From Niabella yanshanensis (GTDB lineage: Bacteria; Bacteroidota; Bacteroidia; Chitinophagales; Chitinophagaceae), in contig NZ_CP139960.1 of NCBI RefSeq assembly GCF_034424215.1, positions 1,984,001 to 2,048,000 on the forward strand: a DNA stretch of 64,000 nt, read 5' to 3'. Shown here piece after piece: positions 1 to 64,000 of this stretch. How positions within the stretch are numbered: the first letter of the stretch is position 1; each line of letters starts with the position of its first letter. The translations under genes were made by a program, and so were the position numbers. The notes under the pieces were generated by a model. The model ran no database searches. It was not told the DNA's origin and saw only the letters and a list, made by a program, of their open reading frames with translations.

Positions 1-877
1 CTCTTCTTCATATAAGCGGCTCTTCAGCATTTGCATGGCTTTTTCCCGGTTGCCCATTTGTGTGCGCTCGGTTTGGCAAACTACCACAATACCCGTAGGT
101 ATATGCGTTAAAAACACCTTGGTTTCTACTTTGTTTACGTTCTGCCCACCGGCGCCGCCGCTTCGCGCTGTTTCCATTTTTACTTCACTGTCCTTGATCT
201 CGATCTCAATCGTATCGTCGATTAATGGATATACGAATACCGATACAAATGAAGTATGCCTTCTGGCATTGCTGTCAAACGGTGAAATACGTACGAGCCG
301 GTGCACACCGCTTTCTGCTTTTAAGAAGCCGTAGGCAAAAGCGCCATCAAACTGCAGCGTAGCTGTTTTAATACCTGCGCCATCGCCCCACTGCCAATCA
401 AGCTCGGTAACCCTCCATCCCTGCTTCTCACCATACATACGATACATACGCGCGACCATCTCTGCCCAATCCTGGCTTTCGGTACCACCGGCACCTGAGT
501 TGATCTGCAGCACCGCGGGCAATTCATCTTCGGGCTCGTTCAAAGTGCTTTTGAACTCAGCTTCATCTAAAGTCTGAAGCGCCTGGTCGTAAGCCTCCTG
601 CGTTTCAGCTTCTGTGGCATCCCCTTCTTTCCAGAAATCAAAAAGTATGGCAAAATCTTCTACTGCTGTTTCAGCATGGTTAAAAAGATTGACCCAATAT
701 TCGTTTACTTTTAAAGTCTTTAGAATTTCGGTTGCACGTTTGTTATCATCCCAGAATCCGGGACTTAACGATAATTGTTTGTCTTGTTGAATTTTTTGCG
801 TACGGTTCCCGACGTCAAAGAAACCTCCTTATCCCGAGAACGCGGGACCGCATATCCTGTAATTTTTCCTGTGTCAT
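1..877 (-). CDS. prfB: Peptide chain release factor 2, programmed +1 frameshift, 3' end off the window
   Basis: Class I release factor that ends translation at UGA and UAA. The first 20 codons from the ATG at 875-877 run into an in-frame TGA (815-817). Shifting +1 there gives one continuous RF2 frame to the window edge. That frame carries the SPF codon-recognition tripeptide ([10 protein letters not shown]) and the GGQ hydrolysis motif ([15 protein letters not shown]). The last residues seen (RLYEEE) lie inside the protein, so the C-terminus is missing. Frame 0 alone would give a 20-residue peptide. Identity is certain; the frameshift is inferred from the classic signal. Confidence 0.96.
814..829 (-). 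promoter_or_regulatory. prfB: prfB +1 recoding site
   Basis: Read on the minus strand: a Shine-Dalgarno-like AGGAGG (824-829), TTT, then CTT TGA C (814-820). The spacing matches the Escherichia coli RF2 signal. Slow reading of the UGA when RF2 is scarce lets the CUU-bound tRNA slip by one base. This is autoregulation by RF2 level, as known for the family. Confidence 0.93.
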
Positions 878-882
878 GATTG

Positions 883-890
883 CAAATATA
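883..890 (-). promoter_or_regulatory. Bacteroidota -7 box for prfB
   Basis: TATATTTG on the minus strand matches the TAnnTTTG consensus of the Bacteroidota primary sigma factor. Only five bases separate it from the prfB ATG, so the start site should fall at or next to the start codon, giving a leaderless or nearly leaderless mRNA. No clear -33 box was seen. Confidence 0.6.
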
Positions 891-976
891 GAGTGAATCC
901 TGTTACATTGCTTTAATGACGCTATATTTGCGCTCATTAATCGTGCCCGAAAGCCATATTATATATTTATAATATG

Positions 977-984
977 TAAATTTG
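977..984 (+). promoter_or_regulatory. Possible -7 box for the CHASE/PAS kinase
   Basis: TAAATTTG matches TAnnTTTG, 41 bases before the ATG at 1026. Another match, TATATTTG at 923-930, lies further upstream on the same strand. No convincing -33 box for either. Confidence 0.4.
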
Positions 985-1025
985 TGTGTTGATGGCATTG
1001 TAAAAAATGCTTTAATTGTGGATAC

Positions 1026-3476
1026 ATGAGAGCGCTATCTTCTAATAATCAAAACATTCTGAGAAATCCGCCACTACTGATTAGCGCTTTAGCAGCTATC
1101 GTTGTTTTCATTGTTTCCATATTGATTATTGAACAGCGCCGGAATATTGCGATCACCCAGGCCAGATTTGAGCTGGCTACGGAAATGAAAAGGGTAAATA
1201 CCCGTTTGAATTATTTTTTTAGCGACATGTATAGTGGATTGGCGGCTATTACGCGGATCATTGATGACAAGGGGCAGGTGCATGGTTTTGATACCGTAGC
1301 CAAAGAAGTGCTAGCCAATAACGGCAGGTTAACCAGCATCTCTCTTATTCCGGGCGGCACCATTAAATATACTTACCCCGCCAGCAATAATATGGCATTA
1401 AATAAAAGCATATTGCATACAGGGAGTAGGGAGGAGGCTGCCGGCGCTTTGGCCGCCTACAAATCCAAAAAGATTGTGATTGCCGGCCCCTTCACCAATT
1501 TCTCAAAAGTAGAATCTATTGCTGCACGACTGCCCGTTGTTATAGGCGATAAATTCTGGGGCTTCTCAAGTGCACTGGTTTCCCTGGAAGATCTTTTAGA
1601 AGCCAGCAATATCAAAAACTCTGATAGCAGTAAATACCGGTACAGCTTATCTTACATTAGCTATATCAATGGAAAGGAATCCTTTTTTTTGGGGAGTAAA
1701 CCGCCTGACAGCCCTACGACATTAGAAGAACAAATGTCCCATATCAACTGGAAGTTCTATATAACAGCTCAAATGTCGTCGTTCCGTCTTTTTTGGTTGC
1801 CGGCATTTATCTCGCTATTGGGTTCAGTAATAATAGGGGTTATTCTCAAAAGAACGCTGACCAAAACCTTCAGGCTTCAAACCCTGGTATTTCAAAAGGA
1901 CCAGCAAATTGCCGAAGCCCAAAAAGAGTTCAAGGCTATATTTGATAACGCGCCCATTGGCCTGGCCCTGATTAACCCGGAAACGCAAAAGTTCTCAAGC
2001 ACCAATGAAACCTTCCGAAGAATTTTCGGGCTGGAAAGAGGCATATTTCCGGAAGGTAATGAGCCGGCGGTTGCTACACAGGAAGTCTTTTCCGATATGC
2101 TGGCAAAGATCAACGATATTAACGAGGGAAATATCGGACAATTATCTGGTGATTATCGCCACATTACTAAACAAGGCTATGAAATATGGACCCACTATAA
2201 GCTATTCGCATTGCCAACACTCCCTCACCAGAACCGAAAGTATGTAGTGATTGCGGAAGACATTACCGAAAAGCTGGTAGCGGATCAAAAACTTAAACAT
2301 TCGGAGAAAAAATACCGGCACCTGTTTGATGAATCGCCTGTTGCTTTGTGGGAAGAAGATTTTTCAGATGTGGTAGCTCTGTTGAGAAAAAACGGAATGA
2401 TGGGAAAAAGTGAGGAAGAGGTGATTGATTATTTCACCCGGCAGCCTAATTCGCTCGCTTCTTATACCGGGTTGGTTAAAGTAAAGTCGATTAACGATGA
2501 ATGTTTCAGGCAGTATAAATTTAACAGCAAAGAAGAGTTGTTTGAACACTTCCCCCGAACGCTCGTCCACGATAGTAATCTTCACACCACTAAAAAGATA
2601 TTAGCAGCTATCTGTGCAGGGCAACACCAGTTTAAATCGCAAAGTTTATTCTACAATGCTGAAGGGGAAATGAGAACCTGCATTTTATCATGGCAGGTCA
2701 TTCCCGGGCACGAAGAAAATTATGACCAGATCATTCTTACTACAGTAGACATTACAGATCTCAGGAACTCAAAGGAAGAGCTGCGTAAATCGCTTGAAAA
2801 GCTGGATCATCAAAATAAAAGACTCCTCGATTTTTCCTATATCGTATCTCACAACTTAAGGTCGCATGCCAGCAATATCCAATCTTTAACTGATCTGATT
2901 TTGTCATCTCAGGATATGGAAGAAAAAAAAGAGCTGGTAATCTACCTGCATAAAGTAGTTAAGATCTTAGGTAGCAGTATTGATGCCCTTAACGATGTAG
3001 TAACTATTAATGCAGATGTTGATGTGTCGCAACAACAGGTTAAGCTACGGGAAGCAGTAGATAAAACGGTTCATGTGTTGAGTGATAAAATCCGTCAAAA
3101 AGAAGGGGTTATACTTAACAATGTTCCCAAAGACATAACTATATTTCACAATAGGGCTTATATAGAAAGTATTTTGTTAAATTTGGTTTCAAATAGCCTT
3201 AAATACTCTAAGCCGAATGTTTGCCCGGTCGTGAGCATTACCTACAATGAAGAGAAGTCTGAAAAAGTTCTGACTTTAAATGACAATGGTATAGGCATAG
3301 ATCTTGAAAAAAATGGTCACAAACTATTTGGTCTCTTTAAAACTTTTACACACAACCCCGATGCTAAGGGTATAGGGCTCTATATAACCAAACGACAAAT
3401 TGAGGCTATGGGAGGACGTATTACAGTGGACAGCGTAGTAAATGTGGGAACCACTTTTAAAATTTATTTTAAATGA
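1026..3476 (+). CDS. CHASE-PAS-PAS membrane sensor histidine kinase
   Basis: 816-residue inner-membrane sensor kinase. TM1 is about 17-35, followed by a periplasmic CHASE-like region (about 60-245, with ARLPVV and FWGFSSALVSLEDLL). TM2 is about 254-275. Two PAS domains follow (about 300-420 and 430-580). The HisKA helix has the phospho-accepting His609 in YIVSHNLRSHASN, and a HATPase domain has NLVSNSLKYSKP (N box), DNGIGID (G1) and KGIGLYI (G2). The stop overlaps the start of the next gene by ATGA, so the kinase and the single-domain regulator are translationally coupled partners. The ligand cannot be told. Confidence 0.9.
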   Translation: MRALSSNNQNILRNPPLLISALAAIVVFIVSILIIEQRRNIAITQARFELATEMKRVNTRLNYFFSDMYSGLAAITRIIDDKGQVHGFDTVAKEVLANNGRLTSISLIPGGTIKYTYPASNNMALNKSILHTGSREEAAGALAAYKSKKIVIAGPFTNFSKVESIAARLPVVIGDKFWGFSSALVSLEDLLEASNIKNSDSSKYRYSLSYISYINGKESFFLGSKPPDSPTTLEEQMSHINWKFYITAQMSSFRLFWLPAFISLLGSVIIGVILKRTLTKTFRLQTLVFQKDQQIAEAQKEFKAIFDNAPIGLALINPETQKFSSTNETFRRIFGLERGIFPEGNEPAVATQEVFSDMLAKINDINEGNIGQLSGDYRHITKQGYEIWTHYKLFALPTLPHQNRKYVVIAEDITEKLVADQKLKHSEKKYRHLFDESPVALWEEDFSDVVALLRKNGMMGKSEEEVIDYFTRQPNSLASYTGLVKVKSINDECFRQYKFNSKEELFEHFPRTLVHDSNLHTTKKILAAICAGQHQFKSQSLFYNAEGEMRTCILSWQVIPGHEENYDQIILTTVDITDLRNSKEELRKSLEKLDHQNKRLLDFSYIVSHNLRSHASNIQSLTDLILSSQDMEEKKELVIYLHKVVKILGSSIDALNDVVTINADVDVSQQQVKLREAVDKTVHVLSDKIRQKEGVILNNVPKDITIFHNRAYIESILLNLVSNSLKYSKPNVCPVVSITYNEEKSEKVLTLNDNGIGIDLEKNGHKLFGLFKTFTHNPDAKGIGLYITKRQIEAMGGRITVDSVVNVGTTFKIYFK

Positions 3477-3874
3477 CAAAGCGAAAGAATGTACTGGTTG
3501 TAGATGATGACCCTGTTTTTAAATTGATAGCGAGAAAACTTTTTGAAAGAAGTGGTGATTTTTTTGAAGTAACATTTGCAGAAAACGGGCTTGAAGCTAT
3601 TGAGCTTTTAAGAGCAATGATCGACGAAAAATTAAAGTCTATACCCGATATCATTCTGCTCGATATAGAAATGCCCATCATGAACGGATGGGGCTTCATG
3701 GAAGAATTTGTAAAACTACCTGAGGAAGCAACACAGGATATCAGCGTTTATACAGTCAGTTCGTCAATAGCCCAGGAAGATAAAAACCGAACCGCTTCCT
3801 ACCCTCAAATCAAGGCTTATATTACCAAGCCCCTTACCGTTGATATTATCAGGAGTATCGCCGGAATACCGTAA
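3473..3874 (+). CDS. Single-domain CheY-like response regulator
   Basis: 133-residue receiver domain with no output domain. Acidic pocket at 11-13 (DDD), phospho-acceptor Asp64 in LLDIEMP, switch Ser/Thr in VSSS and conserved Lys119 in YITKP. The start overlaps the kinase stop by 4 bases. Regulators of this shape usually act by protein-protein contact or in a phosphorelay rather than on DNA. The downstream partner is not in the window. Confidence 0.92.
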   Translation: MTKRKNVLVVDDDPVFKLIARKLFERSGDFFEVTFAENGLEAIELLRAMIDEKLKSIPDIILLDIEMPIMNGWGFMEEFVKLPEEATQDISVYTVSSSIAQEDKNRTASYPQIKAYITKPLTVDIIRSIAGIP

Positions 3875-3879
3875 CCCTT

Positions 3880-5295
3880 CTATTGCTCAACAATACCCTC
3901 ATAAACTGTGGTATCGCTTTTCAGGATGGGAACTTTGTAGCCGCCTGTATCAATTAATGTTCCGGGTAGTTGCTTTTTTAAAGATGACAGGTCAAACTTA
4001 GCCCCGGCTATATCGTATAGGTAAAGCCTTTCCAATCTTTTTAAACCTGACAGTTGCATAAGAGACTCAGAAGATATACGCGTTCGGCCCAGATTAAGGT
4101 ATTGCAGTTGCTGAAGGGTTTTTAAAAACAACAAACCGGCATCTGTTATCGGATTACCTTCCAAATGAAGCCTTCTTAAATTTTGAAATATTCCTATAAT
4201 TTTAAGGTCCTGATCCCTGACGTTTTTATTCCCCAGCTTTAACCATACCAGCTGATCCTTTAACTGTTCTAATAATTTCAACTCTTCCGTGGTTACGGGG
4301 TCTGCGCCCACAAAATTGGCGGAAAGGTAATTGCTGTTGGTAGCTACAGGTATCACAACTACCCCCTTCTCCCGAAGCGCCGATATAATTTTGCTACTGG
4401 CCGCAGCAACTTCTTTATCAGGCAAACCAACAGGCCGTTCCTCCTTCTTTTCTCCACCCGTTTGCAAGGCAGTAAGAACGGGCCTGATCTTCTCAGATAC
4501 ATTTAACTGGCTTACTTTTTTATTAAAACCAGCGCCACTATTCACCCACCAGTGCAACAAATCTATCTCCTGCCGGGTTAGCTGTGGCTTTTCTTTGGGC
4601 GGCATATGATCTTCGTCGCTTTGCGGCAATAATATACGGTCTATCAAAATGCTCTTCTCTGCATGATTCCAATCTACAGGCACACCTCCTTTACCTCCCT
4701 TTAATATGTAATCCGGCTCATCCAGTCTCAACTTTCCTTTTTGCTTACTACTGCCATGACAGCTATAGCATTTGGTTGAAAGAATAGGTTTGATAATATC
4801 ATTATATACTATTGCCTCCTGTACACGGGCAATAGGTTTAAATTCTACGGAATCTGCAGATTGCATCGGCGCTGATAAATAATCAGCACCATGCGTAATA
4901 GAGCCGCCCAAATGCCCGGCAACGGTAATACAGAGCACCAGCAGTATCATCAAAGCCTTGAGAAATCTTACTTGTAATCGGTGTACAATATAACAAGCGA
5001 TAGCTATAACTGCCGTTGTAATCCCCACCCACTGATGCGGGCCAACCGATACCTGGTCATAATCTCCGCTACGAGACAGCAAGAAGCCCGATATGCATGC
5101 GGCAAGGGCTGTTAGCATACCCGCCAGCAGGGCTATACTGATAAAGCTATACTGTGATTGCCTTTTTTCGGCGCCTGTGAAAATATAGTATAAGCAAACT
5201 AATAGCAGGATGCCGATAGGCAGATGTACCACAACCGGGTGCAGACGCCCTCCCAGCTCTGTTATACTATTTAAAGTCACAAATGATTTGAGCAT
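3880..5295 (-). CDS. DUF2231-like membrane / cytochrome c (PSCyt1) / leucine-rich-repeat protein
   Basis: 471 residues in three parts. Residues 1-135 hold about four membrane helices beginning GGRLHPVVVHLPIG, typical of DUF2231. Residues 160-260 are a planctomycete-type cytochrome c domain with heme site CYSCH (176-180) and a likely Met ligand at 231 (HMPP). Residues 340-430 hold three leucine-rich repeats (LRRLHLEGNPITDAG, LQYLNLGRTRISSES). It is the last gene of a four-gene operon and ends 6 bases from the convergent response regulator. It should sit in the inner membrane with heme and LRR in the periplasm, as an electron-transfer partner of the other operon products. The substrate is unknown. 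Confidence 0.78.
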   Translation of the reverse strand: MLKSFVTLNSITELGGRLHPVVVHLPIGILLLVCLYYIFTGAEKRQSQYSFISIALLAGMLTALAACISGFLLSRSGDYDQVSVGPHQWVGITTAVIAIACYIVHRLQVRFLKALMILLVLCITVAGHLGGSITHGADYLSAPMQSADSVEFKPIARVQEAIVYNDIIKPILSTKCYSCHGSSKQKGKLRLDEPDYILKGGKGGVPVDWNHAEKSILIDRILLPQSDEDHMPPKEKPQLTRQEIDLLHWWVNSGAGFNKKVSQLNVSEKIRPVLTALQTGGEKKEERPVGLPDKEVAAASSKIISALREKGVVVIPVATNSNYLSANFVGADPVTTEELKLLEQLKDQLVWLKLGNKNVRDQDLKIIGIFQNLRRLHLEGNPITDAGLLFLKTLQQLQYLNLGRTRISSESLMQLSGLKRLERLYLYDIAGAKFDLSSLKKQLPGTLIDTGGYKVPILKSDTTVYEGIVEQ

Positions 5296-5311
5296 TTACC
5301 AGGAGGATTAA

Positions 5312-6247
5312 TCAGGAAGCGTAACGTTTTTTAAGTAGCTGCATCATACCCACGTTTACCTGCCATAGGTCTGCTAATGGTTTTCGGGTAAAAGGCATGG
5401 TTGGCATGTAATCCGGCGGACCAAACTCTGTTAGAAAAGTGATGCTACCCCCTTCTTTCCGTTTTCTCTCTACAACTTTATCCCACCATGCGAAATGAGC
5501 TTTGACCGCATTTTCCCATTCAGGTGCCTTGGGATCATTTACCTGCGGTCCCTGCTGATGCCCAATGCGCGCATGTATATGTTCCACTCTTTCCAGAGCC
5601 TGGTTCACTGTCTCCTGCTGATCGGCGAGCAGACTTTCATGCACACAGCACCAATGAGAAATATCCAATGTGAGTTTCAAGTCTGGATACCTGTTCATAA
5701 AAGTTCTGGCCACGGGCGCTGCATACAACATACGCCCACGATGCGTTTCATGGCATATTTTTATACCGGTTTGTTTAGCCAGGTCTAAAGTGTATTCTAT
5801 AAACTTTGCATTATCATCAAAACTGAAATAATCCCTTCCTGATTGATTGTTGATATAAACCGGTTTTTTACGGGATTGGCCGGTAGCGTCATCGATCATT
5901 TTTTTAAAGGCGGCCAGATGCTCTGCGGGGTCAGTTTGCCAACCGCCGCATAAAAAACCTATTTCAAGATCATACTTCTTTAATGCATTAAATATCTCAT
6001 CCTGCTCTTTTTTATCGTCCGTCCACCAAAGCTCTATACCGTCATAGCCTGCCTGTTTTGCCTTATTGCAAAACGAATCCATAGTGCCCTCAATACCCCA
6101 GTTGGTTGCCATGATCTGGATACCGAACCCTTTTGCCGGTTGGTGTTCGGGTTTATTGATCATTGCAACACTGTCCAACGAGGCCAGCAATAATGCAGCG
6201 GAACCCGCCGCTGAAGTCCTGATAAAATGTCTCCTGTTTTGTTTCAT
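5312..6247 (-). CDS. Exported sugar phosphate isomerase/epimerase-like TIM-barrel protein
   Basis: The predicted protein starts MKQNRRHFIRTSAAG, a twin-arginine-type signal followed by a hydrophobic stretch, then a xylose-isomerase-like TIM barrel. Metal-site-type residues are seen in GYDGIELWWTDD, ICHETHRGRM, LTLDISHWCC and EHIHARIGH. A longer frame opens at 6274 inside the preceding gene; the ATG at 6245-6247 gives a 10-base gap and puts the signal at the N-terminus. Third gene of the cytochrome operon. Secreted members of this family occur in pathways acting on oxidised sugars, but the reaction here is not known. Confidence 0.82.
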   Translation of the reverse strand: MKQNRRHFIRTSAAGSAALLLASLDSVAMINKPEHQPAKGFGIQIMATNWGIEGTMDSFCNKAKQAGYDGIELWWTDDKKEQDEIFNALKKYDLEIGFLCGGWQTDPAEHLAAFKKMIDDATGQSRKKPVYINNQSGRDYFSFDDNAKFIEYTLDLAKQTGIKICHETHRGRMLYAAPVARTFMNRYPDLKLTLDISHWCCVHESLLADQQETVNQALERVEHIHARIGHQQGPQVNDPKAPEWENAVKAHFAWWDKVVERKRKEGGSITFLTEFGPPDYMPTMPFTRKPLADLWQVNVGMMQLLKKRYAS

Positions 6248-6257
6248 TAATTTTCTA

Positions 6258-7766
6258 TTAAGCAAGAATGTCATGTATTACTTTACCCCCCACATCTGTA
6301 AGCCGGAAAGGTCTTCCCTGGAATTCATAGGTGAATTGTTCATGATTAAATCCCAACTGGTTCAATATTGTAGCCTGGATATCGAAGGCTTCTGTTTTAC
6401 CTTCTACGATACTATAACCTATTTCATCTGTTTCGCCATAGCTGGTTCCGCCTTTTACGCCACCACCCGCCATCCATACGGTAAATGCGTCTCCATGATG
6501 ATCGCGTCCTTTGAAGGCCATCGTTTTACCATCCCTGTTCTCCTGCATGGGTGTACGGCCAAATTCTGCTCCCCATACTACCAATGTTTCATCCAGTAAG
6601 CCTCTTTGCTTTAAATCCAGCAATAATGCGGTAACCGGTTTATCAACCTGCCTGCATTTATTCACCAGCCCTATATCAACTGCATTACCTGCCGAATCTC
6701 CGTGTGCATCCCAGCCCCAATCAAATAGCTGCACAAACCTTACGCCCTTTTCCACCAGCTTGCGGGCCAATAACACATTATTAGCAAAGCAGGCTTCGCC
6801 GGGCCGGGTGCCATACATATCATGAATGTATTTCGGTTCATCGTTAATATTCATCACCTCAGGAACCGATATCTGCATCTTATAGGCCATCTCGTATTGT
6901 GCGATGCGGCTCAATATTTCCGGATCATTATAAGCTTTATACTCCTCGCGGTTCACTTCATTGATGGCGTCAATAGAAGCTTTGCGGATATCACGATTCA
7001 TCCCCCCGGGATCTGCAATAAACAATACCGGGTCGCCTTCACTACGACATTGCACACCCTGGTATACACTGGGTAAGAAACCGCTGCCCCAGAGGCTTTT
7101 CCCTCCGTCAGGATTATTGCCACCCGAAGTAAGCACTACGAATCCGGGCAGATTTTTATTTTCAGTACCCAGTCCGTAAGTGATCCATGAGCCTATACTG
7201 GGTCGGCCACTGCGTGCCGAACCGGTGTTCATTAATAATTGAGCCGGTGCATGGTTAAACTGATCGGTAGTTACGGTATTGATAAAAGCAATATCATCTA
7301 TCGCATTAGCGAGATGCGGCAAATTATCGGATAACCATAAGCCACTTTGCCCATGCTGCCTGAACTTGGCCTGCGGTCCCAGCATCTTGGGTACGCCCCG
7401 GATAAAGGCGAACTTTTTTCCTTCCAGTAGTGATGGCGGACAATCCAGGCCGTCCAGCTTCGCCAGTTCCGGCTTATAACTAAACAATTCTAATTGGGAT
7501 GGCGCACCGGCCATATGAATATATATTACCGCTCGCGCCTTTCCCGGGAACATCGGGGGTTTAGCCGCCAATGGGTGGACGGGATCAAAAAGATGATTGG
7601 AAGAGTCGGTTTTCCTCCCGCCGCAACCACTCAATAAGGAACCAAAGGCCAGCGCACCTAAACCAAATGCGCTTTCTTTTAAAAAGTGTCGCCGGGTATG
7701 CATTTGCATTTGTACATGAGCAGCCTCGCTTTGAAGCCGGTCGTTATGTAATTCATCTTTGGTCAT
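6258..7766 (-). CDS. DUF1501 protein, Tat-exported lipoprotein
   Basis: 502 residues. The N-terminus has TRRHFLKESAFG (twin arginine at 25-26), a hydrophobic run and a lipobox LLSGC with Cys48, so it looks Tat-exported and lipidated. The body is a full DUF1501 protein (HMAGAPSQLELF near the start, DWGWDAHGD, VWGAEFGRTPM, GRDHHGDAFTVWMAGGG, FDIQATIL at the end). DUF1501 is related to the alkaline phosphatase/sulfatase superfamily, and the His/Asp motifs fit metal sites. It lacks a CxPxR sulfatase signature. DUF1501 genes typically lie beside DUF1549/DUF1553 genes, as here (54 bases downstream of one). Biochemical role unknown. Confidence 0.88.
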   Translation of the reverse strand: MTKDELHNDRLQSEAAHVQMQMHTRRHFLKESAFGLGALAFGSLLSGCGGRKTDSSNHLFDPVHPLAAKPPMFPGKARAVIYIHMAGAPSQLELFSYKPELAKLDGLDCPPSLLEGKKFAFIRGVPKMLGPQAKFRQHGQSGLWLSDNLPHLANAIDDIAFINTVTTDQFNHAPAQLLMNTGSARSGRPSIGSWITYGLGTENKNLPGFVVLTSGGNNPDGGKSLWGSGFLPSVYQGVQCRSEGDPVLFIADPGGMNRDIRKASIDAINEVNREEYKAYNDPEILSRIAQYEMAYKMQISVPEVMNINDEPKYIHDMYGTRPGEACFANNVLLARKLVEKGVRFVQLFDWGWDAHGDSAGNAVDIGLVNKCRQVDKPVTALLLDLKQRGLLDETLVVWGAEFGRTPMQENRDGKTMAFKGRDHHGDAFTVWMAGGGVKGGTSYGETDEIGYSIVEGKTEAFDIQATILNQLGFNHEQFTYEFQGRPFRLTDVGGKVIHDILA

Positions 7767-7820
7767 CAGCAGGCAATAATTTAATGAAGTATTATTGATC
7801 AGTTTTTACGCCCGATCCCA

Positions 7821-10553
7821 TTAACTTTTCGTCAGCCATTCATCGAAGTTTAACATCGCATTCGCCACCACTATCATAGCAGCCCTTTCGGGCTTGGCAA
7901 CAGAACGGCCCATGCTATCTGCTACGAGGGTCATTGTTTTACCGGCATCAGCGCCAAAAGTTTTTAAAGACTTATTGTACAGGCCCATTAAAATATCCAG
8001 CTTCGCCGGATGAATGGGTTTATACATCATACATTCATAGCCTTTTTCAATTTGCTTTCCGGGATCGCCACCACCCAAGCTTTCCATTCTTTTGGCTAAA
8101 TGCCGGGCCATATCTAAGTAAGCAGAATCATTGAGCATACTTAAAGCCTGTAAAGGCGTATTGGTTCGTATACGCCGGGGCAAACACACATCCCGCATGG
8201 CCGCATCAAAGCCAATCATCGACGGATAAGGAGCCGTTCGTTTCCAGTAGGTATATACCGCCCTGCGATACTGGTCTTCACCTTCACTCTGCTTCCAGTC
8301 TGCCCCGTTATAAGGCGATTTCCATATACCTTTTGGCTGGTAGGGCATCACACTTTTCCCAAACATTTTGTCACTTAAAACAGCACTTACAGCCAAAGCC
8401 TGATCCCTTATCTGCTCGGCGGAAAGCCGAACCCGTGGACCTCGTGCATATAATTTATTGGCAGGGTCTTTTGCAAGTAATTCATCCGGCACTTCTGAAC
8501 GTTGCCGGTAAGTGGCAGACATTACTATTTCCCTGAGCAATTGTTTTACACTCCATTTATGGTCGTTCATAAAACGCCATGCTAAATAATCCAGCAGTTC
8601 TTTATGCGTTGGAGCCACACCCTGCGTTCCCATATCTTCTAATGTTTCTGCAATACCAGTACCAAATAGCTGCTCCCACAAACGATTTACCATGGTTCTT
8701 GCCGTAAGCGGGTTGGTTTTATCCGTCAGCCACATCGCCAGTCCCAACCTGTTCTTTGGCGCCTTAGCAGGCATAGCGTTCAAAACAGCCGGTACACCTG
8801 GTTGCACAGCATCTCCTTTCGAAAGCCAGCTGCCCCTGTCGAAAATATTGGTAGTGCGGAACATATCGGAGGGGCTCTCAACTAAAATGGGTGTAGCCGT
8901 ATAATCTGAAGAAGTGATCAGGTCATTATAAAGCTTATAGGCACTATCGAAGCCTGGCAATTCTTTACCCGGAAACGGTTGCTTTAAATAAAACCAGCTG
9001 AATGTGGCGCCATTTTCTTCCGGTGTTTTTAACGCAGGGTTATGGTAAGTAAGCCAGAGATCATGCACACCTTCCGGCGCTTTTATATCAACGGTTGCCA
9101 CCTGCCATCCATCGGTAGGCTTTAATACTATGCTTGCTATAACAGGTCCCTTTAACGAATCTGCATGCACCTGCCACAAACCTCCGGAAATACCTGTAGC
9201 ATAACGAAACATCAGCTCCGTCTTATCGGTCAGATTCACTTTCTTAAGACGGCTGCTGCCGTTATTCCGAAGCGAGAGCCACTTGGTATCGGCCAATGCG
9301 CTATTCGTAAAAGCGTCCGTTGTAACCGAGTTGATGACAGGTTGCCCGGTTTTTAAAAAACGGATGACCTGTTCTTTCTCATTTCCCTTTACATTTTGCG
9401 ATAGCCATGCTTTTAGTTTTTCAAATTTCAGGCTGTCGCCATTTTTATATTCTCTGAGCAGCGGAAAATCTTCAAAAGTATCTTCATCCCGGGTATTGTT
9501 GAAGAAAGCCATAAACCGGTAGTAGTCTTCGTGTTTAAAAGGATCGTATGGGTGGCTATGGCACTGTACACAGGCAAAAGTAGTTCCCATTAAAGCTTCC
9601 CAGGTTGTGTTTACCCGGTCAATTACTGCAGCAGTGCGATACTCTTCATTATCAGTGCCCCCTTCATCATTGGTTAAAGTATTACGCTGGAATGCAGTGG
9701 CAATATATTGCGCGTCGGTAGGATCGGGCAAAAGATCTCCGGCTATTTGCTCGATCAGAAAAGCATCATAGGGTTGATCACTGTTGAAAGCATTAATCAA
9801 CCAGTCGCGGTATCGCCATATAGAGCGATGCGCGTCTTTTTCATAACCCTTTGTATCAGCATAACGCGCCAGGTCGAGCCAGAGCGAGGTCCATCTTTCG
9901 CCATAGGCCGGCGAAGCCAGCAATGCATCCACCAGCCGCTCATAAGCCTTATCGGAAGGATCATTTAAAAACTTACGGGATACTGCTTCTGAAGGGGGCA
10001 ACCCGGTAAGATCCAGGCTAACACGTCTTAACAAAGTAGGTTTATCGGCTTCGGCTGCCGGGGATAAACCATTTGCTTCTAATTGGTCAGAAATAAAGCG
10101 ATCTATATCATTTTTACTCCAATCCTCGTTCCCTTCAGGAACCGGTTCCTTTTGTGCGGGGATATAGGCCCAATGCTTCCCCCATTCGGCGCCCTGCTTC
10201 ACCCAGCTTTTCAGGATCTTTATTTCTGCATCCGGAAGCGCATCATGCTTATAGGGCATCCGCTCTTCCGGGTTCACCGTAAGGCGTCGTATAAATTCAC
10301 TTTCATCAGGTTTACCGGGAATAATTGCCGGTTTGCCACTCTCTGTTTTGGCCAGCGCTTCCTCCCTGAAAAGAACGCTAAAGCCGCCACTTTGCTTTAC
10401 ACCGCCGTGACAGCTGATACACTTCTTATTGAGAATAGGTTTTACATCGGCATTAAAATCCACCTTCTTTTCCGATGAAAAAAAATACCATGTCCCGGCT
10501 GTAACCACCAGTAAAGAAATAACCAGCAATACCCTGTAATTTGATAAAAGCAT
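7821..10553 (-). CDS. PSCyt1-DUF1549-DUF1553 multidomain cytochrome protein
   Basis: First gene of the operon. The frame stays open to a TTG at 10571, but that TTG overlaps the -7 box, so the ATG at 10551-10553 (MLLSNYRVLL) is preferred. Numbering from the TTG: membrane anchor about 14-32, PSCyt1 heme site CISCH at 51-55 with a Met at 104, DUF1549 from about 150 (NDIDRFISDQLE, LTGLPPS), a second CxxCH (CVQCHSHPYDPF, 334-338), and DUF1553 from about 590 to the end (NRLWEQLFGTGIAE, TPLQALSMLND). Predicted periplasmic and anchored. Such proteins are abundant in Planctomycetes and found in some Bacteroidota; their substrate is undetermined. Confidence 0.9.
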   Translation of the reverse strand: MLLSNYRVLLVISLLVVTAGTWYFFSSEKKVDFNADVKPILNKKCISCHGGVKQSGGFSVLFREEALAKTESGKPAIIPGKPDESEFIRRLTVNPEERMPYKHDALPDAEIKILKSWVKQGAEWGKHWAYIPAQKEPVPEGNEDWSKNDIDRFISDQLEANGLSPAAEADKPTLLRRVSLDLTGLPPSEAVSRKFLNDPSDKAYERLVDALLASPAYGERWTSLWLDLARYADTKGYEKDAHRSIWRYRDWLINAFNSDQPYDAFLIEQIAGDLLPDPTDAQYIATAFQRNTLTNDEGGTDNEEYRTAAVIDRVNTTWEALMGTTFACVQCHSHPYDPFKHEDYYRFMAFFNNTRDEDTFEDFPLLREYKNGDSLKFEKLKAWLSQNVKGNEKEQVIRFLKTGQPVINSVTTDAFTNSALADTKWLSLRNNGSSRLKKVNLTDKTELMFRYATGISGGLWQVHADSLKGPVIASIVLKPTDGWQVATVDIKAPEGVHDLWLTYHNPALKTPEENGATFSWFYLKQPFPGKELPGFDSAYKLYNDLITSSDYTATPILVESPSDMFRTTNIFDRGSWLSKGDAVQPGVPAVLNAMPAKAPKNRLGLAMWLTDKTNPLTARTMVNRLWEQLFGTGIAETLEDMGTQGVAPTHKELLDYLAWRFMNDHKWSVKQLLREIVMSATYRQRSEVPDELLAKDPANKLYARGPRVRLSAEQIRDQALAVSAVLSDKMFGKSVMPYQPKGIWKSPYNGADWKQSEGEDQYRRAVYTYWKRTAPYPSMIGFDAAMRDVCLPRRIRTNTPLQALSMLNDSAYLDMARHLAKRMESLGGGDPGKQIEKGYECMMYKPIHPAKLDILMGLYNKSLKTFGADAGKTMTLVADSMGRSVAKPERAAMIVVANAMLNFDEWLTKS

Positions 10554-10568
10554 ACAACAATCGTTCTT

Positions 10569-10576
10569 CAAATTTA
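10569..10576 (-). promoter_or_regulatory. -7 box of the cytochrome/DUF1501 operon
   Basis: TAAATTTG on the minus strand, 15 bases before the ATG at 10553. It suggests the four-gene cluster has its own promoter rather than depending on the methyltransferase gene upstream. No clear -33 match. Confidence 0.5.
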
Positions 10577-10648
10577 TGAAGTCTTTTCTGCAATCGTAGT
10601 ACAGAATTGGTCAAAAGTTACAGCTTTTTAACCAGTTGCAGAGGGTCT

Positions 10649-11800
10649 CTACATAGGCGCTTTCATTAAAGCGGCAAACATCGTATCTGCTTTTTGTTTA
10701 TACCCCTTTAAAACCAGTTGTTCAACCAGCTGTAATCCTTTATTTTGAAGTAGGTTGACCTGACCTTCATTTTCTTTTTCGAATACCGAACAGGTAATAT
10801 AAAGCAGGTATCCGCCGGGCTTCAGATATTGAATGATATTGGCTGTAATAGAGGATTGCAGTTTCACAAATGCATCAATGCTGCCCGGTTCAAAATAAAG
10901 CAATTGCTCCGGCGTGCGTGCCCAGGTACCGCTACCGCTGCAGGGAACATCGGCAATGATCAGATCAAACAACCTGCCCGGGTTCGCACTGGTAGCGTCC
11001 CCAACAAAAGCACGGTAATTTTTTACCCGGGCTTCCTGGAACCTTTTCTTTAAATTGAAAAGAATAGTAGGTCTTATATCCGATACGGTAAGTTCCATTT
11101 GCTGCAATATATCATTGGCCAGTATCGACTTTCCACCGCTGGCAGCACAACAATCCCAAACAAGCGGAACCATCTCATTCTTATTTACTGTTTGGTATAG
11201 CTGCAGCAGCTTAGCTACCCTTTGAGAGCTGAGGTCCTGTACCACCACTTCCTGGTTCAATCGCACCAGGTCTTCCACGCGAACGCTATTGCTTAACCGT
11301 AAACTGTCATCCGTCAAAACAAACGGAATATCTGCAGTCTTGAGTTTGTCAGTCACAGCGCCTTTATGCCCTGGCCTTACACGAAGGAACAAGTCGGGTT
11401 GTATCAAATGAGACCGGGTAAATGCATCATTGTTGATTCCCGCACTGAATGAATGTACCGCTGGAAAGATATGATCAGGAGACTCTTTAGGTAAATGAAA
11501 ACTGTCAAAAAAAGCAAGCCACTCATCCGGCCAGGAGGCTTTTGAAAGCCAATAGCCTTTCACTATTTTTTGCCCGGTTGCTAGTTGGGGATAGGATCGG
11601 CCCAAACGAAAATAGCAGTAGCAGAGTTCGGATATCTGCCTGCGATCTTTGCTGCCGAATTTTTTATGCTGTGAAAAATAATTCTTAACAAAATGAGCAA
11701 ACGGTATGCGGCCATCATACAATTGCAAAATGGTTACGGCACTATTCAGGTGCGAATAAAAACGCCTGAATACCGGATCCTGTATTTTAGTATTGCTCAT
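10649..11800 (-). CDS. RsmB/NOP2-family RNA (cytosine-5) methyltransferase
   Basis: 383-residue SAM-dependent m5C methyltransferase. SAM motif at 215-225 (WDCCAASGGKS). Motif IV DVPCSGSGTW holds Cys287 and motif VI YITCSVFEKENEGQV holds the nucleophile Cys337, the two-cysteine arrangement of RsmB/RsmF/NSUN enzymes. The N-terminal part (about 1-140) has the helical NusB-like look of RsmB but is short. Substrate is probably rRNA; which position cannot be told. Confidence 0.88.
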   Translation of the reverse strand: MSNTKIQDPVFRRFYSHLNSAVTILQLYDGRIPFAHFVKNYFSQHKKFGSKDRRQISELCYCYFRLGRSYPQLATGQKIVKGYWLSKASWPDEWLAFFDSFHLPKESPDHIFPAVHSFSAGINNDAFTRSHLIQPDLFLRVRPGHKGAVTDKLKTADIPFVLTDDSLRLSNSVRVEDLVRLNQEVVVQDLSSQRVAKLLQLYQTVNKNEMVPLVWDCCAASGGKSILANDILQQMELTVSDIRPTILFNLKKRFQEARVKNYRAFVGDATSANPGRLFDLIIADVPCSGSGTWARTPEQLLYFEPGSIDAFVKLQSSITANIIQYLKPGGYLLYITCSVFEKENEGQVNLLQNKGLQLVEQLVLKGYKQKADTMFAALMKAPM

Positions 11801-11810
11801 ATTGCCGGTA

Positions 11811-11840
11811 AAAAAATGGTTCGTGCTTTGAACACGAACC
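11811..11840 (-). terminator. Rho-independent terminator after sucB
   Basis: Perfect 8-base stem GGTTCGTG (11818-11825) / CACGAACC (11833-11840) with a 7-base loop. On the minus strand it is followed by a run of T. It lies just after the sucB stop and before the methyltransferase start. Confidence 0.8.
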
Positions 11841-11870
11841 TGTTATTTTTTTTTCAATTTGTTGATTATC

Positions 11871-13433
11871 TTATAATTCCAGCAAGGCTTTTACAGGATC
11901 TTTTTGAACCAGTAATAACGCAGGATTTTCCAGTAGCTCTTTCACTCTTACCAGGAAGCTTACTGATTCACGTCCATCAATAATACGGTGATCATAGCTT
12001 AACGCCACGTACATCATCGGCCGGATCACCACCTGCCCGTTGATGGCTACCGGGCGCTGAATAATATTATGCATACCCAGGATAGCGCTTTGCGGAATAT
12101 TGATAATGGGCGTACTTAGCATAGAGCCGAATACACCACCATTGGTGATGGTAAACGTTCCGCCCGTAAGATCTTCAGCGGTTAACTTGCTGTTTTTGGC
12201 TTTATTGGCCAGGTTAATCACTTCTTTTTCAATATCGGCCATTCCCAGGCTTTCCACGTTGCGTATAACAGGCACGGTCAAACCTCTGGGGGTGCTCACC
12301 GCTATACTGATATCAGCATAGTCGTGAAATAATATCTGGTCTCCATCGATATAAGCATTAACCGTAGGCCACTCAGATAAGGCGATCGCACAGGCTTTGG
12401 CAAAAAAGCTCATAAAACCTAAACCAACACCATGCGCTTCTTTAAACTTATCCTTATACTTAGCACGAATGTCCATGATTGGCTGCATATCTACTTCGTT
12501 AAAAGTAGTTAGCATCGCTGTCGTATTTTTAGCTTCAACCAATCTGCGGCTGATGGTTTTGCGCAGGTTGGTCATTTTTTCTCCACGCTGGTTGCGTGTG
12601 AACAATTCACCTCCGTCAAAAGCTTTTTTACCCGGATTAGCTAAAGCAGCCAGAACATCATCTTTTATTATTTTGCCAGAAAAACCAGAAGGTTTCACTG
12701 TTTTAGGATCTACTTTTTTATCTGCGATAATTGCCGAAGCCACTGGTGTTGCCTTCACATCTGCAGTAGCAGCTGCGGGCTTCTGTGCTTCTACTTTCTT
12801 TTCTTCGGCCTTAGGAGCTGGTCTTTCAGATGCTGCTTTAGCCGGCTTGCCGGTTGTTTCTTTGATAACAGCAATAGTATCGCCGATCTTAAGAGTATCG
12901 CCTTCTGCAACCGAAGATTCTAAAATCCCCGCCAGCTCTGCATTTACTTCAAAAGTAGCTTTCTCACTTTCCAACTCTGCTACTACCTCATCTCTTTCTA
13001 CATAATCACCTGATTTTTTCACCCACTTCAACAAGGTCACTTCGCTGATAGATTCACCTACGGTTGGTATTTTAACGGGAACTTCTTTTCCGGTTGTTTT
13101 TAATGGTTCGGCTGCCTGTCCCGGTTCGGCTGCTTTTTCGGGGGCTGCTTCTTTTGGTGCATTGGCAGCTGGCGCATTGCTACCGTCGGGTTTTGAGGCG
13201 GTATCGTCAATGCTGGCTATAATGTCTCCGATATTAATAGAGTCTCCTTCGGCAACCGTTGTAGTCAATACACCTGCTTTCTCAGCATTTACTTCAAAAG
13301 TAGCTTTTTCACTCTCCAGCTCAGCAATTACCTCATCTCTTTCAACGTAATCGCCTGTTTTTTTTACCCATTTCAAAAGCGTTACTTCACTTATCGACTC
13401 GCCCACCGTAGGCACCTTAATATCAACAGCCAT
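11871..13433 (-). CDS. sucB: 2-oxoglutarate dehydrogenase E2, two lipoyl domains
   Basis: Dihydrolipoyl succinyltransferase of the TCA cycle, 520 residues. Two nearly identical lipoyl domains (about 2-77 and 119-192) each carry the lipoylated lysine in ESEKATFEV (Lys43 and Lys158), joined by Ala/Pro/Glu-rich linkers. A degenerate E1/E3-binding domain lies at about 228-266 and the acyltransferase core from about 285. The catalytic HxxxDG is in SYDHRIIDG (His482, Asp486). Most E2o proteins have one lipoyl domain. A branched-chain or pyruvate E2 is the alternative, but sucA 0.9 kb upstream on the same strand supports E2o. Confidence 0.9.
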
Positions 13434-13596
13434 AAATACAAATGATTTTTATAGAATAGGTTGGCAAATTACGTAAAAATGACAAAAAAACGGTTTTAAA
13501 TAGACAGTGATATTTAAAAAATGACTTACATTAAAAAAACATCCCCAGAATTAGTGATGAATTGCTAGTAAGGCTTCAATTATCTTTGATTGTAAG

Positions 13597-14244
13597 ATGA
13601 GTACCCCTCCTATTAAAGTAACTGTTTTCGACGATAACGCCTATCGCAGGGACAGTTTATGTATGCTAATCAACTCCTCGCCCGGGATGACCTGTGCAGG
13701 AACTTTTTTTGACTGCAGCAATGTGATTGCTGATGTCAGGAAAACGGCACCCGATGTGGTGCTGATGGATATTGATATGCCCAATGTAAATGGCATTGAA
13801 GGTGTGAAACTGATCAGGATGAACTTTCCCAAAGTTCAGGTTTTAATGCAAACAGTTTTTGAAGATGATGACAAGATATTTGCCTCTATTTGTGCGGGTG
13901 CTTCAGGATATATTTTAAAGAAATCAACACCTGCCCAGTTATTGCAGGCTGTAGAAGATGTGTATAACGGTGATGCAGCCATGACCGCATCTATTGCAAA
14001 AAAGGTATTGACCGCCTTTCAAAAAAATGTTTTCTACGAAAACAACCAGGAAATATCATTAACTCCCAGGGAGAAGGAAGTACTGGGCTACCTGGTAAAA
14101 GGATTCAGCCATAAAATGGTAGCCTCTGCCTGCGGATTAAGCATTCATACCGTAAATACGCATATTAAAAAAATATACGAAAAGTTACAGGTGAATTCAG
14201 TTGCAGAAGCCGTAGTCAAAGCATTAAACCAAAAATTAATATAA
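13597..14244 (+). CDS. NarL/LuxR-type response regulator (orphan)
   Basis: 215 residues: receiver domain (acidic pair Asp12/13, phospho-acceptor Asp58 in LMDIDMP, Lys108 in YILKKS), then a GerE helix-turn-helix at about 150-212 (LTPREKEVLGYLVKG, LSIHTVNTHIKKIYEKL). No kinase gene is adjacent. It lies on the plus strand between sucA and sucB, which are both on the minus strand. Its targets are unknown. Confidence 0.93.
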   Translation: MSTPPIKVTVFDDNAYRRDSLCMLINSSPGMTCAGTFFDCSNVIADVRKTAPDVVLMDIDMPNVNGIEGVKLIRMNFPKVQVLMQTVFEDDDKIFASICAGASGYILKKSTPAQLLQAVEDVYNGDAAMTASIAKKVLTAFQKNVFYENNQEISLTPREKEVLGYLVKGFSHKMVASACGLSIHTVNTHIKKIYEKLQVNSVAEAVVKALNQKLI

Positions 14245-14273
14245 AAATCTCATGTTTAGTTTTGAATATAAGA

Positions 14274-14300
14274 GGGCGGAATGTCTATTCCGCCCGATAT
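14274..14300. terminator. Hairpin between convergent regulator and sucA
   Basis: Perfect 9-base inverted repeat GGGCGGAAT (14274-14282) / ATTCCGCCC (14287-14295) with a GTCT loop. A short T-rich stretch follows on the plus strand. It lies between the two convergent stops, so it could end both transcripts. Confidence 0.6.
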
Positions 14301-14329
14301 TTTCAAACCAGGTCTTATTGGCTAGCTTC

Positions 14330-17086
14330 CTAGATCGTAAAAGCTGTATTTACAATTTCTTCCTGCTCTGCCTTATGCACTTTCATAAATCCTGATGCAG
14401 TCGACGCACTGGCTTTTCTGCCAATGATACCGTAGTTAATATGTTTCAGGTTCATTTGAAGGAAGGAGGCGGCGCCCATATTCAGGGGTTCTTCCTGTAC
14501 CCAATACCATACGGCATTCTTGTACTTATTATATAAAGCGGCCAGCTGTTTGCCCGGTAAAGGATATATCTGCTCCAGTCTTACCACTGCTACATCTTTA
14601 CGTCCTTCTTTCTGTTGTCTTTCCAACAGGTCATAATAAACTTTACCGCTACAGAAAAGCACTTTCTTTACCTCATCTGCCTTCACATAACTATCATCGA
14701 TTAACTCCTGGAAAGATCCGGTTAAGAAATCTTTTTGGGCTGAATAAGTACCCGGATGACGCAAATTGGCTTTAGGCGCAAAATTGATCAATGGTTTCCT
14801 GAAAGGCCATGCCAGCTGTCTTCTTAATGCATGGAAGTAATTTGCCGCTGTAGTGATATTAGTCACTACAATATTCAATTCCGCACAGGCAATTAAAAAG
14901 CGTTCCATACGGGCGCTGCTATGCTCGGGCCCTTGTCCTTCGTAACCATGCGGCAGCAACATCACCAGGCCATTCATACGGTTCCATTTTTGCTCGGCAC
15001 CGGTTATAAACTGGTCAATAATTGTTTGCGCACCATTTACAAAATCTCCAAACTGGGCTTCCCATAACACCAGGGCATTGGGAGAAGAAAGCGCATAGCC
15101 ATATTCAAAACCTAAAACTGCATTCTCGCTCAACAGGGAGTTAAACATCCTGATCTTACCTTCAGCACCCGGAATGCCCGCCAGCCTGTTATAAGGTTTA
15201 TCATTCACTTCGTCCCTTAATACGCAATGACGGGAACTAAAAGTACCCCTGCCTACATCCTGGCCGCTCATTCTCACATCTGCACCGTCCACCATCACCG
15301 ATCCGAAAGCCAGCAACTCAGCGGTAGCCCAGTCCAGCTTAGCTTCTTCATTAAACAATTTCACCTTATCCTTCAGCAGCTTATCCACCTTTTTCAAAGG
15401 AGTAAAGCCTTCAGGAATTGTCATAATGGCGTTAAACACCTGGTTAAACTTTTCTTCCGTAATACCTGTTACCGGACTTTTATCGAAATCTGCTTCTGTA
15501 GCTTTTCTCAATTGCTTCCACAATAACTCCGGAGTCTGGTAGGTATAAGGTAATGGTCTCTGCTTTACATCATCCAGTCTATCCTGCAGATCTGCCCAGA
15601 ATTTAGTCTCCATTTCTTTGGCCAGGTCTTTTGCATCTTCTTCACCGTTGTCCAGTAAATACTTTACATATACTTCACGTGGATTCGGATGCTTATCGAT
15701 TAACGCGTACATGGCGGGTTGCGTGAACTTAGGATCATCACCTTCATTATGCCCGTGCTTACGATAGCATACCATATCGATAAATACATCATCATGGAAA
15801 GTGCTCCTGTAACGCGTTGCGATTTCAGCGCATTTTACCACAGCTTCAGGGTCATCTCCGTTTACATGAAACACCGGGCTTTGCGTCATTGCAGCCAATG
15901 ACGTACAATAGTCGGCACTGCGGGCATCCGAGAAATCGGTGGTGAAACCGATCTGGTTATTGATAATAAAATGTATGGTTCCGCCCACCTGGTAACCAGG
16001 TAGTTTCGACATTTGCAGGAGTTCATAAACCACTCCCTGCCCCGCAACTGCCGCATCGCCATGTATCAAAATAGGCAACACTTTATCGTACTGCTCATCG
16101 TGTATATTATTGGCGCTACTTCTGGCAAATCCTAATACCACAGGGTCAACTGCTTCAAGATGCGATGGGTTAGGCATTAGCTTCAGATGAATTTTATTGC
16201 CACCCGTAGTTTCGATTTCACTACCATAACCCAGGTGGTATTTAACATCACCGCTGCCCATGGTCTGGTTAATCTCGCCTGTTCCTTCAAATTCGCTGAA
16301 TATTTGCTCGTAAGTTTTTCCTAAAATATTCGCCAGTACATTTAATCGTCCCCTGTGCGCCATACCAATTACCGCTTCCTTTACATCCAGCTCGGCTGAT
16401 ATGTTAATGATCGCATCAAGGGCAGCAATAGTAGTCTCACCACCTTCCAGGGAAAAGCGCTTCTGGCCTACGTATTTGGTATGCAGAAACTTTTCAAACA
16501 TTACCCCCTGGTTCAATTTCTCAAGAATTCTCTTCTTCTTCTCTAAAGGGAAAGGTTTGGAAAAATTTCTCTCAATTTCATTGGTGATCCAATCTACTTT
16601 CTTCTGATCGCTGATGTATTTAAACTCAACACCTACATGGCTGGCATACCAGTTTTGCAGATGCGTAAAAATATTTCTTAAGGTGGTAGTACCCAGGCCA
16701 ATCAAATTACCTACTTCATATTCTGTATCCAGGTCAGCTTCACTCAAACCGTAAAAGGACAATTCTACATTGGCTCCGCGGTCTTTACGTTTTTTGATAG
16801 GGTTAGTATTGGCTAAAAGGTGTCCCTTATTGCGGTACCCCAGGATCAGCCGGTATACTGCAATCTCCTTTCTCCAGTCGTTTTTTCCCGCAGATTTAGT
16901 GGCGGCACCATTTTCGGAAACAGCCGCACCATTTTTCCCGGCCAACCCGTTCCCCACTGCAAAATCAAAGCCTTCAAAAAATTTGCGAAAATCAGCATCT
17001 ACATTTTCAGGATTAGCAACAAACTCATGGTACATATTTTCAATAAACGCAGGTGATGAGTTCGTGATATAAGAAAAGTCTTTCAT
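14330..17086 (-). CDS. sucA: 2-oxoglutarate dehydrogenase E1
   Basis: Thiamine-diphosphate-dependent decarboxylase of the TCA cycle, 918 residues, full length. The N-terminal segment (SYITNSSPAFIENMYHEF) is typical of OdhA. Other E1o marks are GMAHRGRLNVLANILGK, HGDAAVAGQGVVYE, RKHGHNEGDDP and, in the transketolase-like half, FEYGYALSSPNALVLWEAQF and GYEGQGPEHSSARMERFL. It works with SucB and a lipoamide dehydrogenase that is not in the window. The usual sucA-sucB adjacency is broken by a regulator on the other strand. Confidence 0.97.
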   Translation of the reverse strand: MKDFSYITNSSPAFIENMYHEFVANPENVDADFRKFFEGFDFAVGNGLAGKNGAAVSENGAATKSAGKNDWRKEIAVYRLILGYRNKGHLLANTNPIKKRKDRGANVELSFYGLSEADLDTEYEVGNLIGLGTTTLRNIFTHLQNWYASHVGVEFKYISDQKKVDWITNEIERNFSKPFPLEKKKRILEKLNQGVMFEKFLHTKYVGQKRFSLEGGETTIAALDAIINISAELDVKEAVIGMAHRGRLNVLANILGKTYEQIFSEFEGTGEINQTMGSGDVKYHLGYGSEIETTGGNKIHLKLMPNPSHLEAVDPVVLGFARSSANNIHDEQYDKVLPILIHGDAAVAGQGVVYELLQMSKLPGYQVGGTIHFIINNQIGFTTDFSDARSADYCTSLAAMTQSPVFHVNGDDPEAVVKCAEIATRYRSTFHDDVFIDMVCYRKHGHNEGDDPKFTQPAMYALIDKHPNPREVYVKYLLDNGEEDAKDLAKEMETKFWADLQDRLDDVKQRPLPYTYQTPELLWKQLRKATEADFDKSPVTGITEEKFNQVFNAIMTIPEGFTPLKKVDKLLKDKVKLFNEEAKLDWATAELLAFGSVMVDGADVRMSGQDVGRGTFSSRHCVLRDEVNDKPYNRLAGIPGAEGKIRMFNSLLSENAVLGFEYGYALSSPNALVLWEAQFGDFVNGAQTIIDQFITGAEQKWNRMNGLVMLLPHGYEGQGPEHSSARMERFLIACAELNIVVTNITTAANYFHALRRQLAWPFRKPLINFAPKANLRHPGTYSAQKDFLTGSFQELIDDSYVKADEVKKVLFCSGKVYYDLLERQQKEGRKDVAVVRLEQIYPLPGKQLAALYNKYKNAVWYWVQEEPLNMGAASFLQMNLKHINYGIIGRKASASTASGFMKVHKAEQEEIVNTAFTI

Positions 17087-17140
17087 TATAAATGAATCAT
17101 TAATATATAAATAATATTTTCAATCTTAAAGTATCCGAGA

Positions 17141-17234
17141 GTGTTAAAAGACGCTTTAACTATATTTCCGCGAAATTAAGATTTAATTTCTATTGGTCAC
17201 AATAAAGATGCATAGAAAGCGTTAAAAGATGCTT
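17141..17234. repeat. Pair of imperfect 16-base repeats between sucA and rpsT
   Basis: GTGTTAAAAGACGCTT (17141-17156) and GCGTTAAAAGATGCTT (17219-17234) agree at 14 of 16 positions, with starts 78 bases apart. The second copy has short inverted ends (AAGC...GCTT). They lie in the 281-base divergent intergenic region and could be regulator sites for either gene. No other gene-like signal is seen there. Confidence 0.45.
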
Positions 17235-17338
17235 ATTCTTAAGACTTTTTAATGTGTAGGTTTACAGTCCTGTTGGACGATGCGAAACGCACCCTGTAAA
17301 AAATTAAAAAAAATTATGGTAGTATCTCTAAAAGTCCT

Positions 17339-17346
17339 TACCTTTG
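17339..17346 (+). promoter_or_regulatory. -7 box of rpsT
   Basis: TACCTTTG matches TAnnTTTG, 21 bases before the rpsT ATG, which leaves a short leader of about 15 bases. Confidence 0.65.
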
Positions 17347-17367
17347 CCGTCCAAAAATTAGAAATAG

Positions 17368-17625
17368 ATGGCCAATCATAAAGCTACAAAAAAAGATGCG
17401 CGTCAGGCAGCTAAACGCCGCGAAAGAAACAGATACTATGGCAAAACTACACGTAATGCTATCAGGGATTTGAAAGCAGCGGAAACTACTGAAGCAGCGT
17501 CTAAATTTTCTTCTGTTGAAAGCATGATTGATAAATTAGCTAAACGTGGCGTTATTCACCGCAATAAGGCAGCTAACTTAAAAAGCAAGCTGGCAAAAAG
17601 GTTGAATGCAGCTAAAGCAGCTTAA
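17368..17625 (+). CDS. rpsT: 30S ribosomal protein S20
   Basis: 85-residue, very Lys/Arg/Ala-rich protein of normal S20 length: MANHKATKKDARQAAKRR at the start, GVIHRNKAANLKSKLAKRL near the end. It binds 16S rRNA in the body of the small subunit. Single-gene unit with its own promoter and terminator. Confidence 0.97.
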   Translation: MANHKATKKDARQAAKRRERNRYYGKTTRNAIRDLKAAETTEAASKFSSVESMIDKLAKRGVIHRNKAANLKSKLAKRLNAAKAA

Positions 17626-17650
17626 TTAATTCAATTCGATATATTTTATG

Positions 17651-17676
17651 AAGGAAGGCTTTCGCCTTCCTTTTTT
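17651..17676 (+). terminator. Rho-independent terminator of rpsT
   Basis: Stem GGAAGGC (17653-17659) / GCCTTCC (17664-17670), TTTC loop, followed by TTTTTT. Confidence 0.9.
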
Positions 17677-17701
17677 AGGTTGTACTTATTGGTGACAGTG
17701 A

Positions 17702-18511
17702 TCAGGAAACTGCATCTATCGCAAGCTTAACACTCCCCTTCTCCAGCAGCAACTGCTTAGCCCTTTCGTAGTCTGTGATGCCGGTGCGGTCCATGATCAT
17801 CCGGGTTCCCCGATCTATTAATTTATCATTAGTTAACTGCATATTAACCATTCGGTTCCCTTCTACCCTACCCATTTGTATCATTACGGTAGTGGAGATC
17901 ATATTCAGGACCAGCTTTTGCGCGGTACCGCTTTTCATACGGGTACTTCCTGTAACAAACTCGGGCCCTACAATTACTTCTACCGGATGATCTGCCACTT
18001 TGCTGATATCTGCATCGGGATTACAGGAAATACTGCCTGTAACAATATTATTAGCCTGGCAATGTCTTAACGCTCCGATCACGTAAGGAGTAGTACCGCT
18101 CGCCGCCACTCCTACTACAACATCCTTCTCGCTTACATTATGTTCTTTTAAATCATTCCAGCCCTGCTCTTCGTCATCTTCTGCATTTTCTACCGGGGTC
18201 GTGATCGCTTTATTACCTCCCGCAATCACACCTATAACCACACCCGGAGGCATCCCATAGGTGGGAGGAATTTCACTGGCATCCAGTATGCCTAATCTTC
18301 CGCTGGTACCGGCTCCAATATAAAATAGTCGTCCACCCGAAAGCATCCGGTCTACGATTGCATCTACCAGCCCTTCTATTTGTGACAACGCTGCTTCTAC
18401 AGCCACAGGCACTGTTTGATCTTCTTTATTAATAGAGCCCAGCAACTCCTTAATGCTCATTTTTTCCAGGTCGTTATACCTGCTGGGCTGCTCCGTTACT
18501 TTTTGATTCAT
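17702..18511 (-). CDS. murQ: N-acetylmuramic acid 6-phosphate etherase
   Basis: Cleaves the lactyl ether of MurNAc-6-P to give GlcNAc-6-P in peptidoglycan recycling; cytoplasmic. Family motifs: KVTEQPSRYNDLEKMS at the N-terminus, YIGAGTSGRLGILDASE (SIS-domain sugar-phosphate loop), VIAGGNKA and GSTRMKSGTAQKLVLNM. The frame opens 24 bases earlier, but starting at MNQKVTEQ (ATG 18509-18511) matches the family. The neighbouring kinase gene, upstream on the same strand, fits a MurNAc/GlcNAc salvage pair. Confidence 0.95.
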   Translation of the reverse strand: MNQKVTEQPSRYNDLEKMSIKELLGSINKEDQTVPVAVEAALSQIEGLVDAIVDRMLSGGRLFYIGAGTSGRLGILDASEIPPTYGMPPGVVIGVIAGGNKAITTPVENAEDDEEQGWNDLKEHNVSEKDVVVGVAASGTTPYVIGALRHCQANNIVTGSISCNPDADISKVADHPVEVIVGPEFVTGSTRMKSGTAQKLVLNMISTTVMIQMGRVEGNRMVNMQLTNDKLIDRGTRMIMDRTGITDYERAKQLLLEKGSVKLAIDAVS

Positions 18512-18560
18512 CCGTAATTTTTTTAGTTGCGGCACAGCCGCGATTATTCTTGTCGGTTAC

Positions 18561-18600
18561 CTGCCTGTCGGCAGACAGGCCCGCCTGACCGGACGGGCAG
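18561..18600. repeat. REP-like palindromic element
   Basis: GCCTGTC (18563-18569) GGCA GACAGGC (18574-18580) is a perfect hairpin, followed by a second GC-rich palindromic stretch ending GGACGGGCAG. Related cores are found at 26834-26866 inside pyrC and, more loosely, at 25447-25470, suggesting a dispersed family. It lies between murQ and the kinase. Confidence 0.6.
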
Positions 18601-18688
18601 AACGCCCTGAATACACATCCTCCCTTGTGTGAAAAATGCTATACGGACGTTTCATATAGATACCAGTTTATTTTTATCTCCTGAGCCT

Positions 18689-19537
18689 TTACGCTTCCTT
18701 ATGATATTCGATCAACCCTTTCATAGGTTTTTGCAGTATTCTTCCCAGTTCAAAATTATAGGTCGCACAAAGGTCTTTAATAACATCTTTAAAACCAAAC
18801 GCTATACCGCCTACAAAATTGATCGGGTACTTCCAGGCTTCATTGTATTTGCCTAAATGTGTAAAGAAAAAATCGTTCAACCCATCTTCAATGATATTTT
18901 CAATCATATAATGCCCGCGGTTATCTGCCAGAAACCGGGCGAATGACGCGAGGTAGCGGTTAGGTAACGGCTTTTTATAGACATTCTCCAGTATTTCAGT
19001 TGCATTGGTCACATACGCCGCATCAAACCGGGCCCGCAGGTCCTCATCAAAAGTATTATACATGTAATACTGTAATACTTTTTTGCCAAGATAGGCCCCG
19101 CTACCTTCATCACCCAGGGCATACCCCAGGCCCGGGTTATTCTTTTTTATTTTCTTTCCGTCGTAAAAACAGCTGCTCGAACCCGTTCCAAGGATACAGG
19201 CAATACCTTTATTATTACCACAAAGCCCGATGGCTGCCCCCTCCACATCATTGGTAACATTAACGGTTGCCCCGGGAAAGGTTTTTTTGATAGCGTTACG
19301 AACCAGCTTGTTATTGGCAGGATTCAGGCAACCTGTTCCATAAAAGTAAACCTTATCTATCTCAGCCTTTTTTAAAGAAGGTATTAATTCGTTACGCAAT
19401 AATTCAGCAATTTGCGCCTCGCCTAAAAAATAAGGGCTGATACCCGCTGTTTCTATCGATTTCACTTTTCCATTTCGCAAAAGACTCCATTCGGTCTTAG
19501 TAGATCCGGCATCAGCAATAAGAATAGATTTTGACAT
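18689..19537 (-). CDS. BadF/BadG-type N-acetylglucosamine (or MurNAc) kinase
   Basis: 282-residue ASKHA-fold sugar kinase: phosphate-1 motif IADAGSTKTEW at the N-terminus, FYGTGC, NDVEGAAIGLCG, ACILGTGSSSCFYDG (phosphate-2) and GDEGSGAYLGK. The start codon is ATG. Next to murQ, it most likely phosphorylates MurNAc and/or GlcNAc recovered from cell wall to feed MurQ; a pure GlcNAc kinase is the alternative. Cytoplasmic. Confidence 0.85.
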   Translation of the reverse strand: MSKSILIADAGSTKTEWSLLRNGKVKSIETAGISPYFLGEAQIAELLRNELIPSLKKAEIDKVYFYGTGCLNPANNKLVRNAIKKTFPGATVNVTNDVEGAAIGLCGNNKGIACILGTGSSSCFYDGKKIKKNNPGLGYALGDEGSGAYLGKKVLQYYMYNTFDEDLRARFDAAYVTNATEILENVYKKPLPNRYLASFARFLADNRGHYMIENIIEDGLNDFFFTHLGKYNEAWKYPINFVGGIAFGFKDVIKDLCATYNFELGRILQKPMKGLIEYHKEA

Positions 19538-19703
19538 TAGCTAACGGTTTAAAAATAATATGCTAATATAGGTATTGATATGGTGTGAACCATGATTTAT
19601 ACCATCTGATTCCGATATCAGGTTTTGACAGGCTATAAAACAATCAATGTTCAACAACGGTTCAGACAATTTTATCTATTTTGCAGGCTTATTTTTAATA
19701 AAG

Positions 19704-21311
19704 ATGAAGAGAAAATTTGTCCAAGGGACTCCTTCGCGAGAGGTTTGGCTCCCGTTGCTGCTTTCCGCTGTAATGATTTTAGGCATGTATATCGGATACA
19801 GGTTTGCAACAGGACAACCCAATAAAAAAATATTCAAAAAGGACAGGGTTACTGCCTTACAGGAAGCCCTGGATATCATCAGAACCCGCTATGTTGATTC
19901 TGTACAGATCGATACCCTGGAGGGAAATGCGATACGGGAAATGATGAGCGAGCTGGATCCCCATTCCGTATACCTGCCACCTGCAGAGCTCAAGGAAGCC
20001 AATGAAGACCTCTCCGGAAACTTTGAAGGTATTGGCGTAGAGTTTAACCAGATCAGGGATACCGTTAACATTACCTATGTTATAGAGGGGGGGCCCAGTG
20101 ATAAAGCAGGTTTGCTGATTGGCGACCAGATCATTAAAGTAGACAGCAATAACCTTACGGGCAAATCGATCAATAGTTTTAAAATACGGAACCTGATACG
20201 TGGCGAAAGAGGTTCACCTGCTAAACTGGAAATCATGCGTAGCGGAAAGGTATTGCCTATAACTGTAATCAGGGGCAATATTCCTACACCTTCTATTTCA
20301 GCTGCCTATATGATGGATAAAACCACTGCATTTATCAAGCTCGACAGATTCACCAACACCACGTACCGCGAATTTATGGAGGCGGCTGAAGGGCTGAAAA
20401 AGCAGGGTATGACCCAACTGATATTTGACCTGAGAAGCAATGGCGGCGGCTATATGGATCAGGCGATACAGATTGCAGATGAATTTTTAAGCGGCGATAA
20501 GCTGATTGTATACACCCAGGGCGTTAACAGTCCTAAAACAGAATACCGCTGCAAAAGACCTGGCATATTCGAAAACGGGAAGCTGGCCGTTTTGGTGGAT
20601 GAATTAAGCGCCAGCGCGAGTGAAATTTTGGCCGGGGCGTTGCAGGATTGGGATCGCGCTACTATTATAGGCCGGAGAACTTTTGGGAAAGGCCTGGTGC
20701 AGGAACCGTTCCTGTTAAGCGACGGGTCGGCCATGCGCCTTACGATCGCGAGATACTATACACCTATTGGCAGAAGCATTCAGAAACCTTATACCGGCGG
20801 CAAAAAAGTGTATATGGATGAGGTTTGGGAACGTTATGCTACCGGACAATTGTATTATGCAGATAGTAATAAAGTAAGCAATGGCAAGGTTTACAAAACT
20901 CATGGAGGCAGAACTGTATATGGCGGCGGCGGTATTATGCCTGATGTTTTTGTAGGCCTTGATACCTCCAATTATTCACGTGAAATCAACATGTTGTTTT
21001 TAAACGGTTCCTTTAACGACTTCGTATTTCATTATTACCTGGACAATAAAAAGATCCTGGATCCTTATCCAAACCCGCAGGTGTATACACAACAATTTGA
21101 CCCTGCCCAAAGCATGTGGATACAGTTTACCAACTGGGTAAAAAAAGATACGATAAATCTATCGGGTGTTCCGGCCTTTGAAAAAGCAAAAGTTGAGCAA
21201 AGGATGGAAGCGCAATTGGCCCGTTTCAAATGGCGGGATTCGGGCTTTTACCAGGTAATGAATACCAAGGACACCCTGGTACTTACCGCGCTTAAAGAAC
21301 TGGCAAAATAA
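19704..21311 (+). CDS. S41-family C-terminal processing protease (CtpA-like)
   Basis: Periplasmic, membrane-anchored serine protease. The chosen ATG (MKRKFVQGTPSREVWLPLLL) lies 19 codons into the open frame and puts the anchor (LLLSAVMILGMYIGYRF) near the N-terminus. Then comes an N-terminal helix domain (ALDIIRTRYVD, MMSELDPHSVYLP), a PDZ domain (GIGVEFNQIRDTVNITYVI) and the protease core with the Ser/Lys dyad in LSASASEILAGAL and TFGKGLVQE. The C-terminal extension of about 140 residues is common in Bacteroidota. Confidence 0.92.
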   Translation: MKRKFVQGTPSREVWLPLLLSAVMILGMYIGYRFATGQPNKKIFKKDRVTALQEALDIIRTRYVDSVQIDTLEGNAIREMMSELDPHSVYLPPAELKEANEDLSGNFEGIGVEFNQIRDTVNITYVIEGGPSDKAGLLIGDQIIKVDSNNLTGKSINSFKIRNLIRGERGSPAKLEIMRSGKVLPITVIRGNIPTPSISAAYMMDKTTAFIKLDRFTNTTYREFMEAAEGLKKQGMTQLIFDLRSNGGGYMDQAIQIADEFLSGDKLIVYTQGVNSPKTEYRCKRPGIFENGKLAVLVDELSASASEILAGALQDWDRATIIGRRTFGKGLVQEPFLLSDGSAMRLTIARYYTPIGRSIQKPYTGGKKVYMDEVWERYATGQLYYADSNKVSNGKVYKTHGGRTVYGGGGIMPDVFVGLDTSNYSREINMLFLNGSFNDFVFHYYLDNKKILDPYPNPQVYTQQFDPAQSMWIQFTNWVKKDTINLSGVPAFEKAKVEQRMEAQLARFKWRDSGFYQVMNTKDTLVLTALKELAK

Positions 21312-21366
21312 TGGGCAGTATTCAGCATCAAACACAATTAATGATCTAATTTACCTTAAAAATATC

Positions 21367-21504
21367 AACCACATAGAAACGTAGTTTACGAAAATAGAAA
21401 GAAAACCGAGAGGCAGATAAAGTCAATGGTATAAGCACTATGTTCAACCGCCAAGGCGGTTCTATAAATACTTAATCCGGGTATAAACTATAGGCCTATG
21501 TGTT
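21367..21504. repeat. Possible MITE-like dispersed element
   Basis: 138-base non-coding stretch bounded by AACCACATAG (21367-21376) and CTATGTGTT (21496-21504), which are near inverted copies. Inside is a hairpin AACCGCC/GGCGGTT near 21446-21461 and the palindrome ATAGGCCTAT (21490-21499). No ORF. Only one copy is visible in this window, so the repeat nature is a guess. Confidence 0.3.
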
Positions 21505-21549
21505 TAAAAATCGTCGGGTTATTTAGCGGAATCGCTTAATTTGAAAAAT

Positions 21550-22911
21550 ATGGACATCAAAAATAATATCCTGGAAACCATCGGCAATACGCCTTTGATA
21601 CGATTAAACAAAGTTACTCAAAACCTGCCTTGCACGGTATTGGCTAAAGTAGACTACTTTAATCCGGGGAACAGTATTAAAGACCGGATGGCTTTAAAAA
21701 TGGTTGAAGTGGCAGAGCAGGAAGGAAAGCTCAAACCCGGCGGAACCATTATCGAGGGCACCAGCGGCAATACCGGGATGGGCCTGGCACTGGCAGCTAT
21801 CGTGAAGGGTTATAAGTGCATTTTTGTTACTACAGATAAACAATCGAAGGAGAAAGCAGATGTTTTAAAAGCAATGGGTGCAGAGGTAATCGTATGCCCG
21901 AATAATGTGGAGCCCGATGACCCGCAAAGCTATTACAGCGTAGCAGCGAGACTGGCAAAGGAAGTGCCGAACTCCTGCCACATGAATCAATATGATAACC
22001 TGGCTAACAGGCAGGCCCATTATGAAACAACAGGCCCTGAAATATGGAAGCAAACCGAGGGTAAGATCACGCACCTGGTATGTACTGCCGGTACCGGGGG
22101 AACCATTACAGGCGTAGCGATGTACCTTAAAGAGAAAAATCCAAATATTAAAATATGGGCGGTAGATGCTTATGGCTCTTTACTGACTAAATATTTCCGT
22201 ACCGGCGAACTGGACGAGAAAGAAGTTTATCCTTATTTCAGCGAAGGCTTTGGTGAAGATTTTCTGCCAAAGAACTACGACATGCGTGTGATTGATGAAT
22301 TTACCCAGGTGAGTGATAAAGATGGCGCAGTGATGGCCCGAAGACTGGCGAAGGAAGAAGGCTTGTTTTGCGGATATAGTGCAGGAAGCTGCCTGAAAGG
22401 ACTAATGCAGCTAAAAGATACTTTAACCAAAGACGACCTGGTGGTTTGTATTTTGCATGACCATGGCAGCCGTTACGTGGCTAAGATTTATAACGATCAG
22501 TGGATGATGGAACGGGGGTTTCTTGATGTAAAGACATTTAAGGATATTATCAGCGGCAGGCCCGGAAAGCAAAAACTGCTCACAATCACTTCTGACAAGG
22601 CGGTGGCCGATGCAGTTGAGTTGATGAAGCAATACGATATTGAGCATATTCCCGTGACCAGGGAGGGCGAGATCATTGGATCTATTACGGAGGGTGGGCT
22701 ATTTCAAAAAGTATTTAGTAACCCTGATATTAAAAATCAAAAGATCGAAACTGTCATAGAGCCGGCTTTTCCTTTGGTTGATTTCAACATTGCTGTTGAT
22801 AAACTAAAAACGCTGATCACTAAAGAGAATGGTGCTGTAATGAGCAAAGACGATGCGGGTATTTACCACATTGTAACCAAGTATGATGTGATTCAGGCAT
22901 TGGGAGTGTAA
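21550..22911 (+). CDS. Cystathionine beta-synthase (PLP domain plus CBS pair)
   Basis: 453 residues from the ATG at 21550 (the frame extends to a TTG at 21541). Fold-type II PLP enzyme: NPGNSIKDRMAL with the PLP-binding Lys44, EGTSGNTGMGLAL, TAGTGGTITGV (phosphate loop) and CGYSAGSCL. A C-terminal pair of CBS domains (about 335-453, DIEHIPVTREGEIIGSITEG) may bind a nucleotide or SAM. It joins serine and homocysteine in transsulfuration. Cysteine synthase is the alternative, but the CBS tail favours CBS. No gamma-lyase gene is adjacent. Confidence 0.9.
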   Translation: MDIKNNILETIGNTPLIRLNKVTQNLPCTVLAKVDYFNPGNSIKDRMALKMVEVAEQEGKLKPGGTIIEGTSGNTGMGLALAAIVKGYKCIFVTTDKQSKEKADVLKAMGAEVIVCPNNVEPDDPQSYYSVAARLAKEVPNSCHMNQYDNLANRQAHYETTGPEIWKQTEGKITHLVCTAGTGGTITGVAMYLKEKNPNIKIWAVDAYGSLLTKYFRTGELDEKEVYPYFSEGFGEDFLPKNYDMRVIDEFTQVSDKDGAVMARRLAKEEGLFCGYSAGSCLKGLMQLKDTLTKDDLVVCILHDHGSRYVAKIYNDQWMMERGFLDVKTFKDIISGRPGKQKLLTITSDKAVADAVELMKQYDIEHIPVTREGEIIGSITEGGLFQKVFSNPDIKNQKIETVIEPAFPLVDFNIAVDKLKTLITKENGAVMSKDDAGIYHIVTKYDVIQALGV

Positions 22912-22935
22912 GAAAACGCAAACAGGCTGGTATCA

Positions 22936-23508
22936 TTACAACTTCTTAACTACGACCTTTTTCCTATACGCTTCCAATGCATCCAGCTGTGCGGCAATGG
23001 CTTCATCCCAGTCTTCCTGGGCTGCAAAATCTTCACCGTGCCGGGTTTCCTGGTCGTATAGTCGCTGATAGGCTTCTGCCGCTTTAAATTTCGCCTGCAC
23101 AAAGTCAGCTATTTCTTTCCTGTAATTGGCCGACAGCTTTAAGACCTGGAGTTCACGCACGGCCTGCCGGGCGAATATCTCAGAGATATCGAAATGCTTC
23201 TGTTCGTGCATCAACAAACGCTGCTTCACCGAGGCATTATAATCCAATACCCGTTCTTTAATAAAAGTATTTTGTTTGTGTACCGTTGCTTCTACCGTGA
23301 TCCGGATGCTAACCGGTCTACCGTTTACTTTGTCGGTAGTCAAATAATAAGTAATGCCGGTACGTGTTAATGCAGACACCTTATCCTCTACCGTATCCAG
23401 GCTATCGTTTACCACTTTAAAATCCTGTAATTGCAGCCTTCTTCCTTCCGTCCAGAAAATAACACTGGTGCTATTACCTGTTTGAGCAGCGGCTGTGAAA
23501 CAAACCAA
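22936..23508 (-). CDS. DUF922 secreted putative metalloprotease-like protein, start disrupted
   Basis: About 190 residues with LLMHEQKHFDISEIFARQ, an HExxH-like zinc-site motif of DUF922 proteins. The listed start is a TTG that gives only half a signal peptide (MVCFTAAAQ). Upstream in frame the sequence encodes a full signal peptide (FFIRVSFLHILIVLQLVC...AAAQ) preceded by ATG ATC AAA TAG: an ATG at 23563-23565 followed by an amber codon at 23554-23556. Either translation starts at a non-ATG codon or the gene carries a nonsense mutation. It follows the RemB-like gene on the same strand. Function unknown. Confidence 0.7.
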   Translation of the reverse strand: MVCFTAAAQTGNSTSVIFWTEGRRLQLQDFKVVNDSLDTVEDKVSALTRTGITYYLTTDKVNGRPVSIRITVEATVHKQNTFIKERVLDYNASVKQRLLMHEQKHFDISEIFARQAVRELQVLKLSANYRKEIADFVQAKFKAAEAYQRLYDQETRHGEDFAAQEDWDEAIAAQLDALEAYRKKVVVKKL

Positions 23509-23644
23509 CTGCAGAACGATCAGGATATGTAGAAAAGATACTCTAATAAAAAACTATTTGATCATAAAATAACCGGCCCGGATATAGCATATATCCTCAC
23601 TACTATAGAGACGTATTGTCTAAAATAAGGTTTTTAAAACCCTG

Positions 23645-25345
23645 TTAAAAATAGAAGTCCCTACGGCCAATATTCCAACGGAGTCCTACATTAAACACCG
23701 TGCTGTTTTTGGTAGCTACCGCGGGTGGTGTGTCATATCGTTGCTTACGAATCATACCCATAAGTTCTAAAAACAGGTTTTCTTTCAGCTCATAAGACAA
23801 GAGCAGACTTACCATTGCAGCATTCGTTTTCCAGCCACTGCCTATTTCATGTCCATAGTCCCCACCCGTTCTGGTTGTGCTGGGTAAAAATATATTACTG
23901 CCGTAATTAACCGTTCTATTACTATCCAGCCCCTGCATATAATACATGGCTCGGCCTTCTATCATCCATTTGGGAGCCGGTCTGTAACGCGCCACGCCTA
24001 TCCATTCGTTAAAATTAGCCATTAAAGGATGCGCCAAAGGCTGATTATAGTGAGTATAATTGGCCACAGAATCATAGTGTGAATAGGTGTATGGTCTTAC
24101 ACGATTCAACTCTAACTGCAGATCCAGGTTTTTAACGGTAAAGGCATCAATGTATTTGGCTCCTACCTGGTAACCAAACTTATTGGCCCACCAGTTATTG
24201 CCCCCGGTTAACTCAGATATCTTAAATTCATCAAACAAGAGTTGCCCGTAAACCTGCGCTGTTTTTGCAATGTTTGCTTTAAAATCCATCCCTACCACCG
24301 CATTATCAGGACTCCCCTGGTCACGCTCTACCGACCTGTAAAAAATAACCGGCACCAGGTAACCTAATTCAAAACGATTGGTTCTGCCAAATATAATACC
24401 CTCAAACACCCCTACGTTCAACCATTTGGTAAGGTTGATATCCAGGTGGTGCATAGCCGCATATTTTTTACCCAATAAATTATCGCCGGGATTGCTTTGA
24501 TAAGCATTCGTTAGCTCCATAAAAAGATTCTGGTAATTGAATTTCCAGATCCGTGTATTTAATCTTAAAAACAAATTGTTATTTCCAAAATCGCTTAAAA
24601 ACAAACTACGCTGGCCGTTACCAATAAAATTTTTGTCGTAACCAAAAGTTACATCTACATACTTTGTAGCTCCAAATGTTATATACCCACGTGCGTCAAA
24701 AAAATCCCTCCCACCTTCTTTTTTAAACCGGTGATTAAACCCGGCACCAGGCACTGCTGTACGTTCATTCATCCAATCCTGCACATAAGTTGGATAGCGC
24801 TCCTGGTTATCGGTCAATGTTGTGTAAAAACCTATTTTTTGGGCAATGCGGCCACGTATAGCAATTCCTCTTGTATTATAAAAAAGGCTCTGATCATTGT
24901 CACTTTCTTTCATGTAGCCAATATTTAATACCGGGTTAACAGTAAGGTCGAAGTCCTTGCTATGTGTTTCATACAAACCTGCAGGATACTGATAAAATGT
25001 ATTTCCTACCAGCTTTTTACTCATGTACGCTTCCCGTTCTTCTTCGGGCAACCATTCTATATTGTTGGCCAATGCACTTCTTAAGTAATACTTATCTACA
25101 TTAGTCAGTTTTGCATCGAGTGCCGAATCCACATTCAGGTAATTTTTTATAGCGGGTATATAAAACTCCCTGCTGTAAGGCTTCGTCTTACTTAAATTCA
25201 GCATCGGATCTCTCTGAGCTTTGATTTCCAGGCGATCGAGTAAAATCTCCTGCTTATCGCCCCTGGGCAAATAAGTAGATTGAGATGCAGCAAGAATTGG
25301 TAATAAAACAACTGCTAGCAAAGGCAGGTATTTCTTAAATTGCAT
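23645..25345 (-). CDS. Outer-membrane beta-barrel protein (Wzi/RemB-like)
   Basis: 566 residues with a signal peptide ending ILAASQ, then a mixed N-terminal domain and repeated amphipathic strands with aromatic belts (GYITFGATKYVDVTFGYDKNFIG, LFLRLNTRIWKFNYQNLFMEL), ending in aromatic residues (RRDFYF), the outer-membrane insertion signature. Overall look matches capsule-assembly Wzi proteins and the Flavobacterium gliding protein RemB. The family link is from memory of sequence style and is moderate; a role in surface polysaccharide or adhesion is inference. Confidence 0.65.
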   Translation of the reverse strand: MQFKKYLPLLAVVLLPILAASQSTYLPRGDKQEILLDRLEIKAQRDPMLNLSKTKPYSREFYIPAIKNYLNVDSALDAKLTNVDKYYLRSALANNIEWLPEEEREAYMSKKLVGNTFYQYPAGLYETHSKDFDLTVNPVLNIGYMKESDNDQSLFYNTRGIAIRGRIAQKIGFYTTLTDNQERYPTYVQDWMNERTAVPGAGFNHRFKKEGGRDFFDARGYITFGATKYVDVTFGYDKNFIGNGQRSLFLSDFGNNNLFLRLNTRIWKFNYQNLFMELTNAYQSNPGDNLLGKKYAAMHHLDINLTKWLNVGVFEGIIFGRTNRFELGYLVPVIFYRSVERDQGSPDNAVVGMDFKANIAKTAQVYGQLLFDEFKISELTGGNNWWANKFGYQVGAKYIDAFTVKNLDLQLELNRVRPYTYSHYDSVANYTHYNQPLAHPLMANFNEWIGVARYRPAPKWMIEGRAMYYMQGLDSNRTVNYGSNIFLPSTTRTGGDYGHEIGSGWKTNAAMVSLLLSYELKENLFLELMGMIRKQRYDTPPAVATKNSTVFNVGLRWNIGRRDFYF

Positions 25346-25403
25346 AGTTTATTGATAAGGTTAATTAAAGTATTTCTATTGATGATCCCTGTAGTACCTA
25401 TAG

Positions 25404-25494
25404 TATTGGTTTGTAGCATATCCGACATTACTTCAAACCAATATCATTATCCGACCTGTCGGGCGGATAATATCAACCGTTTATGATAAAACGG
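25404..25494 (+). promoter_or_regulatory. Three successive hairpins upstream of pyrC
   Basis: Perfect 10-base stem TATTGGTTTG/CAAACCAATA (25404-25443, 20-base loop), then TTATCCG/CGGATAA (25447-25470) and CCGTTT/AAACGG (25477-25494). They lie between the barrel gene and pyrC and could form a structured 5' leader of pyrC. No known riboswitch is recognised. Confidence 0.45.
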
Positions 25495-25528
25495 CAATCA
25501 GCAAAACAAGGGGCCAAAAACAAAAACC

Positions 25529-26911
25529 ATGCAAATATATCTTTTTAAAAACATTCAGGTAGTAAATGAAGGCAAAACAGAAACAAAGGACGTTCTAATA
25601 AAAAATGGCCGCATCGAAAAAATTGATAACCAAATCAATACATCCGAAAATGTTGTAGAAATAAATGGAGAGGGCAAGCATCTGCTTCCTGGCGCTATTG
25701 ATGACCAGGTACATTTCAGAGAGCCCGGCTTAACCCATAAAGCTAATATTTATACAGAGAGCAAAGCCGCAGTGGCCGGAGGCGTAACAAGTTTTATGGA
25801 AATGCCTAATACAGCCCCTCCGGCATTCACGCTTGATTTACTGGAAGACAAGTACCAGATTGCTGCCCAAACCTCCCTGGCCAACTACTCTTTTTATATT
25901 GGCACCAGCAATGTTAATGCGGATGACACTTTAGCCGCTAATAAATTTAAAGACCGTATTTGTGGCATTAAAATGTTTATGGGAAGCAGCACCGGTAATT
26001 TGCTGGTGGATAACCCACTGGTATTGCACCGGATTTTTGGTGAAAGTGAAATGCTGATTGCTACTCATTGTGAAGACGAAAAGATCATTAAGGCTAATTT
26101 GCAAAAAGCTTTGGATGAAAACCGGGAGCTCACTGCAGCCGATCATCCTATCATCAGGAACGAAGAGGCCTGCTTTGAATCCTCATTTTATGCTATTCAA
26201 CTGGCCAAAAAATACGAATCCCGGCTACATATTCTGCATATTACTACAGAAAGAGAGTTACAGCTTTTCACCAATATGATTCCCCTGAAAGACAAACGAA
26301 TTACGGCGGAGGTCTGCGTGCATCACCTGCATTTTACGGCAGACGATTACGAACGCCAGGGCAATTTTATTAAATGTAATCCGGCTATCAAAGCGGCTCA
26401 CAATAAAGAAGCTTTATGGGAAGCCCTGCTGGACGATCGCCTGGATGTAATTGCTACCGACCATGCTCCTCATACTTTTGATGAAAAAAACGAGCCTTAT
26501 CTGAAAGCTCATGCAGGACTTCCATTGGTACAGCACGCATTGCCATTAATGCTTTATTATAACCGCCTGGGAAAAATATCCATCGAAAAAATTGTCGAAA
26601 AAATGAGCCACGCGGTGGCAGACTGCTTTTCCATCAGGGAAAGAGGTTATATACGTGAAGGATACTTTGCAGATTTAGTGATAGCTGACCTGAATGCGCC
26701 TTCTACCGTTAATAAAGAAAATATCCTTTACAAATGCGGCTGGAGTCCCTTTGAACAGGCTGGTGAAAACGGAGCCCCTTTCCGTTTCCCGGCCAGCATT
26801 ACCCATACTTTTGTAAACGGACATTTGGTTTATGCCCGCCTGTCGGACGGACAGGGAAACGGGCAGTGGGATGAGTCTAAGAAAGGAGAACGCTTACTGT
26901 TTGAAAGATAA
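25529..26911 (+). CDS. pyrC: Dihydroorotase
   Basis: Zinc amidohydrolase of pyrimidine synthesis (carbamoyl aspartate to dihydroorotate), 460 residues. Metal-site motif DDQVHFREPG, then GGVTSFMEMPNTAPP (substrate Asn), GIKMFMGSSTG, ATHCEDEKI, LHILHITTERE and VIATDHAPHTFDEKN (catalytic Asp). Near the C-terminus an extra segment (residues about 435-446, RLSDGQGNGQ) coincides with a REP-like palindrome at 26834-26866. Homologues normally run straight from a short FVNG-LVY strand into ESxKGERL. The frame is preserved, so the gene is probably active. Confidence 0.93.
   Translation: MQIYLFKNIQVVNEGKTETKDVLIKNGRIEKIDNQINTSENVVEINGEGKHLLPGAIDDQVHFREPGLTHKANIYTESKAAVAGGVTSFMEMPNTAPPAFTLDLLEDKYQIAAQTSLANYSFYIGTSNVNADDTLAANKFKDRICGIKMFMGSSTGNLLVDNPLVLHRIFGESEMLIATHCEDEKIIKANLQKALDENRELTAADHPIIRNEEACFESSFYAIQLAKKYESRLHILHITTERELQLFTNMIPLKDKRITAEVCVHHLHFTADDYERQGNFIKCNPAIKAAHNKEALWEALLDDRLDVIATDHAPHTFDEKNEPYLKAHAGLPLVQHALPLMLYYNRLGKISIEKIVEKMSHAVADCFSIRERGYIREGYFADLVIADLNAPSTVNKENILYKCGWSPFEQAGENGAPFRFPASITHTFVNGHLVYARLSDGQGNGQWDESKKGERLLFER
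26834..26866. repeat. REP-like palindrome inside pyrC
   Basis: CCTGTC (26839-26844) / GACAGG (26849-26854) with outer CCCG (26835-26838) / CGGG (26860-26863) arms. It shares the CCCGCCTG...GGACGG core with 18561-18600. It encodes about 11 residues in frame near the dihydroorotase C-terminus. Confidence 0.6.
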
Positions 26912-26989
26912 TTCCGGGTTAAGGTTTAAGGTTTAAAATTAAAGGTAAGACCGGGGGTCAGCTTAGAATGTAAACATCAAAAAACTACC

Positions 26990-28309
26990 ATGCAGATAGA
27001 CGATATTTCTTTTAATGATATTTCCATATTTCATGCTGAAGAAAGCTATTCCATCTTCCATAAGCTGAACTTTACCCGGACAGAGGGTGGTAAAGAATGG
27101 CTGCGGCATTTTTTTTCTACCCCGTTCAGCGATATAAAAAAAATAACCGGGACCCAGAATATACTAAAAAAGCTGATTGAACAGGTGGACGACTGGCCCC
27201 AGGAGATATCTAATGGAACTGTGCTGGTGATGATCAAGTTCCTGGACTATGCCCTGGATGCCATTGGTAACAAACCTTCTGCTGTAGATGCTTTCATGTA
27301 TCGTTTGCTGCACAGCGCAGATTATTCGATGGCCAAATTTTCTGTAAAACATTTTACAGATTTCTTCCGGGGACTAAAAAAAATTGAAACGATATTGGCT
27401 AATGTTGATATGCCTGTCCATTTCAAGAGATATATTGATCGTATCGGCCATTTGCTGAGCGTGGTAGAGCCATTTAAACAAATGGCTGCCGTTGAAAAAG
27501 ACGAAACCATACCTCAACACAAAAACCTGTATTTCGCAGCTAATGTCAGGGTTCATTATAAAATTGAAGTACAGGAGCTGATCGATATTTACAGCAGGCT
27601 GGACGCCTGGTACTCGATGGCTTTTGCTGTAAAAAAATACAACCTGCATTTTCCCGAGTTCATAGAAAGTGATAAGCCTTTTATAGAAGCCAGGGGGTTG
27701 TACCACCTGCTATTACACAATCCCGTTCCTTACCATTTACAGATGAGCCCTGAACATAATTTTCTTTTTTTGACAGGCGCTAATATGGCCGGCAAAAGCA
27801 CCCTGATCAAATCGGTAGGGTCATCCGTTTTCCTGGCACATATTGGAATGGGAGTGCCCGCTTCGGCCATGCAACTCACCATGTTTGACGGCCTGATCAG
27901 CAATATTAATGTGGTGGATAATATTGCGAAAGGCGAAAGTTTTTTCTTCAATGAAGTTCAAAGGATTAAAAACACGGTGCAAAAGATCAGCGATGGTAAA
28001 AAATGGCTGGTGTTAATAGACGAATTATTTAAAGGCACCAATGTGGAAGACGCGATGAGGTGTTCGCTGGCGGTTATTAAAGGGTTGATTAAGGTAAAAA
28101 CCTCTTTATTTATCCTTTCTACCCACTTGTATGAAATTGGAGATGAGTTGCAGGAGTTGCCTACGATTGCGTTCCGGCACTTTGAAACCATGGTAACAGA
28201 AGAAGCCCTGTCTTTTAGCTACCAATTAAAAGAAGGCATCAGCAAAGACCGTTTGGGATACCTGATCCTCCGGCGCGAAAAAGTAGTGGATATGCTCGAA
28301 AAGCTTTGA
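26990..28309 (+). CDS. MutS-family ATPase lacking the mismatch-recognition domain
   Basis: 439 residues holding only the lever/clamp-like helices (about 60-230) and ATPase core of MutS. Walker A GANMAGKST (263-271), signature region NIAKGESFFFNEVQRIK, Walker B WLVLIDELFKGTN and an HLYEI segment (in place of the usual TH) follow. The N-terminal mismatch-binding and connector domains are missing. This architecture is seen repeatedly in Bacteroidota; the role is not established and need not be mismatch repair. A stand-alone gene 78 bases after pyrC on the same strand. Confidence 0.85.
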   Translation: MQIDDISFNDISIFHAEESYSIFHKLNFTRTEGGKEWLRHFFSTPFSDIKKITGTQNILKKLIEQVDDWPQEISNGTVLVMIKFLDYALDAIGNKPSAVDAFMYRLLHSADYSMAKFSVKHFTDFFRGLKKIETILANVDMPVHFKRYIDRIGHLLSVVEPFKQMAAVEKDETIPQHKNLYFAANVRVHYKIEVQELIDIYSRLDAWYSMAFAVKKYNLHFPEFIESDKPFIEARGLYHLLLHNPVPYHLQMSPEHNFLFLTGANMAGKSTLIKSVGSSVFLAHIGMGVPASAMQLTMFDGLISNINVVDNIAKGESFFFNEVQRIKNTVQKISDGKKWLVLIDELFKGTNVEDAMRCSLAVIKGLIKVKTSLFILSTHLYEIGDELQELPTIAFRHFETMVTEEALSFSYQLKEGISKDRLGYLILRREKVVDMLEKL

Positions 28310-29392
28310 TTACTCGCTGCTATAAGCGTTGATCAATAAGTCAGCTATCTCGTTAATCCCCTCGTAAGAAGTATCCTGAGTAAGGGTATAAAAATTCGTC
28401 TTCATGATCTCCCTGATCCGAAGATACGCTTCGGTACTTAAAGCGGTGCTTTCCCGGTATTTTAGCGCTATTATTAAGCCGTGGGCTTTTGACAGGTAAT
28501 GTAATTTAGCCACAGGATCAGCTATTTGCCGGGCACTATCGAGTGCAAATAAGGATGACTGGACTAAAGTAACCTCAGTATATCCTTTTATTGTAGCTAC
28601 GGAAATAGCATTAACCCGGATGTCGCCGGCAATGGCCGAAGCCCTGGCTCTCCTGAACTCTTCATATATTTTGGCACCCGCATCCAGGTTTTTAACACCT
28701 GCAAAAAGCGCAGCTATGCCCAGTGGGCGGTTTCGTGGCACCGTTCCCTCGTTATAATCCCGGTTAGGCTCATAGCCAGAAGGGAAGCCCATATAATTAT
28801 ACGCCAGGTCCCAGGCCTGCACTACGCTTTGCCCCGGGCCGGACAGGTTGCTAAAAGCATTTCGCATAAAATTTGCTCCTAACATGGTATTAAACCATAC
28901 TTCCTGTATCTCCACGCCGCTTTCGTTAAAAAGGCGTTTCACTGATACCGGAGTGCTTTGTGTGCGAACGCCGGCAACGCCATTACTGGCTGTAGTTCCA
29001 TAAAATCGGCTCAGAATTGCAACCGAATCAGCCAGGCTTTTCAATGAATCGGCATCGCTGGTATTGGTAGCTATACTCACCCGCCTCGCCATGTTATTCA
29101 GCAGGGTATCGCTATATACAAAATCAGGAACCATTTCCCGGGTAAAGGGTCTGCCGTGGTTGAGCCATAAAGAGTCTATAACTGTAATATCAATAGGGCC
29201 GCTTACAGATTTAGACAGGTAATTGGCCATCCCATAAGTCATGATCACCCTAGCAAGCGCAGAGGAATCATTGCTTTCCTGGTTAAAAACAGGGGGTACC
29301 GAATAGGAAGATAAAAACGGTTTGTTTTTTACACAGGAAACGAAAAGCAGCGTAACAATAATAACAGGAAACAATTTAAAATGCAACTTCAT
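28310..29392 (-). CDS. Putative DUF4856-like lipoprotein
   Basis: 360 residues. Signal with lipobox LLFVSC (SPII). The body is mostly helical, with TYGMANYL, AWDLAYNYMGFPSG and PLGIAALFAGVKNLDAGAKIYEEFRRAR, which recalls DUF4856 lipoproteins of Bacteroidota. The family call is from pattern only. It is convergent with the MutS-type gene with no gap. Function unknown. Confidence 0.55.
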   Translation of the reverse strand: MKLHFKLFPVIIVTLLFVSCVKNKPFLSSYSVPPVFNQESNDSSALARVIMTYGMANYLSKSVSGPIDITVIDSLWLNHGRPFTREMVPDFVYSDTLLNNMARRVSIATNTSDADSLKSLADSVAILSRFYGTTASNGVAGVRTQSTPVSVKRLFNESGVEIQEVWFNTMLGANFMRNAFSNLSGPGQSVVQAWDLAYNYMGFPSGYEPNRDYNEGTVPRNRPLGIAALFAGVKNLDAGAKIYEEFRRARASAIAGDIRVNAISVATIKGYTEVTLVQSSLFALDSARQIADPVAKLHYLSKAHGLIIALKYRESTALSTEAYLRIREIMKTNFYTLTQDTSYEGINEIADLLINAYSSE

Positions 29393-29450
29393 TGGTGTAT
29401 TTTAAAACGGACAATGCTCTAAATTAGTGTTTATTTGAATCTATGCTTCA

Positions 29451-30101
29451 TTACTTCCCCTGTAACGCGGTAAACTCTTTGTTCAGCCCATGGATAAATG
29501 ACAGCAGCTCTTCTCTCCCATCCCCGCGGGTGGCCGAAGTAACGAAATAGGGTGGTAAATCGGCCCAGGTATTTTTTAAAGTTTCGATAAATTTTTGGAC
29601 ATTGTTTACGGTGGCCCCGGGCTTGTTTTTATCAGCTTTGGTAAATACAATTGCAAACGGAACCTGCCATTCCCCTAATTGATCTACAAACTCCAGGTCG
29701 ATTTTCTGAGGCTCATGACGACTATCAATCAAAACAAACAGGTTGCCCAGATTAGTACGCTTTAAGATATAATCTTCAATCATGGAGGTCCAACTCTTGC
29801 GTTGCTTTTGTGACACTTTAGCATAACCATAGCCTGGCAGATCTACCAGGTACCAACTCTGGCCTACTTTTGCTTTTACGTTACCTTTTGCCAGATCGTT
29901 AATAACAAAATGATTGATCAACTGCGTTTTCCCGGGGGCAGCCGATGTTTTAGCAAGGCCCTTCATATTGCACAACATATTGATCAGAGAAGATTTACCC
30001 ACATTACTTCTTCCGATAAAGGCATACTCGGCTTTATCTGCAGGAGGGCATTGCGTGTAGATGGCACTACTCTTAATATAAGAAGCTGAAATAATTTGCA
30101 T
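29451..30101 (-). CDS. engB: Ribosome-biogenesis GTPase EngB/YsxC
   Basis: 216-residue TRAFAC GTPase of normal EngB length: G1 GRSNVGKSSLI, G2 region SAAPGKTQLINHF, G3 DLPGYGYAKVSQ, G4 TKAD and G5 TSAT. Needed for late 50S assembly; cytoplasmic. It stands alone, with a lipoprotein gene downstream. Confidence 0.95.
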   Translation of the reverse strand: MQIISASYIKSSAIYTQCPPADKAEYAFIGRSNVGKSSLINMLCNMKGLAKTSAAPGKTQLINHFVINDLAKGNVKAKVGQSWYLVDLPGYGYAKVSQKQRKSWTSMIEDYILKRTNLGNLFVLIDSRHEPQKIDLEFVDQLGEWQVPFAIVFTKADKNKPGATVNNVQKFIETLKNTWADLPPYFVTSATRGDGREELLSFIHGLNKEFTALQGK

Positions 30102-30180
30102 ACAGACTGCAAATGTAGAACATACTCAGCAGTAATCAGTGATGAGTATCAGTGATAAAATCAGTACATGCCCGCGTCAA

Positions 30181-31212
30181 TCAAAGCGATGGCCTGAGCT
30201 TCAAATGAAACGGGGTCTCGATCTTCTTTCTTTTTCCATCCAGAATCAACAATGCAGCCTGCCGGCCCATCTCCTCAAAATCAGTGGAGAAAGTAGTAAT
30301 ACCCTGCAGGATCAGCTTTTTTAAAGGTGTTTCATTATAGCTGATCACTCCTATATCTTTCCCTATTTTTAATTTCGACTCTTTAATTTTCTCAATCAAT
30401 GTAACCAGGTCATCTTCCATTAAACTGATATATGCGGTTCCCTTCTCTACTTTTTCCTTGGCAATGTCATTCACAATTCCTGCAGAAAAAGCATACTCAT
30501 GGCAAAATCTCTTAAATCCTTTCATTATTTCTTCGGGAAAATAAGTATAGGAAGGTACAATAATCTTTAAGGTTTCATATTTCTTCAAGCTGCCCACAGC
30601 TTCTTCCAGCGCGCCATAGATGTCGTTTTCAAAATTTTCATACACCGCGCTGAAATCCCCGCTGACACCCGGCACAAGTTTATCCAGCAGGATCAGCTTC
30701 TCTTTAGGAATGGTATTCAAAATCTCGTAAGCATTTTCACCACTTTCCAGGAAATGGGCGATAATTACAAAATGAGAATAATGCCTCCCCGCATTCGTTA
30801 AAAGCCTTTTAAAAAAATTAAAATCGTTGTTATAGATATAAAAGTCAATAACGGCATTGTCTCCCAGCGTTTTCACAAAAGAATCATAAATAATTTTTTT
30901 ATGAGAACTCAACTTGTTGAAAAGCAAAAAAACCTTGATATCGTTTTTTACATTGGTGGTTTTTACATAATAGCCTTTACCAGGTACAGAGCCTAAAACC
31001 CCCAGCTTTTTCAGGTATTTGTAAGATTTTTCGGCTGTATCCCTCGAAATATCGAACTCAAAGCTCATTTCATTAATAGAGGGCATTACTTCATCATGCC
31101 TGATTTTGCCTAATGCAATTGCTTTGATCACAGATTGAGCCAATTGCAGGTACTTGGGGGTGGAAGAAAGCTCGTCCAGTTCTATATTATTAAAAAATTC
31201 CTTCATCGGCAA
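30181..31212 (-). CDS. GntR-type HTH regulator with LacI-like sensor domain
   Basis: 343 residues. The winged helix of GntR type is at about 1-85 (LAQSVIKAIALGKIRHDEVMPSINEMSFEFDISRDTAEKSYKYL, a substring of the domain, with wing GSVPGKGYYV). A periplasmic-binding-protein-like sensor follows (about 95-340: IGVISYNETPLKKLI, GRQAALLILDGK). Such regulators in Bacteroidota sense sugars or their derivatives. No sugar operon is adjacent, so the target is unclear. A second ATG two codons later is an equally good start. Confidence 0.85.
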   Translation of the reverse strand: MPMKEFFNNIELDELSSTPKYLQLAQSVIKAIALGKIRHDEVMPSINEMSFEFDISRDTAEKSYKYLKKLGVLGSVPGKGYYVKTTNVKNDIKVFLLFNKLSSHKKIIYDSFVKTLGDNAVIDFYIYNNDFNFFKRLLTNAGRHYSHFVIIAHFLESGENAYEILNTIPKEKLILLDKLVPGVSGDFSAVYENFENDIYGALEEAVGSLKKYETLKIIVPSYTYFPEEIMKGFKRFCHEYAFSAGIVNDIAKEKVEKGTAYISLMEDDLVTLIEKIKESKLKIGKDIGVISYNETPLKKLILQGITTFSTDFEEMGRQAALLILDGKRKKIETPFHLKLRPSL

Positions 31213-31331
31213 CCTAATTACGCTACTAAGATATTATAAAGGCTTCGGCTACGCGCATTTCGTTTAAAATAATTACAGTTCCCGTTTTTCATATTGTTCC
31301 TTCCCGTTCCCCTGTTTCTCAATTCATCACG

Positions 31332-31339
31332 TATCTTTG
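31332..31339 (+). promoter_or_regulatory. -7 box of ubiE/menG
   Basis: TATCTTTG, followed by five bases and the ATG at 31345. The start site would be at or next to the ATG, so the mRNA looks leaderless. This also rules out the upstream in-frame ATG at 31294 as the start. Confidence 0.7.
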
Positions 31340-31344
31340 CGCCC

Positions 31345-32088
31345 ATGTCGGCACAACCCCACGATCACATTATACCGTTTAGCGAATCTGAGAAGACGAA
31401 AAAAGAACAGGTTGCAGAAATGTTTGATAAGATAGCAGGAAAATACGATTTTATGAATCGGTTTTTATCTGCCCGAACGGATGTAAGCTGGCGTAAAAAA
31501 GCAATCAACTCCCTGCGCAAAAAACAACCACAATATATACTGGATATTGCTACCGGTACCGGGGATATGGCCATCAGGGCTACCAGGATGCTGAATCCCA
31601 AACAGGTAACGGGTGTAGACATTTCTACTCAGATGCTGGAAGAAGGCCGTAAGAAAATTGAAAAACTAGGTTTAACCGGCCAGATACAACTGGAAAAAGG
31701 CGACTCGGAAAATCTTCATTTCGCGGATAACAGCTTTGATGTAACCATGGCTGCCTTTGGTGTTCGCAATTTTGAACATCTTGAAAAAGGGCTTTCAGAA
31801 ATGTTCAGGGTTTTAAAACCGGGCGGGCAATTATGCATTATTGAGTTTTCGAGACCCCGACCGGCTTTTATCAATAATATCTACCAGTTTTATATGAGCC
31901 TGGTGGCGCCGCAAATTGCAAAGGCTTTCAAGCAGGATAAACAGGCTTATCAATACCTGAACAAATCGGCCAGGGCTTTTCCTGAACGCAAGGATTTTAC
32001 AGCAATATTGGACAAAGTGGGCTTTCAACAAACCAGCTATAAGGCACTTACTTTTGGCATGTGCTGTATTTATTCCGCTACCAAGTAA
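31345..32088 (+). CDS. ubiE: Demethylmenaquinone methyltransferase
   Basis: SAM-dependent C-methylation, the last step of menaquinone synthesis (menG/ubiE). From MSAQPHDH the protein is about 247 residues. UbiE signatures: MFDKIAGKYDFMNRFLSARTD, LDIATGTGDMAIRA (SAM loop), TMAAFGVRNFEHLEKGLSEM and RVLKPGGQLCIIEFSRP. The ORF can be extended to 31294, but the promoter position favours 31345. Bacteroidota use menaquinone, so MenG is the likely activity. Confidence 0.95.
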   Translation: MSAQPHDHIIPFSESEKTKKEQVAEMFDKIAGKYDFMNRFLSARTDVSWRKKAINSLRKKQPQYILDIATGTGDMAIRATRMLNPKQVTGVDISTQMLEEGRKKIEKLGLTGQIQLEKGDSENLHFADNSFDVTMAAFGVRNFEHLEKGLSEMFRVLKPGGQLCIIEFSRPRPAFINNIYQFYMSLVAPQIAKAFKQDKQAYQYLNKSARAFPERKDFTAILDKVGFQQTSYKALTFGMCCIYSATK

Positions 32089-32097
32089 TTTTGCGCT

Positions 32098-32832
32098 ATG
32101 CGCATTATCTCCCTTGTTCCGTCCATTACAGAACTGTTATATCACCTGGGGTTGAACGATGAAGTAGTTGGGATCACCAAATTCTGTGTGCATCCCCAAC
32201 AATGGCATGAAACTAAACCCCGCGTAGGTAGTACCAAGAATGTACATACCGAAACCGTAAAAGCGCTTCATCCTACCCTGATCATCGCCAGTAAAGAAGA
32301 AAACATTAAAGAACAGGTGAACGAATTATCACTATTTAGTGAAATATTGCTCACGGACGTCTCCAACTTCGATAGTGCGCTGCAAATGATCGACACCATT
32401 GGAATCCTTACCGGAAAACCCCAGCAGGCCAACCATCTTATATCTAAAATACAGGAGGAGTTCCAGGACCAGGCCCGATACATATTAGCAACAGCCGCCT
32501 ATCTTATATGGAAAGATCCCTGGATGACTGTTGGAAGGGATACTTTTATACACTCGATGATGGGAAAAGCCGGTTTCAGGAATGTAATGGATCAGCAAAC
32601 CCGGTATCCTGTAATAACCATCAAAAAAATACAGGAAATGCAACCGCAATATGTATTTCTTTCCAGCGAGCCCTACCCCTTTAAAAAGGAGGACATTGGG
32701 GCAGTACAGGAACTGCTTCCTTCTTCTAATATACTGCTGGTGGATGGAGAAATGTTTAGCTGGTACGGTAGCCGCATGCTACATGCCGCCGGCTACTTTA
32801 AAGAATTACGCGATAGTATCAAAGCTATATAA
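32098..32832 (+). CDS. Cobalamin/iron-receptor-like (BtuF-fold) protein without signal peptide
   Basis: 244 residues with the helical-backbone metal-receptor fold: IISLVPSITELLYHLGL, VVGITKFCVHP, VGSTKNVHTETVKALHPTLIIA and LLVDGEMFSWYGSRML. Unlike ABC-type binding proteins there is no signal peptide or lipobox, and no permease or ATPase gene is nearby. It starts 9 bases after ubiE and is probably cotranscribed. A cytoplasmic corrinoid- or heme-related role is possible but unproven. Confidence 0.78.
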   Translation: MRIISLVPSITELLYHLGLNDEVVGITKFCVHPQQWHETKPRVGSTKNVHTETVKALHPTLIIASKEENIKEQVNELSLFSEILLTDVSNFDSALQMIDTIGILTGKPQQANHLISKIQEEFQDQARYILATAAYLIWKDPWMTVGRDTFIHSMMGKAGFRNVMDQQTRYPVITIKKIQEMQPQYVFLSSEPYPFKKEDIGAVQELLPSSNILLVDGEMFSWYGSRMLHAAGYFKELRDSIKAI

Positions 32833-32840
32833 AATCTTGT

Positions 32841-33956
32841 TTATTTCCTGTCTCGTACACACCTGAAACCGGTATGTTCCAAACCTGTATCGGGGCTGCT
32901 TTTCATACGCCTTGCCGCACGATACCCGCTGCAATAAGAATCGTTACATAAAAAGCTTCCGCCACGTAAACTGCGTTTGGCATTATAAGGTTCCTGCGGA
33001 TCATAGGATTTATCGGGGCCCCGGGGATTCACGGTCAGCTTTCCTTCCAGCTGCCGGTAATAATCGTGATGATACCAGTCGCTACACCACTCCCATACAT
33101 TACCGGCCATATCGTAAAGACCATAGCCATTTGCAACAAAGGATTTAACGGGCGCCACAGTTATATAACCATCTTTTCTTTCGTTCAAATAAGGAAATTT
33201 ACCTTCCCAGCTATTAGCCTTGGATGTACCACGGTTTACATGCTCATTACCCCAGGGATAAATATTATTGATCAAACCGCCCCTGGCAGCAAACTCCCAT
33301 TCAGCTTCTGTCGGCAATCGCTTACCAGCCCATTTGCAATAAGCCTGCGCATCGTCCCAGCTCACATGCACTACAGGGTAGTTGTCTTTTCCCTCTATGC
33401 TGCTGCCTGGTCCCTGGGGGTGTTTCCAGCTGGCGTCCTCTACCCAACTCCACCATTGACTAAAGTTATTCAGATCAACCGGACCATCCGACTGTCTGAA
33501 TACCAGCGAGGCCGCAACCAATAAACTGTCATGAGGTTTAGGGGTACCCGGCGGCAGGGTCTTCCGGATCTCTTCCCAGTCAGGCTTGCGTTCTGCCGTG
33601 GTAATATAGCCTGTAGCCGCTACAAATTTTTTAAACTGTGCATTGGTTACTTCGGTTACATCCATATAAAAGGGATCTACCTGAACTTTATGTTTGGGAT
33701 ATTCATCTGCACTTGCCTGGTCATTATCCCCTCCCATATCAAATATGCCACCAGGTATCAATATCATCTCCTGCAGGGAAGTGTCGCCGCTAAAGCTAAT
33801 AGCTGAAGAATCTGCTACACCAAAACGCGTTGGAGCTTTCATGCAGGAATGATTGGAATCCGTTGCCGCAGGTTCCCGCTTCCCACCTGAATTACCACAA
33901 GCAGAGAGCAGATATATCGCACTAATAAAATAAACGGTTTTCTTAAAAAGGCTCAT
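32841..33956 (-). CDS. Exported formylglycine-generating enzyme (FGE/SUMF1) lipoprotein
   Basis: 371 residues. SPII signal with lipobox YLLSAC, then a complete FGE-sulfatase domain: MGGDNDQASADEYPKHKV, NAQFKKFVAATGY, RLPTEAEWEFAARGG, NVWEWCSDWYHHDY and GGSFLCNDSYCSGYRAARR. The two cysteines (337 and 342) match the copper-binding catalytic pair of true FGE, which most FGE-fold relatives such as EgtB-like and GldJ/GldK proteins lack. It could activate periplasmic sulfatases by making formylglycine. No sulfatase gene is in the window. Confidence 0.87.
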   Translation of the reverse strand: MSLFKKTVYFISAIYLLSACGNSGGKREPAATDSNHSCMKAPTRFGVADSSAISFSGDTSLQEMILIPGGIFDMGGDNDQASADEYPKHKVQVDPFYMDVTEVTNAQFKKFVAATGYITTAERKPDWEEIRKTLPPGTPKPHDSLLVAASLVFRQSDGPVDLNNFSQWWSWVEDASWKHPQGPGSSIEGKDNYPVVHVSWDDAQAYCKWAGKRLPTEAEWEFAARGGLINNIYPWGNEHVNRGTSKANSWEGKFPYLNERKDGYITVAPVKSFVANGYGLYDMAGNVWEWCSDWYHHDYYRQLEGKLTVNPRGPDKSYDPQEPYNAKRSLRGGSFLCNDSYCSGYRAARRMKSSPDTGLEHTGFRCVRDRK

Positions 33957-34022
33957 CAGATAAAAATACTGGTTTTATTAAAAACGATGCAGTATTCATA
34001 ATTTATCAGGAATAAAAAAATA

Positions 34023-34047
34023 TTAGTCTATTATTTTAATAGACTAA
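34023..34047. promoter_or_regulatory. Perfect 11-base palindrome, likely operator
   Basis: TTAGTCTATTA (34023-34033), TTT, TAATAGACTAA (34037-34047). The centre coincides with the expected -33 position of the promoter whose -7 box is at 34058-34065 (20-base spacing), so a bound repressor would block it. The same half-site appears at 46320-46330. Confidence 0.7.
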
Positions 34048-34057
34048 AAAGAACTAC

Positions 34058-34065
34058 TATATTTG
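34058..34065 (+). promoter_or_regulatory. -7 box of the cysteine-rich short ORF
   Basis: TATATTTG, four bases before the ATG at 34070. A TTTT at 34034-34037 sits at the -33 position. Confidence 0.65.
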
Positions 34066-34069
34066 CTTC

Positions 34070-34129
34070 ATGACTATTTCGTTAGCATCCAAACATACCT
34101 ATTGTTGTTGCTGTGGGCCATCGTTCTAA
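34070..34129 (+). CDS. 19-codon ORF with four consecutive cysteine codons (putative leader peptide)
   Basis: ATG at 34070 to TAA at 34127-34129 encodes MTISLASKHTYCCCCGPSF. A strong-looking -7 box lies four bases upstream and a palindrome covers the -33 region. Leader peptides rich in one amino acid typically sense the charged tRNA for it, so a cysteine-responsive attenuator is the natural reading. No cysteine or sulfur gene follows; the next gene, at 34258, encodes a small unknown protein. Translation is inferred. The 301-base gap between flanking genes holds nothing else recognisable. Confidence 0.5.
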   Translation: MTISLASKHTYCCCCGPSF

Positions 34130-34257
34130 AACTGCCCGCTACAATATTAATATACCGCCATAGCAAAGTATTATTCAAAAAATTCCAAACCCGCTTTTCA
34201 TCACATTCGTACCTATCTCATTATTTAACCACGGCCATCAGCCATTAAACCTTTTTT

Positions 34258-34527
34258 ATGCCACTATTTTCAGCAAACATTGTATTACATTATGCAGGCC
34301 AGCAAGATTTTGCTTTACTAGATGAAGCCTTAAGATCGAATCACTTTTTTCCCGGGAACGCACCAAATGAAGACCTGGCGGAAAATCAAACCAGGGAAGC
34401 CATTACACTGCAGTATCTTAAAAAAGGTAATTTAGCCTTATTGGAGGTAATGGAACTGGTGAAAAATGCGGCCGCCAAAACCGGAAAAAAATTCTCCTTC
34501 ACCGTTTTGAAAAACAGGTATGAGTAG
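34258..34527 (+). CDS. Small protein of unknown function
   Basis: 89 residues, no signal peptide or membrane helix, mostly helical and acidic in the middle (NEDLAENQTREAITLQYLKK). I do not recognise the family. It lies downstream of the cysteine-rich leader ORF and upstream of a hairpin terminator, so it may be the gene controlled by that leader. Confidence 0.55.
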   Translation: MPLFSANIVLHYAGQQDFALLDEALRSNHFFPGNAPNEDLAENQTREAITLQYLKKGNLALLEVMELVKNAAAKTGKKFSFTVLKNRYE

Positions 34528-34598
34528 TTGAGACAGGCCGTGCAATCAGGGTGAATTGGCAAGTATTGATTTCACTGTTTCTTGTTGTTTTACATGAG

Positions 34599-34623
34599 AA
34601 GGGCCGTTTTCACGGCCCTTTGT
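34599..34623. terminator. Hairpin terminator after the 89-residue gene
   Basis: Perfect 9-base stem AAGGGCCGT (34599-34607) / ACGGCCCTT (34612-34620), TTTC loop, only a short T run. It separates this gene from the convergent PepSY-like gene. Confidence 0.7.
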
Positions 34624-34686
34624 AATTAATTTGGAAAGCCATACTTTCCTGACAATACGGCTCGCTTATTCAAATGGACCAGGCTG

Positions 34687-35124
34687 TTAAAGCACTTGGT
34701 TGGACAATAACTTGCCGTGCTCCGTAAACAATACTTTATGCTTTTCCTTCGCCTTTGTTAACCTCATCTTATAGAAAACATTGCGTCCTTCCTGCAGGCG
34801 CTCTACGCTTGAGGGTGCAAATCCGTCGAAGGATTTTTTAATCGCTGATTGTACCGCACCAGGTAACTTCTCTTTATCAAAATCCTGCTTCCAGCGTTTC
34901 AGCTTTCCGCTATGATCCAGCCAAACCTCAAACTCCTGCCTGCCGATCTCAAATTCTGCTTTGTACAAACCGTTCTCCAATTCCCATACAACATCAGTAG
35001 CTTTTGGAAATTTTAATTGCAAAGCATTAATGATGATAGAAGGCACATTTTTAGACTGTACTTCCTGCGCATTTAAATAGCTGCCTGTTACCAGTAATAT
35101 CAGTAAAATAATCGTTCTCAACAC
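34687..35124 (-). CDS. PepSY-like secreted protein
   Basis: 145 residues with a signal peptide (MLRTIILLILLVTGSYLNAQ). Two PepSY-like repeats follow: one around LKFPKATDVVWELENGLYKAEFEI and one around IKKSFDGFAPSSVERLQE. Proteins of this kind are periplasmic and often coded next to two-component systems, as here. Start is GTG (or the next codon, TTG); it has its own -7 box at 35142-35149. Confidence 0.8.
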   Translation of the reverse strand: MLRTIILLILLVTGSYLNAQEVQSKNVPSIIINALQLKFPKATDVVWELENGLYKAEFEIGRQEFEVWLDHSGKLKRWKQDFDKEKLPGAVQSAIKKSFDGFAPSSVERLQEGRNVFYKMRLTKAKEKHKVLFTEHGKLLSNQVL

Positions 35125-35141
35125 CTATCTTGTTTACAATA

Positions 35142-35149
35142 CAAAAATA
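35142..35149 (-). promoter_or_regulatory. -7 box of the PepSY-like gene
   Basis: TATTTTTG on the minus strand, 17 bases before the start codon and after the histidine kinase stop. It allows separate transcription from the upstream two-component genes. Confidence 0.5.
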
Positions 35150-35170
35150 AAAGACCAAAACGGGAAAAAA

Positions 35171-36475
35171 TCAGGAATGCTTGCGTTCCTGTCCGGTACC
35201 ATTATCACCCGCTTGTATACTAAACCTGTGCTTACCGGTACCAAAGGAATAATGTGCAGAAAGGTGGTATAAACCCGCAATAGCCTTAACAATGGCCAGG
35301 CCCAAACCAGTGGATCCGCTTTCGGCAGATCGCTTATAAAACCGGTTAAACATTTTCTCCTCATCCAATGGCTCGGAAGCGTCGCCTGTATTCTCTATGT
35401 TAAATCCTGAATTTGACACAGTAATTACTATGGTACCTCCGGGGATATTGTGTACAATAGCATTTTTTAGGAGATTCACGACCAGTATTTCCGCCAGGGC
35501 GTAATTCATCTGTTTTTCGAAGCCACCCTCCTCCAGAAGCTGTATCTGTACTTTTCTGAAGCGAAGCAGGTCGGCAAAATCCTTTGCCAGTCTCTGAAAA
35601 ATATCGTTAAACCGCACTTTTTGCTCTTCTGCAAATTGCTGGTTTTCTATTTTGGACAGCAACAATAAAGCCTTATTCAGGCGTTTAAGACTTTCAAGAG
35701 CCTGTATCACTTCTCCTACCGTTGCGGCATCTTCATCTGTTAACGCGCCTCTTTCTGCCAGTAACTCCAGTTTGTTAATACTGATAGCCAGTGGCGTTTG
35801 TAACTCGTGGGACGCATTTTCATTAAACTGTTTCTGGCTTAAATAGGTATCTGAGTTTCTTTGCAGGAGAGACTGCAGCGAATCATTCAACTCCCTGAAC
35901 TCTTTCACTGAAGTATGGGCTGGTTTAAATAGAGGTGTATTACCCAGTTTAAAATTTCTGAGCTGGGTCAGTAAATAATGGAATGGCTTCCATATTTTCT
36001 TTAAAACAAAATTGTTCACCACCAGTATACTCGCCAGCATTACCCCATATAGAGCTGCCAAAGCCAAAAAAAGCTTCCGGATCAGGTCCGCTTTATTAAT
36101 GACTGCCGATATGATCTTTAACTCATAATATTTCTCATTTGCCACAAATGCCGTAGTCAACAAGCGTACCGGCGCATGCTGTTCCAGTCGTTCCTGGTAA
36201 ATAAGGGTATCTTTGTAAGTATCTAACACACGAATGGCTTTTTCTGCTGATATTTCATTGATCCTGTAATTTTTATCCCCAAATAAATTGCTACTCAGCA
36301 TGGATGTATCGCCCTGCGCCCGGTGCACAATAAACATTTTATAATTGGTAAGACCGTCATCTACCGTTTCTTTCACTTCCTGCAACATGAAAAAGTAAAA
36401 AACAACTGCCCAAAGTCCTAATACGCCTAATAGAGATACAGACAGGTACAATAGTGTATGGTTCAGCAATTTCAT
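35171..36475 (-). CDS. Sensor histidine kinase of an OmpR-type two-component system
   Basis: 434 residues: TM1 about 8-31, periplasmic sensor about 32-135, TM2 about 136-157, HisKA with His223 in NENASHELQTPLAISINKLELL (a substring), then HATPase with NLLKNAIVHNI (N box) and STGLGLAIVKAIAGLY (G2). The start overlaps the regulator stop by ATGA. The signal sensed is unknown. Confidence 0.92.
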   Translation of the reverse strand: MKLLNHTLLYLSVSLLGVLGLWAVVFYFFMLQEVKETVDDGLTNYKMFIVHRAQGDTSMLSSNLFGDKNYRINEISAEKAIRVLDTYKDTLIYQERLEQHAPVRLLTTAFVANEKYYELKIISAVINKADLIRKLFLALAALYGVMLASILVVNNFVLKKIWKPFHYLLTQLRNFKLGNTPLFKPAHTSVKEFRELNDSLQSLLQRNSDTYLSQKQFNENASHELQTPLAISINKLELLAERGALTDEDAATVGEVIQALESLKRLNKALLLLSKIENQQFAEEQKVRFNDIFQRLAKDFADLLRFRKVQIQLLEEGGFEKQMNYALAEILVVNLLKNAIVHNIPGGTIVITVSNSGFNIENTGDASEPLDEEKMFNRFYKRSAESGSTGLGLAIVKAIAGLYHLSAHYSFGTGKHRFSIQAGDNGTGQERKHS

Positions 36476-37149
36476 ATTACCTGCATCTTATAGCCAATAC
36501 CATATACGGCACGTATCTCAAGGCTGCTCTCATGTTCATTTAACTTCCTTCTTAAATTTTTGATCTGCGAGTAAAGGAATTCGTAATCATTAGCCTCATC
36601 GGCATAAGCGCCCCAAACATGTTCGGCCAATGCTGTTTTTAATACGAGGCGATTATGGTTCAGCATAAAATAAGTTAATACATCCAGCTCCTTACGGTTA
36701 AACGCTACTGGTGTATCGCGAATGCTTACCGTTCTCTCATCAAGGTCCAATTTCACATTGCCCAGTTCTAATATATTCTTGCCGCTGAAAGCCTTTCTGC
36801 GAAGCACAGATCGTATCCTTGCGTTAAGCTCCGCTATGTGAAACGGCTTGGTCAAATAATCGTCGGCACCCAGGTTCAGGCCCTGCACCTTGTCATCCAA
36901 AGAGTCATTTGCTGAAATAATGATCACATTATCAGCCTTGCGCATGGTCTTCAGTTCCTTTAAAATATCCATTCCGTTCCCGCCAGGAAGCATAATATCC
37001 AGCAAGATACAGTCGTAATCGTAGGCGATGATTTTTCGAATGGCTGTTTCAAAATCCGGAGCTTCTTCTACCAGAAAATGCTCTTTCTGCAGGGACTGGC
37101 GGATGACCCCCAGCAACTCAGGCTCGTCTTCTATCACCAATATTTTCAT
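36472..37149 (-). CDS. OmpR/PhoB-type response regulator
   Basis: 225 residues: receiver with acidic pair EDE (7-9), phospho-acceptor Asp51 in ILLDIMLPGGNG and Lys in YLTKPF, then a winged-helix output domain (VAFNRKELDVLTYFMLNHN, AVYGIGYKM). First gene of a regulator-kinase pair, with the PepSY-like gene downstream. Confidence 0.95.
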   Translation of the reverse strand: MKILVIEDEPELLGVIRQSLQKEHFLVEEAPDFETAIRKIIAYDYDCILLDIMLPGGNGMDILKELKTMRKADNVIIISANDSLDDKVQGLNLGADDYLTKPFHIAELNARIRSVLRRKAFSGKNILELGNVKLDLDERTVSIRDTPVAFNRKELDVLTYFMLNHNRLVLKTALAEHVWGAYADEANDYEFLYSQIKNLRRKLNEHESSLEIRAVYGIGYKMQVI

Positions 37150-37267
37150 GTAATCACTCCAGTTTTATTTGTTGCACATGTAATTCAGCATCATTACATG
37201 CTTACAATAATAGCTATTAAAACCGTAAAAAAACAGGAACAAATATCGCCGGGAGAATAGCGGGGGT

Positions 37268-37921
37268 TCATTCAGACTCCAGGATGCGAACTATCTCTTT
37301 ATAACCCAGGCTTTTTGCGTGTTGCAGGGAGGTAACCCCATTTTTATCAGCAATATGAATATTGCAGCCGGCATCTTTAAGAATACGCACAATTTGCTGG
37401 TATTTTTCGGTTCCGTCACCTAAGATCACTGCTTCCAGCAATCCTGTCCAACCCAGCCGGTTTACATGGTCGATAGGAAATCCGCTGGTAGTGGCCAATA
37501 ACCTCACGGTTTCCACATGTCCCCTTTCACAAGCCGGAATCAACGCAGATCCGTTATAGCGGTTAAATACATCAAACCGGGCACCATGCTGCAGGAACAA
37601 TTTCAACAATTCGGTCTGGCCCGTAGCGCCGGCATATAGAAAAGGGCTATCCAATATCGCATCCTGCCGGTTAACATCAGCACGATGCGCCACCAGCAGC
37701 CGTGCCATCCTGAGATTCGCGGCATGAGTAGCCCATAACAGCAATGACCTTTTGCTGCCATCTGTTGTATTTACATCAGCCCCCCTTTTCAAAGCCGCTT
37801 CTACCGCCTTGAGGTCATTCTTTTTTACATCTTCAATGATAGTTGAATACATAGAATCTGTATTGGGTGAGCTGCAAAAACTGCAACAAGCCAGCAATAA
37901 TACAATGATCAGCGTTCTCAT
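37268..37921 (-). CDS. Ankyrin-repeat lipoprotein
   Basis: 217 residues. SPII signal MRTLIIVLLLAC, then five or so ankyrin repeats (LKAVEAALKRGADVNTTDG, LRMARLLVAHRADVNRQD, TELLKLFLQHGARFDVFN, GHVETVRLLATTSGFPIDHV, KEIVRILESE). A protein-binding scaffold held in the periplasm; the partner is unknown. It starts 11 bases after the sugar porter stop and is probably cotranscribed. Confidence 0.85.
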   Translation of the reverse strand: MRTLIIVLLLACCSFCSSPNTDSMYSTIIEDVKKNDLKAVEAALKRGADVNTTDGSKRSLLLWATHAANLRMARLLVAHRADVNRQDAILDSPFLYAGATGQTELLKLFLQHGARFDVFNRYNGSALIPACERGHVETVRLLATTSGFPIDHVNRLGWTGLLEAVILGDGTEKYQQIVRILKDAGCNIHIADKNGVTSLQHAKSLGYKEIVRILESE

Positions 37922-37932
37922 ACCTTCTTTTT

Positions 37933-39348
37933 TCAGTAGTCTTTACCAACCGCTTCAGCTCCCACCAACTGCTTTTCCAGGGCCTCCAGCGAAACGCCTT
38001 TGGTTTCGGGTACTTTGGTTAGCACCCATATCAACTGGAGTAACATCATAAAAGCAAAAAACGCAAATATAGGCCAGGGATTATCCTTAAATACGCCATG
38101 ATTTGCATCCAGGAATACAGGAGTGATTAAAGTAATAATAGCCGCAAATACCCAGTGTACACTGGCGCCGAAGGATTGCCCAAGCGCCCGTATTTTGTTG
38201 GGGAATATTTCAGAAATAAACACCCATATCACCGCTCCCTGTCCGATTGCATGCGATGCTATAAAAAGCAATAGAAAGGATAACAGGAAAGTAGGTGAAG
38301 CATGCGTATAAAACGCATAAGCCACCATACCCAGGCTCACAATATACCCGATTGAGCCCCATACCAGTAAAGCTTTACGCCCCGCACGATCGATGAGATA
38401 CAATCCTACAAATGTAAACACCAGATTGGTGCCTCCGATAGCAATTGAATTCAATAAAGAATCTTTTGACGCCAGGCCTGCCCTTTCCAGTATCTCAGGG
38501 GCGTAGTACAATATAAAATTGATCCCCGACCATTGATTAAAAAATGCTACTAAAAAGGCCAGCCAGAGAATACGGTTATAACGCGCACTAAAAAAAGAAG
38601 TTTTGCTTTTCCGCGATTCTTCCTCCGCTGCCCGCCTGATGGCGCCGATCTCTTCTTCAGCATTTTGAATACCCAGCGTCTGCAATACTTTACGGGCAGC
38701 GGCATCATCGTTTTTGCGTGCTACCAGCCAGCGTGGACTTTCAGGAATGCCAAATACAAGCAATGTATAAACGAGCGATGGTACAGCCATTACCCCCAGC
38801 ATCCAGCGCCAGTCATTGGCGCCATCTACGCCTTTTAGAAAGTAATTAGACAGGAAAGCAACCAATATACCAAACACGATATTAAACTGGTACATAGCTC
38901 CTAGTCTGCCCCTGGTTTGAGCAGTAGAGATTTCCGAAATATAAGTCGGGGCTGCAACCGAAGATATACCGATACCAAGGCCACCCATGAAACGGAAAAA
39001 AGAGAAAGTATAAGGGTCCTGTGCCACTGCCGATCCTACAGATGATATTGTAAAAAATATCCCTATCCACAAAAGCACTTTTTTACGCCCGTATTTTTCG
39101 GTAGGTCCACCTCCAAAAATAGCACCTATAACGGTACCCCATAAAGCCATGGACATAATAAAAAAGCCATGGAACCAGGGCGATATATCAGTTGTATGCC
39201 ACAAATCTTTTATCGGCTGATTGGCACCTGATATTACTACCGTATCAAAACCAAATATAAATCCGGCCAGGGCCGCAATAATGGATATTCCGAAAAGGTT
39301 TTTTCCACCTTTCGCGGTGGTATTCAAAGCATCGTTATTTACCTGCAT
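37933..39348 (-). CDS. MFS sugar porter (proton-coupled sugar uptake)
   Basis: 471 residues, 12 membrane helices. Sugar-porter signatures: GFIFGFDTVVISGA in TM1, GPTEKYGRKKVLL in loop 2-3, PESPRWLVARKN in the centre, LIDRAGRKALL and VPETKGVSLEALEKQL at the C-terminus. Substrate probably a monosaccharide such as xylose, arabinose, glucose or galacturonate. It is divergent from the GH28 gene, hinting at uptake of pectin-derived sugars. Confidence 0.92.
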   Translation of the reverse strand: MQVNNDALNTTAKGGKNLFGISIIAALAGFIFGFDTVVISGANQPIKDLWHTTDISPWFHGFFIMSMALWGTVIGAIFGGGPTEKYGRKKVLLWIGIFFTISSVGSAVAQDPYTFSFFRFMGGLGIGISSVAAPTYISEISTAQTRGRLGAMYQFNIVFGILVAFLSNYFLKGVDGANDWRWMLGVMAVPSLVYTLLVFGIPESPRWLVARKNDDAAARKVLQTLGIQNAEEEIGAIRRAAEEESRKSKTSFFSARYNRILWLAFLVAFFNQWSGINFILYYAPEILERAGLASKDSLLNSIAIGGTNLVFTFVGLYLIDRAGRKALLVWGSIGYIVSLGMVAYAFYTHASPTFLLSFLLLFIASHAIGQGAVIWVFISEIFPNKIRALGQSFGASVHWVFAAIITLITPVFLDANHGVFKDNPWPIFAFFAFMMLLQLIWVLTKVPETKGVSLEALEKQLVGAEAVGKDY

Positions 39349-39579
39349 CTTTACTCTTTTTAGTTTAGTGGTAGGCCTATAATATATGATTTACAACCAT
39401 GGGATTGCAAAATCGATTTTTGAAGGTACTGTAATTATTTTATCTGCGCTTCATTTTTTCAGAAGGAGATTCAAGTAATCGCATGAAGATAAAACAGCTT
39501 GCTATTGCAGGGTATGTTTTCAAACTATAGTCCTACTTTAGCAAATATCAGATCTAATATTTTACAATAACAGAAGCGC

Positions 39580-40938
39580 ATGAAATGGTTTAATCTTCTC
39601 CTAATCGCCTGCCTTTATACACCGGTATGCCAATCGCAAAATTATACGGGCCCTTCGCGCACGGAAAAGCGTGATGCCATTTTGAAAAAAATAATTCCGC
39701 CGGCTATTTCTACTGATTCTATCCTGGTTACAAAGTATGGCGCCAAAGGAGATTCGATAACCAACTGCAAACCTGCATTTGACAGGGCGTTAAAATGGTG
39801 CAAAGAAAAGAAAGGAGGAAAAATAGTAGTACCTCCCGGTATCTATATCATGAACGGCCCCATCCACCTGGTCGACAATACCTGTATTGAATTGCAAAAA
39901 GGTGCGAAGCTGGTATTCAGTACTCATCCTGATCACTACCTACCCGTAGTACCTACCAGTTGGGAAGGCACTTTTCTGTATAATTACAGCCCGCTGATCT
40001 ATGCCTATAAAGTAAACAATGTGTCTATCATTGGCGAAGGCATTATTGATGGTAACGGCAAGGAGGGCTTTAGCAAATGGTACGACCAGCAAAAGCCGGC
40101 CCAGCAGCTTAGCCGTAAAATGAACCACAAGGGCGTACCCGTAAAAGAAAGAATATTTGGTAAGGGTCACTATTTGCGTCCGCAACTGATACAGTTTTAT
40201 GACTGTAAGAATATATTGATTGAAGGTATTACTATTGCGAATTCGCCCTTCTGGTGTGTTCATTTTTTACAGTCGGAAAATATTACTGCCCGAAAAGTAA
40301 AGTTCGATGCGTTTAATAAAAACAATGATGGTTTTGACCCGGAATATTCCAGGAATATTTTAATAGAAGACATCGACTTTAATAATGCAGATGATAACGT
40401 GGCGGTTAAAGCCGGACGCGATTATGAAGGACGCAAAACTGCTATCAGCTCTGAAAATATAATTGTGCGCAATAGTCGTTTCAAAGGACTTCACGGACTG
40501 GTAATTGGTAGTGAGATGTCGGCTGGCGTACAAAATGTTTTTGTGGAGAACTGTACTTATAGCGGATACTGTAAACGTGGCATATATTTAAAATCCAACC
40601 CCGACCGGGGTGGCTTTATCAAAGACATTTATGTAAACGACGTGCAATTCGGTAATGTAGAAGATGCGATCTTTATTACGTCCTTCTATCATGGCGAGGG
40701 TAAAGGATTTGAAACAGATATCCGGAACATTTTCCTGGAGAACCTGCGTTTTAAACATGCCGGTGAGGCCGGTTTAGTAATACAAGGCTATCCAACACAA
40801 AAAGTACGCGATGTTTATCTGACTAACGTAAAGATCGATTCCTGCACTACCGCATTGAGTTTATCAAATACACAGAACATTGTATTGAATGATGTAGTGA
40901 TTGGAAAAGAAGTGAGCACACCGTCTTCAGCTAAATAA
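39580..40938 (+). CDS. Glycoside hydrolase family 28 (polygalacturonase-like)
   Basis: 452 residues with a signal peptide (LLLIACLYTPVCQSQ). Pectate-lyase-like right-handed beta-helix. GH28 motifs: NKNNDGFDPEYSRN (NxD-type), FNNADDNVAVKAGRD (catalytic Asp pair), GLHGLVIGSEMSAG (GHG equivalent) and KRGIYLKSN (RIK equivalent). Hydrolyses galacturonan or a rhamnogalacturonan side chain; exact linkage unknown. Divergent neighbour of the sugar porter. Confidence 0.9.
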   Translation: MKWFNLLLIACLYTPVCQSQNYTGPSRTEKRDAILKKIIPPAISTDSILVTKYGAKGDSITNCKPAFDRALKWCKEKKGGKIVVPPGIYIMNGPIHLVDNTCIELQKGAKLVFSTHPDHYLPVVPTSWEGTFLYNYSPLIYAYKVNNVSIIGEGIIDGNGKEGFSKWYDQQKPAQQLSRKMNHKGVPVKERIFGKGHYLRPQLIQFYDCKNILIEGITIANSPFWCVHFLQSENITARKVKFDAFNKNNDGFDPEYSRNILIEDIDFNNADDNVAVKAGRDYEGRKTAISSENIIVRNSRFKGLHGLVIGSEMSAGVQNVFVENCTYSGYCKRGIYLKSNPDRGGFIKDIYVNDVQFGNVEDAIFITSFYHGEGKGFETDIRNIFLENLRFKHAGEAGLVIQGYPTQKVRDVYLTNVKIDSCTTALSLSNTQNIVLNDVVIGKEVSTPSSAK

Positions 40939-40955
40939 TAAAACCGGGGAATTTA

Positions 40956-41822
40956 TTAGTCCTGCTCCTTTTCAGTACGATGCAAATACACTTCGTTACC
41001 CCGCCACTTATAACAATTAATAACAAAATCCTCCGGCCCCTGATCGTATCGGTAGATTTCTTTTTTGACCGGGTCGAAAAACAGGTACTCAAGGTCAATC
41101 AGTTGCTGATGCCTGACAAACTTTTGCGTAGAAGCATTGTAAATAAAATAAAGGAAACTACCGTCATATTTGGTCCTGTCTGGGAATGAGATAGGAATTT
41201 TTATATCCAAATGTCCATCGAAATTGAGATCTTCCAGTTCTACTTCGGGACTGTTACCGATGAACTCGTTAAAACCCGATAAGGTCTGTAAAATTCTTCC
41301 CTCCTGGATGATCTTTAAAGCGGTGGTTTTATAACGATGTTCTTCCTGCTCCGAAAGATTGATAATCTTCTCTTGATGTATTACCAGTTCGTAATCATAA
41401 AACACAGGCGCGTCTTCCGCTACGGTCAATAACTCTAATTGCACCGGTAATTGTTTGCCTGTCTTTGTGTTCGTCCAGTTGCCGTTCAATTTGCCCGTTG
41501 CAAGCAGGGGGGCTACTATGGAAAAGCGGCCGGTAGTTTCCCATGAATATTTACCATTCTTCTCTACAGAAACGCGTTCAGTAAGTAAGGTGGGATGGCG
41601 CAAAAGCCCCCTAAGATCAATCGCTTTTTCACGGCCGCTGCGCAGGTAATAATAACTCCCGTTCAGTGTATCGTTCCGTCTTTTTTGCTGAATTTGCATG
41701 GCTATCGGATAGCTGCCAACAGTACCTTTATAAGACGCAGTAGTAGTTATGCAGGTTTGGCCATTGGCTGCAGTATACATCCCAGCTACTAAAATCAATT
41801 TTATAAAAAAGCCTCTGCCCAT
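40956..41822 (-). CDS. Secreted protein with EF-hand-like DLNFDGHLD loop, unknown function
   Basis: About 288 residues from the ATG at 41822 (MGRGFFIKLILVAG...AANGQ, a signal peptide); an earlier in-frame start at 41858 would bury the signal. Beta-rich N-terminal half (ASYKGTVGSYPIAMQIQQ, GKLNGNWTNTKTGKQLPV). The C-terminal half has ELEDLNFDGHLDIKIPIS, the VCBS/XAC2610-type loop that may bind calcium. Function unknown. Confidence 0.7.
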   Translation of the reverse strand: MGRGFFIKLILVAGMYTAANGQTCITTTASYKGTVGSYPIAMQIQQKRRNDTLNGSYYYLRSGREKAIDLRGLLRHPTLLTERVSVEKNGKYSWETTGRFSIVAPLLATGKLNGNWTNTKTGKQLPVQLELLTVAEDAPVFYDYELVIHQEKIINLSEQEEHRYKTTALKIIQEGRILQTLSGFNEFIGNSPEVELEDLNFDGHLDIKIPISFPDRTKYDGSFLYFIYNASTQKFVRHQQLIDLEYLFFDPVKKEIYRYDQGPEDFVINCYKWRGNEVYLHRTEKEQD

Positions 41823-41934
41823 TATCCGTTTGTTATATAGAAAGAAATCATCGCTCAAATATATTTTCTTTTACTTTTTTCACCAACGATCGATTTACAA
41901 TTTGCAGGTGTGATTTAATATTTGCAAACCTCAA

Positions 41935-42124
41935 CTATTGCTTTTTGCACCACTCTATCAGCTCAGGGTATAGGTCGTCGTTTTTTTTGCTGCATTATTT
42001 TTTTCAGACGCTTCAGCCTTTTTAAAGCTTTCATCAAAATTCACCTTCCTGAATTTTCCTGGCCGGTAACTACCTGGGAGATAAATAGCACGAAAAATAA
42101 TATACCAATTATTTTTGTCTTCAT
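41935..42124 (-). pseudogene. Decayed small secreted protein (two frame breaks)
   Basis: Minus strand. ATG at 42122-42124 opens a clean signal peptide (MKTKIIGILFFVLFISQ...TGQEN) that stops after 27 codons. A second frame continues plausibly (KVNFDESFKKAEASEKNNAAK), and past an 8-base A run a third frame ends sensibly (DDLYPELIEWCKKQ, stop at 41935-41937). Both shifts fit single-base losses, so a once about 65-residue protein seems broken. The 500-base gap (41823-42323) holds nothing else recognisable. Confidence 0.4.
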
Positions 42125-42323
42125 ATTCTGATTGATCGGGTTGTTTAAAGGGCGCAAATATCAAATCTTCTTTCAAAACACCAACTTGATTTCCGATTCG
42201 CAACCCAATAACGCAGCGGCGAAAAAATCCGCTTCTATTTATCCTTCGGTATAGATTTTGATTTTCGTTTACACGATTCCTGGTTTTTCCCTGGAATCTT
42301 TATCAATCATAAAAAGAAGTAGT

Positions 42324-42908
42324 ATGAAAAACAGATTAGCCCTTTTAACATTTATCGCTATTGTTACTTTATGGAGTTGTAATGGTATATCAGATGACAA
42401 AGATGGAACAGGACAACCGGAAAACACACAGGGTATGCCTACAGATACTGCGATGCAGGGAGCTACACCCACCACGTTAAGTGAGCAGGAAACGAAATTT
42501 GCCATAGATGCCGCTAACGGAGGTATGGCTGAAATACAACTGGGAGAACTTGCCAAGAGTAACAGTAAGGCGCCGGAAGTAAAAGAATTGGGTCGCATGA
42601 TGATTGAGGACCACAGTAAGGCCAATGAAGCTTTAAAGATCATTGCTGCAGACAAAAACATACAGCTTCCTGCCAAAGCCAGCGAGGACAAACAGCAGGT
42701 AGCGATACAATTATCATCAAAAAATGGTAGTGATTTTGACAAAGCATATATTGCTCAAATGATTAAAGATCACGAAACCGCCCTGCAACTTTTTGAAACC
42801 GGGCAGCAAACTGTAAAAGATTCTACGCTAAAGGCTTTTATAGATAATACGTTACCGGTGCTACGCAAGCATATGGAGCATGTGAAGACGCTCAACAAAT
42901 TGAAATAA
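42324..42908 (+). CDS. DUF4142 lipoprotein
   Basis: 194 residues from the ATG at 42324 (MKNRLALLTFIAIVTLWSC, lipobox with Cys19); the frame extends upstream to 42258 but that would misplace the signal. The ferritin-like helical DUF4142 domain follows a low-complexity linker: FAIDAANGGMAEIQLGELAK, VKELGRMMIEDHSKANEAL and YIAQMIKDHETALQLFE, with His/Glu/Asp pairs. Function unknown; members are often stress-linked. Confidence 0.9.
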   Translation: MKNRLALLTFIAIVTLWSCNGISDDKDGTGQPENTQGMPTDTAMQGATPTTLSEQETKFAIDAANGGMAEIQLGELAKSNSKAPEVKELGRMMIEDHSKANEALKIIAADKNIQLPAKASEDKQQVAIQLSSKNGSDFDKAYIAQMIKDHETALQLFETGQQTVKDSTLKAFIDNTLPVLRKHMEHVKTLNKLK

Positions 42909-42971
42909 CGCCAACAACGGGGACCGCTGTGCCTTGCTATCAATACATTTAACCACAATAATCCAGGTTTC

Positions 42972-43670
42972 ATGAAACACATATTAATGGTTTTAACCTC
43001 TCATTCTGCCATGGAAAATACAGACAGTACCACGGGCCTGTGGCTCGGCGAATTTACAGACCCGTATTACGGGTTTATTGACGCCGGCTACCGGGTAACC
43101 ATTGCAAGCCCTTTGGGCGGAAAGCCTCCGATAGACCCCCTTAGTTTACTGACGGAAAATATAACCGCCTCCAACAGAAGGTTCAACGATGATAAAGCAG
43201 CTCAGTCAGCATTGGACGCCACACTTGTGCTTGATACGATCAATGCTACGGACTTCGATGCGGTATTTTATCCTGGTGGACATGGACCTCTTTGGGACCT
43301 GGCCGATGATGAGTATAATGGCCGCCTGATTCTGGAATTTATTAAATCACGAAAGCCCGTGGGTGCCGTATGTCATGGTCCTGCAGCTCTGATCAAAGCT
43401 GCTGAGCTTGCCCCCGGCCTCTTAAGCGGAACAAGAATAACCGCTTTTACCAATACCGAGGAAACACTTACCCTACGTGCGGATAATATTCCCTATCACC
43501 TGGAAACCCGTTTAAAAAAATTAGGAGCTGATTTCAAAAGTGCAGTGCTGCCTTTTACCAATCATGTGGAAACAGACGGGCTTTTTGTAACAGGACAAAA
43601 TCCTTTATCAGCAGGTCCCGCCGCCCGGGCGCTAATCGCATTATTAAAGAAAGGAACTATTAAAGATTAG
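42972..43670 (+). CDS. DJ-1/PfpI-family (Hsp31-like) protein
   Basis: 232 residues. Class I glutamine amidotransferase-like fold with the nucleophile elbow GAVCHGPAAL, an upstream FYPGGHGPLWDL, and the ENTDSTTGLWLGEFTDPYY segment of Hsp31/YajL-type glyoxalase or chaperone proteins. The cysteine-histidine pair is intact. Probably cytoplasmic detoxification of reactive carbonyls; the exact activity is inference. Confidence 0.88.
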   Translation: MKHILMVLTSHSAMENTDSTTGLWLGEFTDPYYGFIDAGYRVTIASPLGGKPPIDPLSLLTENITASNRRFNDDKAAQSALDATLVLDTINATDFDAVFYPGGHGPLWDLADDEYNGRLILEFIKSRKPVGAVCHGPAALIKAAELAPGLLSGTRITAFTNTEETLTLRADNIPYHLETRLKKLGADFKSAVLPFTNHVETDGLFVTGQNPLSAGPAARALIALLKKGTIKD

Positions 43671-43696
43671 CAGCCGCACGGCTCTGCTAAAAAGAG

Positions 43697-43704
43697 TACT
43701 TTTG
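43697..43704 (+). promoter_or_regulatory. -7 box of the YjbQ gene
   Basis: TACTTTTG, 22 bases before the ATG at 43727. Confidence 0.55.
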
Positions 43705-43726
43705 AATCAAACTCTTACTACAATTT

Positions 43727-44137
43727 ATGGCGCGGCAAATAGAATTTAATTTACCTGAATTTTCCTACGGTTTTCATATTATTACTGATCTGGTATTGGA
43801 TGAGTTAGGCGAACTGCCGCAAACAGGTATGCTACACGTCTTTATTAAACACACTTCGGCTGGCCTTACCATTAACGAGAACGCAGACCCTACCGTTTTA
43901 AAAGATTTTAAAACCTTTTTTGCGGATTGGATACCGGAGCGCTATTCAAAGTTTGTACACACCGACGAGGGGCCTGATGATATGCCGGCACATATTAAGG
44001 CTTCGGTGGTAGGACACGCAGTTACCATACCTATCACCCACCATCGTTTAAACCTAGGTACCTGGCAGGGCATTTACTTATGCGAATTCAGGTATCATGG
44101 AGGACGGAGAAAACTGGTAGCTACTATTTTAGATTGA
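43727..44137 (+). CDS. yjbQ: YjbQ/UPF0047 family protein
   Basis: 136 residues, the normal size. Family signatures: MLHVFIKHTSAGLTINENADP, DEGPDDMPAHIKASVVG and LGTWQGIYLCEFR...GGRRKLVATIL. Members show weak thiamine-phosphate synthase activity and a conserved His site; the physiological role is unsettled. Confidence 0.93.
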   Translation: MARQIEFNLPEFSYGFHIITDLVLDELGELPQTGMLHVFIKHTSAGLTINENADPTVLKDFKTFFADWIPERYSKFVHTDEGPDDMPAHIKASVVGHAVTIPITHHRLNLGTWQGIYLCEFRYHGGRRKLVATILD

Positions 44138-44181
44138 TTTAATTAGGTTTTACATTTCGCTTTAAGCAACCAGCCGTTAAT

Positions 44182-46167
44182 TTATTTTTGTTTTTGGAGG
44201 TGCATTACCTGACCACCTCCGGGCGCCAATTCCAGGGTGAGCACATCTTTGTGACTTACGGTTTTGATTTGCTTAATCAGATGATCAGGGTTTTCATCTA
44301 CATCATGCGCATCGGTATACCACTCAAGAGTATAGGTTCCTTCCGGTAAAAAATCTAAAGCCATATTCACGTTCCTTGCTTCCGTGTTATTTATTGTTCC
44401 TACATACCAGTCAGTATTTTTACGCCTGGCTACTGTTATGTATTTCTCCACTTTTGCATTTGGAACTACAGTTTCATCCCATGTTGTCGGAACTTTTTGT
44501 AAAAACTCAAAGCCGGGCTGTCCCTCATAGGCTTCGGGGTAATCGGCTACCATCTGCAAATAACTCTCTAACACTACATACATGGCTAACATATGGGCCC
44601 GGGTGCCAATCATTAATGGCCTGGTGTACTGCGTTTTAAATTTTTTTGATGGTGTTGCTCTAAATCCTCCCAAATGGTAGTCTGTTGCTCCTGCCAAAAG
44701 ACGAGTAAAAGCAACATCCAGATCATGATCAGGACTTAACCCTTCTTTCAACCACTTGTTATTCTCATAATTCAAAGCTCCTTCCCTCGTGAACTCATTG
44801 GGATAGGTGCGGTGTAACCCTGTGGATTTATACGCACCGTGAAATTGAATAAATAATTTATGTTCAGCAGCTTTCTTTAAAATTTCTTCCTGGATGTTAA
44901 CCATTTCCTGGTCGTCCCGCTCCAGAAAATCTACCATCATACCTTTAATACCCCATTTCTGAAATTGAGAGAACGCTTTATCCAAATTTGGGTAAATGGC
45001 TTTCCAGTGTACCCAAACATGAATATCAACGCCCTTTTTTTGGGCATAATTGCATATTTCCTCGATATTTAAACTAGGTACAGTTTTAGTGACGTCGGTG
45101 CGGGGGCCTACCGCACCATAGTTGGGCGCATCACTCTGATACCACGCAAAGCCACCGTAACCAATCACCGAGTGGTACGCCAGTCCGTTTCTCGCGCAAA
45201 AATCAATGTAATATTTGTTGGTTTCAAAATTAGCTCCCGGAGCAAAAGTTGTATCGGGGACAATATCACCATTCCACCAGTGAAATGAAGTTTTACCGGG
45301 CTTTAACCAGGACCAGTCTTTCGTTTGAGCCGGATCATTGAGATTGGTTAATATATTGGATTCAATCAATGCTCCAATACGATCACTCATCATCATCACT
45401 CTCCATGGTGTGCGATGAGGAAGACTGGCTTTTACTTTGATCTCCGTTTGGCCCTGCAGGGGAGATAATTGACTTGTTAGTATACCATTCTTTTTTACAA
45501 GATACATTCCGGCATAATTTCTCAGATTCGCTTCGGTAATGGCCATATAAACTCTTCCGGGAAACTCTAATAAAGCCGGGAGATCCATCAAGTCGCCGGC
45601 TTTAAGTTCACTCAATTTGTTTTTTTGATAAAACCCCTCGTGTGTATTATTGTAATTATCCCAATGGAGCGCACGCACTGTGGGATCGCCGTTGACATTA
45701 AAAGTACTGGATTCATTGGTTAATGTATAAGATGACCAATTCTGCTGTTCGGGAAACTCGTAACGAAAAGCAAGCCCGTCATTAAATGCCCGAACCACGA
45801 AGTTGATTCGCCTTTTCTTTCCTCCCTTTTCTACCAACGGAATAGAGACTTCCCTATACTGATTTCTTGCCGTTTTTGCCTTTCCAACAATTAAATCGTA
45901 ATATTCATCCACTTCTATAAATGTAGGTTTAAGTAATTGAAGCGAGGTTCCAAAACCATCTGCTCCGCTGAAATCGAGACTTAGCTCCGAATCGTCAATT
46001 ATGGTTTTCCCCTTATACATTATTTTATAGACCGGTGCTTTTTTTGTAAGCCTGAATGAAAATTTGATCTTTCCATCCAAAGAAGTTAACTGCAGAGGGC
46101 TTTGCGCCGAAACAGGTAAATTGACAATCCACAAAAAAAGTAAAGGCAGCTGTCGAAAGATATTCAT
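44182..46167 (-). CDS. Glycoside hydrolase family 97
   Basis: 661 residues with a signal peptide (LLFLWIVNLPVSAQ). N-terminal beta-sandwich (LQLTSLDGKIKFSFRL, FRYEFPEQ), TIM barrel (GIKGMMVDFLERDDQEMVNI, FIQFHGAYKSTGLHRTYPNE, TREGALNYENNKW) and a C-terminal beta domain. The family hydrolyses alpha-glucosides or alpha-galactosides in the periplasm, by inverting or retaining mechanisms depending on the subfamily. Which applies here was not settled. No SusC/SusD pair is beside it. Confidence 0.93.
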   Translation of the reverse strand: MNIFRQLPLLFLWIVNLPVSAQSPLQLTSLDGKIKFSFRLTKKAPVYKIMYKGKTIIDDSELSLDFSGADGFGTSLQLLKPTFIEVDEYYDLIVGKAKTARNQYREVSIPLVEKGGKKRRINFVVRAFNDGLAFRYEFPEQQNWSSYTLTNESSTFNVNGDPTVRALHWDNYNNTHEGFYQKNKLSELKAGDLMDLPALLEFPGRVYMAITEANLRNYAGMYLVKKNGILTSQLSPLQGQTEIKVKASLPHRTPWRVMMMSDRIGALIESNILTNLNDPAQTKDWSWLKPGKTSFHWWNGDIVPDTTFAPGANFETNKYYIDFCARNGLAYHSVIGYGGFAWYQSDAPNYGAVGPRTDVTKTVPSLNIEEICNYAQKKGVDIHVWVHWKAIYPNLDKAFSQFQKWGIKGMMVDFLERDDQEMVNIQEEILKKAAEHKLFIQFHGAYKSTGLHRTYPNEFTREGALNYENNKWLKEGLSPDHDLDVAFTRLLAGATDYHLGGFRATPSKKFKTQYTRPLMIGTRAHMLAMYVVLESYLQMVADYPEAYEGQPGFEFLQKVPTTWDETVVPNAKVEKYITVARRKNTDWYVGTINNTEARNVNMALDFLPEGTYTLEWYTDAHDVDENPDHLIKQIKTVSHKDVLTLELAPGGGQVMHLQKQK

Positions 46168-46318
46168 AGTATTAAAATAGTTTAACCTTGGTTGTTTATT
46201 TGCAGTCCCAATAATGATTGCATCAATGTCCTAGATTAATTACCAGTTCTTTTCCAGCGATCATTGAATCGATGTTATCGAGATCAGTCTCTAACATATT
46301 AGCCAGAGGCCAAGATTT

Positions 46319-46360
46319 TTTAGTCTATTAAAATTGCTTAATCGTTTAAGTAGACTTAAA
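46319..46360. promoter_or_regulatory. Two operator-like sites upstream of the GH97 gene
   Basis: TTTAGTCTATTAAAA (46319-46333), sharing TTAGTCTATTA with the palindrome at 34023-34047, and TTTAAGT-AG-ACTTAAA (46345-46360), a 7-base-arm palindrome of related sequence. They lie about 150 bases before the GH97 start on the minus strand. Confidence 0.45.
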
Positions 46361-46505
46361 GCTACATGTTATTTTTTATTTTCCAACTTAAAATATCGGT
46401 GAATTTTGCAGATAAGGCGCCCTCCTTGTTCTGTTTTTAAATTTGGAAGTAAGAGCTGACGATTTCCCTTTCTTAAAGGCGGGATGCTCTAGCTAACTTT
46501 GGCAA

Positions 46506-46740
46506 TTAGTAACCTGATGCGGCTTGCACTTTTCCCGCCATCAATCTCTTTCCCTCTTTTTGTGCATCTTCCTTGTGGGAGTAACATCCTGAAAAAACAT
46601 ATTGCCAATCTTTGGCACGTGACCCAAATCCCGAATGACTATTTAAATGACGGTGTACACGCTCCTCCAGGCTATCAGACGTAAAACCAATAAAATTTAT
46701 TGAATATTCCTGAATACAGAATGTAGACGGTGTATATCAC
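46506..46740 (-). pseudogene. GIY-YIG endonuclease remnant
   Basis: Minus strand from a GTG at 46738-46740: VIYTVYILYSGIFNKFY in one frame. In the next frame it continues IGFTSDSLEERVHRHLNSH and then SRAKDWQYVFSGCYSHKEDAQKEGKRL to a TAA at 46506-46508. The shift falls at the FY/IGF join of the GIY-YIG core, so one base change breaks the gene. The C-terminus also looks cut. The 622-base gap 46168-46789 otherwise holds the operator-like sites and the tRNA terminator. Confidence 0.75.
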
Positions 46741-46751
46741 AGCAAGCAAAT

Positions 46752-46779
46752 AAAAAGCACCTACATTGTTGTAAGTGCC
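46752..46779 (-). terminator. Terminator of the tRNA-Arg gene
   Basis: 9-base stem, plus-strand GCACCTACA (46757-46765) / TGTAAGTGC (46770-46778) with one G-U pair. On the minus strand it is followed by TTTTT. Confidence 0.85.
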
Positions 46780-46789
46780 TGAACTTATG

Positions 46790-46863
46790 TGATCCGGATT
46801 GGATTCGAACCAATGACCTACTGCTTAGAAGGCAGTTGCTCTATCCAGCTGAGCTACCGGACC
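46790..46863 (-). tRNA. tRNA-Arg (anticodon UCU)
   Basis: 74 bases, full cloverleaf on the minus strand. The acceptor stem GGTCCGG pairs with CCGGATC, the D arm has AGCTCAGCTGGATAGAGC, the anticodon loop CTTCTAA holds UCU, and the T arm has GGTTCGAATCC. CCA is not encoded. Reads AGA (and AGG). Confidence 0.97.
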
Positions 46864-46887
46864 ATCCTGAAAAAAAATTCCAGGGCG

Positions 46888-46895
46888 CAAATATA
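46888..46895 (-). promoter_or_regulatory. -7 box of the tRNA-Arg gene
   Basis: TATATTTG on the minus strand, 24 bases before the mature 5' end, between the pyrF stop and the tRNA. Confidence 0.55.
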
Positions 46896-46911
46896 AAGAT
46901 TTTAGTTGAAG

Positions 46912-47715
46912 CTATCCTAAATATTTCGCCATTTCTTGCTGATAGCCCAACGCCTTGGTACGCGCAGCTTCTGCAAAATCGGCTCCGCCCGAGGCAAAAA
47001 TAATATCGCGGCTTACATTTACCAACAGTCCGCAGTCGTTATTCATGGCTTTCTCCGATATATCTTTTAAGCTGCCACCCTGAGCGCCTACTCCCGGAAC
47101 CAGCAAAAAGTGTCCCGGAATAATCTGGCGGATAGCAGTAAAAGAATCCGCCTGGGTGGCGCCTACCACAAACATAATATTTTCATCAGAGCCCCATTGG
47201 GACACTGTTTTTAGCACTTTTTCATATAATAATCCCTCGCCGCAAGGCTGCAATTCAAAGTCGGCAGCTCCTTTATTGGAAGTTAAACCCAGCACAATAG
47301 CCCATTTACCATCGTATTTCAAAAAGGGCTGTACGCTATCGCTACCCATGTAAGGAGCAACGGTAACCGAATCAAAAGGCAGGGCCGAGAAAAAAGCTTT
47401 GGCATACTGATCAGAAGTATTGCCGATATCGCCTCTTTTCGCATCAGCTATTTTAAAGTGCTCATTGCCGATATACTCAACAGTTTGCTGCATGGTTTGC
47501 CAACCGGCAACGCCCTGTGCTTCATAAAAGGCCGTATTGATCTTATAAGATACGCACAGATCGCGGGTGGCATCAATAATCGCCTTGTTAAACTCCAGCA
47601 CCCCATCGGGCTTATCCTTCAGGTGTTCCGGTATTTTAGTGATATCGGTATCTAACCCTACACAGAGATAAGATTTCCTGCTTTTAATTAATTGTACCAG
47701 CTCTGCTCTTGTCAT
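46912..47715 (-). CDS. pyrF: Orotidine 5'-phosphate decarboxylase
   Basis: Last step of UMP synthesis. 267 residues, the longer type-2 PyrF seen in Bacteroidota. LCVGLDTDITKIPEHL at the N-terminus, the catalytic Lys/Asp cluster in DAKRGDIGNTSDQYAKAFF, and the phosphate-site segment LLVPGVGAQGGSLKD with NVSRDIIFASGG. Cytoplasmic. sdaA lies upstream on the same strand. Confidence 0.96.
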   Translation of the reverse strand: MTRAELVQLIKSRKSYLCVGLDTDITKIPEHLKDKPDGVLEFNKAIIDATRDLCVSYKINTAFYEAQGVAGWQTMQQTVEYIGNEHFKIADAKRGDIGNTSDQYAKAFFSALPFDSVTVAPYMGSDSVQPFLKYDGKWAIVLGLTSNKGAADFELQPCGEGLLYEKVLKTVSQWGSDENIMFVVGATQADSFTAIRQIIPGHFLLVPGVGAQGGSLKDISEKAMNNDCGLLVNVSRDIIFASGGADFAEAARTKALGYQQEMAKYLG

Positions 47716-47774
47716 CTTTATTTAATTACTTTTAAAATTCTATCCAACCTTCCTTGCCAACTCACTCACTACCC

Positions 47775-47818
47775 TGTCAACTTATCAACCAGTCAACTTC
47801 TCAACCAATCAACCAACC
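47775..47818. repeat. Degenerate short tandem repeat between sdaA and pyrF
   Basis: Plus-strand units of the kind GTCAACTTATCAACCA, GTCAACTTCTCAACCA and ATCAACCAACC follow one another (minus strand: TGGTTGA-type units). This is a decayed minisatellite filling half of the 103-base gap. No coding potential. Confidence 0.5.
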
Positions 47819-49261
47819 TCAACATTCCGGCAAACTTAAGGGAACATTTACAGCTAAACCACCATCGGCTGTTTCTTTATACTTAAAATTCATATCCTGT
47901 GCCGTATCCCACATCGTTTTGATCACTTCATCCAGTGAAACCCGGGCGAAATCCGGTGTGCTTTGTAAAGCCAGCTGGCTGGCCGTGATGGCCTTTATGG
48001 CTCCCATTGTATTGCGTTCAATACAGGGTACCTGCACCAGGCCGCCGATGGGATCACAGGTCATGCCCAGGTGATGCTCCATGGCGATTTCTGCGGCCAT
48101 CAACGCCTGTTTTTGTGTACCGCCCAATGCTTCGGTTAATGCAGCAGCAGCCATAGAAGAGGACACCCCAATTTCTGCCTGGCAACCACCCATGGCAGCT
48201 GAGATCGTCGACTCCTTTTTGAAAATACTGCCAATTTCGGATGCCGTCATCAGGAAATCAATGATCTTCTGCTCGCTGTTCTGTTCCGCATTGCTATCGT
48301 TACAAAAAACCGTATAGTAATGCAGTACTGCCGGTATTACACCGGCCGATCCGTTAGTGGGAGCGGTTACCACTCGACCAAAAGAAGCATTTTCTTCATT
48401 TACGGCCAGGGCAAAACAGCTTACCCAATCGAGTATATACTTAAAACTGTTGCCGCCGTTTTGTATTGCAGCGATCCATTCTTCATAATTGCTATATGCA
48501 ACATCACCAATCAGCTTTCGATTCAAGCTGGCTGCTCTGCGGTGCACGTTGAGACCTCCCGGTAAAATACCGGTAGTGTGACAGCCCCTGTATACACACT
48601 CCTTCATCACCTGCCATATTTTTAAGATTCCGGCTCTTACCTCCTCTTCCTTTCGCCAGGCCTGTTCGTTTTCATAAACGATCTCATGAATAGAAAGCCC
48701 GGTTTTAATGCACCATTTTAACAGGTCGTCGGCATCATTGATAGGAAAAGGTAAACTTACCGAAGCATCGGCCACCACTTCTTCCCCTTCTTTTTTCACA
48801 AAGCCTCCGCCTATAGAATAGTAGGTTTCAGCAATATGCTCCCCGTTGTTTAAAGCTGCCAGAAAGGTGACTCCATTTGAGTGATAGGGCAGGGTTTCCG
48901 TAAAAAGAAATTGTATATCAGTAGCGGGGTTAAAAGTTATTTGCTTTTTACCAACCAATACAATTTGCTGCTCCTGCGCAATGCGGTTAATAGCCGGTGT
49001 GATCTGTTCTACATCAAAGGTAACCGGGTCGTAGCCGCAAAGGCCCATCTGCACCGCGATACCGGTACCATGCCCTACACCCGTTTTAGCCAGTGAACCA
49101 TACAGCACCACTTTAACCTGCCCGACCTGCTCAAGCTTCCCTTTGCTTTCTAACTCATTTACGAAGCGCTCTGCAGCCCGCCAGGGACCTAAGGTATGGG
49201 AACTGGAAGGCCCCACCCCAATTTTCAACATATCAAACACTGAAATAGGCTCGTATAGCAT
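47819..49261 (-). CDS. sdaA: L-serine ammonia-lyase (single-chain, iron-sulfur type)
   Basis: 480 residues; deaminates serine to pyruvate using a 4Fe-4S cluster. [20 protein letters not shown] at the N-terminal beta domain. The alpha domain has [18 protein letters not shown] (written here in part; '[12 protein letters not shown]' is the motif), [17 protein letters not shown] and [18 protein letters not shown]. Conserved Cys residues in these motifs can ligate the cluster. Cytoplasmic. Confidence 0.96.
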
Positions 49262-49278
49262 TACAACATTTTAGAAGG

Positions 49279-49286
49279 CAAAAATA
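49279..49286 (-). promoter_or_regulatory. -7 box of sdaA
   Basis: TATTTTTG on the minus strand, 17 bases before the ATG at 49259-49261. Confidence 0.5.
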
Positions 49287-49396
49287 AGCGGAATGCAGCG
49301 CCTGCTATAACATTTTTATGAAATCGACAGTGAATACGGTACATCGGTATTGCCACGCTCGCTTGTACGGCAGTACATGTATCAACCTATATATAA

Positions 49397-49424
49397 CAAA
49401 AAAAGCCCGAAACGAATCGGGCTT
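49397..49424 (-). terminator. Terminator after the FKBP gene pair
   Basis: Plus-strand AAGCCCGA / TCGGGCTT, 8-base stem with a 6-base loop. On the minus strand a run of seven T follows. It lies just past the stop of the second FKBP gene. Confidence 0.85.
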
Positions 49425-49448
49425 CAAATAAACTATAGAAGTTAAGCA

Positions 49449-49955
49449 CTATTTCACACTTACCAGTTCTACATAAAAATAGAGTGGTTGATTGGGAGCA
49501 ATGATTTGTTCACCTGTATAAGGATTTCTAGACCCGGCACATCCATATGCAAGCGATGAAGGTATAATTAATTTCATTTTTCCGCCTGCCTTTATCTTTG
49601 GTATGCCAAGTGTCCAACCTGGTATTACTCCGTTTAAGGGAAACTCTACACCTCCCGGATACGCTTTGTAAGACGAATCAAAACCTTTGCCATCCATAAA
49701 ACGACCAACATACTTAGCAACAACCGTACTGGAGCTGGTTGGAGTGGCGCCGGTACCTGGTTCAATTACCTGATATAAAAATCCGGTGGCGTCCTGCGTA
49801 GTACTGATAGAACTATCAGTTGCAAATTTTGTCATAACCGACATTTCTTCCTGTACTGACTTGTTGGTACAAGGCTTATAGTCGTCTTCATTGTTCTTTA
49901 AACACCCTATCCCGATCAGGGCTATTAAGCCTGTGGCCAATAATATTTTCTTCAT
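49449..49955 (-). CDS. FKBP-type peptidyl-prolyl isomerase lipoprotein
   Basis: 168 residues. SPII lipobox LIGIGC followed by LKNNEDD. FKBP core with YVGRFMDGKGFDSSY, GVIPGWTLGIPKIKAGGKM (active-site Trp present) and IPSSLAYGCAG...PLYFYVELV. A periplasmic folding helper of the GldI kind. Second gene of a pair with a related lipoprotein 7 bases upstream. Confidence 0.9.
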   Translation of the reverse strand: MKKILLATGLIALIGIGCLKNNEDDYKPCTNKSVQEEMSVMTKFATDSSISTTQDATGFLYQVIEPGTGATPTSSSTVVAKYVGRFMDGKGFDSSYKAYPGGVEFPLNGVIPGWTLGIPKIKAGGKMKLIIPSSLAYGCAGSRNPYTGEQIIAPNQPLYFYVELVSVK

Positions 49956-49962
49956 ATCAATC

Positions 49963-50487
49963 TTATCTTCTTACGTCAGTTAAATTATAGGTATAGATTA
50001 GTTGAGAATTCGGTGGAATCCGATTTACACCTGTCATTTCCTGGCAGCCAAATAGTTGTGACGAAGGCACTATGACAGTTATCGACCCACCTTCCTTAAT
50101 TTTAGGCAAAGCATAAGAAGCTACAATCAGGCGGGCATAATATGACAAATTATTTGTAGCCGGAGGTTTAATTGTCAGGGAATCTATAATAGTACCTGTG
50201 CCTGTACTGTTAAGCAAACGTCCTACATAATTAAACGCCACAAGAGAATCATTGGTAACAGCACCTTCACCTGCCCCTGGATTATTAATCTTGTAGTAGA
50301 GCGAATTCTGGGTATCAAAGGTATAAGTGTCCAACTCTGAACCAATTATAGAATCAATTGCCTGTTGGTCCCTTTGCAAAGTATAAGAAGTGCAACGAAC
50401 AATATCGTCGTCATTATTCTTCAAGCAAGCCGTTAAACTCAAAGCGGTTGCCACAGCTGCAACCGGGAGCCAAAATCTTTTTTTCAT
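49963..50487 (-). CDS. Divergent FKBP-like lipoprotein
   Basis: 174 residues. Lipobox SLTAC followed by LKNNDDD, echoing its downstream neighbour and pointing to a tandem duplication. The FKBP fold is recognisable (FNYVGRLLNSTG, ALPKIKEGGSITVIVPSSQLFGC, IPPNSQLIYTYNL), but the segment with the active-site Trp reads LIVASYALPKI and the usual GFDSS segment is replaced. Isomerase activity is doubtful; it may bind proteins only. Confidence 0.75.
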   Translation of the reverse strand: MKKRFWLPVAAVATALSLTACLKNNDDDIVRCTSYTLQRDQQAIDSIIGSELDTYTFDTQNSLYYKINNPGAGEGAVTNDSLVAFNYVGRLLNSTGTGTIIDSLTIKPPATNNLSYYARLIVASYALPKIKEGGSITVIVPSSQLFGCQEMTGVNRIPPNSQLIYTYNLTDVRR

Positions 50488-50520
50488 TTTCTTTCGAGAT
50501 TTAAATTTAAAGTGAGCGGA

Positions 50521-50835
50521 TTAGAGCGTCTTATTCCTGCTGATCAACTCTTTATAGCGGGTTTCGTTAATATCCCACTTATGGTAAGACGTGAACACGC
50601 CTGCAAACGCAACAATAATTATTCCGGCAATTAATAAAATTATAAATAAAGAGGGGTCGGCATTGGCCACCATAGCGGCCCTTTTATACCAGCCACTCAT
50701 AAAATTAGCCAGGATGGCAATCATCAAAACCAGGCCGGCAGGCAATCCCAGCAATATTTGCCTGAAAATCCGTTTTTTCTTTTGCCGGTTGGCGGCCCAA
50801 TATTTTATAAAAGCATCTTCCTCCTGGGTATACAT
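50521..50835 (-). CDS. Small two-helix membrane protein, unknown function
   Basis: 104 residues: charged N-terminus (EEDAFIKYWAANRQKKKR), TM1 about 27-47, TM2 about 62-82 and a polar tail. Family not recognised. It lies upstream of the FKBP pair on the same strand. Confidence 0.7.
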   Translation of the reverse strand: MYTQEEDAFIKYWAANRQKKKRIFRQILLGLPAGLVLMIAILANFMSGWYKRAAMVANADPSLFIILLIAGIIIVAFAGVFTSYHKWDINETRYKELISRNKTL

Positions 50836-51010
50836 CTGTCAAAATTACGCGGTTTATCTCATTTTGGGTAATACAATAAAATCGGCTATATTGCGAACTC
50901 ATCATAATCAATTGTTTGTGAAATGAGCTGCAGGACTTTCGCTAATGTCTTAACCAGTTCTATATGGCGAAAAGGATTCGGCCATTAAAAACCGTTCAAC
51001 TGCAATCATT

Positions 51011-51904
51011 GTGGTGGACACAAAAACAATACTAATGAAGTTAGCGCCCGTACTGGCTCAATACCTGGCCACCCACAAAGTTTTAAGCCTTCCCGGCTTA
51101 GGCACTTTTCATGCGGACAATACCTACAACCCTGAAGTAGATTACAGCAAAAAGGGGGCATCCCTCCTTGATATCAGTTTTGAGCAAACCAAGGTACCGG
51201 GCCTGGACGAGGAACTGGTCAATTTTGTGTCGAAGGAAACCGGTAAAATGAAAATACTGGCCGAGTCCGATATACGCTCACAAACAGAGGGAGTGATTGA
51301 TTTTTTAAATACCGGGAAACCCTATTTCCTGGCGGGCATTGGCACGCTGACCAAAAAAATGGACGGCAGCTTTGAATTTCATAAGGAGAAATTCATTCAT
51401 ACCGAAAAAGAAAAAAAGAAGCCGGTTCCTATTACCGAAAAAAACTCGGTTCCACAATCTTATATCGACGAGAGCCGGAAGCCGCGTAAAACCAAACCAG
51501 CCGCTATTATAGGGGCCATCTGCCTGGTGGCAGTAGCCGCCGTGATCTGGTTCTATACCCAAAATAAAGAAAGGAACGACGGCAATATTGAAGAAGTAAC
51601 TACCGCCAGCAATAGCGCTGCTACACCTCCGGCGGGCGACAGCGTTGCGCCTGCCACGCCCAAACCGGCAACCACAGCCACACTATCTGACAGTTACAGG
51701 TATGTACTGGAAATAGCCAAACAACCGCGAGCCTCTAAAAGATTCAACCAGCTTAAAACGATCAATTGGCCTATTGAAATGGAAACGGCAGATTCGCTTA
51801 GCTATAAACTCTTTATCAAATTACCGGTAGCCCATGCTGACACCACCCGTATTAAAGATTCTTTAAGTGCGCTTTCGGGAAGAAAGGTTTGGATTGAAAG
51901 ATAG
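51011..51904 (+). CDS. HU-CCDC81 / SPOR-type cell-envelope protein
   Basis: Up to 297 residues. Two N-terminal HU-like CCDC81 domains (about 9-75, with HKVLSLPGLGTFHADNT; about 85-130, with FLNTGKPYFLAGIGTLTKK), a charged linker, one membrane helix (AAIIGAICLVAVAAVIWFY) and a C-terminal SPOR-like domain (RFNQLKTINWPIEMET). SPOR domains bind septal peptidoglycan, so a role in division or envelope is likely. Start uncertain: GTG at 51011 or 51014, or ATG at 51035, which fits the usual HU-CCDC81 N-terminus better. Confidence 0.85.
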   Translation: MVDTKTILMKLAPVLAQYLATHKVLSLPGLGTFHADNTYNPEVDYSKKGASLLDISFEQTKVPGLDEELVNFVSKETGKMKILAESDIRSQTEGVIDFLNTGKPYFLAGIGTLTKKMDGSFEFHKEKFIHTEKEKKKPVPITEKNSVPQSYIDESRKPRKTKPAAIIGAICLVAVAAVIWFYTQNKERNDGNIEEVTTASNSAATPPAGDSVAPATPKPATTATLSDSYRYVLEIAKQPRASKRFNQLKTINWPIEMETADSLSYKLFIKLPVAHADTTRIKDSLSALSGRKVWIER

Positions 51905-51938
51905 CAGTAAGGTTGGATTGTAATAACCTTTGTTGATG

Positions 51939-52238
51939 CTAATAAGATTGCGGCTCCTGGCTGGTATGTCTAAACCGGACAATAATAATTTCAGTTGCTG
52001 AAACAAGGTAAGCAATACGGTACCGATACAATTCAAATGCACGATAACATCCGGAATTATTGATTTTGTATTTATCTGGCGCATGTACTTCAGGACGAAA
52101 AGATAAGTCCTCAATCTTTTTCAAAATCTCCTGTTTAATTTTATCAGCATTCTGAGAGGAGTTTTGCCGGATGTAGCGAATAGCCTCCTTAAAATACAAA
52201 AAAGCCTTTTTATCCCATTTAATTTTTCGTTTTTGCAT
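51939..52238 (-). CDS. ParE/RelE-family toxin
   Basis: 99 residues: KWDKKAFLYFKEAIRYIRQNSSQNADKIKQ, PDKYKINNSGCYRAFELYRYRIAYLV, IIIVRFRHTSQ; a ParE-type fold with the basic and aromatic C-terminal strand. It follows the antitoxin gene with a TAATG overlap. Likely target DNA gyrase (ParE) or ribosome-bound mRNA (RelE). Confidence 0.85.
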   Translation of the reverse strand: MQKRKIKWDKKAFLYFKEAIRYIRQNSSQNADKIKQEILKKIEDLSFRPEVHAPDKYKINNSGCYRAFELYRYRIAYLVSATEIIIVRFRHTSQEPQSY

Positions 52239-52468
52239 TAAAAATCCTTTGCCATTTTCTCCACCTGCTCTTGCGTATAAAAGTCTCCTGCCTGAACACG
52301 AGCAATTGCCTCATCTATTTCCTTATTATACTGTTCTACGCTCATATTCTGCTCCGGGGCAGGACGACCTTTTAAAAAGGTTTTCAACATTTGAACTACC
52401 GTTTTTTTTTCTGCTTCATTCAACTGGATAAAGTAGTTGAACATCTCCTGCTCTAGTATCCCAGCCAT
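52238..52468 (-). CDS. Type II antitoxin (ParD-like role)
   Basis: 76 residues, helical and acidic: MFNYFIQLNEAEKKTVVQMLKTFLKG then YNKEIDEAIARVQAGDF...QVEKMAKDF, the C-terminal pattern typical of antitoxins. It overlaps the toxin start by one base. The N-terminal DNA-binding family is not clear. Confidence 0.82.
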   Translation of the reverse strand: MAGILEQEMFNYFIQLNEAEKKTVVQMLKTFLKGRPAPEQNMSVEQYNKEIDEAIARVQAGDFYTQEQVEKMAKDF

Positions 52469-52621
52469 ATTGCTTATTTTTTACAAATTTAGCCCTAGAA
52501 AACGAAAAAGAGGGCTCTTGTATAAGTTAAATGACGCACCCGACTTTTGGGAGAGTGAAACAATCACCTGAATACGCATTTGAAAAAGCTTGAATTGATG
52601 TTAATAATGAAATATAATTAT

Positions 52622-52660
52622 AAAAAGTGCGCTTCATTTTTTGACGAAGCGCACTTTTTT
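52622..52660. terminator. Bidirectional terminator between the S41 protease and toxin-antitoxin genes
   Basis: 10-base stem AGTGCGCTTC (52626-52635) / GAAGCGCACT (52646-52655) flanked by AAAAA and TTTTT. It ends the protease transcript on the minus strand. The 239-base gap holds no other gene. Confidence 0.85.
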
Positions 52661-52707
52661 ATATGAATGCTATGAAGTAACTATCTTAAGCCTACCTGTT
52701 CCTATCG

Positions 52708-54159
52708 CTATCTGTTCTTGTGCTCATAATAAATTCCGACATTTTTTGTTCTTCTTTCATTTAATTGATCAAGCTTACCAGATACTACAGATCTCGATGT
52801 CGTCGTCTTCAGCGATGTAGCAGGTGACGTAGCCAAAAAGTTTCCTGTATTGATATAATTAAGCGCATTGGCAAGACAAGGCTCTGTAACATCTCCCCAA
52901 TCTTTATTAATGCCATCTACTACTATTTTATCAGGCGCAAAGCCTTCATAGGGCACTTCGGCACCCACACTGTTAACTGTTTTAAAAGAAACGGGGTATA
53001 AAGCTACTTTGTCAAATAATTCAATTGGGAAGTATCCTACCGGCTTGCCGTGCGTATTTTTTTCGCCTATCAGCTTCACATCCATCACAGGTTTTAAATT
53101 ATTAATTAAAAGCTCGCTCGACGAAGCGGTGTTCTCAGTCACAATAAAGAATACCCTGCTTAACGCAAGAGTCCTGATTTTAGCAAATGTTTCAGTGTTG
53201 GTGCTTACGCTGAAATAATCATTATTAGGAATACGAAGTTTTTTCTTTACGAGTGGAAAATTACCCTGTTGCAATTGCTGATTAAATTCATATCGATACA
53301 TAGTTTGACCGGTTTTAGAGGCAGGCACTAGAATGTTGGCAAACCTGTCCTGCATTACAGTCGATCCACCAAGGTTTTCTCTTAGATCAATGATCAATTC
53401 ATTGACTCCCTGACCAATAAAATTGTCGAAAACTGCAAGCAAGTCATTCAAAGCAGCCTGTGTGCCTAAAAACGTATTAAAAACAATATAACCAATCTTT
53501 TTACTACCATTTGTGTAAATGGTGGAATATAGGACCGGATTTTCTGTAAATCGTGTTTTAGATAAGCTTATACTTTGTGTTGTTCCATCTGGTTTTATAA
53601 ATTCAACATTTGCAGAGGTTGCTGTTCCAAAAAACAATGCATTTAATTTATCAACACTGGCCTGATCTCCCCTTATTTCTGAACCATTAAGTTTGTTTAA
53701 GATCCAACCGCGCCTCACCCCTTTTGATCCAGCATCGGAGCCCGCATATACATAGGGTATAAACCATCGGGTATTGTTTGCGTCATTAGCAGGAAGTGCA
53801 ACTAAGCCAGATTTTACCCAAAAGCCCCAACTAGTTCCATCCCCGGTAATAATCTGATCAGACTGCTCGGACGAAATTGCGTTACTGAACTGATCAGCAG
53901 GCTGCAATGCCCTGATAGATTTAATAAGATCATCGGCTGTTTTAACCAGGTCTGAATTGGCAAATTTCCGGGGATTAAAGCTTTCGTAAGTTCCTATGCC
54001 TGGCAATGTATTCCAGAAGTACACTTCTTTGGTATATAAATAAGCGGAATCTGCGACAAGTTGCGGAGTAGTGGCATTGTCTGCCATCTGGTCTTTCTTT
54101 TTAGGGCAAGCCGTCAATATCACCAGCAGTAACGCCAGTATCGGGAATGTTTTTTTCAT
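52708..54159 (-). CDS. S41-family peptidase lipoprotein
   Basis: 483 residues. SPII lipobox VILTAC, then a PDZ-like region (KGVRRGWILNKLNGSEI) and the S41 core (GYIVFNTFLGTQAALNDLL, ELIIDLRENLGG, ENTASSSELLINNL with the Ser, KNTHGKPVGYFP with the Lys). More divergent than the CtpA-like protease at 19.7 kb and lipid-anchored, so probably not a simple duplicate. Substrate unknown. Confidence 0.88.
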   Translation of the reverse strand: MKKTFPILALLLVILTACPKKKDQMADNATTPQLVADSAYLYTKEVYFWNTLPGIGTYESFNPRKFANSDLVKTADDLIKSIRALQPADQFSNAISSEQSDQIITGDGTSWGFWVKSGLVALPANDANNTRWFIPYVYAGSDAGSKGVRRGWILNKLNGSEIRGDQASVDKLNALFFGTATSANVEFIKPDGTTQSISLSKTRFTENPVLYSTIYTNGSKKIGYIVFNTFLGTQAALNDLLAVFDNFIGQGVNELIIDLRENLGGSTVMQDRFANILVPASKTGQTMYRYEFNQQLQQGNFPLVKKKLRIPNNDYFSVSTNTETFAKIRTLALSRVFFIVTENTASSSELLINNLKPVMDVKLIGEKNTHGKPVGYFPIELFDKVALYPVSFKTVNSVGAEVPYEGFAPDKIVVDGINKDWGDVTEPCLANALNYINTGNFLATSPATSLKTTTSRSVVSGKLDQLNERRTKNVGIYYEHKNR

Positions 54160-54262
54160 TCGAGGTACTATTTTTTGTAAAAATTGGGAAATCCAGGTGT
54201 CACCATTTCACATAAACAGGTACAAATATGAAATTTTTACAGCATTTCCGAAAATTAATCTT

Positions 54263-54294
54263 TTTGACAGTTAAAGCATTTTAAGTTACTTTTC
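54263..54294 (+). promoter_or_regulatory. maeB promoter (-33 and -7)
   Basis: TTTG (54263-54266), 20 bases, then TACTTTTC (54287-54294), one mismatch from TAnnTTTG. The spacing matches the Bacteroidota consensus. The ATG follows 22 bases later. Confidence 0.55.
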
Positions 54295-54316
54295 GCCCGA
54301 TTTTTAATCGTTGCTT

Positions 54317-56656
54317 ATGTCTAAAAAAGATTTGAGAAAAGAGCTGGCGCTGGAGTACCACGCCAAGGGTCGCCCCGGGAAAATTGAAGTCATTCCCACT
54401 AAAGAAGCCAAAACCCAGAGAGACCTTTCCCTGGCTTACTCTCCTGGTGTGGCGGTGCCCTGTTTGGAGATTGCCGAAAATGTAGAGAACGTATATAAGT
54501 ATACTGCCAAGGGTAACCTGGTAGCGGTGATCAGCAATGGCACCGCTGTTCTGGGCCTGGGCGATATTGGCCCCGAAGCCGGTAAGCCGGTGATGGAAGG
54601 CAAGGGTGTATTGTTTAAAATATTTGCAGACATTGATGTATTCGACATCGAGATCAACGAAAAAGACCCGGTAAAGTTTGTAGAGATCGTTCAGGCGCTG
54701 GAACCAACTTTCGGTGGCATTAACCTGGAAGATATTAAAGCGCCCGGCTGCTTCTATATTGAACGGGAGCTGAAAAAGCGGTTGAAAATACCGGTAATGC
54801 ACGATGACCAGCATGGTACCGCCATCATTAGCGCTGCTGCCCTGCTGAATGCACTGGAAATTCAAAAGAAAAAGATTGAGAAAGCGAAGTTTGTAGTCAA
54901 CGGCGCCGGCGCTGCTGCCATGGCCTGCGTATTATTATACCAGCAAATGGGTGCCAAACCAGAGAACTTTATCATGTTCGACAGCAAGGGCGCCCTGCAT
55001 AAAGGCCGCACCGGACTGGACGATATTAAAGCGCCTTTTGCCATTGCGCCTAAAGACATTTCATTAGAAGATGCTCTCAAAGGAGCCGATGTATTTATTG
55101 GTTTGAGCGCTGCCAATGTTTTAAATGGCGAAATGGTAAAAAGCATGGCCAAAAACCCGATTGTTTTTGCCATGGCCAATCCCGATCCCGAGATCTCCTG
55201 GGAAGAAGCCACCACCGCCCGTAAAGACGTGATCATGGCCACCGGCCGCAGCGATTATCCCAACCAGGTAAACAATGTACTGGGCTTCCCTTATATTTTC
55301 AGGGGGGCACTGGACGTAAGAGCTACGCAGATCAATACCCAAATGCAACTGGCCGCTGTAAAGGCTTTGGCTGAAATGGCGAAAACCCCGGTACCGGATA
55401 TTGTAAACCTGGCCTATAACCAGAACAATATGCATTTCGGACCTGAATATATTATTCCCAAACCGCTTGATCCCCGCCTTCTGTCAACTGTGGCTCCCGC
55501 GGTAGCTAAAGCAGCGATGGATTCGGGCGTAGCAAAGATCCATATTGAGAACTGGGAGCAATATGAGCATGACCTGAATAAGAGATTAGGCCTCGATAAC
55601 CAGGTACTTCGGGTACTTGGCGCCAAAGCCCGCAGCGCACCTAAACGTATTGTTTTTGCGGAAGGTGAAAATGTAAATATTTTGAAAGCCGCACAAATTG
55701 TGCTAGACGAAGGTATCGGCTATCCTACCCTTTTGGGAGATGTGAGAAAAATACAGGAGCTGGCCGATGTACACAAGCTGGACATCAGCGACATACCGGT
55801 AATTAACCCACGCAGCGATGAGGCGAAAGCCAAAAGAGAAGAGTATGTCAACCTCTTTTATAAGAAAAGAGCCCGCAAAGGCTACACAAAGGAAGAAGCA
55901 TCAAAACTCATGGAAGACCGCAACCATTTCGGTTGTATGATGGTGGAATGCGGTGATGTGGATTGTATGATATCCGGACTTACCAAAAGATACTCAGACG
56001 CCATCCGCCCCGCCCTGCAGATCATTGGCACCGAAGACGGCGTGAAAAAAGTAGCCGGAATGTACCTGATCATGACCTCCAAAGGGCCTCTGTTCTTAGC
56101 TGATACTACAGTAAACATTAACCCAACGGCTGAAGAACTGGCCGAAATAGTACTGCTGACCGCTAAAGAAGTTGCCGCATTTAATATTACACCCAGGATC
56201 GCTATGTTGAGCTATTCTAATTTTGGCAGCAGCAATACACCCGAAGCACAACTGGTTTCCAAAGCGAGGGAATTGGTGAAGCAAAAAGATCCTTCGCTGA
56301 TCGTTGACGGGGAGATGCAGGCTAATGTGGCGCTTAATAATAGTTTGTTAAAAGAGATGTATCCTTTTAGCGAACTGGTTGAAAAAGAAGTAAACACATT
56401 AATCTTCCCTAATTTAGCATCTGGTAATATTACTTACAATATCCTGAAAGAGATCGGCTCTACGGACGCAATAGGTCCTATCCTTTTGGGATTGAAAAAA
56501 CCGGTACATTTGTTGCAACTGGGTAGCACGGTGAACAACATTGTCAACATGGCTTTAATAGCAGTTACGGATGCCCAGTTAAAGTCAGCGGCAATGTCGG
56601 CCAAAGCTGGTTCAGAAGCAGGAAAAAACCAGGGAAACACCAAAAAGAAAAAATAG
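54317..56656 (+). CDS. maeB: NADP-dependent malic enzyme with phosphotransacetylase-like domain
   Basis: About 779 residues from [12 protein letters not shown] (the frame extends two codons upstream to a TTG). The malic-enzyme half (1-430) has [18 protein letters not shown], the metal/substrate motif [20 protein letters not shown] and [14 protein letters not shown] for NADP. The C-terminal PTA-like half (about 440-760) has [27 protein letters not shown] and [14 protein letters not shown]. Decarboxylates malate to pyruvate; the PTA half is generally regulatory (acetyl-CoA binding) in this family. Confidence 0.96.
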
Positions 56657-56683
56657 GCTATTTCCAACTAAACGACTTTATTC

Positions 56684-57421
56684 TTGAAAATACTTAGAGA
56701 ATTCGGGCAGTATATCCAGATGTTCAAAGGTATGTTTCGCATGCCGGAGAACAGAACCATGTACTGGCGGCAGTTTATGCTGCAATGTAACGATATCGGC
56801 ATCGGGTCGCTTGGTATCATTTGCGTTATTTCTGTTTTTATAGGTGCGGTATCTACCGTGCAAACAGCTTATCAGATCACATCCCCTATCATTCCGAAAA
56901 CCACCATTGCACAAATTGTAAGAGATACGGTGATATTGGAATTTGCCCCTACGCTCAGCTGTATAGTGCTGGCCGGTGTGGTGGGTAGTAAAATAGCCAG
57001 TGAACTGGGTAATATGCGGGTAAGTGAACAAATAGATGCGCTGGAAATAATGGGCATCAATACCAAAGCCTACCTCATACTTCCTAAAATCATTGCAGGG
57101 GTTATTACAATACCTATGCTGATCATACTGGCCATGGTTTTAGGTATCTGGGGGGGGCGTTTGGCCGGGTCTGCTACAGGCATTATTGGCACTTCTATTT
57201 TCGACAACGGGCTGTTAATGGGCTTTAAGGGATATAACGTGTTCTTTGCGCTTACCAAAAGTTTTGTTTTCGCATTCCTGATCACCAGTATCCCATGTTT
57301 TTACGGCTACCATGTAAAAGGCGGCGCCCTGGAGATAGGACATTCCAGTACCCGTGCTGTTGTAATTTCCTGTATCCTGCTTTTACTGGCAGACTACATT
57401 TTATCTGCCCTGTTATTATAA
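56684..57421 (+). CDS. MlaE-family ABC transporter permease
   Basis: 245 residues, five or so membrane helices. Family marks: GSLGIICVISVFIGAVST, ELGNMRVSEQIDALEIMGIN (the conserved EQIDAL motif) and YLILPKIIAGVITIP. It starts at TTG, as no nearby ATG fits. Paired with the ATPase gene downstream. Lipid transport between the membranes is the known role of the family; the MCE-domain (MlaD) partner is not in this stretch. Confidence 0.9.
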   Translation: MKILREFGQYIQMFKGMFRMPENRTMYWRQFMLQCNDIGIGSLGIICVISVFIGAVSTVQTAYQITSPIIPKTTIAQIVRDTVILEFAPTLSCIVLAGVVGSKIASELGNMRVSEQIDALEIMGINTKAYLILPKIIAGVITIPMLIILAMVLGIWGGRLAGSATGIIGTSIFDNGLLMGFKGYNVFFALTKSFVFAFLITSIPCFYGYHVKGGALEIGHSSTRAVVISCILLLLADYILSALLL

Positions 57422-57507
57422 TAATAACGAAAAAATATACCAGTCATAACTGGTGAGGCAGATGCTGATTGTCGTTATATAAAATAGTTACTTCAAACCG
57501 AAGTACC

Positions 57508-58380
57508 ATGATAGAGATAAAAGGTCTTAAAAAAAGTTTCGGAGAAAAAGTTGTACTCAAAGAGGTGACTGCCCTGATGGAACCAGGCAAATGTAATCTT
57601 ATTATCGGTTCGAGCGGTAGCGGAAAAACGGTATTAATGAAATGCATTGTGGGACTGATGCAGCCTACCGAAGGAGAAGTTATTTACAACGGCACCAATT
57701 ATATAACCATGTCCTCCGAAGAGAAAAAAGCTATCCGCAAGGAAATCGGTATGTTGTTCCAGGGATCGGCACTATTTGACAGCCAGACGGTGGAGCAGAA
57801 CGTTATTTTCCCACTGGACATGTTCACGAACGACAAATACTCGGTAAAAAAAGCGAGGGTGAAAGAAGTGCTGGACCGGGTAAAACTGAACGAAGATGCC
57901 TATAAGAAATTTCCTTCGGAGATAAGTGGCGGTATGCAAAAAAGGGTAGCATTGGCCAGAGCCATTGTGCTTAACCCTAAATACCTGTTTTGCGATGAAC
58001 CCAACTCGGGGCTGGATCCGCAAACTTCTATTGTAATTGATAAACTGATCAGTGAGATCACCCAGGAATACAATACTACCACTATCATGAACACGCATGA
58101 TATGAATAGTGTGATGGAAATTGGCGACCACATTGTGTATATGCACCAGGGGGAAAAGGAATGGGAAGGCACCAATAAAGAGATCATTTACAGCGATAAT
58201 AAAAAACTCAACGAGTTCATTTTTGCATCTAACTTCCTGCAGGATGCAAAAAATATGCGCACCATACAGGAAACCGGAGAAATTCCCAAAGAGGTGCACG
58301 AAGATGTACGGGACGCCCTGGAAGAGAAATTTAACACCGATATGGATGGCGATGGTGTTGTAGGTGCAACCAAAGAATAA
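57508..58380 (+). CDS. MlaF-family ABC transporter ATPase
   Basis: 290 residues from the ATG at 57508 (MIEIKGLKKSFGEKVV). Walker A GSSGSGKTVL, Q-loop LFQGSALFDSQTVEQN, signature SGGMQKRVALARAI, Walker B YLFCDEPNSGLDP and switch His NTHDM. The MlaF-type SALFDS segment supports lipid transport. The C-terminus is extended and ends with DMDGDGVVGATKE, a calcium-loop-like acidic tail not needed for ATPase function. Confidence 0.92.
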   Translation: MIEIKGLKKSFGEKVVLKEVTALMEPGKCNLIIGSSGSGKTVLMKCIVGLMQPTEGEVIYNGTNYITMSSEEKKAIRKEIGMLFQGSALFDSQTVEQNVIFPLDMFTNDKYSVKKARVKEVLDRVKLNEDAYKKFPSEISGGMQKRVALARAIVLNPKYLFCDEPNSGLDPQTSIVIDKLISEITQEYNTTTIMNTHDMNSVMEIGDHIVYMHQGEKEWEGTNKEIIYSDNKKLNEFIFASNFLQDAKNMRTIQETGEIPKEVHEDVRDALEEKFNTDMDGDGVVGATKE

Positions 58381-58485
58381 CACACCAGGTCCAATGCATG
58401 CTCCCCTATGCCGCCCCTCATATTATCATTATTGTTTTTGTATAGGAAACAGCAAAAATTTAGCTTATTAGCATGCTGGTTTCCT

Positions 58486-58493
58486 TACTTTTG
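58486..58493 (+). promoter_or_regulatory. -7 box of sucD
   Basis: TACTTTTG, 24 bases before the ATG at 58518. Confidence 0.6.
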
Positions 58494-58517
58494 TAACCAA
58501 TCAGAAAAAACTATAAA

Positions 58518-59393
58518 ATGGCAGTATTAGTAAATAAAGATTCGAAAGTGTTAGTACAGGGCTTTACGGGTACAGAAGGCACCTTCCATGCAACCCAAAT
58601 GATTGAGTATGGAACGAATGTGGTAGGTGGCGTTACCCCTAATAAAGGAGGTACCACTCATTTGGACAGACCGGTATTTAATACGGTGGCTGACGCGGTA
58701 ACAGCAACCAACGCTAACGTCAGCATTATTTTCGTTCCACCAGCTTTTGCAGCAGATGCGATCATGGAAGCTGCGGATGCAGGTATCGGTTTAGTGGTTT
58801 GTATTACTGAAGGTATTCCTGTACAGGATATGGTGAAAGTGAAAAACTATTTACTGGGCTCCAATACAAGATTGATAGGACCTAACTGTCCGGGTGTTAT
58901 AACTGCCGGCGAGTGCAAAGTAGGCATTATGCCAGGCTTTGTATTTAAACAAGGGCGCATAGGTATCGTAAGCAAATCAGGCACTCTTACCTATGAAGCA
59001 GCTGACCAGGTAGCAAAAGCAGGTTTGGGAATCAGTACGGCCATTGGCATTGGCGGAGATCCCATCATTGGAACCCCTACCAAAGAAGCAGTAGAGCTAT
59101 TAATGAATGATCCTGAAACCGATGCTATTGTTATGATTGGTGAAATTGGTGGTGGCATGGAAGCCGAAGCTGCCAACTGGATCAAAGCTACCGGCAACAA
59201 AAAACCCGTGGTAGGCTTTATTGCAGGCCAAACAGCTCCTCCCGGCCGTCGCATGGGCCATGCAGGTGCTATTGTAGGCGGAGCAGATGATACGGCAGCA
59301 GCTAAAATGAAAATCATGAGTGAATGCGGTATTCATGTAGTAAGCAGCCCGGCTGATATTGGTAAGACAATGGCGGAAGTATTAAAAAAGTAA
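58518..59393 (+). CDS. sucD: Succinyl-CoA synthetase alpha subunit
   Basis: 291 residues. CoA-binding motif [34 protein letters not shown], phosphohistidine region [16 protein letters not shown] and GHAGAIVGG (active-site His). Catalyses the substrate-level phosphorylation step of the TCA cycle with SucC. SucC is not adjacent; in Bacteroidota the two are often apart. Confidence 0.97.
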
Positions 59394-59413
59394 TGATATT
59401 AAAATTTAATAGA

Positions 59414-59445
59414 AAATCCTCCGACTTTATCGGGGGATTTTTTTT
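59414..59445 (+). terminator. Rho-independent terminator of sucD
   Basis: 11-base stem AAATCCTCCGA (59414-59424) / TCGGGGGATTT (59430-59440) with one G-T pair, CTTTA loop, then TTTTT. Confidence 0.9.
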
Positions 59446-59568
59446 GGCCGCAGGCCCCAATATGGGTCTTTACCATTGGTGCATCCCGAAAGAATTACCG
59501 CAGAAAACAATCAATGGCTATTTAATATTTTTATAATAAATTGCTATTGTTACCTTGAAAAATAAATC

Positions 59569-60549
59569 ATGAAATTGTATACACTGGCCGGGTTCACTGC
59601 ACTGCTTACTGCCCTTTCATTCATTTCCTGCTCATCAGGGAACAAAATACAGGTAAACGAGTATGCCCGGCTGGTGTCTTGTCACCAGGCGAACAATGTG
59701 CCTGTGCAGAGTCCCGGTTTAAGGCCGCTGCATGAATTAACCACAGACAGTATCCTGTTGGGCAAATACAGTTTTCGTAGTTTAAATATCGCTTACGCGT
59801 TTGGCTTCCTCCCCTTACTGTTGCAATACGAAAAATTGCAATCTAACCAACCATCTATAGAAACAGATATGGATCGCCGCCTGAAGAAAATTGAAATAGC
59901 CCTCCAGCTTTCTGAGCGTATTGACCTGGCTTCACTTGAGATATCTTCCTTTGCCTCAGAACTGGATTGTGAAGAGGAAAGAATTACACAGGTGGCAGAT
60001 TTCCTCAAAGGAAAAGAAAAACAGAGAGAAACCCGGCTAACGGTATCCGCTATCGGCGTAGGTGCAATAGGCGGTGTAGCCTCGGGTATTTTATCAACAA
60101 GAAGTGATGCCGGCAACAGCGGCGACTACTTGGGTATTGCAACAGGTATAACTGAAGCTATTTTAGGTGTGTTGATTTTAAGAAACAGCAAAAAGACGGA
60201 ACTACTTCATCCGCGAAATGCACTAAAAGATATCTGGTTTGGGCAAGCAGTATCAGACATTTTCCCTCCGGCCGTATGGTATTACCTGAAGTATAAAAAC
60301 CCGAATCAACCGGAAGAGCTCTCTTTAAGAGAACGCATTATCGAACGCTGGAAAAGCTTCAACCAGGTTGATCCAAAAGCATTAAATCAATTTGAAACCT
60401 TATACCTGAAAGATAAAGGTATATATGACACTGAGGCGCTTTATAACAGAGCAAAAATGTACGACCAGGTCGAATCTTATGTAAAAATGATCAAACAAGA
60501 TCTTACCACACTATCGTATGAACTGGCGTTGCAAAATCATGCTAAATAA
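59569..60549 (+). CDS. Lipoprotein of unknown function
   Basis: 326 residues. SPII lipobox LSFISC, then a helical region with coiled-coil potential (about 80-165, KIEIALQLSERIDLASLEI), a Gly/Ala-rich hydrophobic stretch about 163-180 (TVSAIGVGAIGGVASGIL) and a second hydrophobic patch near 190-206. The C-terminal half is charged. I do not recognise the family. It is convergent with the barrel gene, ending 17 bases before it. Confidence 0.75.
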   Translation: MKLYTLAGFTALLTALSFISCSSGNKIQVNEYARLVSCHQANNVPVQSPGLRPLHELTTDSILLGKYSFRSLNIAYAFGFLPLLLQYEKLQSNQPSIETDMDRRLKKIEIALQLSERIDLASLEISSFASELDCEEERITQVADFLKGKEKQRETRLTVSAIGVGAIGGVASGILSTRSDAGNSGDYLGIATGITEAILGVLILRNSKKTELLHPRNALKDIWFGQAVSDIFPPAVWYYLKYKNPNQPEELSLRERIIERWKSFNQVDPKALNQFETLYLKDKGIYDTEALYNRAKMYDQVESYVKMIKQDLTTLSYELALQNHAK

Positions 60550-60566
60550 ATATGACCTGGATATCA

Positions 60567-63500
60567 TCAGAATATTGCCGTAATGGATGCTCTTCCGGTG
60601 TGAATTGTCCTGGTGTTTCCCGGCTTACGGCCATCATACTGGAAGTTAAGTTCCAGGTTATTTAAAAGACGTTTGGTTACCTGAAGATTCCACAAAAGGT
60701 TGGTGCCTGGCAGCAATCCGTCTAACATGATATACCCAACAGTAGTTTGTGCGCTATTAGCACCTGCACTATACTTTAGCCCGTTATAAGTAAACTTGCC
60801 AGTAACGGAGGCGCTTTGCAGTATATTATATTTCGTTTCAGCGGTAAATGCGTTCGATAAAGAAGTTTCGCCCCCATATATACCCGCATTTTTCTTATGC
60901 TCCCGTTTGTAGCCCGTAGTAACCCGGAAAGAAGTTCCTTTGATATAAGACAACAGCAGTTCCCCGTTATTCCTATTAATTTCGTAGTTACGATTATCAA
61001 ATAACACATCATCCGTATACAAAGCATTAACACCCCTTAAGGCATTCATGTTTAAGGTAATGGAGCTGGATAAAAAATGCCGGTATTTAAGCAGCCACTC
61101 ATTGTTCTGGCGGCTCTCGTATCCATAGGTAAGAAAGGCTTTATTGTTGTTACGCAGGTTGCTCAGATCAACTCCCCATTTGTTGCTCTGACGATTAAAA
61201 GATAAAGTATTGGCCAGGGTGGTAGTCAGGGTGATCAGGTTGGAATCTGCCAATCCGTAACTAAAAGGATTAAATTCAAACAAACCCTCCGCCATTGATT
61301 TCTTAGCGATTTGTAAAGAACTCGTCAGCATCCACTTAGACAAAAAGCTCTTCATTCCTTTCGTCTGGTTACCCCAAAGTTGTCGAGGAGTTATATTCAG
61401 GCTGTAGTTAAGCGTAGTATAATTGGCCTTTATGTACTCGTTGGTGGGTGTGAAAATTCGTATAAATCTTGCCTGATCGGCAAAAGCAGCCAGCTCAAAC
61501 TCATTTAATTGCTGTACGCCGTCTTCATTGTAGTCAATCCAGGTATATTGTCCTGTTCCAGGTGGCACTTCAAGGTATGCATAATCCCGTTTTTGCTCCT
61601 GCCCCGATCCTACTTCGTATAAAACATTGCCATTTAAGAAGCCATTCCATTCATTCATTTGATACTCAGCGCGGGCCAGCACCGTATTGTCTTCCGTTTG
61701 CGCGCTTACTTCATCATTATAAATCTTCAGTTTCCTGAATGTAGTATTCAGGTAAAATTGTCGGTTGGCATTAGAGAGCAGCTCGGCTTGCAGATTCAGG
61801 TTATAACTCCTGTCCGCACGTACTAACTCTTTTCCAACCGGATATTTATCACTTCGTGTATAAAAATTAATACCATACCGGTTTCTTTTTTCCGGGCTGG
61901 ATTTTAAGTAAGCCGTGTAAGTGTCAAAAGAAAAGGAGGTAAAATTGAGTGAGTCATTATGCGTGTTGCGATTGACATTTTCTTCCAGGGTATAGCGCCC
62001 CCCAATGATCCAGTTATCCATCCAGGACAGCTTCTTACTAATATCAACAATAGGTTTCAGGAAATAGCCTTCGTAGGAGCTGGTCTTGTAATTAGTTATA
62101 ACAAACTGGTTGTTAAAGCCCCAGTTCTTCCAATTAGTAAACTGAGTAAGCGCGTTTTGAAAACCGTTATAATCATCGCTCCGGTTATAGTTCATAAATG
62201 CATACTGCACCGCATTCCCGTTATCGGCCCGTAGCCCCGCCGAGGCTTTTATAATATTTTCGGTGGCGCGTTGCGCTACCAATGGCAGGCCCCAGTCTCT
62301 TGTAAACTCTACATCTCTGAGCCGCTCCAGGGGTTGAAAACGCTGCTGCACATATTCATAATCGAGAGAACTTACAAGGCTTAGCTTATTCTTCTCTCTT
62401 AATAACCGGTTATTACTTAAATTAACCTTTGCCGCATAACCATTATCATCATTATCGTTGAGCGATGAAAGTGTATTGACGTCATACTTACTGGTAGCCA
62501 GCTCTGTTTTTAAAATCGTGTTAGCAGAAATATGGTAATCTATCCCCAATGTCAGTATTTGCTGCTTACGCGGAGCTACCAGCAGAACAACGGGCTCATA
62601 GCTACCTTGCCTTACCCCGTTTACCGGTGCTATATATACAAACACCTTCCCGTTGGCATTACCATTGTCTGCAATATAATTACCGCGCCCCGGCCCCACA
62701 TCTGTAAAAGCCAGATTATACTTAGCCGTTTCCGGATTGGTCGCGTACCGGTAAAAGGAATCCACTACGTTATCAATGGTATCATACACACGTTCATATA
62801 ATATCTTGCCGGCAGTTAAAGTATCCGTTGCTACAGAGGGGTAATAGGCATTCTGTATACTATCTCCTATATCAAAAAGAAACTGTTTTTGCCGGGTATC
62901 CAATACCTGGTTGATGGAAGAGTTTTTGGCATCGCTGTTATTAAAATACCCTACTTTCAACTTTACTTTGTTATTAAAGTTCAGTTCCTGCATAGCGTAT
63001 ATGTTCGTGTTCAGAAAATTCCTGTCGGCATATTCAAACTCTACCTGTATACGGCTATCCTTTGTGATCATCCGCCGGGGTGTAAAAGTTATTTCAGCTG
63101 TATTATAGTTGATCACATAATCCTGGTCTTCCCCCCTTTGCAATAACGCTCCGTCAATAAAAACTCTTTCTGTGTTAGCCAATATGATGAAGAAGGTTTC
63201 CCCATTGGCCCCAGAAAGCCGGTATGGCCCCTGGTTCCCTTCCAGCCCCTGCAAAATATTCCTGGTAAATTTCCCTTTGGCAATAGAACCACTGACCAGC
63301 GTATTCGACTGTGTTCGCTTCGAAATATTATTGACCGTTTGAAAGGATATCCCCTGCAGCCTTTTGTAGAATTTGAGAAAATAGCTGCGATCCTCCCGAA
63401 GATCCATATCTCCGATATTCAGCTGCCAGTTTTTCTTTTTAAACCGGATATAGACTTCATCAAACTCATTCAATTGCCGGGTATTCCCATCAGGCTGAAT

Positions 63501-64000
63501 GGGCACATTATTATCGGTAATCGCCGCCTGCAGTTCTATACTGTCCGCCAGCATACCGCTTAGCTGTATGTTGAGGTTTGAATTGAGCACAACATCCTGG
63601 TTATTTCCAAAACCCACCTGGCGACCAAAGCTACCCTGGGCATTGATGGTTCCAAAATTAAACAGCTCTTTTTGTCGGTCAGCCCTGTTATAAGGCGCTC
63701 TTATAGGCGCCGCAGAAAACAATACCAGGCTATCAAAATTCATACGTTGCAATGCCCCGTTCAGCTTAAAAGGAAAAACACGGTACTTTACCCAAACCAC
63801 AGAATCCGTCGGCGGTAATTTCCAATACAGCGCTGCGTTAATGTAATCCAACGTGTATTGAAGGCTGTCTATCCCTTCTACTCTAAAGCTACTCGGGATG
63901 ATGCTTAATGTATCCAGCCTGACTCCGGTGCCCGGAGTAACAATGATCTTTTTATATCTTAAATTATTAGAGCTATTGACAGGAGACTGCCCCTGCGCTT
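60567..64000 (-). CDS. Very large outer-membrane beta-barrel protein, 5' end off the window
   Basis: Over 1,140 residues visible. The frame is open to the window edge, where AQGQSPVNSSNN looks like the start of the mature protein, so only the signal is probably missing. The N-terminal part has INAQGSFGRQVGFGNNQDVV, IQLSGMLADSIELQAAITD and QLNEFDEVYIRF, recalling SprA-like or translocation-type barrels. The remainder is long runs of alternating strands (WMLTSSLQIAKKS, LLSYIKGTSFRVTTGYKRE) ending GRASITAIF, an outer-membrane insertion tail. No TonB plug was seen. Function unknown. Confidence 0.75.
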   Translation of the reverse strand, partial: AQGQSPVNSSNNLRYKKIIVTPGTGVRLDTLSIIPSSFRVEGIDSLQYTLDYINAALYWKLPPTDSVVWVKYRVFPFKLNGALQRMNFDSLVLFSAAPIRAPYNRADRQKELFNFGTINAQGSFGRQVGFGNNQDVVLNSNLNIQLSGMLADSIELQAAITDNNVPIQPDGNTRQLNEFDEVYIRFKKKNWQLNIGDMDLREDRSYFLKFYKRLQGISFQTVNNISKRTQSNTLVSGSIAKGKFTRNILQGLEGNQGPYRLSGANGETFFIILANTERVFIDGALLQRGEDQDYVINYNTAEITFTPRRMITKDSRIQVEFEYADRNFLNTNIYAMQELNFNNKVKLKVGYFNNSDAKNSSINQVLDTRQKQFLFDIGDSIQNAYYPSVATDTLTAGKILYERVYDTIDNVVDSFYRYATNPETAKYNLAFTDVGPGRGNYIADNGNANGKVFVYIAPVNGVRQGSYEPVVLLVAPRKQQILTLGIDYHISANTILKTELATSKYDVNTLSSLNDNDDNGYAAKVNLSNNRLLREKNKLSLVSSLDYEYVQQRFQPLERLRDVEFTRDWGLPLVAQRATENIIKASAGLRADNGNAVQYAFMNYNRSDDYNGFQNALTQFTNWKNWGFNNQFVITNYKTSSYEGYFLKPIVDISKKLSWMDNWIIGGRYTLEENVNRNTHNDSLNFTSFSFDTYTAYLKSSPEKRNRYGINFYTRSDKYPVGKELVRADRSYNLNLQAELLSNANRQFYLNTTFRKLKIYNDEVSAQTEDNTVLARAEYQMNEWNGFLNGNVLYEVGSGQEQKRDYAYLEVPPGTGQYTWIDYNEDGVQQLNEFELAAFADQARFIRIFTPTNEYIKANYTTLNYSLNITPRQLWGNQTKGMKSFLSKWMLTSSLQIAKKSMAEGLFEFNPFSYGLADSNLITLTTTLANTLSFNRQSNKWGVDLSNLRNNNKAFLTYGYESRQNNEWLLKYRHFLSSSITLNMNALRGVNALYTDDVLFDNRNYEINRNNGELLLSYIKGTSFRVTTGYKREHKKNAGIYGGETSLSNAFTAETKYNILQSASVTGKFTYNGLKYSAGANSAQTTVGYIMLDGLLPGTNLLWNLQVTKRLLNNLELNFQYDGRKPGNTRTIHTGRASITAIF

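Follow-up and report, generated by a model that had tools for sequence, protein, structure and literature searches.

A polycysteine leader behind an operator-like palindrome in Niabella, probably the remainder of a cysteine operon

Introduction

What does a cysteine-rich leader peptide control when no cysteine gene follows it? The question is raised by a locus in a soil bacterium of the genus Niabella (genome of 5.54 Mb in a single contig; G000), where, within the 64,000-nucleotide stretch of DNA analysed here (the window), a short open reading frame with a run of Cys codons stands between an operator-like palindrome and the gene for an 89-residue protein. A first-pass annotation had read this arrangement as the layout of a repressor-controlled cysteine attenuator, and comparison with related genomes supports that reading; as judged from sequence, the locus is probably what is left of a cysteine/sulfur operon, its control region and first gene, after the loss of the rest in this lineage.

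Sulfur genes under CymR-type repressors of the Rrf2 family carry a long palindromic operator; in mycobacteria, leaderless polycysteine sORFs were reportedly tested by Canestrari et al. in 2020. In Actinobacteria, leader peptides with a Cys run near the stop, lacking terminators and associated with suspected Rho sites, are predicted before cys operons (PMC1262725; see also PMC9094748).

The leader and its promoter

The palindrome (34023-34047) reads TTAGTCTATTA-TTT-TAATAGACTAA, with perfect 11-bp arms around a 3-bp TTT loop and a 23-bp core, TAGTCTA-N9-TAGACTA, at 34024-34046. No other perfect inverted repeat with 11-bp arms and a loop of at most 8 bases exists in the 64-kb window, where a Markov null gave a mean of 0.1 (20 runs), and the 25-bp pattern of the palindrome, with up to three mismatches allowed, occurs once in the window and not at all in 100 shuffles. 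A putative -7 promoter element, TATATTTG, follows on the + strand at 34058-34065, 34 bases past the start of the core and 4 bases 5' of the leader ATG; it is of the form TAnnTTTG, the Bacteroidota -7 consensus (PMC7366714). Since TATATTTG by itself is frequent (10 copies in the window, both strands counted), its weight rests on its fixed position. The leader ORF, MTISLASKHTYCCCCGPSF, comprises 19 codons on the + strand at 34070-34129 (ATG at 34070, Cys codons at 34103-34114, stop at 34127-34129) and closes with a run of four Cys codons, then four more sense codons, then the stop; ORFs of at most 60 codons with four consecutive Cys codons number one in the window, against a null mean of 0.05. 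Read directly, these positions proved to be correctly described in the first-pass annotation, which had claimed an 11-base palindrome, TATATTTG, a 4-base gap and an ORF of 19 codons, four of them Cys. Beyond the stop lie a C-rich, G-poor, unstructured spacer of 128 bases (34130-34257, + strand), a candidate Rho-loading region, and the next gene, which encodes the 89-aa protein (34258-34527, + strand).

Two other species of the same genus, N. defluvii I65 (G003) and N. hibiscisoli THG-DN5.5 (G012), provided the comparison; among 59 genomes searched (the window genome and relatives), the 89-aa protein was found in these two and the window genome. Spacing is identical in all three, TATATTTG starting 34 bases after the start of the core and ending 4 bases before the leader ATG, which would make the transcript leaderless or nearly so. 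The leader peptides of the window genome, N. defluvii and N. hibiscisoli (MTISLASKHTYCCCCGPSF, MYILPAFKSTYCCCCRC and MNILLAFTPLYCCCCC, respectively) all keep YCCCC, those of the relatives ending in CCCCRC and CCCCC; outside the Cys run the peptide is variable and its N-terminus drifts, the run near the end being retained. Conservation of the ORF in relatives, earlier named as a check on the leader, is borne out by these YCCCC peptides with their common promoter spacing, leaders of the window type (A-type) being known from three species only. The C-rich stretch of the spacer has no sequence conservation among the three species; the final ~26 bases before the 89-aa ATG (34232-34257) are almost invariant, and the remaining spacer drifts.

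The operon behind the leader in related species

In N. defluvii and N. hibiscisoli the 89-aa gene is followed, in this order, by cysM (PF00291), a serine-acetyltransferase-like gene (cysE; PF00132), an SrpI-like shell gene (PF19307), that is, a type-2A encapsulin with a palindrome of its own upstream, and a cysteine desulfurase gene (PF00266) whose product has a long unannotated N-terminus. Pfam searches with a single copy per gene, or with gene fragments, gave the domains PALP, Hexapep, SrpI-like and Aminotran_5; PF00266 is present in both loci (L014 and L015), the PF19307 shell adjoins the desulfurase in L015, and the N. defluvii shell lies in two pieces with stops. Several operon genes are frameshifted in the two assemblies (L014, L015), possibly through sequencing errors, so that protein-level counts there are rough. 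The operon closes with a terminator-like hairpin, recognised by eye, beyond which lies the PepSY-like gene that is also found in the window.

The window has the same flanking genes on both sides, minus a block of ~4.8 kb. The junction lies at 34544-34563, where cysM, cysE, the encapsulin and the desulfurase are absent and the bases, by eye, match neither flank clearly; similarity to N. hibiscisoli ends near 34543 and resumes at 34558, and that to N. defluvii ends at 34531 and resumes at 34560, the resumed similarity falling in the tail behind the lost desulfurase. This retained tail (34564-34625, + strand) carries the hairpin that stands after the desulfurase gene in both relatives (34601-34618; GGGCCG at 34601-34606 and CGGCCC at 34613-34618, then T-rich), a terminator by eye which the consensus scan omits. 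With G002 as the outgroup, a phylogeny of the left flank (4.5 kb) pairs the window genome with N. hibiscisoli and sets N. defluvii with G002 (ultrafast bootstrap 98); 127 sites support this pairing, against 76 and 73 for the others, and among protein sites 18 against 5 and 1. Since the window genome and N. hibiscisoli are sisters and N. defluvii stands outside, loss of the operon in the window lineage is the simplest history, and the evidence favours loss of the cysM-cysE-encapsulin-desulfurase block between about 34544 and 34563.

Encapsulin is present in six of the 17 genus genomes and was not found in the window genome, which retains other cysM-, cysE- and cysK-like genes. Relocation of the operon within this genome was considered and rejected, given the missing encapsulin and the absence of the palindrome from both its cysM-like gene (70% identity) and its cysE-cysK-like pair. 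The genus has a second encapsulin-desulfurase locus (L031-L034, in G004, G014, G009 and G005), beside a gene resembling ileS; the stretch read there contains no palindrome, cysM or cysE.

A palindrome regulon and its candidate regulator

The palindrome was sought with the pattern TAGTCTAYW7RTAGACTA, at most one mismatch being allowed, and with the reversed pattern as a control. Of 17 Niabella genomes, 14 carry it (41 forward sites summed, against one for the control), as do 78 of 244 Chitinophagaceae genomes, five of the 244 being Niabella (control matches in four genomes). It is shared upstream of several sulfur genes, several of them named by eye and some by Pfam; the search for palindrome and leader at sulfur genes of this and related genomes, suggested at the outset, thus brought to light a unit that recurs in Niabella, mostly at sulfur genes. 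At the 92 oriented sites, TAnnTTTG lies 34-36 bases after the start of the core in 16, at -5 in 12, at -8 to -10 in seven and elsewhere in five; the 52 with none in the scanned stretch are expected for the half that face away. Palindromes that cover the -33 or the start region are consistent with a repressor operator.

The earlier pointer to a regulator of the Rrf2/CymR type is plausible and has comparative support. Proteins of the Pfam Rrf2 family (PF02082) are present in all 17 genus genomes, and one ortholog group (2679075-2679470 in the window genome) in 16 of the 17, frameshifted in some; in G007 the ortholog lies just upstream of peroxiredoxin-cysH-cysD-cysN-like genes. The sole genome without the ortholog, G006, is also without the palindrome; G013 (74% complete) and G016 (90%) have the gene and no palindrome at one mismatch or fewer, so that co-occurrence alone is not significant and is suggestive only. 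Upstream of the Rrf2 gene (L112; about 2679.5 kb in the window genome), TAAATTTG overlaps a TAGACTA half-site, from which the gene could be autoregulated.

PolyCys leaders elsewhere

Leaders were counted where at least three consecutive Cys codons lie within 260 bases of a palindrome, with a stop within nine codons and an in-frame start upstream. In 34 fetched Niabella loci such leaders stand at 20 of the 92 oriented palindromes, against 1.4 expected at random positions in the same loci, and the other 72 have none. The 20 are not independent, falling by downstream gene into five groups (10 PhyH-like, four SusC-like and two each of three others) which were judged unrelated by eye; the window's own leader is outside this count, and several start codons are uncertain. 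In other genera, 35 palindromes (70 orientations) yielded six leaders, against ~0.8 expected from a background of 0.0118 per orientation, the count covering the 30 loci returned by the family palindrome search and not all its sites; two genomes of another genus have a common leader, ending CCCRQATY before the stop, in front of a PhyH-like gene (PF05721 in G274).

The window genome has four palindrome-linked polyCys leaders, one of them in the window. Of the other three (gene names by eye), MLLSATYSFYNRRERMLASTLCGCCCC precedes a PhyH-like gene, a leader ending AISCCCS precedes SusC/SusD-like genes, and one ending GVSCCCG precedes a TonB-receptor-like gene that closes a series of cysH-, cysD-, cysN-, cysJ-, cysI- and cysE-like genes. 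Leaders of the SusC type (from 4949168 onward in this genome, that is, L013 5169-5560; L056, L067, L081) are followed, unlike that of the window, by long, strong predicted hairpins, computed without a shuffle control; Rfam gave no match at those of L013, L067 and L056. Given these hairpins, one mechanism need not fit all, and what acts downstream of the leader may differ within the regulon. In the sulfur cluster of the same genome, which is rich in palindromes, a SAM riboswitch (L012 10507-10621, - strand) precedes a gene for a Cys/Met-type PLP enzyme.

The 89-residue protein

The description of the following gene as encoding an unrecognised 89-residue protein holds: it has no Pfam match over the cut-off and no NCBIfam match, and a sequence search against solved structures returned nothing above a cut-off. 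Pairwise among the three species, dN is 0.11-0.17, dS 1.5-1.9 and dN/dS 0.075-0.09, values that span whole branches with dS near saturation. A profile built from the three sequences finds the family in 17 of 244 family genomes. Palindromes being counted at up to two mismatches within 6 kb, 10 of the 16 genomes other than the window genome have a palindrome or a sulfur gene nearby. The palindrome is near in six (G160, G182, G074, G066, G274, G124), ending 202, 13 and 138 bases before the gene in G160, G182 and G074, respectively; among the neighbours are an SrpI-like encapsulin (G066, G124), a sulfatase in G187 and, by eye, in G109, a Cys/Met PLP enzyme in G250 and, by eye, in G199, and, in G274, genes resembling cysM and cysE. 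The remaining six (G245, G159, G190, G097, G062 and G226, the last with 1.5 kb read) showed no palindrome and no evident sulfur gene.

The two alternatives left by the first-pass annotation, a new protein of the sulfur regulon or a leader separated from its operon, both seem true, in view of the 10 of 16 family neighbourhoods and of an operon that is missing here and present in two relatives: the 89-aa protein would belong to the regulon, and the leader would have lost its operon.

The fold predicted from 16 sequences (pLDDT 78) is beta-alpha-beta-beta-alpha-beta, ferredoxin-like, and matches many unrelated ferredoxin-like domains, including M20-family peptidases, the ISDra2 transposase, NikR and PII-like proteins; being this widespread, the fold is no guide to function. 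An earlier model, built from three sequences, was of unusably low quality (pLDDT 61), and no match in its fold search had E below 0.05. That the protein is a sensor or adaptor is speculation. A wider and rather unlikely proposal is that Chitinophagaceae possess a two-layer sulfur regulon, one operator combined with several separately arisen polyCys leaders, in which the 89-aa family would be a small ACT/PII-like sensor or adaptor (of cysteine, O-acetylserine or the encapsulated desulfurase, for example), still useful after the loss of the encapsulin.

Loss, gain or decay

The history of the locus may also be read in the opposite direction, the leader and the 89-aa gene being a self-contained sulfur-regulated unit behind which the cysM-encapsulin block was inserted in the relatives. 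Two genomes of this family, G160 and G182, do have a palindrome ending 202 and 13 bases, respectively, before an 89-aa homologue that has no such block attached, and four other Niabella genomes have the encapsulin elsewhere. Nevertheless, with N. defluvii outside the sister pair (bootstrap 98), insertion would call for two like events or for a later loss anyway, and the 89-aa homologue precedes the encapsulin in G066 and G124 too; we consider insertion unlikely. It is just as improbable that the leader is a decaying, non-functional remnant, merely not yet erased after the operon was lost. The operon that it served is indeed gone, the cysM-like gene and the cysE-cysK-like pair elsewhere in the genome lack the palindrome, and the low dN/dS, spanning whole branches, may reflect mostly the time before the loss; against this, the palindrome is perfect, the Cys run and the promoter spacing are intact, and the three other polyCys leaders of the genome still stand before genes. 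A fortuitous meeting of an AT-rich palindrome with a random Cys-rich short ORF, for which the frequency of short ORFs and the variable leader N-terminus might be invoked, is contradicted by the null models and by conservation in relatives and can practically be dismissed. The likely reading of the locus is that of the control region and first gene of an operon otherwise lost.

How the leader may work

In the proposed mechanism, the palindrome would be the operator of an Rrf2-family repressor, which would block the promoter while sulfur is plentiful; on its release, the near-leaderless leader would be translated. With sufficient Cys-tRNA the ribosome would reach the stop and depart, exposing the C-rich stretch, at which Rho would end transcription before the 89-aa gene; with cysteine short, the ribosome would stall on the Cys codons beside the C-rich stretch and shield it, and transcription would proceed. 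The sole gene remaining under this control here would be that of the 89-aa ferredoxin-like protein. We infer the response to cysteine, the role of Rho and the binding of the regulator from the sequence.

The spacer (34130-34257) contains 36 C and 10 G, a C-over-G excess equalled by one of 66 comparable upstream regions (one of 60 when the window genome alone is considered), and its predicted folding is no better than that of shuffles (z 0.38; whole leader, z 0.02); an unstructured, C-rich spacer agrees with Rho-dependent attenuation. The consensus scan, which is not exhaustive, lists no terminator-like site on the + strand between the leader and the 89-aa gene; it is an imperfect scan, as it also omits the hairpin at 34601-34618. 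A trp-type attenuator with an intrinsic terminator was set aside, a terminator hairpin with a U run not being found on the + strand by this imperfect scan and the spacer having a z of 0.38. Rfam yields only a tRNA in the window, and only a SAM riboswitch and a tRNA in seven related loci, so that no catalogued riboswitch explains the leader.

Control might instead be exerted on translation: stalling at the Cys codons would free the region around the start of the 89-aa gene, where the last ~26 bases upstream of the ATG may fold into a small hairpin. No other part of the spacer is as well conserved among the three species as this start-proximal block, a 3-bp GGC/GCC mini-hairpin is predicted, and mycobacterial polyCys leaders are described as translation attenuators in PMC13236596 and PMC9031893; the predicted folding, however, is no better than that of shuffles (z 0.02 and 0.38), and we hold translation attenuation to be possible and less probable than not. 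With the bases just before the 89-aa ATG nearly invariant, there is room for control at the level of translation.

Relation to known systems

The Niabella leader resembles those of Actinobacteria in being a short ORF with a Cys run near the stop, placed before cysteine genes without a terminator hairpin, with Rho suggested as the terminator and the start codon near the promoter; the placement before cysteine/sulfur genes holds in N. defluvii and N. hibiscisoli, the window keeping only the 89-aa gene. It differs in belonging to another phylum, in the palindromic operator-like site at the promoter, in the several leader groups per genome and in its targets, which include encapsulin, TonB/SusC-like receptors and a PhyH-like gene; the window copy has, in addition, lost its cys genes. 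With the CymR-type repressors the system shares a palindromic site at sulfur genes and, in G007, an Rrf2-family gene adjoining sulfate genes, whereas the candidate site is TAGTCTA-N9-TAGACTA and the phylum is other than that of the CymR proteins.

Family 2A encapsulins of Synechococcus, with a desulfurase cargo, are induced by sulfur starvation, knockouts having no growth defect (PMC8049743), and serine acetyltransferases are among the most enriched neighbours of this family (PMC8346489). The block of the Niabella relatives is alike in its SrpI-like shell, desulfurase and serine-acetyltransferase-like gene; unlike the SrpI operons, it stands behind a polyCys leader and the 89-aa ferredoxin-like protein, has a palindrome before the shell gene, and is absent from the window. 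Within the same phylum, leader-peptide attenuation is suspected in flavobacteria (PMC9723704) and Bacteroides (PMC7366714), where putative leader peptides lie upstream of operons for amino-acid biosynthesis or within long 5' UTRs; the available portions of these papers mention neither Cys runs nor a coupled operator. A literature search (best-ranked matches in a limited open-access set) found no polyCys leaders in Bacteroidota.

Significance

PolyCys attenuators are known in Actinobacteria, and the Niabella locus would be a Bacteroidota variant. If the proposed reading is true, cysteine-codon attenuation would reach from Actinobacteria into Bacteroidota, where it would be tied to a palindromic operator and to family-2A encapsulins; Chitinophagaceae would acquire a searchable sulfur-starvation regulon, in which a small uncharacterised protein family would find its place, and the copy in the window would be an example of a leader that has outlived its operon.
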